A DNA stretch of 64,000 nt from Saccharicrinis fermentans DSM 9555 = JCM 21142 (GTDB taxonomy: Bacteria; Bacteroidota; Bacteroidia; Bacteroidales; Marinilabiliaceae). Shown here piece after piece: positions 1 to 64,000 of this stretch. Positions within the stretch are counted from its first letter, which is position 1. Each line of letters begins with the position of its first letter. Below the pieces are notes generated by a model that saw nothing but the letters and a program-made list of their open reading frames with translations, did not search any database and was not told where the DNA came from. Both the position numbers and the translations under genes were made by a program. The stretch spans positions 4,647,980-4,711,979 of the forward strand of contig NZ_KI912107.1 of assembly GCF_000517085.1 (NCBI RefSeq). The letters are read 5' to 3'.

Positions 1-401
1 CTTTGTTACACAGAGCTACTTTATGGCAGAATAAATGTGGGATCTCTTTTTTTTGTGGTTGTTGAATTAATAACGACACCGGTTAACTATATTTAACAAA
101 TACAAATGATGGTCTGCTTTCTGTAAAATATAATCGTGGGCATGTGCTTGTGTATTAGCAATATATTGTCTTTTAGATGGACAGAAATAGACGCCGATAT
201 AAAGGGCAAAACGTTAAAGATAATCAATAAAAAATTAATTACAAGTGATTTTTCTTGGATTGTAATGATTTTGCAAATACTTTCGCCAATCGTTTTCCTA
301 ACATTTGTCATGAAAAGGGATACGTTAATCTAATTTAAGATTAAAGGTACTGCAAATTTTTTAAACTTTGCAGGGTGAGTATAAACCAAAATTATGTGTG
401 T
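1..401. other. Upstream non-coding region, nothing recognised
   Basis: AT-rich stretch before the first gene. Two short overlapping open frames on opposite strands (93-311 minus, 136-333 plus) have low-complexity, hydrophobic translations with no recognisable motif and no convincing start, and are not called. A short inverted repeat (TGCAAA / TTTGCA) lies about 25 bases before the chosen start of the next gene. The promoter of that gene must lie here, but no good match to the Bacteroidota consensus was seen. Confidence 0.4.
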
Positions 402-932
402 ATGAGAAAGCTAAAACTATTGTTATTAGTTGTTTTAGCAGGACCAGGATTTTTATCATTTATCAATGGAATACCAGAGCCTTCAATAGGTTTAGGGATA
501 GGAGATAAGGTACCTGAGTTAAGAACTACGTTACTGAACGGTTCCGACTTTGATTTAAAATCGTTACAAGGAAAGATGGTTTTAATTGATTTTTGGGCTT
601 CGTTCGATGGAGAGTCTCGCGTAGATAATCATCAAAAGATGATGCTTCAAAAGAAATTTGCGAATAGTAAATTTTACAATGGAGAGGGTTTTGTTGTTGT
701 TTCAATCTCTCTCGACAGATTTAAATCGCCTTTGGCCAAAGCTATTAAGGAAGATGGGCTAATCAATGCCCTGCATATCTGCGACTATCAAGGAGCGGAA
801 TCTTCTATCGCAAAAAGCTTTGAAGTAAAGGAGCCAGTCAATTACCTGATTGATGGAGACGGCCGTTTGGTGGCGCGTGGCTCAAGTATTAACAAAGTGG
901 CTGAGTCACTGGAGTACCTTCACAGAAATTAA
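402..932 (+). CDS. TlpA-like thioredoxin-fold protein lacking the CXXC motif
   Basis: 176-residue exported thioredoxin-fold protein. The N-terminus (MRKLKLLLLVVLAG) is a typical signal peptide, which is why ATG 402 is preferred over GTG 375. The AhpC/TSA-TlpA core is clear: LGIGDKVPEL near residue 31, then VLIDFWAS and a late PVNYLIDGDG segment keeping the cis-proline. Where the next gene has WCGPC this protein has FDGES (residues 68-72), so both redox cysteines are missing and disulfide exchange is not expected. It is probably a diverged tandem duplicate of the following gene, serving as a binding or structural thioredoxin-like protein. The family call is firm; the role is unknown. Confidence 0.85.
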   Translation: MRKLKLLLLVVLAGPGFLSFINGIPEPSIGLGIGDKVPELRTTLLNGSDFDLKSLQGKMVLIDFWASFDGESRVDNHQKMMLQKKFANSKFYNGEGFVVVSISLDRFKSPLAKAIKEDGLINALHICDYQGAESSIAKSFEVKEPVNYLIDGDGRLVARGSSINKVAESLEYLHRN

Positions 933-945
933 TTTTCTTCTTTCA

Positions 946-1016
946 ATATTTTTTTTAAAAATATACAAATAACTAAGTTTGCTTAAGGATTTGGTTGGGG
1001 GTGATTTGCATCCTTA
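946..1016. other. AT-rich and GC-poor hairpins between the two thioredoxin genes
   Basis: The 213-base gap contains an ATATTTTT/AAAAATAT inverted repeat (about 946-965), possibly a weak terminator of the first gene, and a TAAGGAT/ATCCTTA hairpin (984-1016) with a long loop and no T tract. These suggest separate transcription of the two thioredoxin genes but are weak evidence on their own. Confidence 0.3.
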
Positions 1017-1145
1017 AATCATTTCCTTTAAATTTTAGGCAAGATTCTTGTTAGTGATGAACTTAAGTTTGTAATAAGCCTTAAACATTTACAACAGTAC
1101 AGCTGTTTGATGTATGTTTTATTTAGCAATTAAATAAATATAGAT

Positions 1146-1682
1146 ATGAAGAATATGAAGTTAAGAAAGTACGGCATTGCACTGATGGCATTGTTCTTAT
1201 TTAGCATTCAAATGAGTGCAAAGGATAATGTTAAGGTGGGGCTTGAGATAGGGGATAAGGCCCCAGATATTAAATTGTTATCGCCCGAAGGTGAGGTGAT
1301 TGCTCTTTCGTCTCTCAAGGGAAAAATGGTTTTAATTGATTTCTGGGCATCATGGTGTGGACCTTGTCGTCATGAAAATCCTAACGTAGTAGGGGTGTAT
1401 AATGATTATAAAGACAAGAAATTTGTCAATGGCAAAGGATTTACGGTTTACAGTGTTTCTCTTGATAAGTCAAAGGAGCGTTGGGTTAAAGCCATTGAAG
1501 ACGATAAGCTCACCTGGACCAACCATGTAAGTGACCTTTTAGGTTGGGGTTCTAAAGCAGCCAAGGTATATGGAGTGAGAGGAATACCTGATAATTTTTT
1601 GATTGATGGTGATGGAATTATTGTGGCAAAAAGATTAAGAGGCCCATATTTAGGTGCTGCTCTTAAGAAGCTTGAGAAATAG
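1146..1682 (+). CDS. TlpA family thiol-disulfide oxidoreductase
   Basis: 178-residue periplasmic thioredoxin-like reductase. An N-terminal signal peptide (KYGIALMALFLFSIQMSA) is followed by the TlpA/AhpC-TSA core. The catalytic motif WCGPC has its cysteines at residues 71 and 74, and the cis-proline loop GIPDN is at about 147-150. Such proteins reduce or exchange disulfides in exported proteins, including apocytochromes c, which may matter because this window encodes c-type cytochromes near 50 kb; that link is inference. It lies 213 bases after a close paralogue without the cysteines. ATG 1155 is a possible alternative start three codons later. Confidence 0.9.
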   Translation: MKNMKLRKYGIALMALFLFSIQMSAKDNVKVGLEIGDKAPDIKLLSPEGEVIALSSLKGKMVLIDFWASWCGPCRHENPNVVGVYNDYKDKKFVNGKGFTVYSVSLDKSKERWVKAIEDDKLTWTNHVSDLLGWGSKAAKVYGVRGIPDNFLIDGDGIIVAKRLRGPYLGAALKKLEK

Positions 1683-1708
1683 AGATATCTTTTATCTTAC
1701 ACAAATAT

Positions 1709-1739
1709 ATGGCAGTGCATCGAGAGTATGTACTGCCAT
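1709..1739 (+). terminator. Terminator-like hairpin after the TlpA gene
   Basis: ATGGCAGTGCAT and ATGTACTGCCAT form a 12-bp stem (one G-T pair) with a 7-base loop, 26 bases after the tlpA-like stop codon. There is no strong T tract, so intrinsic termination is likely but not certain. Confidence 0.5.
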
Positions 1740-1867
1740 TGTTAGTTGTATGTATGACATTTTAGTAAAAACATCTTAAAACGCTGTCAATTTGTCCAAA
1801 AAAGCAGCGATGGCAAAATTATTGTTAAGCCAAAGCCAAATAAACGAAATAATAATAAAATAATATA

Positions 1868-2506
1868 ATGGCAAACAAAGGATCAAAAAAACATCAGAAG
1901 GAGGAAGAAATAGAAGAGAAGGTAACCGCTAATGATACTGATGCACAAGAGGAGCAAGTAGAAGAAACGGTAGAGGAGGGTGTAGATAAGGATGAGAATG
2001 AAGAAAACACAGAAGAGCTGTCAGATCAAAGCGAGGAAGAAATGAGTGAAGAAGAAAAGAAAATAGAGGAACTGTCATTAAAAGTTTCTGAATTAAACGA
2101 TCGGTATCTGCGTTTAACGGCAGAGTATGATAATTACCGTAAACGTACTTTGAAGGAACGTATGGAGTTAATGAAGACTGCCGGAGAAGGACTGTTGAAA
2201 GGTCTTTTACCCGTGGTGGATGATTTTGACAGGGCAATTTTGCATTTAGACGAAGCCTCTGATTTGGAAGCTGTAAAAGAAGGCATAGATTTGATCTACA
2301 ATAAATTTCAGGAGTTTTTAAAACAGAATGGTGTGGTTGAGATTGAAGCCAAAGAAAAAGATTTTGATACAGATTTGCATGAGGCGATTACCAAAATTCC
2401 CGCTCCTACAGAGGAGATGAAAGGAAAAGTGATGGACTGCGTTGAGAAAGGTTATATGTTGAATGATAAAGTGATGCGCTTTTCAAAAGTTGTTGTAGGA
2501 GAATAA
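1868..2506 (+). CDS. grpE: Nucleotide exchange factor GrpE
   Basis: 212-residue GrpE, the ADP/ATP exchange factor for DnaK. The first 65 residues or so are extremely acidic (runs of E and D) and probably disordered. A long coiled-coil helix follows (LSLKVSELNDRYLRLTAEYD), then the conserved YRKRTLKERMEL and LLPVVDDFDRAI stretches and the C-terminal beta wing (MRFSKVVVGE). It is 21 bases upstream of dnaJ and clearly co-transcribed with it; dnaK is not in the window. No CIRCE-type operator was recognised upstream. Confidence 0.97.
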   Translation: MANKGSKKHQKEEEIEEKVTANDTDAQEEQVEETVEEGVDKDENEENTEELSDQSEEEMSEEEKKIEELSLKVSELNDRYLRLTAEYDNYRKRTLKERMELMKTAGEGLLKGLLPVVDDFDRAILHLDEASDLEAVKEGIDLIYNKFQEFLKQNGVVEIEAKEKDFDTDLHEAITKIPAPTEEMKGKVMDCVEKGYMLNDKVMRFSKVVVGE

Positions 2507-2527
2507 ACAGGATCTGATAATTAAGTT

Positions 2528-3685
2528 ATGTCGAAAAGAGATTATTACGAAGTACTAGGAGTATCTAAGAACGCCACAGCGGAGGAAATTAAAAAGGCCT
2601 ATCGGAAAAAAGCCATCCAATTTCACCCAGATAAGAACCCAGGTGACAAAGCAGCAGAAGAAAAATTTAAAGAGGCTGCCGAAGCTTATGAGGTGTTGAG
2701 CGATCAACAAAAGAAATCACGTTACGATCAGTATGGTCATGCAGGTGTTGGTGGAGCTTCCGGCGGTGGTTATGGCGGAGGAGGTATGTCTATGGACGAT
2801 ATTTTCTCGCACTTCGGCGATATATTCGGAGGTGGTGGATTCGGTGGATTTAGTGGTTTTGGTGGTTTTAATGGTGGCGGTGGTCGTCAGCGTGTTAATA
2901 AAGGATCTAACCTGCGCGTGAAAGTGACTCTTACCCTGGATGAGATACTAAATGGGGTTGAAAAGAAAATTAAAGTAAAGAAATATGTGCCTTGTAAGCA
3001 CTGTAAAGGTTCTGGTGCTGATGGTGGTGCTTCGCACAGTACTTGTACTACGTGTAATGGCTCTGGGCAGGTAACCCGAATATCAAATACCATACTGGGA
3101 CAGATGCAAACCGCATCTACTTGTCCTACTTGTGGAGGAGAAGGTAAAATAATTACCAATAAGTGTAAATATTGTGCAGGAGAAGGTATCGAGAAGGATG
3201 AGGAGGTAATTCCTATTAATATACCTGCTGGAGTCGAAGAGGGTATGCAGTTGTCGGTATCTGGTAAAGGTAATGCCGCACGTCGGGGTGGAATCAATGG
3301 TGATTTGTTAGTGCTTATACATGAGGAAGAACATCCGGAGTTGGTTCGTGATGGAAGAGACTTGTTATACAACCTTTTTGTTAGTATCCCAGATGCTACC
3401 TTAGGTGCGCCAGTAGAAATACCAACACTGGAAGGTCGTGTAAAAGTTAAGATTGAAGCTGGTACACAGCCGGGTAAAGTGTTACGACTTAGAGGTAAGG
3501 GATTGCCAGAGGTGAACGCATATGGAAGAGGGGATTTGTTGGTGAAAATAAATGTGTGGATTCCTAAAGACCTTTCTCGTGATGAGAAAAAAGCGCTGGA
3601 AAAAATGGCTGAGTCGGATAGTTTTACTCCGAAACCATCATCGCATGAAAAGAATTTTTTTAGTAGAATGAAAGATATGTTTTAG
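2528..3685 (+). CDS. dnaJ: Molecular chaperone DnaJ
   Basis: 385-residue class I Hsp40. The J domain carries HPD at residues 33-35; a Gly/Phe-rich linker spans roughly 70-125. The zinc-finger region has four CxxCxGxG-type repeats ([32 protein letters not shown]), followed by two C-terminal substrate-binding domains. It delivers unfolded clients to DnaK and stimulates its ATPase. It is the second gene of a grpE-dnaJ operon closed by a strong terminator directly after the stop codon. Confidence 0.98.
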
Positions 3686-3686
3686 T

Positions 3687-3724
3687 AAAAAAAAAGCCTC
3701 ATTTCAAAAATGGGGCTTTTTTTA
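3687..3724. terminator. Bidirectional intrinsic terminator between dnaJ and kbl
   Basis: AAAAAGCC(T)C...GGGGCTTTTT hairpin flanked by an A run on the left and a T run on the right. Placed between convergent dnaJ (+) and kbl (-), it can end transcription from both sides. Confidence 0.85.
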
Positions 3725-3740
3725 CTAGCACATGTGTTTA

Positions 3741-4928
3741 TTAGATCACCTTTAATTCTTTTCCTATTTTAACAAAGGCATCAATGGCCTTGTCTAAATG
3801 TTTTTTCTCGTGTGCTGCTGAAATCTGAATTCTAATTCGTGCTTGTCCTTTGGGTACTACCGGATAATAGAATCCAATAACATAGATACCCTCTGCCAAT
3901 AGTTTTTCAGCGAATTCTTGCGATAATTTTGCATCGTAAAGCATCAAAGCTACAATGGCAGAATTTGTGGGTTTGATATCGAAGCCAGCTGCCTGTATCC
4001 TTTCTTTAAAATAAGCAGCATTTTCAACTACTTTGTCGCGATACTCCGTAGATTCGGTGAGCATATCAAACACTTCAGATGCGGCCCCTACAATGGCTGG
4101 AGCCAAGGAGTTAGAAAATAAATAAGGACGAGAACGTTGACGAAGCATATCAATAATTTCTTTTTTGCCACTGGTGAACCCGCCTAAAGCACCACCCAGT
4201 GCTTTACCCAGAGTACTGGTGATAATATCAACACGATCCATTACATTGTGGTACTCGTGAGTTCCACGGCCTTTTGTGCCAATAAAACCCGAGGCATGAC
4301 TGTCGTCTACCATCACCATGCTGTTGTATTTTTCGGCCAAATCACAAATTTCATTTAATTTAGCAATATCGCCGTCCATTGAGAAAACGCCGTCGGTAAC
4401 GATGATTCTGTAGCGTTGTTTTTGAGATTTTTTAAGTTGCTCCTCCAGATCGGCCATGTTGGCGTGCTTGTATCTGTAACGAGCTGCTTTACACAAGCGA
4501 ACTCCATCAATAATAGAAGCGTGGTTTAGTTCGTCAGAGATAATGGCATCTTCAGCACCTAATAATGGTTCAAAGACACCACCGTTGGCATCAAAGCATG
4601 CCGCATATAATATGGTGTCTTCTGTGCCAAGAAATTTAGCGATCTTTTGTTCCAGTGTTTTATGAATATCTTGTGTGCCACAGATAAAACGGACCGACGA
4701 CATCCCGTAACCGTGGGTATTCATCACATCCTGCGCCGCTTTTATCACTCGGGGATGCGATGAGAGTCCCAGGTAGTTGTTGGCGCAGAAATTCAATACA
4801 TGTTCGCCAGTGCTCACTTGAATGTCTGCACCTTGAGCCGTGGTAATAATTCTTTCATTTTTATATAAACCCGATTCTTTGATTTGATCAAGTTCCTGAA
4901 TAAGGTGATCTTTGAAATCTCCGTACAT
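3741..4928 (-). CDS. kbl: Glycine C-acetyltransferase (2-amino-3-ketobutyrate CoA ligase)
   Basis: 395-residue PLP enzyme of the alpha-oxoamine synthase family. It cleaves 2-amino-3-oxobutyrate with CoA to glycine and acetyl-CoA, the second step of threonine degradation. Visible marks are [16 protein letters not shown] near the N-terminus, [13 protein letters not shown], the PLP aspartate region [13 protein letters not shown], and the Schiff-base lysine in [14 protein letters not shown] near residue 240. The length is typical. No threonine dehydrogenase is adjacent. Related 8-amino-7-oxononanoate and serine palmitoyl transferases share the fold, but the close match in motifs favours Kbl. Confidence 0.93.
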
Positions 4929-5004
4929 AGTATTTGATATTAAAGTTTGTTCAAAATTAGAAAGTTCAGGCGGCTAAAAAAATGATTTGTGCAAGGTAAT
5001 GCAA

Positions 5005-5092
5005 GTAAAAAAGCAAACAGATGAACGAAGATTTTCGTCTGTTCTATTGAAAGTCTTGTCTTTGAAGCTTTCTTATCAAAGACAGAAAAAAC
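5005..5092 (-). ncRNA. Candidate two-hairpin leader or small RNA upstream of kbl
   Basis: On the minus strand the order is hairpin TGTCTTTGA/TCAAAGACA, a 14-base spacer, then hairpin ACAGACGAA/TTCATCTGT, then TTTGCTTTTTT. This is the form of a small terminated RNA or a leader attenuator for kbl, whose start is about 75 bases further on. No known riboswitch family was recognised, and transcription is not shown by the sequence. Confidence 0.3.
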
Positions 5093-5267
5093 GGTCGTTT
5101 TCTTGCAGTCACTATGTATATTCACGAAGGAAAATTATTTACTGTATTTATACGATCAGCCTGTGTTTTTGTCACAATAATTTAAAAAAAATACGTTTGA
5201 TTGATGGAGATAGAATGAAGCCAGGTGATTGTTTGATTGAACAATGATGCCTTTTGTCTAAAAAACA

Positions 5268-5297
5268 ATTGTCTCAAACAATTAAATATTACTTTTG
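5268..5297 (+). promoter_or_regulatory. Bacteroidota-type promoter of the porG-uppS-bamA block
   Basis: TTG at 5268-5270, a 19-base spacer, then TACTTTTG at 5290-5297, matching the -33 TTTG / -7 TAnnTTTG consensus of the Bacteroidota housekeeping sigma factor. It lies 47 bases upstream of the porG-like ATG. Confidence 0.7.
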
Positions 5298-5344
5298 CCT
5301 ATAGAGGGGATGTTGAATTACTAAATCACAAGCGTGTTTAAAGC

Positions 5345-6091
5345 ATGTATTTAAAGTCAAGATATAAAGTTAAACTTAGGTTAAAGATAGCATATGTTTT
5401 TGTGGGACTGTTTGTTGCTATTACTTTTAGCAGAGCGCAGGATAAATTTGAGGTGGGAGGGTATATGGGCACATCCTATTATATGGGTGATCTGAATCCT
5501 CAAAAACAATTTTACCAACCCAGTTTGTCATTTGGAGGGATAGCACGTTATGTACTCAATGATAGATATGCGGTAAAAGGCACCCTTGGAATAGCAGGTT
5601 TAAAAGGAAGTTACCCAAATAATAATGTATTGTTTCCCGAAGGTGAAGTGCCTTATTCTTTTGAAAGGAAGGTGGCCGATGGAACGGTACAGATGGAATT
5701 TAATTTTAAGTCGTACGATCATCCTTTTGTGAGTACAACTACTTTTACACCGTATATTTCATTGGGCTTTGGTACAAGTGTTTATAAAAGATTTTCGACA
5801 GAAACTGGAAATAATTCACAACAAACGGTTTTTATATTATCTTTGCCTTTCGGTATTGGTGCCAAGTATAAAATAAACAGGTGGATAAGGGTTGGAGCGG
5901 AGTGGAGTTTCAGAAAAACTTTTGTTGACGATTTAGATGTGGTTGGTTCAGATTTGCCAGTAAATACAGCGGATCCGTATGGATTCGATAATGAAGGAAA
6001 AATACATAATAATGATATTTACTCGGTTGCGAGTGTGCATCTGACGTTTAGTTTATTTAGAAGAAAGGCACAGTGTAATAGTGGTTTTTAA
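5345..6091 (+). CDS. porG: PorG-like outer-membrane beta-barrel protein (DUF6089 type)
   Basis: 248-residue exported protein: a basic N-terminus and hydrophobic segment (RLKIAYVFVGLFVAITFSRA), then a barrel-like sequence of alternating aromatic/glycine strands starting FEVGGYMGTSYYMGDLN. The size, the YYMGDLN motif and the position directly before uppS and bamA match the DUF6089 family, whose Porphyromonas gingivalis member PorG is a type IX secretion component. Its end overlaps the long-frame start of uppS, so the two are probably translationally linked. No other type IX gene is in the window, so the secretion role is inferred from family and synteny. Confidence 0.75.
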   Translation: MYLKSRYKVKLRLKIAYVFVGLFVAITFSRAQDKFEVGGYMGTSYYMGDLNPQKQFYQPSLSFGGIARYVLNDRYAVKGTLGIAGLKGSYPNNNVLFPEGEVPYSFERKVADGTVQMEFNFKSYDHPFVSTTTFTPYISLGFGTSVYKRFSTETGNNSQQTVFILSLPFGIGAKYKINRWIRVGAEWSFRKTFVDDLDVVGSDLPVNTADPYGFDNEGKIHNNDIYSVASVHLTFSLFRRKAQCNSGF

Positions 6092-6116
6092 AAAAAAGGC
6101 AAAGACAAATTATAAT

Positions 6117-6860
6117 ATGTCAGTAAAGGATAAACTGATAAAGGAAAGATTGCCCAAGCATGTGGCCATCATCATGGATGGCAATGGACGTTGGGCAAAA
6201 AAGAGAGGAAACTCAAGGGTTTTTGGGCATAAGAATGGCGTCAAAGCCGTTCGGGCAGTAACAGAAGCTGCCGCAGAATTGGGTATTGGGTATGTTACAT
6301 TATATGCTTTTTCCACCGAAAACTGGAACCGTCCCAAACGCGAAGTGGATGCCTTGATGTCGTTGTTGGTTTCTACCATTAGCTCCGAAACAAAAACATT
6401 GATGGAAAACAATGTAAAGTTAGGTGTAATTGGTTGTGTGGATACCTTACCCAAAGATGTGCATCGTAAGTTGATGGAGTGCATGGAAAAAACGTCACAA
6501 AACAATGGTCTCACCTTAAATTTAGCCTTGAGTTATAGTTCTCGTTGGGAGATTACCGATGCAGTTCGTAAGATAGCACGGATGGTTAAAGATAATGAAT
6601 TAGAACCTGATGATGTAAATGCCGAGATAATTTCCAATAACTTAACTACTGCCAATATACCCGATCCTGAACTAATGATCAGAACAAGTGGTGAATTACG
6701 CATAAGTAACTTTTTGCTTTGGCAGTTGGCTTATGCCGAACTTTATTTTTGTGATACGCTCTGGCCCGACTTTCAGAAGGAAGATTTTTATGAGGCTTTG
6801 AATGATTATCAAGGCAGGGAAAGAAGATTTGGAAAAATAAGCGAACAATTAACAAAATAG
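6117..6860 (+). CDS. uppS: Isoprenyl transferase (undecaprenyl diphosphate synthase)
   Basis: 247-residue cis-prenyltransferase that condenses isopentenyl diphosphate onto farnesyl diphosphate to make the C55 lipid carrier for peptidoglycan and surface glycans. The catalytic loop HVAIIMDGNGRWAKKRG near residue 15 has the essential Asp; YAFSTENW and RTSGELRISNFLLWQLAYAE near the C-terminus bind substrate. ATG 6117 is preferred over GTG 6081 because the family starts shortly before the MDGNGRWA motif. It sits between porG and bamA, 22 bases from the latter. Confidence 0.96.
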   Translation: MSVKDKLIKERLPKHVAIIMDGNGRWAKKRGNSRVFGHKNGVKAVRAVTEAAAELGIGYVTLYAFSTENWNRPKREVDALMSLLVSTISSETKTLMENNVKLGVIGCVDTLPKDVHRKLMECMEKTSQNNGLTLNLALSYSSRWEITDAVRKIARMVKDNELEPDDVNAEIISNNLTTANIPDPELMIRTSGELRISNFLLWQLAYAELYFCDTLWPDFQKEDFYEALNDYQGRERRFGKISEQLTK

Positions 6861-6882
6861 AAATATTTAGATTCAATATATA

Positions 6883-9492
6883 ATGCTGAAACATTTTACA
6901 CTTTTCTTTATCATTCTCACTATACTCCCCACTTTATCATTTGCTCAAAATCAGGATAATGTGCCCGTTATAAGCTATTCGGCAACTCCCCGTAAATACG
7001 AGATAGCTGAAATTAACGTCACAGGTATCCAAAATTATGATCCAAAAATCCTCGTGAACCTTTCAGGACTTCGGGTTGGACAAAAACTGAATGTTCCAGG
7101 TGAAGAAATATCGGAAGCTATTCGAAAATATTGGGAACATGGACTTTTTTCGGATGTGAAAATTGTAGCCACTAAAATTGAATCCGGAAAAATATGGCTC
7201 GAAATTCAACTGTTGGAGCGACCTCGTTTGTCAGATATCAATTATTATGGCCTGAAAAAATCGGAAGTTGAAACTGTTTCTGAAAAAGTAGCCATGATGA
7301 AAGGAAGTCAAGTAACTCCTTATTTGATTACACGATCTGAGAAATATATTACTGATTATTTTGTGGCCAAAGGCTTTTATAATACTGAGGTTCGTGTAGT
7401 ACAAAAGGATGATACCACCCAAGTAAACCATGTCTATCTGGATATTACCGTAGATAAAAAAGAGAAAGTAAAGGTTCGTTCTCTTGAGTTTTTAGGTAAT
7501 ACTGTATTTTCAGATAGTAAGTTGAACCGAACCATGAAGAAGACCAATGCTAAAGGAAAAATAAAGAATTTCTTTCGTACCAAAAAGTTTATCAACGAAA
7601 CTTATCAGGAAGACCTTGTGGCTGTAATAGATAAATACAATGAGTTTGGTTATCGTGATATGATTATCGATTATGACTCCATTGCTAAAAATGATGATAA
7701 TACAGTAGATATTAAAATTAAGGTTGAAGAAGGAGCTAAGTATTACTTAGGGGATATTTCATGGATTGGAAATAGTATTTACCCTGGGGAGTATCTGAGT
7801 GCTATGCTGCGTTTGAAAAAAGGAGATGTTTTTAACCAAAAATTATTGGATGAGCGCTTGTTTCAGGATGATGATGCGGTGCATAATTTATACATGAATA
7901 ATGGTTACCTGTTTTCGAATATTCAACCTGTTGAAGTAAATGTGTATGGTGATACCATCGATTTAGAGATGAGAGTGTATGAAGGAAAACAAGCTACTAT
8001 AAATAATATTGTTATTAATGGTAATACCAAAACGCATGAACATGTGGTTCGTCGTGAAGTGCGTACCAAACCGGGACAGTTATTTAGTAAATCAGAATTG
8101 ATTCGTACCATACGTGAGCTATCACAATTGGGGCATTTTAATCCGGAAAATATCCAACCTGATGTACAACCGAATCCTGAGGATGGTACTGTTGACCTAG
8201 TATATAACCTCGAAGAGAAAGCCAACGACCAGATAGAACTTTCAGGAGGTTGGGGAGCAGGTATGTTTGTGGGATCTCTAGGTCTTAAGTTTTCTAACTT
8301 CTCTGTTCGTAATATATTTAACAAAGAGTCTTGGCGTCCTTTACCTACAGGTGATGGTCAAACATTGTCCTTAAGGGCGCAGACGAATGGAAAATATTAC
8401 CAATCATATAGCTTTTCGTTTACCGAGCCTTGGTTGGGAGGGAAAAGACCAAATTCCTTAACCGTTTCGGCTTACCGCTCTATTCAATCGAGTGTTTCGG
8501 ATAGTTATTATAGTAATTATAACAGTTACTTTAGCAGCGGTTCATATGGGGGCTACGGTAATACTTATGGATATTCACAATATGACGCTTCTGATTTTGA
8601 TCAGCATATGAAAATATTTGGAATATCAGTTGGTTTTGGAAAACGTTTGACATGGCCTGATGACTGGTTCTCTTTATACGCCGAAGTGAGTTATCAACAC
8701 TATGACCTACTGGATTGGCAGTATTTTATCATGCAAAATGGAGTGTCACAGAATTTACATTTTAAATTTATTTTTTCACGTAACTCTATTGATAATCCAT
8801 TGTATACACGTAGAGGATCTAATTTTTCTTTCGGCGTAGAATTTACACCTCCTTATTCGGCCTGGATTGATAAGAATTATAAGAGTCTGTATAATACGAC
8901 TATCTCTGGGGATACGGATGAGAGAGCTGATGCTCAGGAAGAATTATACGATTATATCGAATATCATAAGTGGACCACCCAAGGATCTATCTTTACCCCT
9001 CTTGATAAATCTGAAAAGTTAGTATTGATGGGAAAATACGAGATGGGATTTTTAGGGTATTACAACGAATATGTTCGCTCTCCGTATGAAAAATTTATGC
9101 TGGGAGGAGATGGAATGTCGGGCTATAGTATGTATGGTAGCCAAACTGTAGGTTTAAGAGGGTATGAAAATTCATCCTTAACGCCCAGAAACAGATATGG
9201 TAGTTATGATGGTAACATCTATAATAAACTCACCTTTGAAATGAGATATCCATTGACCTTACAGCCATCAGCACAGGTGTATGCATTGGGATTTCTCGAG
9301 GCCGGTAATGCTTGGAGCGATTTTCAAGATTATAATCCTTTCGACCTAAAACGTTCTGCTGGTGTTGGTGTGCGTATCTTTCTTCCTATCTTTGGTTTGA
9401 TGGGGATAGATTGGGGTTACGGATTTGATGAAGCACAAGTTCAAGGTTCCAATGGAAGTCAATTCCACTTTGTGATTGGACAGCAATTTTAA
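6883..9492 (+). CDS. bamA: Outer membrane protein assembly factor BamA
   Basis: 869-residue Omp85 protein, the core of the beta-barrel assembly machine. A signal peptide (MLKHFTLFFIILTILPTLSFA) precedes several POTRA repeats (starting IAEINVTGIQNYDP, INYYGLKKSE, VRSLEFLGNTVFSDSKL, ISWIGNSIYPGEYL and INNIVINGNTKTHEHVVRRE). The C-terminal half is a 16-strand-type barrel containing GYSMYGSQTVGLRGYEN (the conserved VRGY-like loop) and ending in FHFVIGQQF with a terminal Phe. It is co-directional with uppS upstream and three Skp-like chaperone genes downstream, its functional partners. Confidence 0.96.
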   Translation: MLKHFTLFFIILTILPTLSFAQNQDNVPVISYSATPRKYEIAEINVTGIQNYDPKILVNLSGLRVGQKLNVPGEEISEAIRKYWEHGLFSDVKIVATKIESGKIWLEIQLLERPRLSDINYYGLKKSEVETVSEKVAMMKGSQVTPYLITRSEKYITDYFVAKGFYNTEVRVVQKDDTTQVNHVYLDITVDKKEKVKVRSLEFLGNTVFSDSKLNRTMKKTNAKGKIKNFFRTKKFINETYQEDLVAVIDKYNEFGYRDMIIDYDSIAKNDDNTVDIKIKVEEGAKYYLGDISWIGNSIYPGEYLSAMLRLKKGDVFNQKLLDERLFQDDDAVHNLYMNNGYLFSNIQPVEVNVYGDTIDLEMRVYEGKQATINNIVINGNTKTHEHVVRREVRTKPGQLFSKSELIRTIRELSQLGHFNPENIQPDVQPNPEDGTVDLVYNLEEKANDQIELSGGWGAGMFVGSLGLKFSNFSVRNIFNKESWRPLPTGDGQTLSLRAQTNGKYYQSYSFSFTEPWLGGKRPNSLTVSAYRSIQSSVSDSYYSNYNSYFSSGSYGGYGNTYGYSQYDASDFDQHMKIFGISVGFGKRLTWPDDWFSLYAEVSYQHYDLLDWQYFIMQNGVSQNLHFKFIFSRNSIDNPLYTRRGSNFSFGVEFTPPYSAWIDKNYKSLYNTTISGDTDERADAQEELYDYIEYHKWTTQGSIFTPLDKSEKLVLMGKYEMGFLGYYNEYVRSPYEKFMLGGDGMSGYSMYGSQTVGLRGYENSSLTPRNRYGSYDGNIYNKLTFEMRYPLTLQPSAQVYALGFLEAGNAWSDFQDYNPFDLKRSAGVGVRIFLPIFGLMGIDWGYGFDEAQVQGSNGSQFHFVIGQQF

Positions 9493-9553
9493 TTGTGGAT
9501 TGATTTTTGAGATACAAAAAACTAGATGTAGTGTTTAACCAATAATTATAGAC

Positions 9554-10066
9554 ATGAAGAAAATAGTTTTTATTGCGATAATACTTGGAATGAGCTTTGC
9601 GCTACAAGCGCAAAAATATGCTTTTGTGGATACTGAGTATATATTAAAGAATATACCAGCATTTGAGGCAGCTAATGAACAATTGAACCAGACTTCGCAG
9701 GGCTGGCAGAAAGAAATAGAAGCCATTTATGCAGAGGTGGAAACCATGTATCAGAACTATCAAACTGAGAGTGTGTTTTTGTCGAATGAGATGAAAATTA
9801 AAAAAGAAGAAGAAATTGTTGCCAAAGAAAAAGAAGCGCGTCAGCTGCAAACAAAGTACTTTGGACCAGAGGGTGAACTAGGAAAGAAACGCGAAGCGCT
9901 TATTAAACCGATCCAAGATGAGATCTATAATTCCATACGTGAGATGGTAGAAGAGGATGGATATGCGGCAATATTTGATAAAGCATCGGGCGGTGTTGTT
10001 TTATTTTCCGATTCAAAATACGATATTAGCGACGATGTTTTAGAAAAACTGGGATATAAAAAATAG
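9554..10066 (+). CDS. OmpH/Skp-family periplasmic chaperone (copy 1 of 3)
   Basis: 170-residue secreted protein with signal peptide MKKIVFIAIILGMSFALQA and the OmpH pattern: KYAFVDTEYILKNIPAFEAANEQL, a long highly charged coiled coil (about 40-125), then a beta segment YAAIFDKASGGVVLFSDSKYDIS. Skp-like proteins hold unfolded outer-membrane proteins on the way to BamA. This is the first of three tandem copies and diverges most from the other two in its coiled coil (GPEGELGKKREALIKPIQDE). Confidence 0.93.
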   Translation: MKKIVFIAIILGMSFALQAQKYAFVDTEYILKNIPAFEAANEQLNQTSQGWQKEIEAIYAEVETMYQNYQTESVFLSNEMKIKKEEEIVAKEKEARQLQTKYFGPEGELGKKREALIKPIQDEIYNSIREMVEEDGYAAIFDKASGGVVLFSDSKYDISDDVLEKLGYKK

Positions 10067-10114
10067 AAAGTGACATAGGCGCATTGGAGTGTATGTTATA
10101 TTAATACTTAATTT

Positions 10115-10639
10115 ATGAAACTGATTAAACAACTTTTTATTGGATTGGCTCTGATGGGTAGTACTACCATGGTGTCGGCACAATCCAATTTTAAATTCGG
10201 ACATGTCAATACAAATGCACTATTGTCAACCATGTCTGAATTGCAAACAATTGACCAGCAGTTAAAAAGCGAATACGAAACGCTGGAAGGACAATTGACT
10301 ACCATGCAGGAAGATTTGAAAAAACTTCAAACGGATTATCTTACAAAATTACAGGCAGGAACCATGGCTCCAGAAGAAAGAGCTAATCTGGAAACGCAGT
10401 TGCAGGAAACAAATGCCAAGGTTCAAAACTTTTATCAGACATCGCAGCAGTCGCTGCAGCAGAAAGAACAGGAACTGAAAAAGCCTATTTATGATAAGGT
10501 CAGTAATGCTATTCAGGAAGTGGGAGCTGAAAATGGTTTTCTATATATCTTTGAGGAAGCAGGTGGACTGGCCGTTTATAAGTCTGAAAAAAGTATGGAT
10601 GTATCAGACTTGGTAAAAAAGAAACTAGGAATTCAATAA
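10115..10639 (+). CDS. OmpH/Skp-family periplasmic chaperone (copy 2 of 3)
   Basis: 174-residue Skp-like chaperone: signal peptide MKLIKQLFIGLALMGSTTMVSA, the entry strand FKFGHVNTNALLSTMSEL, a coiled coil rich in Gln and Glu (LQQKEQELKKPIYDKV), and the exit strand ENGFLYIFEEAGGLAVYKSE. It is more similar to copy 3 than to copy 1 (shared FGHVN, EVGAENGF and IYIF/LYIF blocks). Spacing to its neighbours is 48-49 bases on each side, consistent with one transcript. Confidence 0.94.
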   Translation: MKLIKQLFIGLALMGSTTMVSAQSNFKFGHVNTNALLSTMSELQTIDQQLKSEYETLEGQLTTMQEDLKKLQTDYLTKLQAGTMAPEERANLETQLQETNAKVQNFYQTSQQSLQQKEQELKKPIYDKVSNAIQEVGAENGFLYIFEEAGGLAVYKSEKSMDVSDLVKKKLGIQ

Positions 10640-10688
10640 AAACAATAGTCGATTAGATAATAAATCTAAGAATAAAAAAAATAAATAT

Positions 10689-11207
10689 ATGAAATCGATA
10701 AAATTACTATTAGTTGTTGTGGCCATTGTGTTTAGCTCAAGCGCAATTGCTCAAGAGTTAAAATTCGGACATGTTAATATTCAAAAGTTAGTTACTGAAC
10801 TACCAGAGAAACAAGCTGCCGATAAGAAATTGCAGAGCGAAGCCCAAAAGTTAGAGGAAAACCTGAAGGTGATGAATGAAGAGTTGGAGGCTAAGTACAA
10901 CGATTACATGGAGAAGAGAGATACTTTACCGGAGCTTATTGTTGCTACCAAAGAAAAAGAGATTCAGGAATTGCAGCAACGTTTGCAAAACTTTAAAATG
11001 TTAGCACAGCAAAACCTACAAACACAAGAGCAGCAAATGCTGCAACCTATCATCGAAAAAGTTCAGAAAGCGATTGATGAAGTAGGTGCAGAAAATGGGT
11101 TTATTTATATCTTTGATGTGAGTTCAAGGGTTGTTATTTATCACTCAGAGCAGAGTACTGATGTGGAAGAATTGGTGAAAGCTAAATTAGCTGTTTCTGC
11201 AAACTAA
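10689..11207 (+). CDS. OmpH/Skp-family periplasmic chaperone (copy 3 of 3)
   Basis: 172-residue Skp-like chaperone: signal peptide (IKLLLVVVAIVFSSSAIAQ), LKFGHVNIQKLVTELPEKQAA, a long coiled coil, then DEVGAENGFIYIFDVSSRVVIYHSEQSTDVE. It closes the envelope block: a terminator hairpin follows 26 bases after its stop codon. The close match to copy 2 points to a tandem duplication. Confidence 0.94.
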   Translation: MKSIKLLLVVVAIVFSSSAIAQELKFGHVNIQKLVTELPEKQAADKKLQSEAQKLEENLKVMNEELEAKYNDYMEKRDTLPELIVATKEKEIQELQQRLQNFKMLAQQNLQTQEQQMLQPIIEKVQKAIDEVGAENGFIYIFDVSSRVVIYHSEQSTDVEELVKAKLAVSAN

Positions 11208-11233
11208 GAAAAGATATAATATTATATATTTGA

Positions 11234-11268
11234 AGGATGGTTGTTTGTTACAGCCATCCTTTTTTTTA
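11234..11268 (+). terminator. Intrinsic terminator after the ompH cluster
   Basis: GGATGGTTG - TTTGTTA - CAGCCATCC followed by eight T residues. It separates the ompH genes from murI, and its position shows that the longer reading of murI (TTG 11230) would translate through a terminator, so that start is rejected. Confidence 0.85.
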
Positions 11269-11277
11269 TTTAATAAT

Positions 11278-12105
11278 ATGGATACTTTATCAGGGCCAAT
11301 TGCTGTTTTTGATTCGGGATATGGAGGACTTACCGTATTGGAAAAGTTGCGTAAGCGGATGCCTCAATATGACTTCTTATATCTGGGCGACAATGCCAGA
11401 TCGCCTTATGGAACCCGTTCTTTTGATGTGGTATATGAATATACCCTGGAGGCCGTCGAAAAACTATTTTCAATGGGTGTACATTTGGTTATTCTGGCTT
11501 GTAATACGGCTTCGGCTAAAGCCTTGCGAACGATACAACAAAATGACCTCCCAAGAATTGACCCAAATAGGCGTGTTTTAGGTGTTATCAGACCAAGTGT
11601 AGAGGTAATACCCAAGTATACATTGACAAACAAAATAGGGGTGTTGGGAACGCTTGGAACCGTGCAGTCTGATTCTTATCGGATGGAACTGGAAAAGCAA
11701 TCAAAAAAATTGAAGGTTTATCAAGAGGCTTGTCCTATGTGGGTTCCGCTGGTGGAAAATGGAGAGGCCGAATCGGACGGTGCCGATTTTTTTATAAGAA
11801 AACATGTGGATCGATTGCTGGCAATGGATAAGGATATTGATACGGTGATTTTAGGTTGTACTCATTATCCTTTATTGATGAATAAAATAAAGCAGTATCT
11901 GCCACATTCTTGTACGATCTTGGCTCAGGGTGATATTGTAGCCCGTAGTTTGGAAGATTATTTGAAGCGTCATCCACAAATGGATGCCCAATGTTCCAAG
12001 TCAGGAGAGACTTTATTTTATACCACAGAAAATGTGGATAAGTTTAAACAAACGGCAGGTTACTTTTTGCAGGAAGACATTGAAGTACATCATATACAAC
12101 TTTGA
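11278..12105 (+). CDS. murI: Glutamate racemase
   Basis: 275-residue cofactor-independent racemase supplying D-glutamate for peptidoglycan. The two catalytic cysteines sit in LVILACNTASAKAL (about residue 74) and in VILGCTHYPLL (about 188); the N-terminal IAVFDSGYGGLTVL motif carries the conserved Asp and Ser. ATG 11278 is chosen because the longer frame overlaps the upstream terminator. It probably has its own promoter or depends on read-through from ompH. Confidence 0.95.
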   Translation: MDTLSGPIAVFDSGYGGLTVLEKLRKRMPQYDFLYLGDNARSPYGTRSFDVVYEYTLEAVEKLFSMGVHLVILACNTASAKALRTIQQNDLPRIDPNRRVLGVIRPSVEVIPKYTLTNKIGVLGTLGTVQSDSYRMELEKQSKKLKVYQEACPMWVPLVENGEAESDGADFFIRKHVDRLLAMDKDIDTVILGCTHYPLLMNKIKQYLPHSCTILAQGDIVARSLEDYLKRHPQMDAQCSKSGETLFYTTENVDKFKQTAGYFLQEDIEVHHIQL

Positions 12106-12201
12106 AGTAGGACGGTTCGGCTAGGGGAGGGCTTTTCTTTTAGCAGGATTGTAAATGGGTTGAAAGAGTGATAAAAGTATTGAGAAGTGATTGTGTATAT
12201 G

Positions 12202-12234
12202 AGGTTTCCCCGAATCTTGATGCCGGGGAAACCT
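12202..12234. terminator. Perfect 11-bp hairpin between murI and the carbonic anhydrase-like gene
   Basis: AGGTTTCCCCG and CGGGGAAACCT pair perfectly around an 11-base loop, between two convergent genes. No T tract follows on either strand, so it may act as a transcript-end or stabilising hairpin and not as a classical terminator. Confidence 0.5.
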
Positions 12235-12261
12235 GTTAGGTGTTTATGAGCCTTTTGTGTA

Positions 12262-12777
12262 CTACTCTTTATACCAACTGGAGTACATTAAATAGTTATT
12301 GGCTATTTTATGAATCATCTCCTTGGTTTGTTCTGGTTCAATATCTTTTACTTTTTTTGCAGGGACACCGGCATAGATGCTGTTAGGTTCTACCTTTGTT
12401 TTGCTTAATATTAATGAGTTGGCTGCAATAATCGAGTTTTCTCCGATAACTGCATCATCAAGTATAGTAGCACCCATTCCTACCAGTACATTATTCTCTA
12501 TCTTAGCACCATGAATGGTGACATTGTGACCTATGGATACATTATCTCCTATTTCGATGGTTGATTTTTGATATAAGGTGTGTAAAACAGAACCATCCTG
12601 AATGTTAACCTTGTTGCCTATTCGGATAGAGTTTACATCCCCTCTGAGTACAGCATTAAACCAAACACTGCAGTCGTTACCCATTTCAACGTCTCCAACA
12701 ATCGTGGCATTTTCGGCCAAAAATACATTCTCACCCATTTTGGGGCTAAATCCTCTTACTTCTTTTATTAGTGCCAT
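12262..12777 (-). CDS. Gamma carbonic anhydrase family protein (YrdA/PaaY-like)
   Basis: 171-residue left-handed beta-helix protein built of hexapeptide repeats (IGNKVNIQDGSVL, IGDNVSIGHNVTIHGAKIENN, VLVGMGATILDDAVIGENS). Three histidines suited to metal binding are present in the VLHT, SIGHNVTIH positions. Family members range from active carbonic anhydrases to ferripyochelin-binding-like proteins of unknown substrate, so the reaction is uncertain. It is a single gene, convergent with murI and divergent from korA. Confidence 0.85.
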   Translation of the reverse strand: MALIKEVRGFSPKMGENVFLAENATIVGDVEMGNDCSVWFNAVLRGDVNSIRIGNKVNIQDGSVLHTLYQKSTIEIGDNVSIGHNVTIHGAKIENNVLVGMGATILDDAVIGENSIIAANSLILSKTKVEPNSIYAGVPAKKVKDIEPEQTKEMIHKIANNYLMYSSWYKE

Positions 12778-13168
12778 TGTATTTATTTTAATGGTTATTG
12801 TTTTTACTTAGCAGGATGCAAATTTACGCTTTTTGCCAGCAAATAATATGTTGCTAAGCATTTGTTATATTATCAATAGCTCGCATAATCTGTATATATT
12901 GCTTTAGTTATCTTTGAATAAACATGTTTGGATTGGTATTTGTTGCAAGGAAAAAAGAATTTAAAATATTGGTATTCACCTTAAATACTGACGTCTGTCA
13001 AGCTTTTGTTATGATATACCGATTACCTTTACTGGTAGTTTAAAGCTAACAAGTTTGTAATGTTGTGTATTTCAAAAAAGTAAATCTTCACTCGTAAATA
13101 GAGCGGAGATTGTTTTGTTTGCAGACCTTACGGCTTTATTGAAAAATCCTGATAAAAGTTTTATAAAA
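12778..13168. other. Divergent promoter region between the carbonic anhydrase-like gene and korA
   Basis: 391 non-coding bases. A plus-strand -7-like box TATCTTTG is at 12909-12916 and a minus-strand TAAATTTG box at 12819-12826, but neither has a TTTG at the usual distance. No hairpin with a T tract or repeat was seen. Confidence 0.35.
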
Positions 13169-15022
13169 ATGATGGGCAGAAGTTCAAAAGTAATCGAGAG
13201 GGACGAGGTGGTTGTTCGGTTTTCGGGCGACTCAGGTGATGGTATGCAGTTAACCGGAACCTTGTTTTCAAACACTTCCGCGGTTTTTGGAAACGATATT
13301 TCAACATTTCCTGATTATCCGGCAGAAATTAGGGCTCCACAGGGCACCATTGGTGGGGTTTCTGGTTTTCAAGTTCATTTTGGCCACACAGAGGTTTACA
13401 CACCAGGCGATTATGCCGATGTGCTGGTGGCTATGAATCCGGCTGCACTGCGGGCAAATTCAAAGTGGGTGAAACCCGGTGGAACGATTGTTATGGATGT
13501 GGATAGTTTTGATGATAAGCATCTGCAAAAAGCTGGTTATCAAACGAATGATCCCATTACAGAAGATAAGCTGGGGGATTATCATATTGTAAAGGCTCCC
13601 ATTACCACTTTGACTAAAGAGAGTCTGAAGGATATGGGTTTGGATAATAAAAGTATTCTGCGAAGCAAGAATATGTATGCACTAGGTCTAGTGTACTGGT
13701 TGTTTGATAGACCATTGGCCCATACCTCGGAGTTTATTAAGAAAAAATTCGCCAAAAACCCTTTGGTGGTAGAGGCCAACCTAAAAGTGCTCAAAGAGGG
13801 CTATGATTATGGTGTGATTATTCAGGCGGTGACGCCTTCTTATCATATTAATCCTGCATCCATTAAGAAAGGAAAATATAGAAACTTAAATGGTAACATA
13901 GCAGTGGCTTGGGGACTGATTGCTGCAGCGCAAAAAGCCAACCTGGAATTATTTTTGGGTTCTTATCCTATTACACCTGCAACTGAGATTCTGCAGGAAT
14001 TGTCGGCTCGTAAAGATTTAGGAGTGAAGGTGTTTCAGGCTGAGGATGAAATTGCGGGTATATGTACAGCTATTGGTGCTAGTTTTGCCGGTGACTTGGC
14101 GGTGACTTCCACTTCTGGTCCAGGATTGGCATTAAAGGGTGAGGCCATTGGATTGGCTGTTATTGCTGAATTACCACTGGTGATCGTAAATGTTCAGCGT
14201 GGTGGTCCATCTACAGGATTGCCAACTAAAACAGAACAAAGTGACTTGATGCAGGCCTTACATGGAAGAAATGGAGAGAGTCCGTGTGTGGTTATGGCTG
14301 CATCATCGCCAATTAATTGTTTTGAATATGCCTTTTATGCTGCAAAAATTGCTGTAGAACATATGACACCTGTTATTCTCTTAACGGATGGTTTCCTAGC
14401 CAATGGTACACAATCATGGAGAATCCCTGATTTAGCTGACTACCCGGAGATTGTAGCCAAGCGTGTTCCGGAAGAGCAAAAAGAGAATTGGATGCCTTAT
14501 GTTCGCGATCCGGAATCGTTGGTTCGTAGTTGGGCGCCTGTGGGAACACCGGGGCTGATGCACCGTATTGGAGGTTTGGAAAAAGATGAAGAAACGGGTG
14601 GTGTTTCATATGATGCTGAAAATCACCAGAAAATGGTGAATTATCGCCGTGACAAAATAAAAAATATTGAAAATTGTATCCCGGAACAAGATATATTAGG
14701 GGATGTAGATAGTCAGGTGTTGGTGATTGGCTGGGGTGGTACCTTTGGTCATCTATTTACTGCGGTAGAGGAACTCCAGAATGAAGGTAAGGGCGTGGCA
14801 TTGGCACATTTTAATTACATAAATCCAATGCCTAAAAATACACACGATGTGCTTAAAAGATATAAAAAAATATTGGTCTGTGAACTCAATATGGGACAGT
14901 TTGCCAATCATTTGCGTATGAATTTTCCTGATATCTTATATCGTCAGTATAATAAGGTACAGGGCTTACCTTTTACCGTTTTGGAATTAAAAGAGCAGTT
15001 TAAAAAATTATTGGAGGACTAG
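13169..15022 (+). CDS. korA: 2-oxoacid:ferredoxin oxidoreductase, alpha subunit (gamma-alpha fusion)
   Basis: 617-residue subunit of a ferredoxin-dependent 2-oxoacid (probably 2-oxoglutarate) oxidoreductase. The N-terminal third is the gamma domain (VVRFSGDSGDGMQLTG, YPAEIRAPQGT); the pyruvate-flavodoxin-type alpha domain follows (LGSYPITPATEILQEL, QAEDEIAGICTAIGASFAG, TSTSGPGLALKGEAIGLA), then the transketolase C-domain (VLVIGWGGTFGH). It oxidatively decarboxylates or reductively carboxylates an oxoacid with CoA and ferredoxin. ATG 13169 replaces the upstream TTG 13115 because conserved sequence begins shortly after it. It is four bases from korB. Confidence 0.92.
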   Translation: MMGRSSKVIERDEVVVRFSGDSGDGMQLTGTLFSNTSAVFGNDISTFPDYPAEIRAPQGTIGGVSGFQVHFGHTEVYTPGDYADVLVAMNPAALRANSKWVKPGGTIVMDVDSFDDKHLQKAGYQTNDPITEDKLGDYHIVKAPITTLTKESLKDMGLDNKSILRSKNMYALGLVYWLFDRPLAHTSEFIKKKFAKNPLVVEANLKVLKEGYDYGVIIQAVTPSYHINPASIKKGKYRNLNGNIAVAWGLIAAAQKANLELFLGSYPITPATEILQELSARKDLGVKVFQAEDEIAGICTAIGASFAGDLAVTSTSGPGLALKGEAIGLAVIAELPLVIVNVQRGGPSTGLPTKTEQSDLMQALHGRNGESPCVVMAASSPINCFEYAFYAAKIAVEHMTPVILLTDGFLANGTQSWRIPDLADYPEIVAKRVPEEQKENWMPYVRDPESLVRSWAPVGTPGLMHRIGGLEKDEETGGVSYDAENHQKMVNYRRDKIKNIENCIPEQDILGDVDSQVLVIGWGGTFGHLFTAVEELQNEGKGVALAHFNYINPMPKNTHDVLKRYKKILVCELNMGQFANHLRMNFPDILYRQYNKVQGLPFTVLELKEQFKKLLED

Positions 15023-15026
15023 CATC

Positions 15027-16043
15027 ATGAGTGAACAATGTGAATTAAAATTTAGCGACTATAAAAGTGATTTAAGTGTAAGGTGGTGTCCTGGCTGTGG
15101 TGACCATGCCATTCTTAATTCGGTACAAAAAGCCATGGCTAATTTAAAGGTGAAACCACATGATGTGGCTGTTATTTCTGGAATCGGTTGTTCGTCACGT
15201 TTTCCGTATTATATGAATACCTATGGCTTTCATACTATTCATGGTCGAGCAGCAGCTGTGGCTTCGGGTGTGAAGGTGGCCAATCCCGATTTGCATGTAT
15301 GGGAGATAACGGGTGATGGAGATGCATTGGCCATCGGTGGAAATCATTTTATACATCTTATCCGTAGGAATATAGATATCAATGTTATTTTGTTTAATAA
15401 TCAGATCTATGGACTAACCAAAGGGCAATATTCTCCTACATCCAAAAGAGGCTTTATATCTAAAACCTCTCCTTTTGGTACGGTGGAAGATCCATTTCGT
15501 CCAGGTGAATTGGCGCTGGGTGCCCGTGGACAATTCTTTGCGAGAACAGTGGATAAAGAATTGAAGCTTTCGGTTGAGGTCATGGAGGAAGCAGCTAAGC
15601 ATAAAGGTACTTCTATTGTTGAGGTCTTACAAAATTGTGTTATATATAATGATCGAACGCATGAGGCTATCACGGATAAAAAGCATAAGTTAGATAGAAC
15701 CATCATATTAAAGCATGGTGAAAAAATGATCTTTGGTACCAATGGCGATAAGGGATTGGTAATGGATGGTATGGATATAAAGGCTGTTACCATTGGACAG
15801 GATGGCTATACTATGGATGATATCTTAGTGCATGATGCTCAAACGCAGCATGTTTCAATGCATCGTAAATTAGCGAATATGGATTACCCGGAATTGCCCG
15901 TGGCTTTGGGTGTTATTCGATCTGCCGAAGGACTTAGCTATGATGAGAGCGTTAAAAAACAAGTGGAGGATGTTCAGGAGAAAACCAGTATACATACTTT
16001 CGAGGAACTAGTGAACTCCGGTGATGTTTGGGAAGTAAAATGA
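15027..16043 (+). CDS. korB: 2-oxoacid:ferredoxin oxidoreductase, beta subunit
   Basis: 338-residue thiamine diphosphate-binding subunit. WCPGCGDHAILNSV near residue 20 and the GCSSR motif supply cluster-ligating cysteines; GDGDALAIGGNHFIHLIRRN with NNQIYGLTKGQYSPTS is the ThDP/Mg site. It works with KorA to form acyl-CoA and reduced ferredoxin. No separate ferredoxin subunit gene is adjacent, as in the two-subunit Kor type. The terminator at 16206 ends the operon. Confidence 0.94.
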   Translation: MSEQCELKFSDYKSDLSVRWCPGCGDHAILNSVQKAMANLKVKPHDVAVISGIGCSSRFPYYMNTYGFHTIHGRAAAVASGVKVANPDLHVWEITGDGDALAIGGNHFIHLIRRNIDINVILFNNQIYGLTKGQYSPTSKRGFISKTSPFGTVEDPFRPGELALGARGQFFARTVDKELKLSVEVMEEAAKHKGTSIVEVLQNCVIYNDRTHEAITDKKHKLDRTIILKHGEKMIFGTNGDKGLVMDGMDIKAVTIGQDGYTMDDILVHDAQTQHVSMHRKLANMDYPELPVALGVIRSAEGLSYDESVKKQVEDVQEKTSIHTFEELVNSGDVWEVK

Positions 16044-16205
16044 TAACTAAAAATGAAATGGCTTGCCAAGTTCTTTTAGTTGGTGAATTGGGTAATAACT
16101 TGTTTAATTGCTTCATAGTGGTCTATGATCAATTTCAACATATGTTTGATGGAACTTTTATCACGCATTATGAAGTTCTAATGGATCATTAAGTTTTTAT
16201 TAAAA

Positions 16206-16240
16206 GAGGCTGGCTTTGTGTAAGCTAGCCTCTCATTTTT
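16206..16240 (+). terminator. Intrinsic terminator after korAB
   Basis: GAGGCTGGCTT - TGTGT - AAGCTAGCCTC (11-bp stem, one G-T pair) followed by TCATTTTTTT. It lies between korB (+) and a convergent beta-barrel gene. Confidence 0.8.
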
Positions 16241-16259
16241 TTCTGATTGTTCTATTTTA

Positions 16260-16760
16260 TTAAAAACGTACACCTACAGTGATGCCCAGTTGTTCAAATG
16301 CTGTATCATATTTTAATTCACCAAAAAACATATTGTAGTTGGTACCAACACCAAGGTCTATACCTACTTCGCTATCGTTGATCTCTCCCCAAAGAACATA
16401 GTTGCTATTTGTACCATCATATTTAAGTTTGGTGTGGGAGTAGTTTAATCCTGCCAGGCCATAAATCTTAAATTCGCCTTCTTCGTGAAAATAATAATGG
16501 GCATCAGCGTTGAGTTGCCATTGTGTTAATTTATAATCAGCCTCTGAACTTGGGAATACAAAGGTAAATCCGGGTGTTATCGACCAATCTTCGTTAATCT
16601 CATATTCTCCCCGCAGATTTATGCCAACGCCCATGCCTCCATCTATGGACCAATCAGTTCCCAGTGTTAGTCCACCACCGTAGTGGATGTTTTCGTTTTG
16701 TCCAAAAGAGACTGTCGAAACCATAGTCATTATGACAATTACAAATAATATTTTTTTCAT
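16260..16760 (-). CDS. Small outer-membrane beta-barrel protein
   Basis: 166 residues with signal peptide MKKILFVIVIMTMVSTVSFG, then an eight-strand-like barrel: alternating hydrophobic strands such as GVGINLRGEYEINEDWSITPGFTFVF and a C-terminal strand ending GITVGVRF with terminal Phe, the usual sorting signal for BAM. It resembles the OmpX/porin-family superfamily. It is a single gene; function unknown. Confidence 0.8.
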   Translation of the reverse strand: MKKILFVIVIMTMVSTVSFGQNENIHYGGGLTLGTDWSIDGGMGVGINLRGEYEINEDWSITPGFTFVFPSSEADYKLTQWQLNADAHYYFHEEGEFKIYGLAGLNYSHTKLKYDGTNSNYVLWGEINDSEVGIDLGVGTNYNMFFGELKYDTAFEQLGITVGVRF

Positions 16761-16972
16761 GTTTGTGTTTTTAATTTTTAAATAAAGTTAATATTCAGCG
16801 GTGAAAGTATGGAATTATAATTTATTTGTCAAGTGTCGTTATTGAACTAAAATTAGCATATCTTTAGTGTTAGTGAAGTGGCTATTTATTTCTTCGTTTA
16901 GAACTTAGGCTGGTGTATAAAATGATTGGTTTTAGCCAACGAATCAGGTATTTTGTGTAATATTAAAATAAG

Positions 16973-16993
16973 AAGCCGGCTATTCGCCGGCTT
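16973..16993 (-). terminator. Terminator hairpin downstream of tyrS
   Basis: AAGCCGGC - GAATA - GCCGGCTT read on the minus strand, 27 bases after the tyrS stop codon, followed by an AT-rich stretch with short T runs. Confidence 0.7.
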
Positions 16994-17019
16994 AAAATAA
17001 ATTTTGTATGTATTTGAAT

Positions 17020-18324
17020 TTACTGTGCTACGACAACGAAAAAATTCTTTTTACCTTTTTGAAACAATAGGTATTTATCATTTAAAAGGGAATCTTTATG
17101 GATGAGTTCATCAGCTCCAGCTACTTTTTCTTTGTTAAGGCTTACTCCTCCTCCTTTAATTGTTTTGCGTGCTTCACCTTTGGATGGAAATATATTGGTT
17201 TGAACAGCCAATAATTCCAGAATATCCACCCCAGAAGTAATTACTTCTTTAGAAATATTAAACTTGGGTACGCCTTCAAAAACAGCCAAAAAAGTATCTT
17301 CGTCTAATTTCTTAAGTGCTTCCATGGTTGATTTTCCAAAAAGAATCTGACTGGCTTCTACCGATGCTTCATAGGCTTCTTCTCCGTGAATCATCACAGT
17401 TACTTCTTTGGCCAGTCTTTTTTGAAGTGCTCGTGCATGAGGGGCTTCGGCATGTTCTTCAATCAGATTTTGTACTTCTTCTTGTGAAAGTAGCGTAAAT
17501 ATTTTAATGTATTTTTCGGCGTCCGCATCCGATGCGTTGAGCCAAAACTGATAGAACTTATAGGGGCTGGTGCGTTTGGGGTCCAGCCAAATATTACCAG
17601 ATTCTGTTTTGCCAAATTTGCCTCCATCGGCTTTTGTAATTAAAGGACAAGTCATGGCAAATGCTTTGCCTTCTTCACCTTCTTTGCTCATTCGTCTGAT
17701 TAACTCGGTGCCGGTGGTAATATTACCCCATTGATCTGAACCTCCCATTTGGAGTTTGCAGCCGTATGTTTTATATAGGTGGTAGAAATCGGTACCTTGA
17801 ACCAGTTGATAGGTAAACTCAGTGAATGATAGGCCGGCATTGTGTTCTCCGTTAATGCGTTTTTTAACCGAGTCTTTGGCCATCATGTAGTTGACGGTGA
17901 TGTGCTTGCCAATATCACGTATGAAGCCCAGAAAAGAAAATTCTTTCATCCAGTCATAGTTGTTCACCATAAGGGCTTTGTTTTCAGCATCACTGTCGAA
18001 ATCCAAAAAACGACTTAATTGGGCTTTTAGGCAATCTTGATTATGACGCAGTGTTGCTTCATCCAACAGGTTGCGTTCATCCGATTTACCAGATGGGTCG
18101 CCAATCATTCCTGTTGCTCCCCCTACCAATACAATGGGGCGGTGGCCCGATACCTGCAAATGCTTTAGCATCATTACCGACACCAAGTGCCCAATATGAA
18201 GAGAATCAGCGGTGGGGTCAATGCCTACGTATGCAGTGGTCATTTCTTTTTGTAATTGCTCTTCGGTTCCGGGCATCATATCGTGAATCATGCCGCGCCA
18301 TTTCAGTTCTTCAACAAAGTTCAT
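17020..18324 (-). CDS. tyrS: Tyrosyl-tRNA synthetase
   Basis: 434-residue class I synthetase that charges tRNA-Tyr. The HIGH-like signature is in [18 protein letters not shown]; tyrosine recognition residues are in [11 protein letters not shown] and [13 protein letters not shown]; the KMSKS-like loop is [15 protein letters not shown]-terminal S4 RNA-binding domain ([16 protein letters not shown]) ends the protein. ATG 18324 ([11 protein letters not shown]) is chosen over the upstream frame start at 18423 because a promoter lies between them at 18369-18401. Confidence 0.97.
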
Positions 18325-18368
18325 GGTTCTATAATTGAATGTTTTAATATCTGTTTTTTGTGAAAGTC

Positions 18369-18401
18369 CAAAGATAATAAACTTTGTAGAATGGATGTCA
18401 A
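18369..18401 (-). promoter_or_regulatory. Probable tyrS promoter
   Basis: On the minus strand a TTG (18399-18401) is followed, 22 bases later, by TATCTTTG (18369-18376), a good -7 box. The predicted transcript start falls about 40 bases before ATG 18324, supporting that start codon. The spacer is slightly longer than usual. Confidence 0.5.
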
Positions 18402-18534
18402 TATATGAATTCAAACATTCCAAAGGATATGTGAGTGCCGATCGTGTTTAATAGGCAGACCGTTATGACTATTGAATTGTATGTGCTTTTTGATGCTCAC
18501 ATGTGGGTAAGCAATGATGTGTCATGGGAGATGC

Positions 18535-19059
18535 TTACACCTCTGCTTTGGTGGCATCATTCATTGTGTCACGAATTTTATCCTTGTCAAAATTTAAATA
18601 AGGAAATAACTTGGGGGCAAAATTAGAAAGAGGTTTATAGGCAATAGAACTGTCTTTGGTTTCCTGTGGAATTAAGTTTAGTGTATTGTCAAAAGAACTA
18701 AAAATAGCCAGTAGAATACTCAAAATGAAAGCATATTTAATAAAGGCAAAAGCAGATCCAAATATGCGATTAACAAGACCGAGGGCGATTGCTTTTATCA
18801 GTCGGTCAACTACTTTTGCAAGCATGTGTATGGCGATAACAATTAACACAAAGGTTACCAAAAATGAGATAATGCCAATGTAGTTGCTGGAGAAATGTTG
18901 AAGTAACCACTTTTCGGTGAGACCTGAAAACTTTATAGCACCTAGTACGCCTAACACTAAAGCTGCCAAAGAGGCAAACTCTATAATAAAACCGTTTTTA
19001 AATCCTTTTATGATGGCAAACAATAATATAATGCCAATTATAATATCAAAATAATTCAT
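18535..19059 (-). CDS. CvpA family membrane protein
   Basis: 174 residues with four predicted membrane helices (YFDIIIGIILLFAIIKGF, LAALVLGVLGAI, ISFLVTFVLIVIAIHMLA and AFIKYAFILSILLAIF) and the CvpA pattern of an N-terminal D-I-I-I-G-I motif with a following G-F-x-x-G-F. E. coli CvpA is needed for colicin V production and affects envelope robustness; its molecular role in Bacteroidota is unknown. It lies upstream of tyrS on the same strand but about 210 bases away, so separate transcription is likely. Confidence 0.82.
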   Translation of the reverse strand: MNYFDIIIGIILLFAIIKGFKNGFIIEFASLAALVLGVLGAIKFSGLTEKWLLQHFSSNYIGIISFLVTFVLIVIAIHMLAKVVDRLIKAIALGLVNRIFGSAFAFIKYAFILSILLAIFSSFDNTLNLIPQETKDSSIAYKPLSNFAPKLFPYLNFDKDKIRDTMNDATKAEV

Positions 19060-19188
19060 TTTTCCTTGCTGTTTAATTGTTCCCGCCCCTTAGTTTGGCT
19101 AAAATAGCAATTCATACGTTTTATTACGCAAATGACCATGATAATTATTCAGGAAAATATATATATTTATCTTTTAAAATAATATTGT

Positions 19189-20706
19189 ATGCCAATTCTA
19201 AATTCTATTATATCATTAGTTAATTTACGTAGGCTCTCACAGATTGATCATTTCAAATCAAACCCTGAAGAAGTTCAGAAAGGACAGTTGATGGAGTTGG
19301 TAAAAAAAGCGAGTTCAACGGAGCTGGGTAGGTACTATGATTTTGCTTCCATAAAATCGATTAAAGATTTTCAGGAGCGCGTTCCTGTTCAAAAGTATGA
19401 ACAGATGGAAACAGTGATTGATAAAATACGCCATGGTGATAAAAATGTTCTTTGGCCTGGTGAAATTAAGTGGTTTGCCAAATCTTCAGGAACCACTTCT
19501 TCTAAAAGTAAGTTTATTCCGGTCTCAAAAGAGGCCTTGGAAGATTGTCACTTTAGGGGAGGAAAGGATGTATTGGCCATTTATAATAGGCTGTATCCTG
19601 AAACGGAAATTTTTTCCGGAAAAGGTTTGACACTGGGAGGAAGCCAGCAATTGAATAAGTATAATAGCGATTCGTTTTATGGTGACCTGTCGGCCATACT
19701 CATTGGTAACCTTCCCTTTTGGGTTCATTTTATACGTACCCCGGATCAGTCTATCGCGCTGATGGATAAATGGGAGGAGAAACTCATTAAGATGACCGAG
19801 GCTACAATTAACGAGAATGTTACTTCACTCACCGGGGTGCCTTCATGGTTTTTGGTCCTAATAAAACATTTGCTGGAATTTTCTGGTAAGAGTAATTTAT
19901 TGGATATTTGGCCTAATCTTGAATTATTTATTCACGGAGGTATTAATTTCGGTCCTTACCGCGAACAATACCGAAAGATTATTCCTTCAGATCGGATGCA
20001 TTACATGGAAACTTATAATGCGTCGGAGGGTTTCTTTGCTATTCAGGACGATCCTAATTCAAGTTCAATGTTGCTTATGCTGGATTATGGTATCTTCTAT
20101 GAGTTTATACCTACCGACGAATGGGGAAAGGATTATCCCAAAGCATTGACTATTGAAGATGTGGAGTTGAATACTAATTATGCTATTGTAATTTCTACCA
20201 ATGGCGGACTGTGGCGTTATGTGGTGGGTGATACCATACAATTTACCTCTAAGTATCCCCACAAAATTGTTATTACAGGTAGAACGAAACATTTTATCAA
20301 TGCCTTTGGTGAGGAAGTAATTGTTGACAATTCAGATAAAGCCATTGATCATGCTTGTAAAAAAACCGGCGCTATCATTAAAGAATATACTGCGGCTCCT
20401 ATGTATATGAGTACGGAGGAGAAGGGGAGGCATCAATGGATTATTGAGTTTGAAAAAGAGCCTAAAGATTTAGCGTTGTTTTCTCATGAGTTAGATAAGG
20501 AATTACAGTCCATCAATTCAGATTATGAGGCTAAGCGGTATAAGGATATCACCCTAGAGTTCCCGCAGGTTGTTGTGGGTAGGAAAAACCTGTTTTTCGA
20601 TTGGATGAAGAAGCATAATAAGCTAGGTGGACAAAATAAGGTGCCTCGTCTTTCCAATAACAGGGATCTAATCGAAGAACTAATGGCTATCAATCAAAAA
20701 AGGTGA
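19189..20706 (+). CDS. GH3 auxin-responsive promoter family protein (acyl-adenylate enzyme fold)
   Basis: 505-residue bacterial GH3-family protein. Visible blocks are WFAKSSGTTSSKSKFIPVS (the Ser/Thr-rich ATP-binding loop near residue 105), SLTGVPSWFLVLIKHLLE, YNASEGFFAIQDD (a motif around the adenylate pocket), NGGLWRYVVGDTIQFTS and ITGRTKHFINAFGEEV. Plant GH3 enzymes conjugate amino acids to acyl hormones through an acyl-adenylate; the substrate of the Bacteroidota members is not known. It is 78 bases from the deoxynucleoside kinase gene. Confidence 0.87.
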   Translation: MPILNSIISLVNLRRLSQIDHFKSNPEEVQKGQLMELVKKASSTELGRYYDFASIKSIKDFQERVPVQKYEQMETVIDKIRHGDKNVLWPGEIKWFAKSSGTTSSKSKFIPVSKEALEDCHFRGGKDVLAIYNRLYPETEIFSGKGLTLGGSQQLNKYNSDSFYGDLSAILIGNLPFWVHFIRTPDQSIALMDKWEEKLIKMTEATINENVTSLTGVPSWFLVLIKHLLEFSGKSNLLDIWPNLELFIHGGINFGPYREQYRKIIPSDRMHYMETYNASEGFFAIQDDPNSSSMLLMLDYGIFYEFIPTDEWGKDYPKALTIEDVELNTNYAIVISTNGGLWRYVVGDTIQFTSKYPHKIVITGRTKHFINAFGEEVIVDNSDKAIDHACKKTGAIIKEYTAAPMYMSTEEKGRHQWIIEFEKEPKDLALFSHELDKELQSINSDYEAKRYKDITLEFPQVVVGRKNLFFDWMKKHNKLGGQNKVPRLSNNRDLIEELMAINQKR

Positions 20707-20784
20707 TCTCCTGATGTTTTTTGCATTTTTTGTGCGGCTATTTTTATATTTTTGAACCAAATTAACCTAATAAATCGATTACAA

Positions 20785-21399
20785 ATGCATATCGCAATAG
20801 CAGGAAATATAGGGTCTGGAAAAACGACGCTGACTAGTTTACTTTCAAAACATTATGGATGGGAGGCGCATTATGAAGAAGTAGATGATAACCCTTATCT
20901 GGCTGATTTTTATGAGGATATGCAACGGTGGTCGTTTAATCTCCAGGTGTATTTTTTGAATAGTCGTTTTTCGCAAGTAAATGATATTCGAAAAATGGGC
21001 AAAACAGTTATTCAGGATAGAACTATCTATGAAGATGCTTATATTTTTGCACCCAACTTGTATGATATGGGCTTGATGAGTAAGCGTGATTTTGATAATT
21101 ATACTTCTCTCTTTGAATTGATGAGTAGCCTTGTTCAGGCTCCTGATTTATTGATTTATTTAAGGGCCTCGGTTCCTAAATTGGTTGAACAAATACAAAG
21201 TCGTGGACGAGAATATGAGAGTGGCATACGACTGGATTACCTGAAGCGTTTGAATGAACGTTATGAGGCCTGGATTGAGCAATATACCCAAGGAAAGCTG
21301 CTTATAGTGGATGTAAATGAATATAATTTTATCAAGAATAAAACGGATTTAAGTTCTATTATCGATAAGGTTGATACGCATGTAAATGGTTTATTCTGA
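20785..21399 (+). CDS. Deoxynucleoside kinase
   Basis: 204-residue dNK-family kinase that phosphorylates deoxynucleosides for salvage. The P-loop IAGNIGSGKTTL starts at residue 5; EEVDDNPYLADFY, VIQDRTIYEDAYIFA (the DRS/T-like base and sugar site) and RGREYESGI with the lid arginines follow. ATG 20785 is chosen over TTG 20752 because it places the P-loop at the very N-terminus as usual. The preferred nucleoside (dA/dG or dC) cannot be read from the sequence. Confidence 0.92.
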   Translation: MHIAIAGNIGSGKTTLTSLLSKHYGWEAHYEEVDDNPYLADFYEDMQRWSFNLQVYFLNSRFSQVNDIRKMGKTVIQDRTIYEDAYIFAPNLYDMGLMSKRDFDNYTSLFELMSSLVQAPDLLIYLRASVPKLVEQIQSRGREYESGIRLDYLKRLNERYEAWIEQYTQGKLLIVDVNEYNFIKNKTDLSSIIDKVDTHVNGLF

Positions 21400-21408
21400 T
21401 GTGGCTAT

Positions 21409-22065
21409 CTATCTTGCTCTGAAATATAGTTTAGCAGATAGACTCCAATGGTTTTGTTGACCGTGTGGGTTGATGGTTACGTCATCTTCAGGAAAATACT
21501 CGGCTTCTATGTTGGGAATAATCGTATATCGAATGCTTAATGTGGCAAATTGTTCTCCTATTAAATTGAATAGGATACCTGCTTCTGGTCCAAAGCCGGC
21601 ATGAAGTGTGTTGCTCGTGTAGCTTACCGAGGCATCGTTAATGGAGCCGGTGTAATTGGAGTCAAAATCAACAGTGTTGCGTAAGTAATAAAGGCCGAAG
21701 GCTACGCCCATATAAGGTCTTATTTTTTCATCGTTGAAATAAAAATTGCCCTGGGCTGTTAGTTTGGTCATTTTGTAGTTCACTTTTATATTTCCCCTCC
21801 TGCTTTGATTCCATGTGTCTTTATCCTTGGGTAAATATGCGTAGCCTAATTCTGAGCCTAGTGATAGGAGAGGGTTGAAAAACCAGAGGGTGTTTATGCT
21901 GATGCCTCCTCCTGTGTTGGCCACATCGTTGAAGCCAAAATGATCCTTGTCAAAACCATTGCTAGGACTAATGAGAGATAATCCGCCGCCGATAAAGAGT
22001 CCGTTTTGGCTGTGGGAGGCGATGGTTATAAGAAGAAATAATGCAAAAAAAGAAATGCGTTTCAT
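21409..22065 (-). CDS. Outer-membrane beta-barrel protein
   Basis: 218 residues with signal peptide MKRISFFALFLLITIASHS, then a glycine- and aromatic-rich barrel (IGGGLSLISPSNGFDKD, LGSELGYAYLP, IRPYMGVAFGLYYL, TLHAGFGPEAGILF) ending in WSLSAKLYFRAR. The pattern resembles OmpW/opacity-type eight-stranded barrels. It is convergent with the kinase gene, with only a 9-base gap. Function unknown. Confidence 0.8.
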   Translation of the reverse strand: MKRISFFALFLLITIASHSQNGLFIGGGLSLISPSNGFDKDHFGFNDVANTGGGISINTLWFFNPLLSLGSELGYAYLPKDKDTWNQSRRGNIKVNYKMTKLTAQGNFYFNDEKIRPYMGVAFGLYYLRNTVDFDSNYTGSINDASVSYTSNTLHAGFGPEAGILFNLIGEQFATLSIRYTIIPNIEAEYFPEDDVTINPHGQQNHWSLSAKLYFRAR

Positions 22066-22156
22066 GATTATTGAGTGGATGCCAATTTTTTTTGCGAAGA
22101 TAAGGGTTTTATATGAAGTACTTACAAGGTTAATGTGAGATAATTGAGGAAAAGTG

Positions 22157-22187
22157 TTTGTTTAAACAATACTTTTCTCTATATTTG
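22157..22187 (+). promoter_or_regulatory. Promoter of tRNA-Leu
   Basis: TTTG (22157-22160), 19-base spacer, TATATTTG (22180-22187), an excellent match to the Bacteroidota consensus, 29 bases before the tRNA. Confidence 0.8.
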
Positions 22188-22216
22188 CATCCGCAAAAAT
22201 GTTAGTAATGACATTT

Positions 22217-22298
22217 GCCCAGATGGCGGAATTGGTAGACGCGCTGGTCTCAAACACCAGTGGGGCAACCCGTGCCGGTTCGATCCCGGCTCTGGGTA
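22217..22298 (+). tRNA. tRNA-Leu (anticodon CAA)
   Basis: Class II tRNA with acceptor stem GCCCAGA/TCTGGGT, anticodon arm CTGGT-CTCAAAC-ACCAG (anticodon CAA, reading UUG), a long variable arm (TGGGGCAACCCGT) and T arm GCCGG-TTCGATC-CCGGC. The 3' CCA is not encoded. It stands at the left edge of the region with decayed transposons. Confidence 0.95.
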
Positions 22299-22305
22299 CA
22301 GACAG

Positions 22306-22336
22306 AAAGCCTGATAGTATGACTATCAGGCTTTTG
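22306..22336 (+). terminator. Terminator of tRNA-Leu
   Basis: AAGCCTGATAG - TATGA - CTATCAGGCTT followed by TTTG, directly after the tRNA gene. Confidence 0.85.
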
Positions 22337-22511
22337 TATTTTAATAAGGGAGTAAAAGCATAAGGGCACTATGAAAATATACTCCTTCATTTTTGGATTT
22401 AGTTTGATAGTATCTTCTTTAAATAATTTTTTCTAAAATTTACCGTAATAAAATTATGAAGTTTTAATGATTTTGCGACGTGCTCTTTTGTTGAACCTTT
22501 AAATCCAGAAC

Positions 22512-23062
22512 TTATTAAAAGGTGGTATTGTTACTATTGATGCAATGGGCACACAAACAGAAATTGCAAAAAAAATCGTGGACAACCAAGTGGATTATAT
22601 ATTGTCATTGACAAGGTAATCAGAAAAATTTTCTTGAAGAAGTAGAGAGTGTTTTTAAGGTGCAAAAAACAGATTCAATCTCAGAACAGACAGAAAAAGG
22701 TCACGGACAAATGGAGACATGGAAGTACAAGGTGTTGACCGACCTCTCCCAAGTCGAAGGGACTGAAAAGTGGAAAAATATTCAGACTCTTGTCAGGGTT
22801 ATTCCGCAAAGGATTTTTTCCAACAAAACCACAACAGAAAATCGGTATTATATAAGCAGCATAAACTTAAGCGCCGACAAATTTAACGAATGTATCAGGG
22901 CACATTGGGGCGTCGAGAACAATGTACATTAGGTACTTGACATGACTCTTAACGAAGATTATTCGCGAAAAAGAACCAACAACGCAGCTCAAAATTTTTC
23001 CTTAATCAATAAGATTGCATTAAACCTATTAAAGAAGCAAATTAAAGGCAAGCTTCAAAAAT
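22512..23062 (+). pseudogene. ISAs1-family transposase remnant (5'-truncated, frameshifted, nonsense)
   Basis: Only the C-terminal half of an ISAs1-type DDE transposase remains: GGIVTIDAMGTQTEIAKKIV, with one catalytic Asp, then DYILSL. A frameshift at about 22613 gives a stop where the family has LKGNQ; the other frame resumes with GNQKNFLEEVE. A second lesion is TAG at 22930 where homologues have Trp (NNVH[16 protein letters not shown] for H-W-VLDVT). The last block, [13 protein letters not shown], is the family C-terminus. The N-terminal 150-200 residues are absent. Non-functional. Confidence 0.8.
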
Positions 23063-23129
23063 AACTGAATGAGGGCGTGATGGGACGATGACTTTTTGTT
23101 GAAAACTTTAACAATTTAAATGCGTTGAC

Positions 23130-23303
23130 CCTGGCACCTATTGCAATCTCTAGCAAGGTTCTTTTTCCTAATAGTAGATTTGTCGTGACCACATTTGGTA
23201 AATATAAAGCCATCAGACCACTTAAATCCGACAAGTATGTTAAACATGCTTTATCATCATTAAATGTATCTGCAAACTCAAGTATATTTTCGCCTTTAAA
23301 CAT
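23130..23303 (-). pseudogene. IS1595-family transposase remnant (N-terminal zinc ribbon)
   Basis: The minus strand reads MFKGENILEFADTFNDDKAC then LTYLSDL, the usual N-terminus of IS1595-type transposases. It then shifts frame and continues as FKWSDGFIFTKCGHDKSTI, RKKNLARDCNRCQ, keeping the later part of the zinc ribbon (CGH, CNRC). Homology stops at about 23130, so at most 65 residues of a roughly 300-residue transposase survive. It lies tail-to-tail against the ISAs1 remnant. Confidence 0.7.
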
Positions 23304-23498
23304 TGTAGGTAAGTTTTTTCACACTAACATAAGTATTTATTTGTAGACCACAATTGTTTTTATAACTTGTACTTTATCAGTAATATTATTTAACTTGTAT
23401 TCCGAATAAACATAAACTATGATTCGATATTTTTTTAAAATCAGCTACCTAAATATATTATTTATAGTTAAAGGAGATAAATAACAATTAAACCTAAC

Positions 23499-23523
23499 AG
23501 CATGAAATAAACATGCTTTTTTT
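23499..23523 (+). terminator. Short terminator-like hairpin
   Basis: AGCATG - AAATAAA - CATGCT followed by TTTTTT. No gene is seen upstream on this strand, so it may be a leftover of a lost gene or the end of an unrecognised RNA. Confidence 0.5.
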
Positions 23524-23619
23524 GCCAGGAATAAAAAAAACTCAAACATTTATTCTAAGCTGATTAATTCATAAACTTAAAATTTGCCTATTTTTCGAGT
23601 AACAATTTCTTATTTTTGG

Positions 23620-23842
23620 TGTGTTTTACTGTATAACGTAATAGTTAGTCTCGGCAAGAAAACTCATGTTTTCAAAAATAGGCGAGTAGAATATCGCCAA
23701 ACGTGAACTTTATTTTTGTTGATGATGGTGATTTTATGTGTCAAAGCTGAGTTTTATAGCAAAACACGCCCCTGCGTATAATATTTTGCCAATTTTGTTG
23801 ACTATTGGACGTAACTCTTCCTTTTACGTTATGCAAAACACA
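23620..23842. repeat. Inverted-repeat-bounded segment (MITE-like or attC-like)
   Basis: The left arm, TGTGTTTT-ACTGT-ATAACGTAA (23620-23641), and the reverse complement of the right arm, TGTGTTTT-GC-ATAACGTAA (23824-23842), share 17 positions and enclose about 180 non-coding bases. The form suits a small non-autonomous transposable element. The TATAAC/GTTATGC ends also recall integron attC sites, but the span is long for attC and no integrase or cassette is seen. The right arm is 16 bases from the ISNCY-type remnant. Confidence 0.3.
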
Positions 23843-23858
23843 TATATTCAAAACATTA

Positions 23859-24600
23859 CTAGGCTGCCAATTTGTACTGCTCGCCTGTATTGGAACTACT
23901 CCGTGCTCGATGGATTAATTCGGTACCAATCTTTCTTAGATTGTAGGCGCAAACGGCCAAGCCAACATACCTTTTGAAGTTGTGGTATCCGCGATCCGGA
24001 CAGCGATCTAGTCCCCTGTGCTCCGACTCGTTAATGTTTGATTCGATGGCGCTATGTTTGTTGCGCAGCTTCTTGAAAACGGTTTGACGCTCCTGCTCTG
24101 CTTCTTCTTGGTTACATTTGCCTTCCTTGGGAAGCACAAGGTTCTTAACCGATCCCAACAATAATGTTTTATTGTTTTTGTTCCAATATTCCTTATCGAA
24201 ACTCCAACTTTCTATTGTAAACTGTTTCGATAGTCTTTTTGTTAACTGCGGAACAATCTCTGAATCAGATTCATGATCCATTATCTGGTAATCGACAATT
24301 AAATTAAACTGGTCGGTGGTTATTCCTGCTTTTTTGCCCAGTTCGATATTCAGACGCATTTTACCTTTGGTCACCCATTCGGTATATTCTTCGAATATGG
24401 AAAACATTTTCTTTCTTTTTCGAGCGTATCGCCTTGTCCAATATATCAAAGACCTTCTCGTTCCAGTTTGGGTTGGCAAATATTTCTTTTAACGCAGCGC
24501 ATAGTCCGGGTAGAGCCCCGCTTCTTTTTGCTGTCGGTATGATCGTTTCTTGAATTGGAAGACTTCCCAGTTTCAATTGTTGTTCGAATCTTTTTCTCAT
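23859..24600 (-). pseudogene. ISNCY/IS1202-like transposase remnant with internal deletion and frameshift
   Basis: Two overlapping minus-strand pieces of one transposase. The N-terminal piece (24600 to about 24420) reads MRKRFEQQLKLGSLPIQETI...NPNWNEKVFDILDKAI. The C-terminal piece (to 23859) reads MFSIFEEYTEWVTKGK, VELGKK-like ELGKKAGITTDQF, SWSFDKEYW, and the typical end NKHSAIESNINESEHRGLD, RCPDRGYHNFKRYVGLAVCAYNL (listed in parts). Together they make about 280 residues against about 450 for full-length relatives; the middle with the first catalytic Asp is lost and the frame shifts at the join. Inactive. Confidence 0.75.
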
Positions 24601-24737
24601 GCTTGAACCTCTTTGTGCTTTAGCTCCGAAATAATCGAATTTAAAACCATTAATAGGTTGAATACCTGCAAAATAACCTAACTACACAAACTATATTCGC
24701 TAAAGATTCAACAAGTTTTCAATATCAAGAAACAGAT

Positions 24738-25694
24738 TTACAATGGATTATACGTTTTCTTGCAAGGACTAGTTAGCAATTTTTTTTGGTTATTGCCACT
24801 CGTCAACCGCAGCCTTTTTTTCGGTGTTGGACAACCAAGGTTTTTTGCTTTAATGGTAAATTGTTGGTCTATGCTCAGATTAGTGATAAATTTTAAACCA
24901 GTTAATTCTTCCAATCGTCCCATGCTCGTAAGATATAGTCTGTAGTCTTTTTCTGTTTTGGGGATGATATTGGGGAATAAAAAAGACAATGTTTTTATAC
25001 CTGTGTCCGTTTCTCTAATTATAATCTTATATAATGCATCCGGGATGGCAGCTTTTACTTCATCCGCTTCGCCAAGCCACATTGCAGGTGATTGACTAAA
25101 GAAAACAGGGCCGCATACAACCCAAATACTATTGTATTCATCTGCCCAATGATTTGTTTTTTCTTCGAGGGCCTTCCAAATTCCATTATTTTGCCATTGA
25201 AGCTGCGGTACGGCATTCAGCACTGTATGTGTATTATAGCCCGCTTCCATAGATATGCGGTCGGCAGCATCCTTATTACATAAATGACCCCGCACATATC
25301 TGTAATCAATTTTTACTTCGTTAAGTTTCCGTGTTCCCGATACAGCATAGGTAGCATCATTAGGAACTATTCCTTGTTTGTGCAAGTTGTCATCTGTCAT
25401 CCATTGAGGTCGATGGTATTTTTCAATTTTAAATGTCGCTTTTTGCACTTCATAGCTAACCCATTCAGGTATTGCCCAAGTATCTCCTTTGCCATCGGCG
25501 TTGTTGTCGTCATTTGAATCAAATGATGTTGTGTAAGCCGCGAATTTAAAAATTAAATCAGATGGTTCGGTGGTGTATTTTGTGTGGTTGTGTCCATTTT
25601 TTAAGTTAATTGCTTTGTATCTTTTGCCAACCGGTGATTGTGCAAAAGTAATGCTAGTTACTAATAGGATAACAGAAAGAATGAAGTGCTTCAT
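24738..25694 (-). CDS. Secreted DNA/RNA non-specific endonuclease (NUC type)
   Basis: 318-residue exported nuclease. Signal peptide MKHFILSVILLVTSITFAQS fixes the start at ATG 25694 instead of the longer frame at 25769. The beta-beta-alpha-metal NUC fold is indicated by DYRYVRGHLCNKDAAD, where RGH holds the catalytic His (usual form DRGH), then NAVPQLQWQNNGIWKALEE with the metal-binding Asn, and VVCGPVFF. The Asp before RGH is Val here. It would degrade nucleic acids in the periplasm or outside the cell. Its position between IS remnants and a tRNA suggests acquisition by transfer, which is inference. Confidence 0.85.
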   Translation of the reverse strand: MKHFILSVILLVTSITFAQSPVGKRYKAINLKNGHNHTKYTTEPSDLIFKFAAYTTSFDSNDDNNADGKGDTWAIPEWVSYEVQKATFKIEKYHRPQWMTDDNLHKQGIVPNDATYAVSGTRKLNEVKIDYRYVRGHLCNKDAADRISMEAGYNTHTVLNAVPQLQWQNNGIWKALEEKTNHWADEYNSIWVVCGPVFFSQSPAMWLGEADEVKAAIPDALYKIIIRETDTGIKTLSFLFPNIIPKTEKDYRLYLTSMGRLEELTGLKFITNLSIDQQFTIKAKNLGCPTPKKRLRLTSGNNQKKLLTSPCKKTYNPL

Positions 25695-25782
25695 CGTTTT
25701 TCTTTTAATTAGAGACGCAATGTAAGATAAACGAAGCGAAATAGAAAGAATTTTGTGTTCGCGATCCATGAAAATGTGTCAT

Positions 25783-25821
25783 AAAAAAGAGGCTTACAAA
25801 TTTTTGTAAGCCTCTTTTTTT
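25783..25821 (-). terminator. Terminator of tRNA-Gln
   Basis: GAGGCTTACAAA / TTTGTAAGCCTC hairpin (12-bp arms) with T or A runs at both ends, directly after tRNA-Gln on the minus strand; it can work in both directions. Confidence 0.85.
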
Positions 25822-25822
25822 G

Positions 25823-25895
25823 TTGTCCCATTAGGGCTCGAACCTAAACTCTTCTGGACCAAAACCAGACGTGTTGCCAATTACACCATGGGACA
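25823..25895 (-). tRNA. tRNA-Gln (anticodon TTG)
   Basis: Minus-strand cloverleaf: acceptor TGTCCCA/TGGGACA, D arm GGTGTAATTGGCAACAC, anticodon arm TCTGG-TTTTGGT-CCAGA (anticodon TTG, reading CAA/CAG) and T arm TTAGG-TTCGAGC-CCTAA. CCA is not encoded. Confidence 0.95.
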
Positions 25896-25925
25896 ATCCT
25901 CATATCTTTCTTTTTGAAAGCGATG

Positions 25926-25956
25926 CAAAAGTACAGCTTTTTTTAAAACCCACAAA
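25926..25956 (-). promoter_or_regulatory. Promoter of tRNA-Gln
   Basis: Minus strand: TTTG (25953-25956), exactly 19 bases, TACTTTTG (25926-25933). It has the same spacing as the tRNA-Leu promoter and lies 30 bases upstream of the tRNA. Confidence 0.8.
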
Positions 25957-26154
25957 TATTTTTTTATTTTTTTTTCAGTACCTGAAAATTAACCTTCAAA
26001 ATTTTAAATTTATCCTCCTGAATCTCTTATGTTTAAAGACTATAGAGGGCAGTAATTTTTTTTTATCTGTTGATATTATTCATTAATCTCGTTATAAAAG
26101 AAGTCGGAAATACACATTTATTGGGTATACTTGTCTTTTAAGCCGTCGTTTTTT

Positions 26155-29043
26155 ATGGAACATTCATATAAATTCAAACCAACACCCATGGTATTGGGAG
26201 GTATTTTTGTATTTATCACCAGTTTGGTTGTCTATATTCTTACCTTATCTCCAGGCCTTAACTTCTGGGATTGTGGTGAATTTATTGCCTGTGCAAATAA
26301 GTTAGAAGTAGGGCACGCACCTGGCGCACCTTTGTATTTGATGATAGCTAGAGTGTTTTCGATGTTTGCCGCACCTGCACACATAGCCCTTTATATCAAT
26401 CTTCTTTCAGCCCTTAGTTCTGCGCTAACTGTTTGGTTATTATATGCCACCTCCACCATTGTGTTAAATAAAGTAACTACACAGAAAAACTCTTATGGGG
26501 TGATTGTTTCGGCTATGGTATCTGCCCTTGCTTTTGCTTTTACAGATACCTTTTGGTTTTCGGCAGTAGAGGCTGAAGTTTACGCCTTATCACTGTTATT
26601 TACTGCATTCACCCTATGGGCTATTTTACGTTGGGAGCAGGAGTCCGTTCGTGGATCCAGGCATAGGTGGCTGTTGCTTATTGCTTTTACCATGGGACTT
26701 TCTGTGGGAGTTCACTTGCTTAACTTATTAACTGTACCAGTGGTTATTTATTGGGTATATATTCAATATAGTAAGCAAAAATTTAAACACTTATATGGCT
26801 TGTTGATGGGGCTTTTTGTACTCTTCTTGGTTCAGTTTATGATTGTGCAGAATGGTTTGTTTTTTGCTGGTAAGCTTGAGCTTCTATTGGTGAACACCTT
26901 TCATTTGCCTGTCCATTCCGGACTTATTTTGTTTTTTACTCTGTTGTTTGCCTTGCTAGTAGGAGGAATAGTACTAAGCAGAAATAAGCATTCTCTGGTG
27001 AATTTTATTTGTGTGGCCATGTTTTTATTTACACTTGGTGTCTCCAGTTATACGATGGTTATTATTCGTGCGAATGCGCAAACAACTGTGAATTTAAATG
27101 ATCCCTCTCAGGTATTCTCCCTGGAATCTTTTATTAACCGTAAGCAGTATGGAGAGCGACCGTTGATTAGCGGAGCCTGGTATGGCGCTAAGACCAAAGA
27201 TATAGCGCCCACCTATAGTTATCGTTTGGATAAAAATAGGAGGTATTCACGTTTTGAGGATGGTAGTAAGTTGCTGTACGATGTACAAGACGTGCAGTTT
27301 ATGCAAAGGATGTATAGTTCACAAAAATATCATATAGGGGGCTATTGTTTTTGGAGTGGATTGGAGGAAGGGCAGAAACCCACATTTTTTCACCAATTAG
27401 AGTTTCTGTTCAAATATCAATTGGGACACATGTATTTTAGATATTTCTTATGGAATTTCTCAGGAAGGCAGAATCATTATCAGGGGCATGGGGACTTTTT
27501 GAATGGTAATTTTACGACAGGTATTCCCTTTGTCGATCAACAATTTTTGGGTAGTAGAACTTATTTGCATACCCAAGAGACAAGTAGTGCAGCACGTAAT
27601 AATTATTTTATGATTCCTATGTTCTTTGGATTGCTGGGATTTCTTTTTCTGGTCAGAAAAAAGCATTGGTCTTTGCTTTATTTGCTGGGATTCTTGTTTA
27701 TACTGACTGGAGTAGCCATTGTCTTTTATATGAATCAGCCACCCTTTGAGCCACGCGAGAGAGATTATGTCTTTGCCGGTAGTTTTTACGCCTTTGCTGT
27801 TTTTATTGGATTAGGTGTGCGATTTTTATTGCTCAGTATAAGAAGATATTCACCATCCCGATTAACCGATGTGGTTGCTTCAATGTTTGTTATATTGGCT
27901 TTGCCGGGCTTGTTGTTGGCCAATAACTATGACGATCATAATAGAAGCGATAGAACTTTAGCACGTGATTTATCATTGTCATATCTTGAGAGTTGTGAGC
28001 CCAATGCTATTCTTTTTACATATGGAGATAATGATACCTATCCTCTTTGGTATTTACAAGAGGTTGAGGGTGTTAGGAAAGATGTGCGGGTGGTTAACCT
28101 GGGTCTTCTGTCAGCTGATTGGTATATTTATCAACAGGCGCAGCGTTTAGAGCGTACACAGCCCTTGCGCTTTACTGTGCCATTACATATGTATCGGCAA
28201 GGAGAAATGGATTATGCAGCAGTGATGGGGCGACAGTCTGCTGTAAAACCATTGGAGCAATGCTTAAAACATTTGGCAGATACCTCCAACACCATGGCTA
28301 TCTCTGTAAAAGGTGCCAATAAAATGTTTTTTTTACCACCTGTACTTCGTGTATCCAATAGTGAGGATGGCTTTTTATCCATAGGGAAAAGTTACTTGAT
28401 GAAAGGAGAAATTGCCTTGCTGGATATTGTAGCCTCTAACCATCATGAAAGACCTATTTACTTTGCCAAAGGGACACCTAAGAGTGTCATGCTAGGTTTT
28501 GATAAGTTTACTCGTCCTTACGGTATTGTTTCAAAATTGCTATTAAATAGCTCTCCAATAGATGTGCATGAACTGTATGCTTTATTTACAGAAAAAATAA
28601 ATATTTCTATACCCCAACAAAGTTGGTGGGATGAGACTTGTATGAATGCCATTCATCTTTGTCAGTTACAGCAAGCAACGATGAACTTGGCTCAGCAACT
28701 AATGGTGGATAAAGAATTTGGGAAGGCGCAAGAAATACTTCTTCGTTTTGTTCCCATTACCACTCTGCCTAATTTTAAGTCCGCTCCAAATGATATAGAA
28801 TGGATAAAAACACTTTTGAGAGCGAATTTACATCAAGAAGCTATTGCTTATTTCGAAAATGTAAGTTATTCCACCATACAGGATTTTCAATTTTACATTT
28901 ATTCACAGCAATATCTGGGAGATCAAATGCTTCATTATGCAAAAGAAGAGCATGATTATTTAAAAAAACTTTACCAGGTGGCCAATGATTATAGTATTGT
29001 AGAGATACAGCATGCCATTGCACCCTATGTAAATTCATTTTAA
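26155..29043 (+). CDS. DUF2723 membrane protein, GT-C-like (copy 1)
   Basis: 962-residue polytopic protein of the DUF2723 family, related to eukaryotic TMEM260, an O-mannosyltransferase. After the first helix comes SPGLNFWDCGEFIACANKL then VGHAPGAPLYLMIARVF: the acidic DCGE in the first external loop is where GT-C glycosyltransferases carry their catalytic Asp/Glu. About 11-12 helices occupy residues 10-610; conserved QPPFEPRERDYVFAGSFYAF and FTYGDNDTYPLWYLQEVEG follow, with a soluble C-terminal part. It is probably a lipid-linked sugar transferase of the cytoplasmic membrane; acceptor and sugar are unknown. ATG 26155 is preferred to TTG 26131. Confidence 0.85.
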   Translation: MEHSYKFKPTPMVLGGIFVFITSLVVYILTLSPGLNFWDCGEFIACANKLEVGHAPGAPLYLMIARVFSMFAAPAHIALYINLLSALSSALTVWLLYATSTIVLNKVTTQKNSYGVIVSAMVSALAFAFTDTFWFSAVEAEVYALSLLFTAFTLWAILRWEQESVRGSRHRWLLLIAFTMGLSVGVHLLNLLTVPVVIYWVYIQYSKQKFKHLYGLLMGLFVLFLVQFMIVQNGLFFAGKLELLLVNTFHLPVHSGLILFFTLLFALLVGGIVLSRNKHSLVNFICVAMFLFTLGVSSYTMVIIRANAQTTVNLNDPSQVFSLESFINRKQYGERPLISGAWYGAKTKDIAPTYSYRLDKNRRYSRFEDGSKLLYDVQDVQFMQRMYSSQKYHIGGYCFWSGLEEGQKPTFFHQLEFLFKYQLGHMYFRYFLWNFSGRQNHYQGHGDFLNGNFTTGIPFVDQQFLGSRTYLHTQETSSAARNNYFMIPMFFGLLGFLFLVRKKHWSLLYLLGFLFILTGVAIVFYMNQPPFEPRERDYVFAGSFYAFAVFIGLGVRFLLLSIRRYSPSRLTDVVASMFVILALPGLLLANNYDDHNRSDRTLARDLSLSYLESCEPNAILFTYGDNDTYPLWYLQEVEGVRKDVRVVNLGLLSADWYIYQQAQRLERTQPLRFTVPLHMYRQGEMDYAAVMGRQSAVKPLEQCLKHLADTSNTMAISVKGANKMFFLPPVLRVSNSEDGFLSIGKSYLMKGEIALLDIVASNHHERPIYFAKGTPKSVMLGFDKFTRPYGIVSKLLLNSSPIDVHELYALFTEKINISIPQQSWWDETCMNAIHLCQLQQATMNLAQQLMVDKEFGKAQEILLRFVPITTLPNFKSAPNDIEWIKTLLRANLHQEAIAYFENVSYSTIQDFQFYIYSQQYLGDQMLHYAKEEHDYLKKLYQVANDYSIVEIQHAIAPYVNSF

Positions 29044-29305
29044 ATTGCAGGGCTAAATAATGTCTTCAACAAAGAGGTTTATGGTACATTCATAAAATGT
29101 TTTTTTTCTAGAGATCTACAAAATGTTATGATTGGCCTTGCAGATAAGGGAGATGAAGGTATGAAATAGTGTTAAAATCAAGTTAAAGCCTTAACATTAT
29201 TGAACATTAAAAATACGTTTGATAAAAATTACTTATTTTTGGCATCGGTGTTCTGATGTCTGAGCACCACATGTTTAAATATTAATCTGATATTCAGAGA
29301 CTAAA

Positions 29306-32300
29306 ATGAAGAATCATACATTGCTGAATAACCTTCTTGGTTGGTTGTCTTTTGCCATTGCGGCAGTAGTTTACACCATGACTATTGAACCTACGGCCAG
29401 TTTCTGGGACTGTGGGGAATTTATTTCAACTTCTTATAAACTATTGGTGGGGCACCCTCCTGGAGCTCCGGTGTTTATGATTCTAGGGAGATTTTTCTCT
29501 CTTTTTGCACCAGACCCTGGTTCGGTGGCTTATATGATAAATGTAATGAGTGCTTTGGCCAGTGCATTTACGATTCTGTTTTTATTTTGGACTATCACGC
29601 ACTTAGGGCGTAGAATCTATATGAATAAAGAGGGGCAAGAATGGAGATCATGGGCAGTTTTGGGAGCAGGCTTTGTGGGAGCATTAGCCTATACTTTTTC
29701 TGATACATTTTGGTTTTCGGCAGTGGAAGGAGAGGTGTACGCCATGTCGTCCTTATTTACCGCTGTGGTTTTTTGGGCCATATTAAAGTGGGAAGATGTT
29801 GCTGACCATTCATATGCCAACCGATGGTTGGTGTTAATTGCCTACCTGATGGGACTCTCCATCGGAGTTCACTTACTTAACTTATTGGCAATACCTGCCA
29901 TTGTAATGGTGTATTATTTTAAAAAGTACGAGGTAAGTCGCAATGGAATTCTGATGGCGTTGGGTATTTCAGCGCTGTTATTGGTGGGTATTTTATATGG
30001 TATCATCCCTTATACAGTAAAGATAGCCAGTTGGTTTGAACTAATGTTTGTCAATGGTTTTGGTGCGCCTTTTAATACCGGTATTGCTGTTTATCTTATT
30101 CTTCTCATAGGAGGGTTAATATTTGGTATTTGGTATACCCAGAAAAAGCAAAAGGTGATTTTGAATACCATTTTGTTGGGCGTTACGGTTATTATGATTG
30201 GGTATTCTTCTTTTGCCATGATTGTGATCCGTTCCTATGCTAACCCTACCATGGATCAAAATTCACCCGAAGATGTTTTTTCCATGATGGGCTATTTGAA
30301 CCGCGAGCAATATGGTGATAGACCATTGTTCTCAGGTCAATATTATAATTCACCACTTGATAGAGAAAAGTCAAATGCTTCAGAAGGTGATCCTGTACGC
30401 ATTAAAAAGGATGGAGAATACAAAACGGTGGATCATAAACCTCATTATGTATTTGATTCAAATACCACCACTCTCTTTCCGAGGATGTATAGCCGTGAGG
30501 GACGTCATATTAATAAATACAAGTATTGGGCAGGGGGCGAACCTAAGGGAAGAACCGTACAGATTGAAAATAAGGAATCTGGTCAAACCCAGAGTGTTAC
30601 CTTGCCAAGTTTTGGTCAAAACCTGAGTTTTTTCTTTAATTATCAGGTGAAGTATATGTACTTGCGGTATTTTATGTGGAATTTTGCCGGTCGTCAGAAT
30701 GATATACAAGGTCATGGTGAGGTACATAAAGGGAACTGGATTTCAGGTATTCCTATACTTGATAATTTGCGTCTGGGTGATCAGTCTAAGTTACCAGATA
30801 CCTACAAAAATAATCCAGCGCGCAACAAATATTATTTACTTCCTCTGATTTTGGGTTTATTGGGCTTGTTATTCCAGTATTATTCGGGTAAGCAGGGTAA
30901 ACAAGGTTTTTGGATTGTGATGTTGCTGTTTTTCTTTACTGGCTTAGCCATTGTTCTTTACCTGAATCAGACACCACTTCAACCTCGTGAACGGGACTAT
31001 GCCTATGCCGGATCTTTTTATGCCTTTGCTATCTGGATTGGCTTGGGCGTTTTGGCTGTGGTAGAAGGAATGAGAAAGTTCCTGCCTGGCGGTGTTTCGG
31101 CGGTACTAGCTTCTATATTGACCTTGGTTTTTGTGCCCGGTATCATGCTCTCGGAAAACTGGGACGATCATAACCGTTCGCACCGTTTTGTGGCCAGAGA
31201 TCTTGCCTTTAACTATTTAGATACTTGTGATGAAAACGCCATAATCTTTACCAATGGCGATAACGATACTTTCCCACTTTGGTATGCCCAAGAGGTAGAA
31301 GGCTATCGTACTGATGTGCGAGTTTGTAATTTAAGTTATTTACAAACAGATTGGTATATTGATCAGATGGGAAGAAAGGCCTATGACTCTGATCCCTTAC
31401 CCTTCTCGCTTACACACGATCAGTATGTTACAGGAACCAGAGATGTGGTTCATCTCTTACCTCGTATTCAGGGCCGCGTTGACATGAAAGAAGCCATCAG
31501 ATTCTTGGCCAGTGAAAATCCGAAGACAAAAGAAATACCGGGTTATCCAGGAAGGATAGAACATCTGCCTTCTAAATCCTTCAGCATTCCAGTTGATAGT
31601 CTTAAAATTTTGCAAAAGGGAATTGTTAGTGAAAATGCAGCCGAACTCATTGTGCCGGAATTAAAAATAGACCTGAATAAGGAGTATATACTTAAGAATG
31701 AGTTGATGATTTTGGATATGTTGTCCAATAACGACTGGAACCGCCCTATTTATTTTGCGGTTACGGTAGGACAGGATAATTATGCCAGCCTTGAAGACTA
31801 TTTTCAGTTGGAAGGATTTGCCTATAAAGTGGTGCCTATAAAGACCAAAGCTGATGATGGTCAATTTGGTAGGGTCGATACAGAAATCATGTATGATAAG
31901 TTTAAAAATAAATTTCGTTGGGGAGGATTTGATGATGCGCGTGTTTATTTGGATGAGAATCACCAGCGCATGGCTATGAATATCCGTAATAATATGTCGC
32001 GTTTGGCCAATGCTTTGTTGGACGAAGGAAAAAAAGAGAAAGCAGTTGAAATATTGGATATGGCCCTAAGTAAGATGCCCGTGGAGAAAGTGCCACATAA
32101 CTATTTTTCTATCTTCTTGGCCGAGGGTTATTACAAAGCCAATGAAATGGAAAAAGGAGATCGTATCTTAACGGATTTTGGTCGACAATCGTTTCAGGAA
32201 ATTAATTTCTTTTCTTCTTTATCCCAGAGGAAGCAAGGTAATGTGGGTGATGACTTTCAGCGTAGCTTGGCTATTTATACAGAAATAGCAAATATGTCCA

Positions 32301-32668
32301 TCCGTTTTTCCCGTGACAGTGTGCGTGAAGAATTGAGTAAAAATCTGGCTCAGCTACCTTTGGGTGTGGTGCCTGATAATATGTTGTCAATTTTTGCAGC
32401 TGAAGGTTTTTATATGGAAGGTAGGACTTTGGAAGGAGATCAGTTATTGGAAAATATTGCACGCATTAGTCGTCAAACCATTCAGTATTATATGAGTCTA
32501 CCTAAGGATCAGAAGGTGCATTACGATTACCAATATCGTCAGAGCGTCATGTTTGATCGTGAAATTGAACACCTATTGACAAAATACAAACGCGATGATA
32601 TCATGAAGAAACTCGGTATAGAAGATACTACTTCTGATACTCAGGTATTAAATTTTAGCACGCATTAA
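29306..32668 (+). CDS. DUF2723 membrane protein, GT-C-like (copy 2)
   Basis: 1120-residue paralogue of the preceding gene with the same marks: PTASFWDCGEFISTSYKLL, VGHPPGAPVFMILGRFFSLF, DTFWFSAVEGEVYAMSSLF, QTPLQPRERDYAYAGSFYAF and IIFTNGDNDTFPLWYAQEVE. About 12 membrane helices precede a larger soluble tail (about 750-1120) with TPR-like helices (LANALLDEGKKEKAVEILDMAL), longer than in copy 1. The pair may have separate acceptors or act as a heteromer. A -7-like TATTTTTG at 29234-29241 in the 262-base gap suggests its own promoter. The polysaccharide deacetylase gene follows after 11 bases. Confidence 0.87.
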   Translation: MKNHTLLNNLLGWLSFAIAAVVYTMTIEPTASFWDCGEFISTSYKLLVGHPPGAPVFMILGRFFSLFAPDPGSVAYMINVMSALASAFTILFLFWTITHLGRRIYMNKEGQEWRSWAVLGAGFVGALAYTFSDTFWFSAVEGEVYAMSSLFTAVVFWAILKWEDVADHSYANRWLVLIAYLMGLSIGVHLLNLLAIPAIVMVYYFKKYEVSRNGILMALGISALLLVGILYGIIPYTVKIASWFELMFVNGFGAPFNTGIAVYLILLIGGLIFGIWYTQKKQKVILNTILLGVTVIMIGYSSFAMIVIRSYANPTMDQNSPEDVFSMMGYLNREQYGDRPLFSGQYYNSPLDREKSNASEGDPVRIKKDGEYKTVDHKPHYVFDSNTTTLFPRMYSREGRHINKYKYWAGGEPKGRTVQIENKESGQTQSVTLPSFGQNLSFFFNYQVKYMYLRYFMWNFAGRQNDIQGHGEVHKGNWISGIPILDNLRLGDQSKLPDTYKNNPARNKYYLLPLILGLLGLLFQYYSGKQGKQGFWIVMLLFFFTGLAIVLYLNQTPLQPRERDYAYAGSFYAFAIWIGLGVLAVVEGMRKFLPGGVSAVLASILTLVFVPGIMLSENWDDHNRSHRFVARDLAFNYLDTCDENAIIFTNGDNDTFPLWYAQEVEGYRTDVRVCNLSYLQTDWYIDQMGRKAYDSDPLPFSLTHDQYVTGTRDVVHLLPRIQGRVDMKEAIRFLASENPKTKEIPGYPGRIEHLPSKSFSIPVDSLKILQKGIVSENAAELIVPELKIDLNKEYILKNELMILDMLSNNDWNRPIYFAVTVGQDNYASLEDYFQLEGFAYKVVPIKTKADDGQFGRVDTEIMYDKFKNKFRWGGFDDARVYLDENHQRMAMNIRNNMSRLANALLDEGKKEKAVEILDMALSKMPVEKVPHNYFSIFLAEGYYKANEMEKGDRILTDFGRQSFQEINFFSSLSQRKQGNVGDDFQRSLAIYTEIANMSIRFSRDSVREELSKNLAQLPLGVVPDNMLSIFAAEGFYMEGRTLEGDQLLENIARISRQTIQYYMSLPKDQKVHYDYQYRQSVMFDREIEHLLTKYKRDDIMKKLGIEDTTSDTQVLNFSTH

Positions 32669-32679
32669 ATTATACATAA

Positions 32680-33288
32680 ATGGTACGTCCCCCTTTTTCA
32701 GCAAAAGTTTTGTTACCTGGTGCCACATGGCGCCAGGACAGCTGCAGTAAGGATGTTTTTGTGACATTCGACGATGGGCCTATACCTGAAATTACACCTT
32801 GGGTATTGGACGAAGCTGATAAGTGGCATGCGAAATTAACTTTCTTTTGTGTAGGCGAAAATGTATATAAAAATGCAGACCTCTTTCAGGAGATAATTGA
32901 TAGAGGACATTGCGTGGGTAACCACACTTACAATCATATGAGAGCATGGAAAGAAGATAAGAAAACCTATTTTGATAATATTGATAAAGCTTCTCATCTT
33001 ATTAAATCCAGACTCTTTCGACCTCCTCACGGAGAATTGTATCCATGGTACATTAAACAGATGAAACGAAAGTTTGAGAAGGTGGTGATGTGGGATGTGT
33101 TGTGTAAGGATTATGACGGTCACTTGTCGCCATCACAAGTATACGATAATGTAAAAAATAATATTCGTCCGGGTTCAATCATCGTATTTCATGATTCGTT
33201 AAAAGCCGAAAAAAATATGAAATATGCTTTTCCTAAAACCTTGGAACTAATAGCGCAAAAAGGATTAACAACACGAGTAATAAAATAA
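32680..33288 (+). CDS. Polysaccharide deacetylase (NodB-type, CE4)
   Basis: 202-residue carbohydrate esterase 4 enzyme with every catalytic motif: FVTFDDGP (catalytic base and metal Asp), GNHTYNH (metal His pair), RPPHGE, the WDVLCKDYD segment and IIVFHDS. No signal peptide or membrane helix is visible, so it may act in the cytoplasm or be exported another way. It removes N- or O-acetyl groups from sugars. It lies 11 bases after the second DUF2723 gene and 10 before purD, so the three are probably co-transcribed, tying it to glycan work by the DUF2723 proteins. Confidence 0.9.
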   Translation: MVRPPFSAKVLLPGATWRQDSCSKDVFVTFDDGPIPEITPWVLDEADKWHAKLTFFCVGENVYKNADLFQEIIDRGHCVGNHTYNHMRAWKEDKKTYFDNIDKASHLIKSRLFRPPHGELYPWYIKQMKRKFEKVVMWDVLCKDYDGHLSPSQVYDNVKNNIRPGSIIVFHDSLKAEKNMKYAFPKTLELIAQKGLTTRVIK

Positions 33289-33298
33289 GATATTAAAG

Positions 33299-34567
33299 AT
33301 GAAGATACTATTACTAGGTTCCGGAGGTAGAGAACATGCCTTGGCTTGGAAATTAAAGCAAAGTCCAAAATTAACAGAATTAATTATTGCGCCGGGTAAT
33401 GCAGGGACCGCCGACCTAGGAACCAATGTAGAGCTCGATCCAAATGATTTTAAGGCCGTTAAAGAACTAGCTGTTCGCAAGCAAATTGACATGTTGATTG
33501 TTGGTCCGGAAGAACCTCTTGTGCGTGGCATTAAAGATTTCTTTTTAAATGATCCGGAGTTGATCCATATTCCTGTTATTGGTCCGGGAAAAAGAGGAGC
33601 TCGTCTGGAAGGAAGTAAGGAATTCTCTAAAGATTTTATGTTTCGCTATGGTATTCCTACAGCCAAATATAAGTCTGTAACATTGGATAACCTGGATGAA
33701 GGTATGGCTTTTTTAGCAGAGATGAAGGCGCCTTATGTTCTTAAGGCTGACGGATTGGCTGCCGGCAAAGGAGTGTTGATCATTGATGACCTGGAACAAG
33801 CCAAAGCGGATTTAAAAACCATGTTAGATGGCCAGTTTGGTGAGGCGAGTAAGAAAGTAGTCATTGAAGAATTTCTTGATGGAATAGAGCTTTCGGTATT
33901 TGTGCTGACTGATGGCTCTGCTTATGTTGTGCTACCCGAGGCCAAAGATTATAAAAGGATTGGGGAAGGAGATACCGGTTTAAATACAGGCGGTATGGGC
34001 GCTGTGAGTCCTGTCTCGTTTGCTGATGATAAGTTTATGAATAAGGTACATCGAAAAATAATTCAACCTACGGTGGCCGGTCTATATGGAGACCAAATAC
34101 CTTATAAGGGATTTATATTCATTGGTTTAATTAAGGTCGGCGATGAGCCGTATGTAATTGAATACAATGTACGAATGGGTGATCCTGAAACAGAAGTGGT
34201 GATGCCTCGTATTAAAAGTGATTTGTTAGAACTTTTGGAAGCCACTGCAGCAAAGGAGTTAAAGAAACATACCATTGAAATTGAAGATAATACCGTTACT
34301 ACAGTAATGATGGTGTCAGGTGGTTATCCTGAGGCCTATGAAAAAGGTAAGGAGATGACCGGTTTGGATAAAGTAAAGGATGGAATGGCTTTTCATGCTG
34401 GTACCAAACTTCAGGATGGTAAAGTGATCACCAATGGAGGTCGGGTGATAGCTATGAGCGCCATCGGTAAAGACATGAAGGAAGCTCTGGCTAAATCATA
34501 TAAGAATGCGGAGCTTGTGCAGTTTGAGAATAAATATTTTCGTAAGGATATTGGATTTGATCTATAA
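33299..34567 (+). CDS. purD: Phosphoribosylamine-glycine ligase
   Basis: 422-residue ATP-grasp enzyme of purine synthesis that joins glycine to 5-phosphoribosylamine. The N-domain MKILLLGSGGREHALAWKL, the IVGPEEPLVRGI motif, the ATP-grasp lid KADGLAAGKGVLIID, EEFLDGIELSVFVLTDG and the metal site YNVRMGDPETEVVMPR are all present, at the normal length. It sits in the same run as the deacetylase and a membrane protein. Confidence 0.97.
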   Translation: MKILLLGSGGREHALAWKLKQSPKLTELIIAPGNAGTADLGTNVELDPNDFKAVKELAVRKQIDMLIVGPEEPLVRGIKDFFLNDPELIHIPVIGPGKRGARLEGSKEFSKDFMFRYGIPTAKYKSVTLDNLDEGMAFLAEMKAPYVLKADGLAAGKGVLIIDDLEQAKADLKTMLDGQFGEASKKVVIEEFLDGIELSVFVLTDGSAYVVLPEAKDYKRIGEGDTGLNTGGMGAVSPVSFADDKFMNKVHRKIIQPTVAGLYGDQIPYKGFIFIGLIKVGDEPYVIEYNVRMGDPETEVVMPRIKSDLLELLEATAAKELKKHTIEIEDNTVTTVMMVSGGYPEAYEKGKEMTGLDKVKDGMAFHAGTKLQDGKVITNGGRVIAMSAIGKDMKEALAKSYKNAELVQFENKYFRKDIGFDL

Positions 34568-34636
34568 ATAGACTGTACAAAGTGGCATACCGGATGGTGT
34601 AAAGGTAGTTAAGTGAAGTAAAACAATTCGTTTGTA

Positions 34637-35614
34637 ATGATATTAAAGCTGATACATAATAACAATATAGGAACATACGCATTTATGCTTTTTCTTGTTG
34701 TGTTATGCTGGTTAAAACCTATGGTTTTGGGATATACAGTGGATGCTGGCTCTTTTGATAGTGCGATGCCATTATGGAGTTTTTTTTCTTTTGTGGCGTC
34801 CATACCATGGTTGGCGTATCTTTTGAGCATAGTGTCGTGTGTTGTCATTAGCTTGAGTATTAATCGCTTGAACTCAAAATATGGCTTATTAAGTAAGCAG
34901 AGTGCTTTGCCCGGTATTGTTTTTGTTTTTTTAGTGGGAGGATTGATCAGGGCACAAGGATTTAATCCAGTATGGCTCATAGCTTTGTTTTTTGTGCTGG
35001 CCTTTGAATACCTGTTTGAAGCGCATAACTACCGGAGAGTAGCCAAAGAGTGTTTTCTTGCCGCTTTTTGGATATCCACAGCCAGTTTGGTTAGCTATAA
35101 GGTGGTGCTTATCTTTCCTCTTATCTTTATTATAATGGGAATATTAAGGTTGCTTAATGTCAAATCCTTTTTGGCTGCTATTATCGGTTTGTTGCTTCCA
35201 TGGTTGTTTTTGTTGGGGTATGAATTGGGTTTCGGTTCCATCTCCAATTTCTTTTCATATATAAATTTTTCATGGCTTAAGATTTTTGAATCAAATGATC
35301 ATCCTCTCTTTATGTTGGGGTATTTGGCTACTATCGCATTTATTTTCTTAATAGCCTTGTTTTCCGTGTTGGGTGCATACGGTGTTAAAAAAATATATAC
35401 CCGCAAGCTATACCAGGTATTTATATTTTGTGGGTTATATTTTGTTGGTATGCTGGGGATTTCAGGTTTGAATATTGAATGGGTTATTTTAGTGGCCTTG
35501 CCTTTTTCTGTGCTTGTGGCGCATCTTTTGGATCAGATACGTTCCTTGGTGTGGCAGAATGTGGTGATCACTGCGATGATTCTTATTCCCATTGTGGGAC
35601 AAATATTACTGTAA
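34637..35614 (+). CDS. Polytopic membrane protein (DUF6427-like)
   Basis: 325 residues, almost entirely hydrophobic, with about nine predicted helices (for example YAFMLFLVVLCWLKPMVLG, FLAAIIGLLLPWLFLLGYEL and VVITAMILIPIVGQILL at the C-terminus). The size and topology recall the Bacteroidota DUF6427 family, but no catalytic motif is visible. Its TAA stop overlaps the ATG of the next gene (TAATG at 35612-35616), so the two are translationally coupled and probably functionally linked. Function unknown. Confidence 0.65.
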   Translation: MILKLIHNNNIGTYAFMLFLVVLCWLKPMVLGYTVDAGSFDSAMPLWSFFSFVASIPWLAYLLSIVSCVVISLSINRLNSKYGLLSKQSALPGIVFVFLVGGLIRAQGFNPVWLIALFFVLAFEYLFEAHNYRRVAKECFLAAFWISTASLVSYKVVLIFPLIFIIMGILRLLNVKSFLAAIIGLLLPWLFLLGYELGFGSISNFFSYINFSWLKIFESNDHPLFMLGYLATIAFIFLIALFSVLGAYGVKKIYTRKLYQVFIFCGLYFVGMLGISGLNIEWVILVALPFSVLVAHLLDQIRSLVWQNVVITAMILIPIVGQILL

Positions 35615-37260
35615 TGGACGCCTCCAAACCCACTTTATCGATTTATGCCATACAGGATCGCTTAAATGCTGATACCCCATACTTTGTACATGACCATTCT
35701 TTTACTTTCATGTATCAAGGTAGGGTAGTTAAGCATCTTACTTTAGAGAGGAAAAGTCGTGAAAAGCATGATAATAAACTCTATCAGTCGATTTATCAGG
35801 TATTAAAGGAGGAGAAGTTGCTGGTTGACGATTTTGACATCGTGTTTCCTGATAATGTGGTGGGACGTTGCATGATTTCTTCTTGTGGTAGAATTCGTTT
35901 TGAAGCTCCTCTAAATCATACGCTCTTTCCGTATCCTGAGCTGGGTAGATGTTGGTGGTTAGATCATCAACGAAGTGCCTATGCTATTAATCATGAACTG
36001 GCACACGTTGGTAGTTGTTTGCCTTTTTACGGCAGTTTTAAAGAGAATAGTCTGTGTATTCATTTTGATGGGGGTGGTAGTCTTTCCAATTTCTCGGCCT
36101 GGTATTTTAATAAAGGGAAGTTAACAAATATTGATTTTCATTGGCGCTTTAAATATTTATCTTCCTTTTTTAATGCCAATGCTTTGGTATTTGGTATTGT
36201 GGGGGCACGATTTGAAGATCAGAATTCAGTTCCTGGTAAAATGATGGGACTGGCTTCCTATGGTTCTTACTCCGAAGAGATGGAGCAATGGCTCAAAGAG
36301 AATAACTATTTCTACGATTGTTGGGGTAAGAAACATGTGTTTTTTCAGAAAGCATATGCGAAATTTAAGATTAAACTTCATCAGTTGGATACCCGGGATG
36401 TGTTTTTGCAAGATATATTGGCCACACTACAGCATATTTTTATGCGTGATTTCATGGGGGAATTGCTACGCTTGAAAGAAAGAACTAAAGCCGATAACCT
36501 GTATTATGCAGGAGGATCTGCACTTAATATAGTGGCGAATAAAGCCATTGTGGATGCGGGTTTGTTTGATGAGGTGTTTATCCCTCCCTGCACCGAAGAT
36601 AGCGGACTTTCATTGGGAGGGGCTGCTTTTGTGGAATGGAAAAAACATGGAAAGGTAGATGTTCATTCGCCGTATTTAAATCATAGTAAAACTGCCAAAT
36701 GTGTAGATGTTGATACCTGCGTTATAGAAGAGGTTGCGCGATATATATCAGAGGGTAAGGTGCTAGGTGTTTGTAATGGCGATGGTGAAATTGGCCCTCG
36801 TGCTTTGTGTAATAGGAGCATAGTGGCTAAAGCCGATAATAAAGTTCTGGCCGATAAAGTAAGTATGTATCATAAAGGCCGAGAGTGGTATAGACCTGTG
36901 GCTCCTGTTATGCTGGAAAAGAATGCCAAGTTTTATACGGGACTTTCTCATGTACATCATCTTGCAGATTATATGTTACTGGATTTTCCTATTAAAGATG
37001 AGCGTAAAAATGAAATTGAAGGAGTGGTTCATGTGGACGGTACGGCACGTATTCAGGTGCTTCGTAGTGCATCCCAAAACCCTTTTATGTATGCGCTTTT
37101 AACCCTATTAGACCAAAAATATGGCATAAAAGCCTTGATCAATACCTCGTTTAATAAAAGAGGGATGCCTATTGTGCACACAACCGAAGATGCTGTTGAT
37201 GCGGCAAGGAATATGAAGCTGGATGGTTTGGTAACAAACGGAACGTTTATGTTGCTTTAG
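35614..37260 (+). CDS. Carbamoyltransferase (NodU/CmcH/TobZ family)
   Basis: 548-residue O-carbamoyltransferase-type protein. The N-terminal Kae1-like domain has INHELAHVGSC (metal-binding His pair), CIHFDGGGSLSNFSAW, GKMMGLASYG, LYYAGGSALNIVANKAI and the late metal Asp in TEDSGLSLGGAAF. The C-terminal YrdC-like domain has GDGEIGPRALCNRSIVA, REWYRPVAPVML and INTSFNKRGMPIV. Such enzymes use carbamoyl phosphate and ATP to place carbamoyl groups on sugars or antibiotics. GPRALCNRS replaces the usual GPRALGNRS. ATG 35614 is chosen because it overlaps the preceding stop codon; the substrate may be a surface glycan. Confidence 0.88.
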   Translation: MDASKPTLSIYAIQDRLNADTPYFVHDHSFTFMYQGRVVKHLTLERKSREKHDNKLYQSIYQVLKEEKLLVDDFDIVFPDNVVGRCMISSCGRIRFEAPLNHTLFPYPELGRCWWLDHQRSAYAINHELAHVGSCLPFYGSFKENSLCIHFDGGGSLSNFSAWYFNKGKLTNIDFHWRFKYLSSFFNANALVFGIVGARFEDQNSVPGKMMGLASYGSYSEEMEQWLKENNYFYDCWGKKHVFFQKAYAKFKIKLHQLDTRDVFLQDILATLQHIFMRDFMGELLRLKERTKADNLYYAGGSALNIVANKAIVDAGLFDEVFIPPCTEDSGLSLGGAAFVEWKKHGKVDVHSPYLNHSKTAKCVDVDTCVIEEVARYISEGKVLGVCNGDGEIGPRALCNRSIVAKADNKVLADKVSMYHKGREWYRPVAPVMLEKNAKFYTGLSHVHHLADYMLLDFPIKDERKNEIEGVVHVDGTARIQVLRSASQNPFMYALLTLLDQKYGIKALINTSFNKRGMPIVHTTEDAVDAARNMKLDGLVTNGTFMLL

Positions 37261-37339
37261 CGAATAGAGACAGTGGTGCGTTTTTAACTGGGTTTGAGTA
37301 GCTATTTTGTTTTATAAGCACTGGGGATTCTAAGTGTTG

Positions 37340-37846
37340 TTATCGAACCATTATTTTCCAACCATCTTTCATTTTGTGTTTTATCTTATTATCCGGAAAA
37401 ATTAGTTTGAGTGAGATACTGGTAAGGAGTCCTGCGCCTGTTGAAAGTAATATTTGTTGAGAACTATTTAAATGATCACCGTGGCTGCGAACGGCATAGT
37501 AGGTTCCCAATGTTGCACCAATGGTAAGTGTGGATTTTAAAAACATGGCACCTGCCGAAACTTTTCTAAATCCATGGATGTCTTCAATGCGTATTGTTTT
37601 TGTGTTGATGGGGTTGGAAAATAAGCGGGGCTTGCCCATGGTAATGGTACTGTCATTTAATTCCAGTATGTAATTCGATTCCAGTTCCATTTGCTGCAAG
37701 TATCCGCGGTATTTCAGCACAACTAATCCTCCTTTACGTAACTGAATTGCCTCTGCTTTATGCTGATTATAAAATATCACGACACTCTTTTGTGCGTTTG
37801 TATATAAAGCTAACAAAAGGAATGCCATTAAAATGCAATGCCTCAT
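37340..37846 (-). CDS. Hypothetical exported protein
   Basis: 168 residues, not recognised. A signal peptide (MRHCILMAFLLLALYTNAQ) is followed by a beta-rich middle with short basic and acidic strands (GGLVVLKYRGYLQQMELES, LELNDSTITMGKPRL), then two weakly hydrophobic stretches (FLKSTLTIGATLGTYYAV and QQILLSTGAGLLTSISLKL) that may be membrane helices. It is a single gene on this strand, convergent with the carbamoyltransferase. A copy of the hairpin/start-like repeat lies 70 bases upstream. Confidence 0.6.
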   Translation of the reverse strand: MRHCILMAFLLLALYTNAQKSVVIFYNQHKAEAIQLRKGGLVVLKYRGYLQQMELESNYILELNDSTITMGKPRLFSNPINTKTIRIEDIHGFRKVSAGAMFLKSTLTIGATLGTYYAVRSHGDHLNSSQQILLSTGAGLLTSISLKLIFPDNKIKHKMKDGWKIMVR

Positions 37847-37914
37847 TTTCTTTTTTTTGTAAAAATAATAGAAAAACCTTAGCCTAACATTATTTATATT
37901 GTCTTCCTGGGAAT

Positions 37915-37984
37915 AAAAAAAGGGAGCATTTCCGTTGAGATGCTCCCTTTTAAACTTAAACCCTAATCTATGAAAAAAAACTTA
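37915..37984 (-). repeat. Repeated hairpin/start-like element, copy 1
   Basis: Hairpin AGGGAGCAT/ATGCTCCCT (37921-37948) joined to TAAACTTAAACCCTAATC then TATGAAAAAAAACTTA. On the minus strand the hairpin is followed by a T run (37915-37920), the form of an intrinsic terminator, so the element can be read as a short terminated minus RNA. On the plus strand the ATG at 37970 opens a 30-codon frame starting MKKNLNSFVFMWFLK that ends within copy 2. Confidence 0.45.
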
Positions 37985-38013
37985 AACTCTTTCGTGTTCA
38001 TGTGGTTCTTGAA

Positions 38014-38084
38014 AATAATCGAGACATCGAGTGATGCCTCGATTATTAAACTTAAACCCTAACCTAATCTATGAAAAACTTAAT
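38014..38084 (-). repeat. Repeated hairpin/start-like element, copy 2
   Basis: Hairpin AATAATCGAG/CTCGATTATT (38014-38047, with an inner CATC/GATG stem) joined to TTAAACTTAAACCC, an extra TAACC, then CCTAATCTATGAAAAACTTA. The ATG at 38071 opens only a ten-codon frame (MKNLIALLTK). The hairpin sequence differs from copies 1 and 3 while the start-like block is conserved. Confidence 0.45.
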
Positions 38085-38321
38085 TGCTCTTCTGACTAAA
38101 TAATTACAATTTATATGCCATAAAACTGGCATATTATCAAATTAACACATATTAACCAATGTGTTAAAATTATATATTTTGTTATAGAAAATCCGTTGCA
38201 CAGTATACCCTTTTTGTCTATTTTTAGGCCATTGAAATTTTACAAATCGATTGGTAATTATAAATACTAGGTAGCTATTATTTACTAATCGACCATAGGC
38301 ACAACTGATTCATTTTTTTAT

Positions 38322-40841
38322 ATGCATACTATGATTGACAAATTAAAATCATTCTTCCCTTACATTGGAACCGTATTGTTATTTATTGTTTTGAGCTTTG
38401 CCTACTTTAGTCCAGTGCTAAAAAACAAAACCCTATTGCAAATGGATGATAGTCATGCGATTGGTATGGCACAGGAGCTGAAAGAGTTCGAAAAGGAAAC
38501 AGGTAACAAATCACAATGGACCAACAGTGCTTTTAGTGGAATGCCCGCCTATCAAATCAAGGGGGATAGTTCAAAAAATATATTCTCTTATATTAATAGA
38601 ACTTCACGTTTAGGAATGCCTTATCATACCGTGGCCATTTTATTTTTGTATTTACTGGGTTTTTATGTGTTTCTTCTTAGTTTAAAAATGGATTGGCGTT
38701 TTAGTCTCATCGGAGCGTTGGCGTTTGGTTTTGGCTCCTACAATCTAATTATCATTGTTGCCGGTCATATAACGCAAGCTTATACCATTGCTTTGATGGC
38801 ACCTGTTATTGCGGGAATTATTTATACTTACAATCGTAATATTTGGGTGGGGGGATTGTTTACGACCATCGCTTTGGGTGTTCAAATAGCCTACAACCAC
38901 ATACAAATCACGTACTATTTGGCCTTACTGGTGATGATATTGGTGGTGTCGCGATTGGTATATGCCATCCTTCACAAAACCCTGCATCAGTTTGCGAAGG
39001 CAACAGGAGTTTTAGCGGCAGCGGCACTGGTGGCTGTATTGCCTAATATTACTAATTTGTGGACAACCTATGAGTATGGAAAGTATAGTATCCGAGGTAA
39101 ATCGGAATTGGCTGCAGAAGACGGAAAAAAACAGCATAGTGGTTTGGATAAGGATTATGCGCATGCCTGGAGTCTCGAGCCACAAGGTACCTGGACTCTT
39201 ATGGTTCCTAATGTTGTTGGGGGTGCCTCTGAAGCCATCTCTAATAACAGGGCTGCTTTGAATAATGTTGACAGTCGTTTTAAGGAGGCTGTAGGTGGTC
39301 AAAGTCAGTACTGGGGAGGAAGACCTTTTACTTCTGGGCCGGTATATGCAGGTGCGGTGGTTTGTTTTTTATTTATGCTAGGTATGTTCTTTTACCGAGG
39401 ACCAGATAAATGGTGGCTGGTTGTAGCTACTGTCTTTTCCATTTTTTTAGCATGGGGAAGGCACTTTCCTGCGTTTACTGATTTTATGTTTTATAATTTC
39501 CCTCTGTACAATAAGTTTCGTACCGTTGAAATGGCCATGGTCATCGCATCGCTCACCATTCCTACGCTTGGTTTTTTAGGGCTCCGTGAGGTGTTTACCA
39601 AACCGCAACTGATTCGTGAGGCCAATTGGAAGTTTTTTGCAGCTTTTGGACTAACAGGAGGAATCAGTTTGTTATTTTATCTATTTCCTCATGCATTTTT
39701 TAGTTTTATCAATGATACAGAGTTAAGTGCTATTGTTCAACAAAAACAGCAGGCTATACAGCAGAATGCGGCGCAGGCTTCACAAATATCGGCCTATTTT
39801 GACGGATTCTTGGCCAATCTTAAACTTGCCCGTGTTAACTTGCTGAAGATGGATGCCATCCGGTCTTTTATTTTTATTCTGATTGCTTCTGCATCGCTGT
39901 GGTTTTTTGTGGTTAATAAATTGTCGGGCAAATATTTAATTTGGGGTTTAGGTTTATTGATTATTATTGATCATTGGGGTGTTGACAAACGTTATTTAAA
40001 CAACGATGATTTTCAGAGCAAACGAAAAGTAGGTCAAGAATTTGTATTAAGCGCTTCTGATAAAGCTATCAATCAACAAAAGAAGGATGGAGAGCGCGTG
40101 TTTTCTATTTATAGAGATCCTTTTAAAGAGGTAGTGACTTCATACCATCATGAATCCATTGGCGGCTATCATGGAGCTAAATTGCGTCGATATCAGGATT
40201 TGATTGATAGATATTTAATGAATGATTGGAGATCTTTACTTTCATTATTACAGCAGCAAAGTGATCAAGAGTCTTTACAGGATCAATTAGGCGAAATGCA
40301 TGTACTAAACATGTTGAATGCCAAATATATTGTGTATAGTCCTAATGCTGCACCTATTGTAAATGCCAATGCCATGGGAGATGCCTGGTTTGTCAAAGAT
40401 ATTTATCCGGTACAGGCTCCGGATGGAGCAATTGATGCACTGTCATATGTACCATTAGACCAAAAGGCCATTGTAAATGTTGAGGAATTCAAAGATCTCG
40501 AATCATACTCCATTGATTCGGTGGCAGGGTCTCTTGAAATGAAAAGGTATGAGCCAAACCATATTGTTTATGACTATTCCATTGGTCAGGAGCAGTTGGC
40601 CGTATTTTCGCAGATTTATTATCCCAAGGGCTGGAATGCGTATGTTGATGGAGAAAAGATATCCATCAACAGGGCTAACTATATATTAAGAGCGGTGTTG
40701 CTGCCTAAAGGTAAGCATCAGCTGGAGTTTAAATTTGAACCTTTATCTTATCAAATAGGACAGTTGATATCAATGATAAGTTCGCTGTTGATATTGGCTT
40801 TGGTATTGTTTGCAGCATATAGATTGCTCAAAAGAAAATAA
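38322..40841 (+). CDS. YfhO family membrane protein
   Basis: 839-residue polytopic protein with about 13 helices and a large loop. It begins MHTMIDKLKSFFPYIGTVLL (ATG 38331 is an alternative start) and has the family start FSPVLKNKTLLQMDDSHAIG. A soluble region (about 560-780) ends in the YfhO mark FSQIYYPKGWNAYVDGE followed by YILRAVLLPKGKHQLEFKF, and there is a final helix. Bacillus YfhO is a GT-C-type protein involved in glycosylation of lipoteichoic acid; the Bacteroidota members have no proven role. The acidic MDDSH in the first loop suits a GT-C active site. Confidence 0.87.
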   Translation: MHTMIDKLKSFFPYIGTVLLFIVLSFAYFSPVLKNKTLLQMDDSHAIGMAQELKEFEKETGNKSQWTNSAFSGMPAYQIKGDSSKNIFSYINRTSRLGMPYHTVAILFLYLLGFYVFLLSLKMDWRFSLIGALAFGFGSYNLIIIVAGHITQAYTIALMAPVIAGIIYTYNRNIWVGGLFTTIALGVQIAYNHIQITYYLALLVMILVVSRLVYAILHKTLHQFAKATGVLAAAALVAVLPNITNLWTTYEYGKYSIRGKSELAAEDGKKQHSGLDKDYAHAWSLEPQGTWTLMVPNVVGGASEAISNNRAALNNVDSRFKEAVGGQSQYWGGRPFTSGPVYAGAVVCFLFMLGMFFYRGPDKWWLVVATVFSIFLAWGRHFPAFTDFMFYNFPLYNKFRTVEMAMVIASLTIPTLGFLGLREVFTKPQLIREANWKFFAAFGLTGGISLLFYLFPHAFFSFINDTELSAIVQQKQQAIQQNAAQASQISAYFDGFLANLKLARVNLLKMDAIRSFIFILIASASLWFFVVNKLSGKYLIWGLGLLIIIDHWGVDKRYLNNDDFQSKRKVGQEFVLSASDKAINQQKKDGERVFSIYRDPFKEVVTSYHHESIGGYHGAKLRRYQDLIDRYLMNDWRSLLSLLQQQSDQESLQDQLGEMHVLNMLNAKYIVYSPNAAPIVNANAMGDAWFVKDIYPVQAPDGAIDALSYVPLDQKAIVNVEEFKDLESYSIDSVAGSLEMKRYEPNHIVYDYSIGQEQLAVFSQIYYPKGWNAYVDGEKISINRANYILRAVLLPKGKHQLEFKFEPLSYQIGQLISMISSLLILALVLFAAYRLLKRK

Positions 40842-40858
40842 GAAAGAATTGTTAGATA

Positions 40859-40893
40859 AAAAAAAGGGAGCTACATGCTCCCTTTTTTTTATT
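40859..40893. terminator. Bidirectional terminator between yfhO and the PP2C gene
   Basis: AGGGAGC - TACAT - GCTCCCT with an A run before and eight T residues after, between convergent genes; it can serve both. Confidence 0.85.
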
Positions 40894-42126
40894 TTATCTG
40901 AATTCTAGCCCGGTAATCGATATGTCGTCAAAAACAGAACCTCTTTCAAGCTGTACTTTAATTAAGTCTTTGAGTGATTCCATGTTTGTTTCAATATCGT
41001 TGGCATCGGAAATTATGTCCTCAATGGGTTTCATGCCCGATTCAATTTGATCACCATTTTCAAGTTCCACCAAGCCATCCGTAAAGGCCAGGAATTTTGA
41101 ATTTCGGGGAATACGGATGCTTCCGGTTTCAATAGTTGGGATTTCGTCAAGCATACCCAAGCCGATACACCCTTTGTCAAGGTGGCTGAGTTGTTTCTTT
41201 TTGCGGTCAAATAACATGGGGGGTAAATGACCTGCATTTATATAGGTGAGTTTTCGGGTCAGGGTATTGTATTTACCCAAAAACATGGTGATGAATTTTT
41301 CGTTATTGGCACTCATATTTACTCTTTTGTTGAGTGCGTGAGCCAGCCGCTTAAGGTTGATGGTGGGAGTGTACAGGGTACGAAAAACCGCTTGAAAGTT
41401 CGACATCAATATGGCGGCTGATATTCCTTTTCCTGAAACATCGGCAATACAAAAACCAAGAACGTTTTTAGAGAGTCTAATAAAATCGTAGTAATCACCT
41501 CCTACCTCAAACTGAGGGTGGTAAAAGGTGTGAATAGAATATTTGGTACTCACCGGAAGATGGTCGTCAGAGGGAACAAGTTTCGATTGAATACGAGAGG
41601 CTAGTTCCATCTCTTTTCTCATGGCTTCCTGCTCAAGGAGCTCATTCTGCATCCTTTTGTTCTCAATGAAAACAATGATCAGGTTAGAGATAATCTGTAT
41701 TAATTTCAGGTGCTTAATGGTAGGACTTATGCCTTTCTGTTCTTCATCCACATCTCCAATTAAAACAAAGCCGATAGCTTTGTATCGGTGAAAAAGTGGA
41801 ATGACCGCATCAAAGCCCTTTAGTTGAGGAGGATGCGATATGGTAATGTTTTCTATGCTCTTGTATTGAGCTAGGTCGCGTTCTACATTTATATCGGCCA
41901 CTTCTTCTTTGGTTACACCGGAATTGAGCAGGTTTTCCCATTTCCCATCTCCATAGGTAAAAACCAATATTTTGCCTACCTCAAGTTCTTCGCGTAAAAG
42001 TATCTCAAATTCAGACAGTAAATCGTCTATACTGTGGTCTTCATTGATTGTTTGAGCAATTTCCAACAGAATATTCAACCTATCTTTAAAAAGTCGTAGT
42101 CTCTTTTTTTGAAGTTGGGTTACCAT
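40894..42126 (-). CDS. PP2C-type serine/threonine phosphatase (RsbU/SpoIIE-like) with GAF-like sensor
   Basis: 410 residues. A GAF-like domain (about 15-150, including VIPLFHRYKAIGFVLIGD) is linked by a helix (NELLEQEAMRKEMELASRIQ) to an SpoIIE phosphatase domain with FEVGGDYYDFIRL, CIADVSGKGISAAILMSNFQ, YINAGHLPPMLF, LAFTDGLVELEN and a final DDISI. All metal-binding Asp residues are present. Such phosphatases usually act on anti-anti-sigma (STAS) proteins in partner-switching regulation; no partner gene is nearby. An IS701-family element is inserted 51 bases upstream of the start codon. Confidence 0.9.
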   Translation of the reverse strand: MVTQLQKKRLRLFKDRLNILLEIAQTINEDHSIDDLLSEFEILLREELEVGKILVFTYGDGKWENLLNSGVTKEEVADINVERDLAQYKSIENITISHPPQLKGFDAVIPLFHRYKAIGFVLIGDVDEEQKGISPTIKHLKLIQIISNLIIVFIENKRMQNELLEQEAMRKEMELASRIQSKLVPSDDHLPVSTKYSIHTFYHPQFEVGGDYYDFIRLSKNVLGFCIADVSGKGISAAILMSNFQAVFRTLYTPTINLKRLAHALNKRVNMSANNEKFITMFLGKYNTLTRKLTYINAGHLPPMLFDRKKKQLSHLDKGCIGLGMLDEIPTIETGSIRIPRNSKFLAFTDGLVELENGDQIESGMKPIEDIISDANDIETNMESLKDLIKVQLERGSVFDDISITGLEFR

Positions 42127-42173
42127 AGAATATTATAAACTTAACTTGCTGGTAAGGTATTAAATTTTTTGAC

Positions 42174-43702
42174 CTAATTCTACTTTAACAGATTTATTGC
42201 TTTGAATAACAGAGGTCTATGTCACGCTGTCGCTTTTCATGTCGCTGCTGCAGTTTTTCCAGCATCCGTTCATCGGTCATTTCACGATAAAATTTGTATA
42301 CCATAAAATCCATAATGTCTCTTGCCGACAACAATGGGACTTCGTCTTGATTCAATAGTTTTTCTTTCAGCATAAAGCTGCCCACCATTAAGTTGAGGGC
42401 TACTTGGTGATGCCATGACAGCCATTTGCGGGTTTGGAACTGATCCAAGCCTACTATCTGTTTTTGCTCTTTGAAGCTATGCTCAATGAAAAAGCGTTGT
42501 GCCTGCATGTATGCCAGCGCCTGATGCGTGTATTGAGCAAGTTCTGCGTTAGTGAACGAATATTTTATTTCTACTCCCTGCTTTGTCTTTCTTTTCGAAA
42601 TGACCAGCAACCGTTTCTCAACAATGTTCTGAACCTTATCCCAAATGTAAACTGTCTTAAAATGGAACAATCCCTTCAGCTTTCCCTTGGCAGAATCACG
42701 AATGTCAAGCTTTTTCCAGTCCTTGTTTGTAAGCGTTTCTATATATTCGTTAGCGTTTACCGATGGGGTGCTTGCCTTCGGCCTTTTGGGTGGGCGCCCA
42801 CGATTGCTCTTTCGCTCTGGAATATGTAGTTCTGGTTTTTCAAGGTGGATTTTTTGATCGCTATGAATGTCAAGCATGTACACCAAACCCATATCCTCAA
42901 CCGAACGGGTAAACGCAAGGTCATTGCCATAAAGTCCATCCCCCCCAACGTAATCGAACTCGATACCCATTTCCAGTTGGTGCTTCACAATATCTGTAGC
43001 CAGCTCCGGTTTTGTCTTGAAAACCCTGTCCTCTTTGGGGATGCCAGCAGTTTCACACCTGGCGTTGTTAGTACACCATGACCTTGGAAGGTACAGTCTC
43101 GTGTCGACCAACGCTGCATATTTGTCCGTGCACAAGCAACCAAAAACTGCAACCTGCGAGTTTGCAGTCTTCCCAACGTTCCCGCAATACTGGTGATCAA
43201 CACCAATGCTTTTGTCACCTTTTTTCACCCATCCGCTTTCGTCTATGAGTAATCCTTTTAATTTTTGGTTTGGGAGTGATTGGTCTACCTGATTTGCTAT
43301 TTGGTCGATGACAGCTCTTGCATCCCAATTGGATTCGGTGATAAAATGCTGCATCTTATGGTAGTCTGCGTTTAATGTCTCAGTGATGCGTTCGATGTTT
43401 TTCAAATCGCTTAAAGCTAGACCTTCGACGTATTGAGTAGCTTTGTCGAAGTTGGATTTTGTTCTATTTTTAAAATGGTGCTGAAATTCAGATAAATACA
43501 CTTCAAGTCGGTTGTTGACCGCTAGCAGTGTTTTACCATTATTCGTATATTTTTTAAGTTTTTCGCCCGTTACCCATTGCAAACTTGAGTTTTGTTCTTT
43601 GTTTCAATTGCAATATACTAATTTACTGTTTATTACGAAAGAAAAACAATACTAAATTATCGTTTTTTCAGTGATCATTTTAATCTGTTAAAGTAGAACT
43701 AA
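42174..43702. mobile_element. IS701-family insertion sequence with 4-bp target duplication
   Basis: Complete element of 1521 bp (42178-43698). The ends carry the same 17-bp inverted repeat: TTCTACTTTAACAGATT at 42178-42194 and its exact complement at 43682-43698. The flanks on both sides are CTAA (42174-42177 and 43699-43702), the 4-bp direct duplication expected for the IS701 family. The transposase gene is intact and reads toward the PP2C gene. The perfect ends and duplication mark a recent insertion. Confidence 0.93.
42194..43582 (-). CDS. IS701-family transposase
   Basis: 462-residue DDE transposase, full length for the family. First catalytic region: LKGLLIDESGWVKKGDKSIG (Asp) with QYCGNVGKTANSQVAV. 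Second: FDYVGGDGLYGNDL (Asp). Third: RFFIEHSFKEQKQIVGLDQF (Glu). The frame opens at TTG 43582 (MQWVTGEKL); no earlier start is possible because a stop codon lies just upstream, so the annotated start is likely. It is bounded by the inverted repeats described for the element. Confidence 0.92.
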   Translation of the reverse strand: MQWVTGEKLKKYTNNGKTLLAVNNRLEVYLSEFQHHFKNRTKSNFDKATQYVEGLALSDLKNIERITETLNADYHKMQHFITESNWDARAVIDQIANQVDQSLPNQKLKGLLIDESGWVKKGDKSIGVDHQYCGNVGKTANSQVAVFGCLCTDKYAALVDTRLYLPRSWCTNNARCETAGIPKEDRVFKTKPELATDIVKHQLEMGIEFDYVGGDGLYGNDLAFTRSVEDMGLVYMLDIHSDQKIHLEKPELHIPERKSNRGRPPKRPKASTPSVNANEYIETLTNKDWKKLDIRDSAKGKLKGLFHFKTVYIWDKVQNIVEKRLLVISKRKTKQGVEIKYSFTNAELAQYTHQALAYMQAQRFFIEHSFKEQKQIVGLDQFQTRKWLSWHHQVALNLMVGSFMLKEKLLNQDEVPLLSARDIMDFMVYKFYREMTDERMLEKLQQRHEKRQRDIDLCYSKQ

Positions 43703-43788
43703 AGAAAATGTATTTTCTTTATATCGTAATAAAGTGTATTCTTGTTAAGCGTAATTCTAAAAACATGCTTTGCTGATAAAACCAGAAA

Positions 43789-43812
43789 AAGCCCTGATGT
43801 TTACCGGGCTTA
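43789..43812 (-). terminator. Terminator of efp
   Basis: On the minus strand AAGCCC - GGTAAACATCA - GGGCTT followed by TTTCTGG, 19 bases after the efp stop codon. Confidence 0.65.
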
Positions 43813-43830
43813 ATCATTTATTGGTTATTA

Positions 43831-44400
43831 TTATTTTTTAACACGTTCAACGTAAGAACGATCACGGGTATCAACCTTTATCCAATCTTCCGTGTTTACA
43901 AATAATGGAACCATTATTTGGGCACCAGTGTCTATGGTAGCCGGTTTTAATGAGTTGGTAGATGAGGTATCGCCTCTAACACCTGGTTCGGTGTAGGTAA
44001 CTTCAAACTCAATATGCATGGGAAGATCAACAAGAAGTGGTGTTTCTGTATCGGCGTGATAAACTACTTCACAAGCCAGACCATCTTTTAATAGGTCATG
44101 ATTTTCGATTAGTTTTTCCTCTATTGTAACCTGATCATAAGTTTCGTTGTTCATAAATACGTAACCCATGTCGTCTTTATACAGATACTGGTATGAACGA
44201 CGCTCAACACGTTGCTCATTGATTTTGTGTCCTGCCGAAAAGGTATTATCGATTACTTTTCCTGTAGAAATGTTTTTCAGTTTGGTGCGTACGAAAGCCG
44301 GACCTTTACCTGGTTTCACATGCTGAAACTGCACTATTGCATACAAGTCGTTCTTGAATTCAATACACATCCCGTTTCTGATATCAGCGGTAGTTGCCAT
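43831..44400 (-). CDS. efp: Translation elongation factor P
   Basis: 189-residue EF-P that rescues ribosomes stalled at polyproline. It has three beta domains; the tip loop of domain I is KPGKGPAFVRTKLKN with Lys at the modification site. MATTADIRNGMCIEFKN is the standard start, so ATG 44400 is used in place of the frame start at 44454. No gene for the beta-lysyl modification system is nearby. A -7-like TATTTTTG (44441-44448) lies upstream on this strand. Confidence 0.96.
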   Translation of the reverse strand: MATTADIRNGMCIEFKNDLYAIVQFQHVKPGKGPAFVRTKLKNISTGKVIDNTFSAGHKINEQRVERRSYQYLYKDDMGYVFMNNETYDQVTIEEKLIENHDLLKDGLACEVVYHADTETPLLVDLPMHIEFEVTYTEPGVRGDTSSTNSLKPATIDTGAQIMVPLFVNTEDWIKVDTRDRSYVERVKK

Positions 44401-44524
44401 AGTGTTATAAATTAATTCTTTTGGTAATTTTTTTGTGGTGCAAAAATAAATCAAATACTTAGAATTGCTAACAATTATGGGGATTAATTGACCATTGAAC
44501 AGCTAATTAAGTATTTTTAGGCTT

Positions 44525-45316
44525 TTATAGCTTCCCAAGTTTATTTTTGAGGCCTTTATGTTCGGTCAAATCACAGCTAAAAGATCCCACTTTTAGGTTG
44601 ACCTTTGCTTTAATGGGAATCCTATTTTTGTCACGTGTTACCCAAACCTTCATGTCTTCTTCTGTTTCAAAAACACGTCCCACTTCTGTTACGGGATGAA
44701 AAAGATAACACTCTCTATTTCCGAAGGCTGTAGAAATTCTTTCATTGCCCATGTATTTAATTTTTAGAGGGAAAATTTCGTCACTAAAATAGGTGGTGAA
44801 CTCTAATATGTCACCCACTTTCATGGCGTCGTTAAACTTATATCTACGGGCGTAGTAAAAAGCAGATACAATATCATGTATAGTGGGTGGAACTCTTACA
44901 TTCCCTGATTTTTTACTGTGGATCGTGATGGAATCATCATGTAAGGTAGTGTAATCGTAGGTGACTTCGTTGTAGTATTTGTAGCGTCCCTCTCTTATGT
45001 CTCGCACTGACTTTAAGGGTTGATCTGATGTTGGATCAATATAGCTGATGTAGGTGTCCCGGACTTTAAAGATAGCGTCTACCATGCCAGATGTTTTGGC
45101 AAACAGTTTTAGTTCTTGGGTGTGAGTTCCTTCCCATAGGGTATCTTTCACGGTGAATGAAATGTAACCGCCTTTTATGAAGCCGTATTTGAGACTGTAT
45201 GTTAATTTTTCACCGGACTGATAAGTCTGGTTCTCACCGGTGCTGGGCTTGTTTTGAGCTGTAAGATTAACAACGCCCAATAACAGCAGTACTATAAAGG
45301 TGATGTGATGATGCAT
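44525..45316 (-). CDS. DUF3108 exported protein
   Basis: 263 residues. Signal peptide MHHHITFIVLLLLGVVNLTAQ suggests ATG 45316 as the start (45343 also possible). The mature part begins YQSGEKLTYSLKYGFIKGGYISFTV, the DUF3108 signature of a beta-rich envelope protein, and contains VRDTYISYIDPTSDQPLKS, YFSDEIFPLKIKYMG and VWVTRDKNRIPIKAKVNLKV. It may fold as a lipocalin- or barrel-like periplasmic protein; function unknown. It starts 44 bases after tsaB and lies 124 bases before efp on the same strand. Confidence 0.87.
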   Translation of the reverse strand: MHHHITFIVLLLLGVVNLTAQNKPSTGENQTYQSGEKLTYSLKYGFIKGGYISFTVKDTLWEGTHTQELKLFAKTSGMVDAIFKVRDTYISYIDPTSDQPLKSVRDIREGRYKYYNEVTYDYTTLHDDSITIHSKKSGNVRVPPTIHDIVSAFYYARRYKFNDAMKVGDILEFTTYFSDEIFPLKIKYMGNERISTAFGNRECYLFHPVTEVGRVFETEEDMKVWVTRDKNRIPIKAKVNLKVGSFSCDLTEHKGLKNKLGKL

Positions 45317-45360
45317 AACAGACAATTTGATGGGATGAAGCATGAGCGATCATGCTATTT

Positions 45361-46068
45361 TTATAAAACCTTTTTTTTAGGAGTGGTTGCTACAAAATCT
45401 TTAAGGTAAAAAGGCTCAAAATAAGCAGTATCTTCAAAATCTGATTCTTCAAATTTTCGGTGGGCAAGGAGAACCATATTTGAAGCCAAGGGCGCCTGGG
45501 CATCTAAAAATAGCGCATTGGGATGCACAATGGTTTCCTTACATTTTTCTGCTCCATCGCCCAAAAATACGATGTGATGATGATGGAGTATTGCTTGGTA
45601 GCTGGTTTCGTCTATGATTTTGGCATTAATTTTTTCAACCAGCTTTAGCTTGGTATCGAACAAGGCTGTATACACTTCCATTCTACGGGCATCTATCATG
45701 GGGCAATACAGTGTATCTGGCTTTGTTTTGTCCGCGAGGTCAGGGTGGTTAATCACTGCCTGTGCCAAACATTCCAATGAAGTAATCGCAATCAATGGTT
45801 TATTGAGTGCATAGCAAATGCCCTTGGCTACAGAAACGCCAATGCGTAACCCTGTATAGGAGCCCGGACCACTGCTTACGGCAACAGCATCAATGTCCTG
45901 AATGCTTAAATCCGGTAGGCTCTTAAATAAATCCTGTATAAAAACGGTTAGGTGCGTTGCATGAGAGTTGGCTTCAAAAAGTTCCTTTTTAGCCAAAATG
46001 GTACTGTTGTTGGATAAACACACCGAACATACTTTGGTGGATGTTTCCAGAGAAAGAATGATTGCCAT
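45361..46068 (-). CDS. tsaB: tRNA threonylcarbamoyladenosine biosynthesis protein TsaB
   Basis: 235-residue inactive Kae1/Qri7-like partner of TsaD in making t6A37 of ANN-decoding tRNAs. Visible blocks: LSLETSTKVCSVCLS at the N-terminus, VDAVAVSSGPGSYTGLRIGVSVAKGICYAL (listed in part, about 57-90) and MIDARRMEVYTALFD. The metal His pair of the TsaD type is absent, as usual for TsaB. It heads a minus-strand run with the DUF3108 gene. Confidence 0.93.
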   Translation of the reverse strand: MAIILSLETSTKVCSVCLSNNSTILAKKELFEANSHATHLTVFIQDLFKSLPDLSIQDIDAVAVSSGPGSYTGLRIGVSVAKGICYALNKPLIAITSLECLAQAVINHPDLADKTKPDTLYCPMIDARRMEVYTALFDTKLKLVEKINAKIIDETSYQAILHHHHIVFLGDGAEKCKETIVHPNALFLDAQAPLASNMVLLAHRKFEESDFEDTAYFEPFYLKDFVATTPKKKVL

Positions 46069-46494
46069 AAATATTTCGTGTTACTAAGTGTGCGAAAATA
46101 ATACTTTTTGTTTTGATTTGTCCCAATGGCCTTAAATAAAAAAAGAGTCGTTCTTTTGAAACGACTCCTTTTCTAACCTAAACCCTAATCTATGAAAAAA
46201 CTTACTCTTGCTTTATGGTACGCAGAAAGAAGCTATGTGTTACATGCTTTTTCTTTAAAGCCAGTTTTCTTTACGTTATTACTGTGTCAATAGCTGTATT
46301 GGAAGTAAACAAAGGCTGTGCCGAATGGGGTGCTGTGTTTATTATTTAACTTTAATTAACAAGAAAAGGACTAAAGTGTTACAGGTAGTTGGAATTGACT
46401 GGGCACTAGATGGAAATAAATTTGTAAACAAAGTGACCGTTTGCATATTTTGTTATTTTTGTGCTTTGACTTTTTACGCAACAAGAATGAATCA
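46069..46494. other. Divergent intergenic region with repeat copy 3
   Basis: 426 bases between tsaB (-) and the dCMP deaminase (+). The repeat copy at 46138-46205 is the only structured part; a -7-like TATTTTTG at 46454-46461 probably belongs to the promoter of the deaminase gene. Nothing else was recognised. Confidence 0.45.
46138..46205 (-). repeat. Repeated hairpin/start-like element, copy 3
   Basis: Hairpin GAGTCGTT/AACGACTC (46145-46167) joined to CCTAAACCCTAATC and TATGAAAAAACTTA. The minus strand again ends in a run of seven T residues (46138-46144). The ATG at 46192 opens a 33-codon frame (MKKLTLALWYAERSYVL). The start-like block equals copy 1 at nearly every position although the hairpin arms differ. 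Confidence 0.45.
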
Positions 46495-46935
46495 ATGAAC
46501 GAAAAAGACTTGCCTTCAGAAGAAAAACAAATTTTGTTGGATAAAAGATATTTGAGAATGGCTCATGTTTGGGCAGAGAATTCGTATTGCGAACGAAGAC
46601 AGGTTGGCGCATTACTTGTAAAAGAAAAAATGATTATTAGTGATGGTTATAACGGAACGCCATCTGGTTTTGAGAACAGCTGCGAGGATGAGAACAATAT
46701 TACCAAGCCATACGTTTTGCATGCAGAGGCCAATGCAATAACTAAAGTGGCTCGTTCCAATAATAGTTCCGAAGGAGCCACGCTGTACGTCACATGTTCG
46801 CCATGTATTGAATGCGCTAAGCTGATCGTTCAAGCGGGTATTGTCCGGGTAGTTTATAATCAGAGATACCGGGTTGAGGATGGAATCAACTTATTAAAAC
46901 GTGCGCACATCGAAACAATACATATAGAGATGTAG
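46495..46935 (+). CDS. dCMP deaminase family protein (ComEB-like)
   Basis: 146-residue zinc deaminase. Zinc and catalytic motifs: VLHAEANAI (His and catalytic Glu) and CSPCIECAKLIVQAGI (two zinc Cys); SDGYNGTPSGFENSCEDE binds substrate. It deaminates deoxycytidylate to dUMP, feeding thymidylate synthesis; ComEB homologues are also linked to competence. ATG 46495 is chosen because the longer frame adds an unrelated hydrophobic tail. It lies 25 bases before the S41 protease gene. Confidence 0.92.
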   Translation: MNEKDLPSEEKQILLDKRYLRMAHVWAENSYCERRQVGALLVKEKMIISDGYNGTPSGFENSCEDENNITKPYVLHAEANAITKVARSNNSSEGATLYVTCSPCIECAKLIVQAGIVRVVYNQRYRVEDGINLLKRAHIETIHIEM

Positions 46936-46960
46936 GTGCCAAAGAAATAGTAAAATAAAT

Positions 46961-48571
46961 ATGATGAGTTATAAGAATACGAAAAGACAAATATTTCAGC
47001 CAATACTACTGGCCTTGATACTAATAGTAGGTATTTTTATTGGCTATGTGGTTTTGCCCGGGAAAATGGGTAAAAAGAATCCATTGGTGATTTATCCACA
47101 GACCAATAAGATAGAAGCAATTCTTAATTTGATAGAAGAAGAGTATGTGGATACGGTTGATACACATGCATTGCAAGAGGAGATGATTCCTGAAATGTTA
47201 AAGAAATTAGATCCTCACACTGTTTATATTCCAGCCAAAGATTTGAAAAATGTGAACGAAGAGCTTTCCAGTGAGTTCGGAGGTATCGGGGTGCAGTTTA
47301 ATATTCACAAGGACACGGTCATGGTGATAGCTGTGATTCCGGGTGGACCATCGGAAAAAGTAGGTATTTTACCCGGAGACAGAATTGTGTCAGTTAATGA
47401 CTCTTCCATAGCAGGTAATGGTATTAAAAACGCTGTAGTTCTAAGGCTTCTTAGAGGGGAGATGGGAACTGGTGTTAAGGTGGGAGTCATTCGTCGAAAC
47501 CTGAAAGAACCTATTCATTTTGATATTACACGGGGTAAAATCCCCATGTACAGCGTCGATGTATCTTATATGGTAACAGATGAGATTGGTTATATTAAAG
47601 TGAACCGTTTTGCAGCCAATACCTACAGTGAATTTTTAACAGCCTTGGCAAAATTAAAAGCCAGTAGCAGTAAGAAACTCATCATTGATTTTCGTGGTAA
47701 TTCAGGTGGTTACCTGGAGGTGGCTATTAATCTTTGTAATGAATTTTTGCATAATGGTGATATGATCGTGTATACCGAAGGTAAATCCAATCCGCGCCAG
47801 GAAGTGCATGCCAATGGGAAAGGTACTTGTCAGGATACCGAGATTGCAGTGTTGGTGGATGAGTTTTCGGCTTCGGCCAGTGAAATATTTGCAGGTGCCA
47901 TTCAGGATAATGATAGAGGTATTGTGGTGGGACGTAGAACTTTTGGGAAGGGTTTGGTTCAAAATCAGATTCCTCTACTTGACGGATCTGCATTGCGTTT
48001 GACCATATCTAGGTATTATACGCCTGCTGGAAGATGTATACAGAAACCTTATGATAATGGGAATGAAGAGTATTATAAGGATATTATTGAACGTTTTCAA
48101 CATGGTGAATTCTTTAATAGAGACAGTATAAGTGTAAATGACTCTTTGGCTTACAAAACCAAAAATGGTCGTACCGTTTATGGGGGTGGAGGTATTATGC
48201 CCGATTATTTTGTTCCTCGTGATACAACGGCCTTAACAGAGTATTATTATCGTGTTAGAGAGAATGGATTGATCTATAGGTTTGCACTGGAATATACTGA
48301 TAACAATAGATCTATAATGGAGCAGTTTACTAAGGTTGAGGAAGTGAAAAGGTATTTGAATGAACAGCCAATATTGAAGGCCTTTAAGTCTTTTGCTTCA
48401 AAAGAAGGTGTGAAGTTGAACAGGAAGCAATTTAAGATTTCTGAGCATTTGATCGATACCGAAATAAAAGCATATATCGCAAGAAATATTATCGATAATG
48501 ATGGATTTTATCCCATATTGGGAGAGGTGGATGAAGTTCTGCAAAATGCAGTGCAACAGCTCGAGAAATAA
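46961..48571 (+). CDS. S41 family C-terminal processing peptidase
   Basis: 536-residue CtpA/Prc-type periplasmic protease. An N-terminal membrane anchor (ILLALILIVGIFIGYVVL) precedes a PDZ domain (FGGIGVQFNIHKDTVMVI ... GGPSEKVGILPGDRIVSVND) and the peptidase domain: IDFRGNSGGYLEVAINLC, DEFSASASEIFAGAIQD (catalytic Ser) and GRRTFGKGLVQ (catalytic Lys). It cleaves C-terminal tails of exported proteins. It is probably transcribed with the preceding deaminase. The C-terminal extension of about 150 residues after the catalytic core is usual in Bacteroidota members. Confidence 0.94.
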   Translation: MMSYKNTKRQIFQPILLALILIVGIFIGYVVLPGKMGKKNPLVIYPQTNKIEAILNLIEEEYVDTVDTHALQEEMIPEMLKKLDPHTVYIPAKDLKNVNEELSSEFGGIGVQFNIHKDTVMVIAVIPGGPSEKVGILPGDRIVSVNDSSIAGNGIKNAVVLRLLRGEMGTGVKVGVIRRNLKEPIHFDITRGKIPMYSVDVSYMVTDEIGYIKVNRFAANTYSEFLTALAKLKASSSKKLIIDFRGNSGGYLEVAINLCNEFLHNGDMIVYTEGKSNPRQEVHANGKGTCQDTEIAVLVDEFSASASEIFAGAIQDNDRGIVVGRRTFGKGLVQNQIPLLDGSALRLTISRYYTPAGRCIQKPYDNGNEEYYKDIIERFQHGEFFNRDSISVNDSLAYKTKNGRTVYGGGGIMPDYFVPRDTTALTEYYYRVRENGLIYRFALEYTDNNRSIMEQFTKVEEVKRYLNEQPILKAFKSFASKEGVKLNRKQFKISEHLIDTEIKAYIARNIIDNDGFYPILGEVDEVLQNAVQQLEK

Positions 48572-48815
48572 GGCGAGTGAAGGCTTTAGTTGGCCACAAG
48601 AAAGGATGCGCAACTGAATGTCCTTTCAGAGTGGTTATAAGCTGATGGAACCGGTCGTGATAGAGTCCTTTTTGTTGCTTAAGTGACTTTTGTGACAGGT
48701 TTCATCTTATGCGCAAAAATAGTTTTTGGCATATGTGTAATTCGATGTCTTTTGTTGGTGAAACAAGTGCCGTATTTCGGTTTGTAGCATTGAATATCAT
48801 GTCAATGGAAAGTAT

Positions 48816-48823
48816 TATCTTTG
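48816..48823 (+). promoter_or_regulatory. Candidate -7 box for the DUF4834 gene
   Basis: TATCTTTG, 16 bases before the start codon, with a TTG (48790-48792) at a slightly long spacing of 23 bases. Confidence 0.35.
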
Positions 48824-48839
48824 CAAAAAGAATTATGTT

Positions 48840-49091
48840 ATGGGAGTACTGAGGGCGATTATAATATTGGTCGCGTTTTATTATTTATTTCGTTTTATAG
48901 GAAGGATAGTCCTACCTTTTTTGTTAGCGAAAGGGATGAGTAAAATGAGTAAGCAATATCAGAGACAACAGAATTTTAGAGACCAACAAAAAAGGGAAGA
49001 AGGAAAAATGACAATTCGCAAGAATTCGAAAAACAAAAAGATAGTAGATGCTGACCTGGGAGAATATACCGATTTTGAGGAAGTGAAATAA
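48840..49091 (+). CDS. DUF4834 small membrane protein
   Basis: 83 residues. One membrane helix at the N-terminus (MGVLRAIIILVAFYYLFRFI and following residues to about 30), then a basic cytoplasmic tail with many Lys, Arg and Gln (KMSKQYQRQQNFRDQQKREE) and an acidic end (DADLGEYTDFEEVK). This is the DUF4834 pattern, restricted to Bacteroidota; function unknown. Confidence 0.75.
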   Translation: MGVLRAIIILVAFYYLFRFIGRIVLPFLLAKGMSKMSKQYQRQQNFRDQQKREEGKMTIRKNSKNKKIVDADLGEYTDFEEVK

Positions 49092-49292
49092 GTATTCCCA
49101 GTTTTTTATTTTATGGCTGACGTCCCTTTCCTTGGGTCTGCTCAATAGATCCGGATGTGATGAAATAGTAGGCTTTAGGTATCATTTGTGTAGGGCGAAT
49201 ATGGCATTAATCAAACAAATTAGTCCAATTGTTGTTGCTTGTTATTAGTTAATTGGTTATATTTTGAATCAATTTGTTAACAAGCCTTAAGT

Positions 49293-50717
49293 ATGGATTT
49301 TCCTTTATTTCATCTTGATTTCATGGGTAACCGGATGCTGGTTGCTGTGATTGCCATTTTACATGTTCTGATAAATCATGCCATTGCGGTGGGTTTTATT
49401 CCTTTGGTTACCCTAATGGAGTACTTAGGGTACAAGACTGCAGACCCAGAGAAAAGTGCCCACTGGGACAAATTTTCTTATAAGCTATTGTTTGTGTCGT
49501 TTGTGATAACCACCACTGTGGGTGCCCTTACTGGCGTTGGAATTTGGTTTGCAGCAGCCTTGGTGAACCCGGCTTCCATTGCCAGCTTAATAAGGGTTTT
49601 TTATATGGCTTGGTTTACGGAGTGGCTTGTTTTCGTTACGGAGGTGGGAATGATTATGCTTTATTTTTTGAGCTGGAAAAGAGCGAAGAAAAGCAGAAAG
49701 TCCAAAAAACAACATATTATTTTCGGTGCCTTACTGTCTATGTTCTCGTGGTTTACGATGGCTATCATCGTGGCCATACTTGGTTTTATGATGGATCCGG
49801 GTAACTGGAATGCCGATAATACATTTTGGTCAGGAGTGCTCAATCCTATGTATATGCCACAACTGGTTTTTAGAACCGGTTTAGCCATGATGATGGGAGG
49901 TGTATTTGCTTTGTTTCTTTCGTCCTTTTTTCTCAACAAGAAGGATCCCATTAAGGTTCCTGCCACTAGGATAATGAGTCTTTGGACTTTGTACTGGACT
50001 CCCGTCGCCCTACTGGGGGCTTTTATTTATTATATAAAAATACCCACTTTTATGGTGGGTAACCTGCCTGTTGCTTTAGGAACACAGGCATATCAGGATT
50101 GGTATGGGTCGTTAAAATATATCATGATAGGTGGAGTGGGGTTGGCTGTGCTTGTTAGTTTGCTTTTGCTTTGGCGACCACATAAATTTCCTAGGTTCTG
50201 GCTTTGGGTGCCGTTGGTTGTTCTGTTTGGGTTTTTAGGTACATTTGAACGCTTGCGGGAATTCATTCGTAAACCTTATGTAATAGCCGATTATATGTAT
50301 GCCAATGGACTGTTAAAACAAGATTATCCCTTGTATAAACGAGATGGTATTTTGCCGCACTCTTCTTTTGTAAGTACGCCTAAAGTTACTGAGCGAAACA
50401 AATTAGAGGCCGGACAAAATGTTTTTTTGATAGCTTGTACCAGATGTCATACTACACATGGAGTTAATTCCATTGTTTATAATTTCGAAAATATGTATGG
50501 TAGTGATAAACCCTTGAATACAGCTGCCATGAAGGCTTATATTGAGGGTATGCACAATGTGAAAACATATATGCCCCCATTTCCGGGTAATGAGGCAGAG
50601 CTGGATGCATTGGTGGCATATATCAAGTCTTTACAGTCGTATCCTCATAAGTTAGAGGGTGCACAAATAAATGGAACAGCCACCAACCCGTATAAGATAA
50701 ATGATACGGATGAGTAG
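49293..50717 (+). CDS. Cytochrome bd-like oxidase subunit I with C-terminal haem c domain
   Basis: 474 residues. About nine membrane helices resemble CydA: ILHVLINHAIAVGFIPLVTL (with the b595-type His), FVITTTVGALTGVGIWFAA, and MAWFTEWLVFVTEVGMIM with two Glu like the proton-channel pair. The stretch FRTGLAMMMGGVFALFL has Arg where CydA carries the b558 ligand His, and no quinol-binding Q-loop is seen. After residue 380 a periplasmic class I cytochrome c follows: CTRCHTTHG with MPPFPG as likely Met ligand. It probably takes electrons through haem c. This is a CydA-superfamily member, distinct from classical CydAB. The partner gene follows after 50 bases. Confidence 0.8.
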   Translation: MDFPLFHLDFMGNRMLVAVIAILHVLINHAIAVGFIPLVTLMEYLGYKTADPEKSAHWDKFSYKLLFVSFVITTTVGALTGVGIWFAAALVNPASIASLIRVFYMAWFTEWLVFVTEVGMIMLYFLSWKRAKKSRKSKKQHIIFGALLSMFSWFTMAIIVAILGFMMDPGNWNADNTFWSGVLNPMYMPQLVFRTGLAMMMGGVFALFLSSFFLNKKDPIKVPATRIMSLWTLYWTPVALLGAFIYYIKIPTFMVGNLPVALGTQAYQDWYGSLKYIMIGGVGLAVLVSLLLLWRPHKFPRFWLWVPLVVLFGFLGTFERLREFIRKPYVIADYMYANGLLKQDYPLYKRDGILPHSSFVSTPKVTERNKLEAGQNVFLIACTRCHTTHGVNSIVYNFENMYGSDKPLNTAAMKAYIEGMHNVKTYMPPFPGNEAELDALVAYIKSLQSYPHKLEGAQINGTATNPYKINDTDE

Positions 50718-50767
50718 TCTATCTTTTTTAGTTAGAATAGTAATAACCAAGTAAAATAAACACACCT

Positions 50768-52075
50768 ATGTTTGCTCAACTACAACTTGTGCCCAAAGAT
50801 ATTCCTTTACCACTGCCTCTTCCCGAAGAGGTTTTAATTGTTTTGTTGGTAGCCTCCTTTTTATTGCATATTCTATTTGTAAATTTAATGGTGGGAGGTT
50901 CTATCTTAACGCTTTGGTACGAAATAAGAGGATTGAAAGATAAAAAATATGATGCTTTGGCTTATCAAATCGCACAGACGATTACTGTCAATAAAAGTTT
51001 AGCTGTGGTGCTCGGTGTGGCTCCTTTGCTTTCTATCAATGTGTTGTACACTATTTATTTTTATTCAGCTAATGCATTAACGGGTAAATATTGGATCATG
51101 CTGGTTCCACTGGTGGCATTTGTATTTTTGCTATTATATGCTCATAAATATTCGTGGAAGACGCTGGAGCATAACAAACCCTTGCATATATCCATATTGG
51201 CTGTGGCTGTAGCTTGTTTTTTGTTTATCCCTTTTGTATTTCTGGCCAATATTAATTTAATGTTGTTCCCTGAAAAATGGGGTGAGGTTCATGGTTTTTT
51301 ATCTACGCTGGCTTTGCCCAATGTATTGCCGCGCTATTTCCATTTCTTGGTGGCTTCGTTGGCTGTTACTGGTTTGTTCTTGTTTTATTTTATCAGTAGA
51401 AAAAGTTACGAATTCAAAGAAAACCTGGGTGCGTTTACTCGATATGATCTGCAAAAGAAATTTTATTCTCTGGCCTTTGGTACTACCACTTCACAGTTTT
51501 TATTTGGTTCACTGGTGTTTCTAACTTTGCCTTCGAAAGGAATAGATTGGAATTTGTTTTGGATTATATCGGGTGGTGTTGGTTTTGCCATTCCAGCGAT
51601 GATTTTAATGTGGCAGGAAATTACTGGACCAAAGGAAAAGATTGGACGGCACTTTGTTAAGGTGGTTAGTTTGCTCACTATTACTATTGTTTTCATGGGG
51701 ACAGGACGCCATACTTATAGGGCCAATGCTTTGGAGCCTCACCAAAAAATGATGGCTGAGCGTACTGCCAGACATGGAGAAATGGTGAGACAAGCCACCT
51801 TGGAGGCGCAATCGGGTATGGGAGTTCAGTCTGATCTACCTCCCGGAGAGGCTTTGTTTAAACAATATTGTACGGTATGCCATAGGATTACGGAACGACT
51901 CGTGGGACCTCCGGTAACTGAGATGATAGAGGTGTATGCCGACGATTTTAATGGTTTCAAGCAGTGGGTTCGTAAACCTGGTCGCAAAAGAATGGATTAT
52001 CCTGCTATGACTGGTTTTCCACAGTTGACAGATGAGGAGTTAAAGGACTTGGGAAATTATATTTTTGAACAATAG
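50768..52075 (+). CDS. CydA-like membrane subunit with C-terminal haem c domain
   Basis: 435-residue partner of the previous gene. About nine helices: VLLVASFLLHILFVNLMVGG (His in helix 1), LAVVLGVAPLLSINVLYTIY, PRYFHFLVASLAVTGLFLFY (His at the place homologous to the b558-ligand region). The C-terminal domain has CTVCHRIT at about residue 368 and MDYPAMTGFPQLTDEELKDL with a candidate axial Met. The topology is parallel to subunit I, so the pair may be an ancient duplication forming a heterodimer. No typical cydB or cydX is present. Substrate (oxygen or another acceptor) is inferred, not shown. Confidence 0.72.
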   Translation: MFAQLQLVPKDIPLPLPLPEEVLIVLLVASFLLHILFVNLMVGGSILTLWYEIRGLKDKKYDALAYQIAQTITVNKSLAVVLGVAPLLSINVLYTIYFYSANALTGKYWIMLVPLVAFVFLLLYAHKYSWKTLEHNKPLHISILAVAVACFLFIPFVFLANINLMLFPEKWGEVHGFLSTLALPNVLPRYFHFLVASLAVTGLFLFYFISRKSYEFKENLGAFTRYDLQKKFYSLAFGTTTSQFLFGSLVFLTLPSKGIDWNLFWIISGGVGFAIPAMILMWQEITGPKEKIGRHFVKVVSLLTITIVFMGTGRHTYRANALEPHQKMMAERTARHGEMVRQATLEAQSGMGVQSDLPPGEALFKQYCTVCHRITERLVGPPVTEMIEVYADDFNGFKQWVRKPGRKRMDYPAMTGFPQLTDEELKDLGNYIFEQ

Positions 52076-52460
52076 GGGTTTGTCTAATTTACCACTGAAT
52101 TATTTGCTAAAAATATTAGATATACATAAACTGTTCTGGTAAAAAGTAAATGTTGCTGTTTATATGATCAAATAATTAGCGAAACTTCAGCAGACAATGT
52201 AATATTTCAATTGTTCAGTTGTGTATTCATTGATTTGCTTTAGTCGTGTCAATTTCTTGGATCCTAATTGTTTTAAGACCATATGCAACTCGCTTGGATT
52301 CATCACCCCCTGGGTGTGTAACAATTTCATGATGACAATTGACGAGTAAATTAACTCAGGGAATACATCGTAATATTCTGTTTGTTTAATTGGCTATCTT
52401 GCTAACATTTTTGTAGATTGTGGGCCTTTAAAAAACATTTAACCTTATACGCATTACTCT
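52076..52460. other. Intergenic region upstream of the alpha-2-macroglobulin gene
   Basis: 385 bases. No clear promoter was found. The main content is a minus-strand open frame at 52187-52390 described separately; the flanks are AT-rich. Confidence 0.4.
52187..52330 (-). CDS. Possible small protein on the minus strand (47 codons, extendable)
   Basis: From ATG 52330 the frame reads MKLLHTQGVMNPSELHMVLK then QLGSKKLTRLKQINEYTTEQ and LKYYIVC before TGA. The same frame stays open upstream to an ATT at 52390 (KQTEYYDVFPELIYSSIVI), and one TAG at 52394-52396 separates it from ATG 52408 (MLAR). The composition is protein-like, amphipathic and without low complexity, unlike shadow frames. It may be a short real gene, a start-mutated gene or a pseudogene. 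No family was recognised. Confidence 0.35.
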   Translation of the reverse strand: MKLLHTQGVMNPSELHMVLKQLGSKKLTRLKQINEYTTEQLKYYIVC

Positions 52461-55400
52461 ATGCAAACTAAAAGTATTCTAGGCTTAACTGCGCTGATTA
52501 CCTGCTTGTTTATGGCAGGATGTAATAATAAAGAAAAAAAAGTTCAAGAGCTTACCGAAATAAAATATAACAAAAGTGTGACTGCCTTTACGTCGGGAAT
52601 GGTATCTAACCAAACAGATATTATGGTTCGCTTTTCAAAAAATGTTCCGGAAGCTGAGCCCGGGAGTCCGGCTTCATCGAGTCTGATGAAAATATCACCT
52701 GCTGTTGAAGGGGATTACTATTGGCTCGATAATCAATCCTTGGCCTTTAAACCAAGTGTGCCCTTGGAATCGGGCACAGTATATGGTGTAAAGGTAAAAT
52801 TGCCCCAGGTTTTTAATGATGTCAAAGACGATTTTGAGTTTTCTTTTGAAACCATATCTCAAAATTTCAGGTTTGAACAGGGAGATATTTCGCCATACGA
52901 TAGAACCAATCTTTCGGACAATAAATTAAACGGGACTCTCATTTTATCGGACTTTGCCCCATTGGAGAAGATCCATGAAATGGTAAAAGCAGAGCAAGAT
53001 GGCAGCGCGCTTGAAATAGAATGGCTTCCATCTGAGAATGGAAATCGTTATCCTTTCTTGATTCATCATATTATTCGTGGAAAAAAGTCGAGTCAAATTA
53101 AAATTCGCATTCAGGGCAGCTCTATTCTGGTGGACAAAGAAGAGCTCCAAAAGGTGAAGGTTTCTTCCATTGATGATTTTCAACTGATTCATTGTAAGGC
53201 TGTTGTTCAGCCGCGTCAGGCCATCGAGATTTTATTTACAGATCCGTTGAATCCCTCGCAGGAATTGGATGGTTTGATTGAGTTGCGTCCTAAATCTTCT
53301 TTTTATACCCAAATAGAGAATAATATCATTAGGATCTTGCCAGGTCACTCATTGAAAGGAGATGTTAAGGTGACTATACATCCTGGTATTGAAAATGTAT
53401 TGGGAACTAAATGTGAGGAAAAAGAATCTTATGAAATTACTTTTGCCAGTTCCAAACCTAGGGTTGAGTTTATTGGGAAAGGAACTATTTTGCCTGAATC
53501 TTCGGGTTTGACCTTGCCTTTTAGGGCTGTTAGCTTGAAAGAGGTGGAAGTAAGGGTGATTAAAATATTTGAAAATAATATTGCTTCCTTTCTGCAAATC
53601 AACCAATTGGATGGTAGTTATCAGCTTAAACGTGCTGGACGATTGGTGCTTAAAAAGACTATTCCATTGAATACGGACCGGACTTTGGATTTAAACCAGT
53701 GGAATACTTTCTCCATTGCTCTGGATCAGTTGGTGAACGTAGACAGGGGCGCTATATATAGGGTTGAACTTCGTTTTGCAAGACGAAATGCAATTTTTCC
53801 TTGTGCCAATGAAGATGCGAGTGTATATGATAACTACGATCATGACCCCGATGAAATTACAGAAGAGGAAATTGCTTATTACGACGCTCCCAATGCTGAA
53901 TATAGCTATTATGATAATGAATATTACTATTCTGGCTGGCAAGATCGAGATGACCCTTGTAAAGAGGCTTATTATAATAAGAATCGATTTGTAAGTAGGA
54001 ATATACTGGCTTCGAATATTGGTATTATTGCCAAAAAAGGAAGTGACAAGGAGATGGTGGTGGCTGTTACTGATTTACGCACCACTGAGCCATTGGCTGA
54101 TGTGGAGGTGGAGATATACAATTATCAGAATCAGTTAATTGCTTCGGAGAAAAGTAATGATAGTGGACTGCTTAGAGTGGATGTGACACAAAGACCGTAT
54201 CTCTTGGTGGCTAAACACAAGAATCAACGTGGGTACTTGAGGTTAGATGAAGGTTCCTCTCTTTCTTTGAGTAGGTTTGATGTGGCCGGACAAACCATTG
54301 ATAAAAATCTAAAGGGATATATTTATGGCGAACGTGGAGTGTGGAGGCCCGGGGATACCCTATTCGTATCCTTTATTCTGGAAGATAGAGAGCATAGTTT
54401 GCCAGATAAGCACCCCGTTGTTTTTGAATTGAGAAATCCATATGGAAGGCTGGTGAAACGTATTGCCAGTAGTAACAACACTCATAACATGTACCTGTTT
54501 AAGCTTGCCACGGATCAAAGCTCACCCACAGGAAATTGGCAGGCGCGCTTCTTGGTAGGAGGTACTTCTTTTAATAAGACACTAAAGGTAGAGACAGTAA
54601 AGCCCAATCGATTAAAAATAAAGATGGATTTTGGAGAGGATATCATATCTGTGGCGCAACCATCTATTAGTGCAAATATGGAAGTGAAGTGGTTGCATGG
54701 GGCTGTTGCTAAGAATCTAAAAGCTTATGTGAGTGCGACATTGAGCTCCATTCCCACTAAATTTGATCAATTTAGAGATTTTACCTTTGACGACCCTGCT
54801 CGCTCATTTACCAGTGAAGAGCTTACGTTTTTTGAAGGAACGACTGATGCTGAAGGAAGGGTGCATGTACATGGTAGCTTGTCGGTCAGTGATCAGGCTC
54901 CCGGTATGTTGAAGGCCTCTTTTCGCAGTCGTGTTTTTGAGGAGAGTGGAGATTTTAGTGTTGATAGGTTTTCTATTCCTTATAGTCCTTATCAATCTTA
55001 TGTGGGTGTTAAAACTCCCGTGGGAGATAAGCGGGGTATGTTATTAACTGATCAGGATCATACTATTGAAGTTGCTACGGTGGATAGTGAAGGAAATCCT
55101 ATTTCACAAAAAGTGTTGAAGTATGTAGTTTATAAAGTTAGTTGGCGATGGTGGTGGGAAAGTGGAGCCGATAATCTGGCTCGTTATGTTTCTTCTTCAT
55201 CGCAGGATGTTGTGCAAAAAGGAGAATTGCATACCAAGAATGGTAGAGGATCGTTTGATTTTCGGATCAAATATCCTGAGTGGGGAAGGTACCTGATCAG
55301 GGTGTTTGATCCAGTTAGTGGTCATGTATGTGGAAAGACGGTGTATGTCGATTGGCCAGGATATGCCACCAAGCCTATGGGTGATAACCCGGAAGCTGCT

Positions 55401-58013
55401 TCGATGCTTACCTTGTCTACCGAAGCCGATAAATATACCGTAGGTCAAAAGGCTCAGGTGAATTTTGCTTCTTCGGAGGGAGGGCGTGCTTTGGTAACGG
55501 TTGAGAATGGAACGCGTATTGTTCGTGAGTATTGGGTGCGTACGCAAAAAGAATTTACTTCTTTTAATTTTGAGGTGAGTAAGGATATGACGCCTAATAT
55601 TTTTGTACATGTCACCTTGCTTCAGCCCCATGGACAAATGGACAATAGTTTACCTATCCGTATGTATGGGGTTACTCCTTTACTGGTGGAAGATGCAGAA
55701 ACACATCTGAAACCTGTGATTGATATGCCGGAGGTGTTAGTGCCGCAGCAGAAGGTGAAAATAAAAGTGAGTGAGGAGAGTGGAAAACCCATGACCTATA
55801 CCATTGCCATGGTGGAGGAAGGGCTCTTGGATCTTACTCGATTTAAAACCCCGAATCCATGGAATCACTTTTATGCCCGTGAAGCACTGGGGGTGCGTAC
55901 CTGGGATATATATAGCCAGGTGATTGGCGCTTATGGGGGACAAATAGAAAAAGTGTTTAGTATTGGAGGTGATGGTGAAATGGAAAATCAACTTAAAGAC
56001 CCCCATGCCAACCGTTTTAAACCTGTGGTTAAAGTAATGGGTCCCTTTGAACTGAAAAGTGGAAAGAGTCAAACTCATGAGATAACAATGCCTGAATATA
56101 TTGGTTCGGTAAGAACCATGGTGGTGGCCTGTCATGATCGTATGTATGGTAATGCCGAGAAAACTACACCGGTTAAAAAACCACTTATGGTATTGGCAAC
56201 CCTACCAAGAGTGCTGGGACCTGGTGAAACAGTTGAGTTACCGGTGACTGTATTTGCCATGCGAAACGATATTCAAAAAGTAAACTTATCGGTTGAAACC
56301 AATGAATTGTTCCGTGTACAGAAAGAAAGTAAACGAACTTTGGTTTTTGAGAAAGAAGGAGATCAGGTGGTGCCTTTTACCTTGACTATACCTGAAAGGC
56401 TAGGTGTAGGGAAGGTAAAAATTATAGCACAAGCGGGTAGCGAAAAGGCAGAACATGAAATAGAGATTCAGGTGCGTAATCCCAATCCTCCTAGGGTGGA
56501 AACGATTAGTAAAGTGTTGCAAGGCAAAGAAAAGGGGGCCATTCCTTACGAATTATTCGGTATGGAAGGAACCAATAAAGTTACAATGGAAGTGTCTGCT
56601 ATTTCTCCGGTGGATTTTGGAAGGAGATTAAAATTCTTGCTTGAATATCCGCATGGTTGTGTGGAGCAAACCACAAGTTCTGTGTTTCCGCAATTGTTTC
56701 TGGAAAACGTGATGGAAGTAGACGATAACACTAAGCAAGTTATTGAAAAAAATGTAAAAGCAGCTATCAGTAGATTGGCTTCCTTTATAACGAGTGATGG
56801 AGGATTTTCTTATTGGCCTGGTGGCCGTGAAGCCAATGACTGGGGAACTACCTATGCTGGTCATTTCCTGCTCGAAGCCGAAAAGAAAGGGTACTCCTTG
56901 CCACTTAATTTTAAAAGTAAGTGGCTTAGTTATCAAAGGAAACAAGCTGGGGTGTGGTCCAATATGGCAGGTAGTAGTTATCGACAGCTGAATCAAGCTT
57001 ATCGTTTATATACCTTAGCCTTGGCAGGTAAGCCTGATAACAGTGCCATGAACCGTATGCGTAATATTGTATCCTTAACATCGGAGTCTAAATTCCGGTT
57101 GGCAGCAGCTTATGCTTTGACTGGACAAAAGGATGTGGCAAAGCATATCATTGAAGGGCAAAGTATAAACAACGAGAACGATGGTTATAACTATTATTAC
57201 TCATATGGATCGGAGCTGCGCGATCAAGCGATGATTTTTGAAACCCTGGTGTTACTTGATGATTTGGATGCTGCATCTCAATTGATGAAGGAAATTACTG
57301 ATCAACTTAGTTCGCAACATTGGATGAGTACGCAAACAACCGCCTATGCATTGATTGCTTTAAGTCGCCTGAGTGAACATTCAAAGGACTCGAGAATTGC
57401 GTATTCGTATAGTCTTAATGGTGTTGGTAAAGAGAAGGTGTCGTCGGATAAACAGGTGAGTCAAGTTGAATTGCCTGTCTCTATTCCAGCTAAAGGCGAG
57501 GTGTTGTTTGAGAATCATACTGATGGAGTGGTCTTTGCGCGATTGTTTGTGGAGGGAACACCTGTTGGTGATGACGCAATAAATGAAAGTTCTAACTTGA
57601 AAATGAGCGTAGAATATACAACTTTGACCGGACAGCCTATTGATGTGTCGAAATTGGCACAGGGAACTGATTTTAAGGCTACGGTTACTTTTACGCATCC
57701 CGGACAGTTGGCGCGTTATACAGATATGGCTTTGACGCAGATTTTTCCCTCTGGTTGGGAGATTAGAAATACCCGTATGGAAGATGTGAATTCGGCATAC
57801 GATGTGAATGTGCCCGATTATCGTGATATACGTGATGACAGAGTTTATACTTACTTTGATTTGGAGCGTGGAAGAAGCCAAAAATATGTGGTGTTGTTAA
57901 ATGCTACTTACCAAGGAAGGTATTATCTGCCTTCGGTTTCTTGTGAGGCTATGTATAACAACCAAATTAGTGCAAGAAAAGCAGGTCGTTGGGTTGAAGT
58001 GGTGAAGCAATAG
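52461..58013 (+). CDS. Alpha-2-macroglobulin family lipoprotein
   Basis: 1850-residue bacterial A2M. A lipoprotein signal with lipobox LFMAGC places the lipidated Cys at residue 21, so the mature protein is membrane-anchored in the periplasm. MG domains fill the N-terminal 1200 residues (for example KGYIYGERGVWRPGDTLFV, the MG1-3-type block). The thioester motif is PHGCVEQTTSSVFPQL at about residue 1400, followed by the alpha-helical thioester domain (DGGFSYWPGGREANDWGTTY). It can trap proteases and may protect the envelope. An Asp/Tyr-rich insert lies at about 455-505. No penicillin-binding protein 1C gene is adjacent, unlike in many Proteobacteria. Confidence 0.94.
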   Translation: MQTKSILGLTALITCLFMAGCNNKEKKVQELTEIKYNKSVTAFTSGMVSNQTDIMVRFSKNVPEAEPGSPASSSLMKISPAVEGDYYWLDNQSLAFKPSVPLESGTVYGVKVKLPQVFNDVKDDFEFSFETISQNFRFEQGDISPYDRTNLSDNKLNGTLILSDFAPLEKIHEMVKAEQDGSALEIEWLPSENGNRYPFLIHHIIRGKKSSQIKIRIQGSSILVDKEELQKVKVSSIDDFQLIHCKAVVQPRQAIEILFTDPLNPSQELDGLIELRPKSSFYTQIENNIIRILPGHSLKGDVKVTIHPGIENVLGTKCEEKESYEITFASSKPRVEFIGKGTILPESSGLTLPFRAVSLKEVEVRVIKIFENNIASFLQINQLDGSYQLKRAGRLVLKKTIPLNTDRTLDLNQWNTFSIALDQLVNVDRGAIYRVELRFARRNAIFPCANEDASVYDNYDHDPDEITEEEIAYYDAPNAEYSYYDNEYYYSGWQDRDDPCKEAYYNKNRFVSRNILASNIGIIAKKGSDKEMVVAVTDLRTTEPLADVEVEIYNYQNQLIASEKSNDSGLLRVDVTQRPYLLVAKHKNQRGYLRLDEGSSLSLSRFDVAGQTIDKNLKGYIYGERGVWRPGDTLFVSFILEDREHSLPDKHPVVFELRNPYGRLVKRIASSNNTHNMYLFKLATDQSSPTGNWQARFLVGGTSFNKTLKVETVKPNRLKIKMDFGEDIISVAQPSISANMEVKWLHGAVAKNLKAYVSATLSSIPTKFDQFRDFTFDDPARSFTSEELTFFEGTTDAEGRVHVHGSLSVSDQAPGMLKASFRSRVFEESGDFSVDRFSIPYSPYQSYVGVKTPVGDKRGMLLTDQDHTIEVATVDSEGNPISQKVLKYVVYKVSWRWWWESGADNLARYVSSSSQDVVQKGELHTKNGRGSFDFRIKYPEWGRYLIRVFDPVSGHVCGKTVYVDWPGYATKPMGDNPEAASMLTLSTEADKYTVGQKAQVNFASSEGGRALVTVENGTRIVREYWVRTQKEFTSFNFEVSKDMTPNIFVHVTLLQPHGQMDNSLPIRMYGVTPLLVEDAETHLKPVIDMPEVLVPQQKVKIKVSEESGKPMTYTIAMVEEGLLDLTRFKTPNPWNHFYAREALGVRTWDIYSQVIGAYGGQIEKVFSIGGDGEMENQLKDPHANRFKPVVKVMGPFELKSGKSQTHEITMPEYIGSVRTMVVACHDRMYGNAEKTTPVKKPLMVLATLPRVLGPGETVELPVTVFAMRNDIQKVNLSVETNELFRVQKESKRTLVFEKEGDQVVPFTLTIPERLGVGKVKIIAQAGSEKAEHEIEIQVRNPNPPRVETISKVLQGKEKGAIPYELFGMEGTNKVTMEVSAISPVDFGRRLKFLLEYPHGCVEQTTSSVFPQLFLENVMEVDDNTKQVIEKNVKAAISRLASFITSDGGFSYWPGGREANDWGTTYAGHFLLEAEKKGYSLPLNFKSKWLSYQRKQAGVWSNMAGSSYRQLNQAYRLYTLALAGKPDNSAMNRMRNIVSLTSESKFRLAAAYALTGQKDVAKHIIEGQSINNENDGYNYYYSYGSELRDQAMIFETLVLLDDLDAASQLMKEITDQLSSQHWMSTQTTAYALIALSRLSEHSKDSRIAYSYSLNGVGKEKVSSDKQVSQVELPVSIPAKGEVLFENHTDGVVFARLFVEGTPVGDDAINESSNLKMSVEYTTLTGQPIDVSKLAQGTDFKATVTFTHPGQLARYTDMALTQIFPSGWEIRNTRMEDVNSAYDVNVPDYRDIRDDRVYTYFDLERGRSQKYVVLLNATYQGRYYLPSVSCEAMYNNQISARKAGRWVEVVKQ

Positions 58014-58156
58014 GTATGTAATATATGTGTTTGGATGGAGCCAATAAAGGAGCTTGCTCTAAAGGTTGCTTATTGCTCCGTTTATCAGAATAGTCATGAA
58101 TGGCATCTATTTCTGTTATTGTAAATGTCATTAAGAGAATAACAAATTTGAAAATT

Positions 58157-58951
58157 ATGGAAAGTATAAGCCTGGTTTATTATTCGCCCACAAGGACCAC
58201 TCAGAAAATATGTAGAGAGGTGGCCAAGGGGTTGGATGTACCTATTATAGACGAAATAAATATTGCAGAGGATATTAATGGATCTAATATTCAAATAGAA
58301 AAAAATTGTCTGACGCTTATTGGACTACCTGTGTATGGGGGGCGCTTGCCAATTAACACGATAGAGTCTTTAAAAAAGTTGAAGTCTGATCATTCTCCGG
58401 CAATTATTGTGGTGGTGTACGGTAATCGTGATTATGATGATGCGCTTTTGGAACTTAAAGAAATTATTGAGGAATGTGGGTTTGTAATTGTAGCAGGTGC
58501 TGCGTTTATTGGTGAGCATTCTTACTCAACTCATGAAAGACCCATCGCAATGAACAGACCAGATAATCAGGATTTGGAAAAGTGTAAGGATTTTGCCGTT
58601 AAGGTAAATGAAAAGCTTATGAAGGGTCCGGATATCCTGTCCTTGCCTGAGCCCAGCATACCAGGCAATCATCCTTATAAAGAACGAAAGCAATTATCTG
58701 CCACGGTATATCCAAAAACCGATCAAGCACTTTGTACGCTTTGTGGTACTTGTGTGGATGTGTGTCCCGTAGGTGCAATAAGTATTGAGCAAAGCGTTGT
58801 GACAAATGGTGAATTATGTACGGTATGTTGTGCCTGTGTAAAGCAATGTTCGGAGCAGGCACGCAGACTCGAAGATACGACAATAGATACGATCAGAGAA
58901 AAGCTTTTTCTCAATTGTTCGTCGCGAAAGGAACCATCGTATTTTCTATAG
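58157..58951 (+). CDS. EFR1-type flavodoxin-ferredoxin protein
   Basis: 264 residues. The N-terminal half is flavodoxin-like: LVYYSPTRTTQKICREVAKG holds the FMN-phosphate loop, followed by GLPVYGGRLP and VYGNRDYDDALLELKE. The C-terminal part holds two [4Fe-4S] motifs: CTLCGTCVDVCPVGAI and CTVCCACVKQCSEQAR. Such proteins move electrons between flavin and clusters; the donor and acceptor are unknown. ATG 58157 is used because the flavodoxin core begins right after it; the frame start at 58100 adds an unrelated tail. It is followed by a DsrE-like gene. Confidence 0.88.
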   Translation: MESISLVYYSPTRTTQKICREVAKGLDVPIIDEINIAEDINGSNIQIEKNCLTLIGLPVYGGRLPINTIESLKKLKSDHSPAIIVVVYGNRDYDDALLELKEIIEECGFVIVAGAAFIGEHSYSTHERPIAMNRPDNQDLEKCKDFAVKVNEKLMKGPDILSLPEPSIPGNHPYKERKQLSATVYPKTDQALCTLCGTCVDVCPVGAISIEQSVVTNGELCTVCCACVKQCSEQARRLEDTTIDTIREKLFLNCSSRKEPSYFL

Positions 58952-59026
58952 TCAATGGCTTAATTATTTAGACTGTGTACATCAGGTAGCGATGTGGATA
59001 GTCGTGTCCTGATAAAAAAAATAAAA

Positions 59027-59365
59027 ATGAAAAATACATTAATTCAAATCACAAAGAACGGCATGGGTGAGGGTGACGAAGCATTAAGTCTTTCGTTGAT
59101 TGCAAACTATCTAAAGCTTGTGAATGAGGAAAGTAATTTTCCTTTATTTATGTCATTTTACAATGGAGGCGTGAAGCTTCTATGTGAAGGTTCACCCGTT
59201 ATAGATACCCTGAAGTTGTTAGAGAAAAAAGGGGTGAAGATGTTGGCCTGTAAAACCTGTTTAAACTATTATCATCTTTTGGACAAGCGAATGGTTGGTG
59301 TAGAAGCTACCATGGTAGATATTGTTAGTCTACAAAAGGTTGCAGATAAGGTAATTAATTTGTAG
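59027..59365 (+). CDS. DsrE-like sulfur-relay family protein (YedF C-domain type)
   Basis: 112 residues. MKNTLIQITKNGMGEGDEAL resembles the start of the C-terminal domain of YedF/selenium-metabolism sulfurtransferase-like proteins, and FYNGGVKLLCEGSPVIDTLK with LLEKKGVKMLACKTCLNYYHL matches the DsrE/F signature with the Cys pair C-K-T-C. The N-terminal TusA-like part of YedF is absent. ATG 59027 is chosen over GTG 58994. It lies 75 bases after the flavodoxin-ferredoxin gene, suggesting a joint role in sulfur or selenium redox chemistry, which is inference. Confidence 0.78.
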   Translation: MKNTLIQITKNGMGEGDEALSLSLIANYLKLVNEESNFPLFMSFYNGGVKLLCEGSPVIDTLKLLEKKGVKMLACKTCLNYYHLLDKRMVGVEATMVDIVSLQKVADKVINL

Positions 59366-59659
59366 GCGCTTATTTTTTAGTGTGGTGCTCAAGCTTTGCT
59401 ATGGTCTGAGTTTGTCTGTATTAATAGAATGATTTTGTGTTGTGGAGGGGTTTCTCGGAATGTAATAGATTGGTGCGATTTACAGGGTATGCTCTTTATG
59501 GTGCGTTTATGATAAATGTGTCTTTGTTTGGTGTATGGTTTGAAGCAATAAATACTTGTTTATCAGGTATTCATAATTTTTTGTCAACGTTTTTATTTCT
59601 TATATCAAATAAAATGATAGTGCAGAATATATAATGGCTCTTTATTCGTAATTTCCAGC

Positions 59660-61009
59660 ATGATAGAGAAAATTCGATCTTATATTAAAGAAGGACAGTA
59701 CAATCCGGAAGATGGGCTGGACTATTGGAGAGAGAGAGTTTTTAAGAGTATATTGTTGGTAATTGTTATTTTCGGATTTTTTCCGTACGGCTTGGGTATG
59801 TATATGTCTTTTAGTCAGGAGCTTTATTCTGTGGCTGTTTTAGATACCTTTGTATACGGCGCACTGGTGTATACCATCTTTGCAAAGCGTATCTCCTTAG
59901 TGAGGCGTGTATATTTTATTGTTGGATTAATATTTTTTGTGGGAATTTCATTGACAATTCTCACAGGAAAGGATGGGGCGGGATTTAATTTTGTGATAGG
60001 TTCCATCGTGATGTCTTCTTTGCTGCTTGGAGTAAAGGGTGCTGTGAATAGTTTAATTGCCACATTGGGTACTATTTTGTTGATTGCTTGGGGATTGTTT
60101 GTCGATCTTTTTGAAGGTTTAAGGATTACGCAATATGAGGCCGTGGAGTGGATTGCCGTATCGGTGAATGTACTGGCGGTGGGAGCAATGACATCTATTC
60201 CCTTGGCTATCTTATTAAAGGGGTTGGAAAGTACCATTGATGCGCAAAGCAGTCTGCAGCAGCAGCTGGAAGATAAGATACAACAACTAAAAAAAGCCAA
60301 GAATAAAGCAGAAGAGGCCGATGTGTTAAAAACCAATTTCCTGGCCAATATGAGTCACGAAGTACGTACGCCTTTAAATTCGATCATGGGATTTTCTGAA
60401 TTGGTGCTAAATAAAATGTACAGTAGTGAGTTGGAAAGAGATCAGTATATGCGTACTATTAATCAAAGTGGTAGTTATTTGCTTAATATTATTGAAAACA
60501 TCCTTGATTTCTCCATGATAGAGTCCAATCAGTTAAAGTATTCATTACGGCCTTGTAACTTGAATATTTTACTCCAAGAACTAATGGATATTTATAAGCA
60601 TCGAAAATTAATAACTCCGGACGTGATTATTTCGTCTACACATGAAAACAAAAGTGTAGATACGATTGTTTTAACAGATGCACATCGCTTAAAGCAGGTG
60701 TTTATAAATTTAATAAATAATGCCCTTAAGTTTACAGAGAAAGGAGAAGTTGTGATTGGTTTCAGTGATGATGAACAAGGTATGGTTAGGTGCTTTGTGA
60801 AGGATACCGGGGTGGGAATTACTCCGGAGGTTCAGTCTGCTATTTTTGATCGTTTTGTAAAGATTGAAGGCTTAAATCAGGTGAAAGACGGTACTGGTTT
60901 GGGATTGTCCATATCTAAAGGTATCATAGAGGTGTTAGGAGGTAAGATGTGGCTTGAGTCGGAAGTGAACAGAGGATCTATATTTTATTTTACGATACCC
61001 GGCAAATAA
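59660..61009 (+). CDS. Membrane sensor histidine kinase
   Basis: 449 residues. Six probable membrane helices (about 25-200) form the sensor, followed by a coiled coil (SSLQQQLEDKIQQLKKAKNK) and the kinase core: HisKA MSHEVRTPLNSIMGFSELVL (phospho-His), N box NLINNALKFTEKGEV, G1 DTGVGITPEVQ, F-box FDRFVKIEG and G2 GTGLGLSISKGIIEVLGG. There is no receiver domain and no response-regulator gene nearby, so the partner is elsewhere. The signal is unknown. Confidence 0.93.
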   Translation: MIEKIRSYIKEGQYNPEDGLDYWRERVFKSILLVIVIFGFFPYGLGMYMSFSQELYSVAVLDTFVYGALVYTIFAKRISLVRRVYFIVGLIFFVGISLTILTGKDGAGFNFVIGSIVMSSLLLGVKGAVNSLIATLGTILLIAWGLFVDLFEGLRITQYEAVEWIAVSVNVLAVGAMTSIPLAILLKGLESTIDAQSSLQQQLEDKIQQLKKAKNKAEEADVLKTNFLANMSHEVRTPLNSIMGFSELVLNKMYSSELERDQYMRTINQSGSYLLNIIENILDFSMIESNQLKYSLRPCNLNILLQELMDIYKHRKLITPDVIISSTHENKSVDTIVLTDAHRLKQVFINLINNALKFTEKGEVVIGFSDDEQGMVRCFVKDTGVGITPEVQSAIFDRFVKIEGLNQVKDGTGLGLSISKGIIEVLGGKMWLESEVNRGSIFYFTIPGK

Positions 61010-61107
61010 TTCATTTACAGATGAAAACCAATGGTTAAAAACACTTAAATACTTGTATTTATGTTTTTAATTTAACCATCAAATCATCTATTAACCAAAA
61101 TAAACGC

Positions 61108-61115
61108 TACCTTTG
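61108..61115 (+). promoter_or_regulatory. Candidate -7 box of typA
   Basis: TACCTTTG, 22 bases before the start codon; the -33 element is weak (no TTTG at the usual spacing). Confidence 0.4.
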
Positions 61116-61137
61116 CACCCTCATTTTTTACTATTTT

Positions 61138-62937
61138 ATGCAGGATATAAGAAATATTGCGATTATAGCACACGTTGACCATGGTAAAACTACCCTGGTA
61201 GACAAGATGATAATGGCTGGAAAGCTATTTAAAGATCATCAGGAAGTTGGTGAGTTAATCATGGACAATAATGATTTGGAGAGAGAACGGGGTATTACCA
61301 TTCTTTCGAAAAATGTTTCGGTAATGTATAAGGATACAAAGATTAACATTATCGATACCCCTGGTCACTCCGATTTTGGAGGAGAGGTAGAGCGTGTACT
61401 AAACATGGCAGACGGAGTTTTGCTATTGGTAGATGCTTTTGAAGGGCCTATGCCTCAAACACGTTTTGTATTGCAGAAAGCCATCGCATTGGGTTTGAAA
61501 CCTATTGTGGTGATTAATAAGGTGGACAAAACCAATTGTCGTCCCGAAGAAGTGAATGAAGCTGTGTTTGACCTGATGTTTAACCTGGACGCTTCAGAGG
61601 ATCAATTGAATTTTGTGACCATATATGGTTCAGCCAAAAATGGATGGATGAGTACCGATTGGAAAAAGCAAACGGATAATATTTCTGCCATTTTTGATGC
61701 TGTTATCGAAAATATTCCTGCGCCAGAATATAACAAAGGGACGCCTCAGATGTTGATAACATCTCTGGATCACTCTCCTTATACTGGACGTATTGCTATT
61801 GGTCGGGTGCATCGTGGGGAGCTGAAGACAAATCAGCAGGTTTCATTGGTGAGTAGAGATGGTTCTGTCACTAAAACTAAAATTAAGGAAATTAATGTCT
61901 TTGACGGTCTGGGTCGTGCCAAAGTTGATGAGGTAAGGTGTGGAGAGTTGTGTGCTTTGATCGGACTGGATAGTTTTGATATCGGCGATACGGTTGCTGA
62001 TATAGAAAATCCGGAGCCTTTGGATCCTATTTCAATTGATGAGCCAACCATGAGTATGTTGTTTACCATTAATAATTCTCCTTTCTTTGGTCAGGATGGT
62101 AAATTTGTAACCTCCAGACATATAAAAGACAGATTGGATGCGGAACTGGAGAAAAATTTGGCCTTGAGAGTGGAAGATACCAATTCGGCTGATGCATGGA
62201 ATGTTTATGGACGTGGGGTGCTTCACTTGTCGGTATTGATTGAAACTATGCGTCGCGAAGGTTATGAGCTTCAGGTAGGTCAACCTCGTGTTATTATTAA
62301 AGAGATTGGTGCAATAAAGCATGAACCGGTGGAGGAATTGACAATTGATTTGCCAGATGAATATTCGGGTAAAGCCATTGAGATGGTTAGTCAACGCAAA
62401 GGTGATATGCTTAGTATGGAGCGTAAAGGCGATCGAGTGGTCATCGAATTTCATATTCCGTCACGAGGTATTATTGGTTTGCGTAATGCCATGTTAACGG
62501 CCACTGCCGGAGAGGCCATTATGGCACACCGTTTTGTTGAATTTCAGCCTTACAAAGGCGAAATTAATAAACGTCTAAATGGATCTTTGATCTCGATGGA
62601 AGATGGAGCGGCTATTCCATATGCGTTAGACAAGTTGCAGGATAGGGGAAAATTCTTTGTGTCTCCTCAGGAGAAGATATATAAGGGACAGGTGATCGGA
62701 GAAAATAACCGCGATGGTGATTTGACGATTAATATCACTAAAACAAAGAAATTAACCAATATGCGTACCCAGAGTACCGATGATAAGGTGAGATTAGCTC
62801 CCCCTATTATATTTTCACTGGAGGAAGCTTTAGAGTATATTCAAGGAGATGAGTATGTGGAGGTAACGCCTCAGGCAATTCGTATCCGTAAGATATTTCT
62901 TGAGGAACACGAACGTAAACGTTTAGCAAAGCAATAA
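61138..62937 (+). CDS. typA: GTP-binding ribosome-associated protein TypA/BipA
   Basis: 599-residue translational GTPase. G1 IAHVDHGKTTLVDKM, the switch region with RERGITILSKN, G3 IDTPGHSDFGGEVERVL and G4 VINKVDKTNCRPEEV are intact; EF-G-like domains and the BipA C-terminal domain follow (SRGIIGLRNAMLTATAGEAI, GQVIGENNRDGDLTINITK). It assists ribosome assembly and stress responses. It is a single gene with a strong terminator downstream. Confidence 0.97.
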   Translation: MQDIRNIAIIAHVDHGKTTLVDKMIMAGKLFKDHQEVGELIMDNNDLERERGITILSKNVSVMYKDTKINIIDTPGHSDFGGEVERVLNMADGVLLLVDAFEGPMPQTRFVLQKAIALGLKPIVVINKVDKTNCRPEEVNEAVFDLMFNLDASEDQLNFVTIYGSAKNGWMSTDWKKQTDNISAIFDAVIENIPAPEYNKGTPQMLITSLDHSPYTGRIAIGRVHRGELKTNQQVSLVSRDGSVTKTKIKEINVFDGLGRAKVDEVRCGELCALIGLDSFDIGDTVADIENPEPLDPISIDEPTMSMLFTINNSPFFGQDGKFVTSRHIKDRLDAELEKNLALRVEDTNSADAWNVYGRGVLHLSVLIETMRREGYELQVGQPRVIIKEIGAIKHEPVEELTIDLPDEYSGKAIEMVSQRKGDMLSMERKGDRVVIEFHIPSRGIIGLRNAMLTATAGEAIMAHRFVEFQPYKGEINKRLNGSLISMEDGAAIPYALDKLQDRGKFFVSPQEKIYKGQVIGENNRDGDLTINITKTKKLTNMRTQSTDDKVRLAPPIIFSLEEALEYIQGDEYVEVTPQAIRIRKIFLEEHERKRLAKQ

Positions 62938-62989
62938 ATAATAATACCAGAATTTATTTATTGATTTGCTGTTTTTCGAGTTAGCAACG

Positions 62990-63018
62990 AACCGCATCTG
63001 TTTCAGGTGCGGTTTTTT
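62990..63018 (+). terminator. Terminator after typA
   Basis: ACCGCATCT - GTTTC - AGGTGCGGT (9-bp stem with one G-T pair) followed by TTTTTTG. Confidence 0.85.
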
Positions 63019-63043
63019 TGTGGTTTTATTTAGATGAATAGTT

Positions 63044-64000
63044 ATGATGAATGCTTTTAAGATTATTGGCATATATATTATGCTATATATGGCCAATGCT
63101 TTGTGGAAAGTTTTTTACAATATTTACCTGGCCGAAATAGGTTTAACTGGTGCAGAGATCGGTACTTTAAATTCAATTATACAGGCACTCATTTTTATAG
63201 CAGTTGTGATATGGGGCAGGTATGCTGATAGAAAAGGTATCCGTCCGACCTTACGAATTGGTTTGCTGGTCACTGGAGTGCTGATGTTGATACTGTCGTT
63301 TGTAGCTGACTTTTGGTGCTTGGTGGTGTTTTTACCTGTATTTGCTTTTTTTTATCACCCGCTGGGCGCTCTAACAGATGCCATGGCTATGCAGTATGCA
63401 ACTGTTGAAAAAAAATATTCCTATGGAAGTTTTAGATTATGGGGCTCGCTTGGGTGGGCGGTGGCTGCAACTGTAGGTGGGTATTTGTTTACTTCGCTTT
63501 CATTAAAGCTTACTTTTTATATAGCAGCTATTACTTATATGCTTATTGTTCCTCTTTTGTCAACGCGAAAAAAAGTGCGTACCTATAAGGCGAACTTTAA
63601 GTTGGTGGGGTTACGGGATGTGATTAGTAATAAACCCTTGTTTTATTTTATGGGTATCCTGATTTTTTATGGCATGGTTTGTTCTCCTATGTTTTATTAT
63701 TTGAATCTTTATTTTTCAGAGTTACATGCTTCAAATACTATTATTGGATTGGCTTACGCCATCATGGCTCTAAGCGAAATACCGCTGTTTTTATTGGGTA
63801 ATAAACTCTTAAAAAAAATAGGGGTACGGCCTATATTGTTGATGGCCATGGGTTCTATTGTTATCAGATATGCGGTTCTGGGCTATTACCCTCATGTTGG
63901 TGTGGCATTAGCTGTTGGTTTGTTGCAAGGTGTTTCATTTGCTTTTTTTTTAGTGGCCGCGGTTAGTATCATTGAAAAGTTAATGCCCCAAGGACAACAT
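63044..64000 (+). CDS. MFS transporter (MFS_1-like), truncated by the window end
   Basis: 319 codons without a stop up to the last base. It begins MMNAFKIIGIYIMLYMANAL with WKVFYNIYLAEIGLTGAEIG, the N-terminus of the LacY/NupG-like MFS branch, and has the loop 2-3 motif GRYADRKGIRPTLRIG, then YGSFRLWGSLGWAVAATVGG and FGM-like helices in the second half. Substrate (a sugar, nucleoside or aromatic acid) cannot be told. ATG 63047 is an equal alternative start. Confidence 0.85.
   Translation, partial: MMNAFKIIGIYIMLYMANALWKVFYNIYLAEIGLTGAEIGTLNSIIQALIFIAVVIWGRYADRKGIRPTLRIGLLVTGVLMLILSFVADFWCLVVFLPVFAFFYHPLGALTDAMAMQYATVEKKYSYGSFRLWGSLGWAVAATVGGYLFTSLSLKLTFYIAAITYMLIVPLLSTRKKVRTYKANFKLVGLRDVISNKPLFYFMGILIFYGMVCSPMFYYLNLYFSELHASNTIIGLAYAIMALSEIPLFLLGNKLLKKIGVRPILLMAMGSIVIRYAVLGYYPHVGVALAVGLLQGVSFAFFLVAAVSIIEKLMPQGQH

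Follow-up and report, generated by a model that had tools for sequence, protein, structure and literature searches.

In Escherichia coli, the sigma-E response raises DegP, and the small RNAs (sRNAs) RybB and MicA act at the starts of outer-membrane protein mRNAs. The Qrr sRNAs of Vibrio are made from sigma-54 promoters with LuxO. To our knowledge, little is known about envelope-stress control in the Bacteroidota, which depend on TonB receptors. FopS has been described as a Bacteroides sRNA family that pairs at the susC start codon and thereby represses translation, and that binds RbpB; the same report also names the Bacteroidaceae as the carriers of FopS, describes GibS as carrying two different seeds and refers to Qrr as a multicopy sRNA family (PMC11697453). 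In Flavobacterium psychrophilum, chaperone and envelope genes, Skp/OmpH and one putative sRNA (Rfp36) are reported to have sigma-54 promoters (PMC9723704). Judged by titles and the openings of abstracts, we found no open-access paper tying FopS-like RNAs to sigma-54 or degP.

Here, we analysed a 64,000-nucleotide stretch of the Saccharicrinis fermentans genome (the window). An earlier note on this DNA had described a three-copy element in which each copy has a different hairpin, and this was borne out by exact matches to the block CCTAATCTATGAAAAA at 37962, 38063 and 46184 and by plus-strand folding of the hairpins beside the three blocks, whose arms differ per copy and whose z-scores against shuffles run from -4.35 to -5.33. 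No further copy of CCTAATCTATGAAAAA was found at up to one mismatch elsewhere in the 5.98 Mb genome, and an exact 23-mer search of viral contigs gave no match. On the minus strand, the hairpins of copies 1 and 3 are followed by the U-runs that the note had seen as T runs, while copy 2 lacks one, being the inner of the two hairpins in the predicted transcript of its unit. The three blocks fall into two predicted minus-strand transcription units, A and B. In both, a direct repeat GTTAA-N5-GTTAA precedes a sigma-54 -24/-12 promoter, after which come a seed block (UUUUUCAUAGAUUAGG..) and an intrinsic terminator; in unit A the seed and hairpin are present twice. The parts of the two units are as follows.

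38142..38156, minus strand: unit A direct repeat GTTAA-N5-GTTAA, a putative activator site 20 nt upstream of the -24 element
38106..38121, minus strand: unit A sigma-54 -24/-12 promoter ATGGCATATAAATTGT, a 14/16 match 27 nt ahead of the seed
37915..38095, minus strand: unit A small RNA, predicted at ~181 nt with its start placed 12 nt past the -12 element
38048..38078, minus strand: unit A first seed block (copy 2 of the earlier note), from the block match
38014..38047, minus strand: unit A inner hairpin without a U-run, from folding and the alignment of inner units
37952..37981, minus strand: unit A second seed block (copy 1), from the block match and alignment
37915..37951, minus strand: unit A intrinsic terminator hairpin and U-run, from folding and stem covariation
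46346..46360, minus strand: unit B direct repeat GTTAA-N5-GTTAA, 21 nt upstream of the -24 element
46309..46324, minus strand: unit B sigma-54 promoter TCGGCACAGCCTTTGT, a 14/16 match, but 109 nt ahead of the seed
46138..46298, minus strand: unit B small RNA, predicted at ~161 nt
46226..46256, minus strand: unit B 5' hairpin, from folding
46174..46200, minus strand: unit B seed block (copy 3), from the block match
46138..46173, minus strand: unit B intrinsic terminator hairpin and U-run, from folding and the Rfam alignment

The 198-nt stretch around unit A (37910-38107) folds with a z-score of -7.14 and the stretch around unit B (46135-46308) with one of -2.88. A repeat slightly looser than GTTAA-N5-GTTAA is found in 0.5% of random 75-nt windows. 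As a background for the unit B promoter, a score of at least 14 is reached somewhere within the scanned 172 nt by 3.8% of random windows, and much of the case for this promoter therefore comes from the repeat. The 5' hairpin of unit B may be what is left of an earlier first unit of seed and hairpin.

The block is present at up to one mismatch in all nine genomes of the genus, our own genome included, and is exact in eight, although some of the one-mismatch matches (e.g. L013, L015 and L025) are not elements. Across the genus the blocks are mostly paired at a spacing of 96 to 103 nt, two pairs being wider apart (139 and 149 nt), and this pairwise spacing in relatives indicates that copies 1 and 2 form one unit. 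For the terminators, we aligned 35 of 44 units, leaving out three spurious ones, five close copies from one relative (G001) and one unit that was shifted to the inner set; the inner alignment holds 18 of 21 inner units plus the shifted one. The terminator stem covaries: 91.9% of cells are paired, and both sides have changed in 46 cells, compared with a shuffled mean of 16 and with none of 500 shuffles reaching 46, for a structure that was derived from the alignment on which it was tested and with kinship among sequences able to exceed such shuffles. Sliding the stem partner lowers the covariation measures. In the 19 inner units, both-side changes occur at nine of the ten predicted pairs. The seed block is almost invariant in both alignments, in agreement with the earlier proposal that the hairpins vary but keep pairing while the start block is kept.

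The gene neighbourhood in the genus bears on two other explanations. The gene yfhO lies 181-369 nt beyond a unit in seven of the nine genomes, and tsaB shares a locus with a unit in five of nine. A dispersed, non-autonomous repeat of the REP or MITE kind, spreading itself and having no regulatory role, might explain the 11 double units of G001 and the clusters of units in another relative (G037). However, the recurrence of a unit ahead of yfhO, the covariation of the stem and a promoter type held in common with degP (see below) all speak against such a repeat, and we consider it very improbable. The units could also act as attenuators in the leaders of the minus-strand genes downstream of them (37340-37846, and tsaB at 45361-46068), with transcription stopping or reading through at the last hairpin, an alternative already raised in the earlier note. 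Both genes do lie just past a terminator, and for tsaB this proximity to a unit is the one found in five of nine genomes. By tblastn, however, the protein encoded at 37340-37846 has no match in six other yfhO-slot loci or in nine G001 loci, so that no conserved same-strand downstream gene was found for unit A across these 15 loci. Moreover, a same-strand ORF of at least 80 aa starts within 1500 nt in only five of the 11 G001 units, these five ORFs show no mutual similarity, and the centroid folds of both units retain the terminator. Attenuation therefore fits worse than a free-standing sRNA and is in our view quite unlikely, although it may hold for tsaB itself.

The promoter evidence again indicates the minus strand. 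Beyond the block, the best promoter form is TTGGCAC-N5-TTGC. Among 35 genus transcripts (37 listed, less two spurious), 28 have a sigma-54 element scoring at least 13/16, and in 25 of these 28 the -12 element lies 22-30 nt before the first seed, a score and distance that 1.3% of random windows attain. The other three promoters, one of them that of unit B in the window, are 104, 109 and 118 nt from the seed, and in the two besides unit B a diverged first unit can be recognised by eye between promoter and seed. Since 18% of random windows score 13 somewhere in the scanned stretch, the three far promoters lean on the repeat as well. Seven of the 35 transcripts lack a sigma-54 element: one is cut off by a contig end, and six make up a single-unit subfamily with a different upstream region, which includes the tsaB-side copies of four relatives. 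Eight candidate sigma-54 activators are present in our own genome. Together with the covarying terminators and a resemblance to FopS, the sigma-54 promoter and its repeat support the minus-strand small RNA family proposed in the earlier note. Judged by sequence, the elements are very probably sigma-54-driven sRNA genes that are related to FopS and carry tandem seeds. The earlier note had noticed neither the promoter nor the two-seed architecture, nor that degP has a promoter of this type.

The same observations weigh against the other alternative that had been put forward, a plus-strand reading in which the blocks are receptor-gene 5' ends that have been duplicated or have decayed. It is true that a 5' UTR with an MKKNL-like start can be read on the plus strand, that exported-protein genes in other Bacteroidota open with exactly this block and that one of these genes (L080) has a TonB-receptor-like N-terminus. 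Yet the plus frames behind the window blocks are short, the sequence that follows differs between copies by eye, and promoter, repeat, spacing and covarying terminator all point to the minus strand. Gene remnants of this kind are thus the poorer fit and are extremely unlikely.

A pattern that combines the repeat with the sigma-54 promoter gave 26 matches in the nine genus genomes, compared with none for the reversed pattern. These 26 matches comprise 18 sRNA units (both window units among them), seven degP/htrA-type genes and one gene for a DUF1573 exported protein. The seven degP/htrA-type starts belong to one orthologous gene, six of them having been matched by eye to our own copy from their translations. 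The gene of our own genome is DegP/HtrA-like, with Trypsin_2 and PDZ domains, and scores 404 bits over a fragment against TIGR02037, below the cut-off of 416. We regard a promoter type common to the sRNA units and degP within the genus as well supported. Outside the genus, across 393 Bacteroidales genomes, the pattern does not outnumber its reverse (32 versus 37 matches). Among the 27 of these 32 loci that we read, five precede proteins with Trypsin_2 and PDZ domains, that is, DegP-type proteases, and both of the two (out of five) that were run passed TIGR02037. Four loci precede a seed and hairpin; model R1, which was built from the genus units plus five looser ones, recovers two of these (L404 and L405) and misses the other two (L386 and L391). 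Single loci precede genes for ClpB, Hsp20, PorX and Bax1-I, and the others precede different genes or no ORF. By judgement rather than by a formal statistic, we think that the gene content behind these matches goes beyond chance.

We then examined pairing partners. The genome has 86 Plug-domain matches, none of them in the window, which agrees with the earlier remark that no TonB receptor is encoded there. Of the 86 loci, 70 were read (30, then 40 held-out), and the 67 with an ATG start were used, 38 of them held-out, with start codons picked by a signal-peptide script. Three of five seeds were more complementary to TonB-receptor starts than shuffled seeds, the held-out set included. At the 38 held-out starts, dinucleotide shuffles that kept the UUUUUCAU head of the seed yielded tails as good as the real one in 0/120 cases for SA_1, 3/120 for S54_c3 and 5/120 for S54_u1, and in 47/120 for S54_u2 and 30/120 for SA_2. 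With plain tail shuffles, the corresponding counts were 0/200, 11/200 (borderline), 6/200, 136/200 and 87/200, all counts standing per seed, uncorrected across the five seeds tried. S54_u2 thus fails with the held-out starts, and SA_2 with both sets of TonB starts. The sigma-54 seeds had no effect at 113 other exported-like starts or at the remaining 142, and SA_1 had a slight one, with 7/60 and 18/60 shuffles as good, respectively. For three seeds, the best duplexes touch positions -10 to +10 in 62, 63 and 63 of the 67 TonB starts, a placement that is favoured because the seed holds the complement of AUG.

Scans without this selection gave a different picture. Duplex energies at 260 unselected gene starts, a set that mixes true and false starts, showed no excess over shuffled seeds, with S54_u2 below its control. 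The 14-mer CCTAATCTATGAAA at up to two mismatches is rarer in the genome than its reverse (58 versus 92 matches). Seven of the 58 matches are sRNA copies, 46 were examined and five without an ATG were left out. One site, at window positions 10107-10120, lies over a true start codon (window 10115), and the gene concerned is OmpH/Skp-like and adjoins another ompH and an Omp85 gene; a single such site among 58 may be due to chance. Three more sites are close to an ORF start but do not use its ATG, and the start at L336 is ambiguous. Near-perfect targets of the seed are nearly absent. The suggestion that mRNAs of this genome share the whole start block therefore did not hold, there being no further block and fewer 14-mer matches than for the reverse, whereas SusC/TonB starts as the class to pair with gained support from the statistical complementarity. 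The scarcity of near-perfect targets would suit a sigma-54 sRNA that works as a sponge, or as a decoy to which an RRM protein such as RbpB binds, and does not pair with receptor starts, and the binding of RbpB described for FopS would suit it too. This is unlikely, given that the seeds are more complementary to TonB starts than to others and that this effect hinges on the order of letters in the seed. Repression of TonB receptors by the sRNAs is the reading that the complementarity favours somewhat.

The relation to FopS was assessed with Rfam. At gathering thresholds, Rfam returned two tRNAs and no family for the elements. With relaxed thresholds, the top family on the minus strand was FopS (RF04319), with 34.6 bits (E 0.0011) for one terminator unit and 30.7 bits (E 0.0066) for the other, model positions 1-71 aligning to both, and the inner unit scored 21.4 bits (E 0.41). 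The window units stay below the FopS gathering cut-off of 56 bits, which is passed in none of the nine genus genomes and in one of 14 control genomes. At E up to 1, the FopS model also finds matches in Bacillus subtilis and Methanocaldococcus jannaschii, which means that a low score cannot by itself serve as proof. Because the RF04319 cut-off was tested and not reached, assigning the elements to this family is not justified; they are FopS-related rather than certified members. GibS (RF04182) spans both units of A at 24.7 bits (E 0.18), far under its gathering score of 115 bits.

At E up to 0.01, model R1 finds matches in 116 of the 295 Bacteroidales genomes sampled, which suggests that FopS-like RNAs extend well beyond the Bacteroidaceae. 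In a sample of the class, searched at E up to 0.001, 20 of 295 genomes have a match, and 12 of the 20 belong to other orders. We surveyed promoters for 114 of 132 R1 matches, having dropped overlapping loci and weak, opposite-strand or cut matches. The primary-sigma motif TAnnTTTG lies within 35 nt of the seed in 51 of the 114 Bacteroidales units, compared with 4.2% of random positions, and among the units listed several are FopS-like in having TAnnTTTG with TTTTTCATAGTATTAGATTTAAGG shortly after. A strict sigma-54 site is present in six of the 114 units, one of them in the window, and at 0 of 13,971 random positions. The window units do not have the primary-sigma TAnnTTTG promoter next to the seed that FopS has; they have sigma-54 instead. 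In our own genome, diverged copies at C3:4863765, 3370689 and 4824282 and weak diverged copies at 5501113 and 5501264 have TAnnTTTG near the seed, and the copy at 3161341 has it only at a greater distance. As both kinds of copies are found, one superfamily appears to use two promoter classes.

These findings are consistent with a sigma-54 envelope-stress regulon, which we consider probable on sequence grounds, comprising DegP and trans-acting minus-strand sRNAs that would repress TonB receptors. A sigma-54 activator may act via the GTTAA direct repeat to switch on the sRNA genes together with degP/htrA. The predicted RNA would expose a single or a double FopS-like seed, unpaired, ahead of its hairpins, of which the final one is the terminator. 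The seed would pair around the AUG of TonB-dependent receptor mRNAs and block ribosome entry, as FopS does on susC, and envelope stress would thereby raise the periplasmic protease and lower the synthesis of new outer-membrane receptors. The analysis supplies a candidate regulon (degP and the sRNAs) with its promoter, a putative activator site and a candidate target class.

Compared with known systems, the window elements are most like FopS of Bacteroides thetaiotaomicron, with which they share an unpaired 5' seed opening with UUUUUCAU, an intrinsic terminator after it, a multicopy nature and complementarity to TonB/SusC starts, which in the window elements is statistical. They differ from FopS in their sigma-54 promoters, where a primary-sigma promoter is reported for FopS, in the two seed-hairpin units of the single RNA predicted for unit A and in sharing a promoter type with degP. 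GibS likewise consists of two parts and has an R1-like seed with a terminator further on, but its two seeds differ, whereas unit A repeats one seed. In promoter logic, the elements resemble Qrr as multicopy sRNAs with sigma-54 promoters and an upstream activator site, a putative one here, although signal and targets are others. By description, Rfp36 of F. psychrophilum is similar as a putative sigma-54 sRNA of the Bacteroidota whose regulon includes many envelope and chaperone genes (PMC9723704). The likeness to RybB and MicA is also one of logic: the envelope-stress regulon proposed here would raise DegP and direct sRNAs to outer-membrane mRNA starts, with sigma-54 and an activator in place of the ECF sigma factor of E. 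coli. We tentatively propose that this is a Bacteroidales sigma-54 counterpart of sigma-E logic, in which one activator and one repeat site might induce degP along with FopS-like sRNAs that silence the large set of TonB receptors, in which swapping between primary-sigma and sigma-54 promoters might have split the FopS superfamily into nutrient- and stress-control branches, and in which doubled seeds might raise the dose of the stress branch.

Further FopS-like copies of the unit, a predicted small RNA gene composed of seed and hairpins, were found in the S. fermentans genome (G000), with primary-sigma-like promoters (TAnnTTTG):

C3:4863765, FopS-like copy
C3:3370689, FopS-like copy
C3:4824282, FopS-like copy
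C3:5501113, FopS-like copy
C3:5501264, FopS-like copy

Complementarity to the translation starts of TonB-receptor genes was strongest for SA_1, the seed of these copies. In another genome of the same family (G037), units were clustered at C35:31056-31906 (L186), C26 and C19; five of them lie within about 850 nt, and the clustered units carry a variant seed, TTCTTCATAGAATAAGGGTTAAGG. In the window, a DDE_5 transposase gene (42194-43582) is located between units A and B.

A single-unit subfamily, in which the sigma-54 element is absent, comprises the following loci:

L032:4045, single unit
L033, single unit
L035:12637, single unit
L036, single unit
L047:15957, single unit
L051:10573, single unit

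Upstream of the seed, most members share CGTATCA(T/A)G together with CTAAAGAGTAA, and some occupy the unit position near tsaB.

The GTTAA direct repeat with a sigma-54 site also precedes genes for PorX, ClpB, Hsp20 and Bax1-I [L398 (G080), L399 (G330), L396 (G347) and L388 (G180)], which are either regulon members or chance occurrences. At G000 C3:3413251 (L365), a gene for a DUF1573 exported protein carries this repeat and site, and within the genus search it did so in G000 only. A weak unit match (L401 in G146; 28.1 bits, 810-871) was found some 600-700 nt away from a DegP-type gene with its own repeat and sigma-54 site.

At window positions 6883-10639, two OmpH/Skp-like genes come after an Omp85 gene. 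A block-like 14-mer seed complement at 10107-10120 (two mismatches) covers the start of the second OmpH/Skp-like gene, the sole start codon so covered among the sites examined. This gene is a candidate additional target of the predicted small RNAs.

In other Bacteroidota (L059, L065, L079, L080, L069 and L107), genes with signal-peptide-like N-termini start at the exact conserved block, the sequence that forms the seed on the minus strand. One such gene, in Flavivirga rizhaonensis, is a 1024-codon TonB-receptor-like frame.
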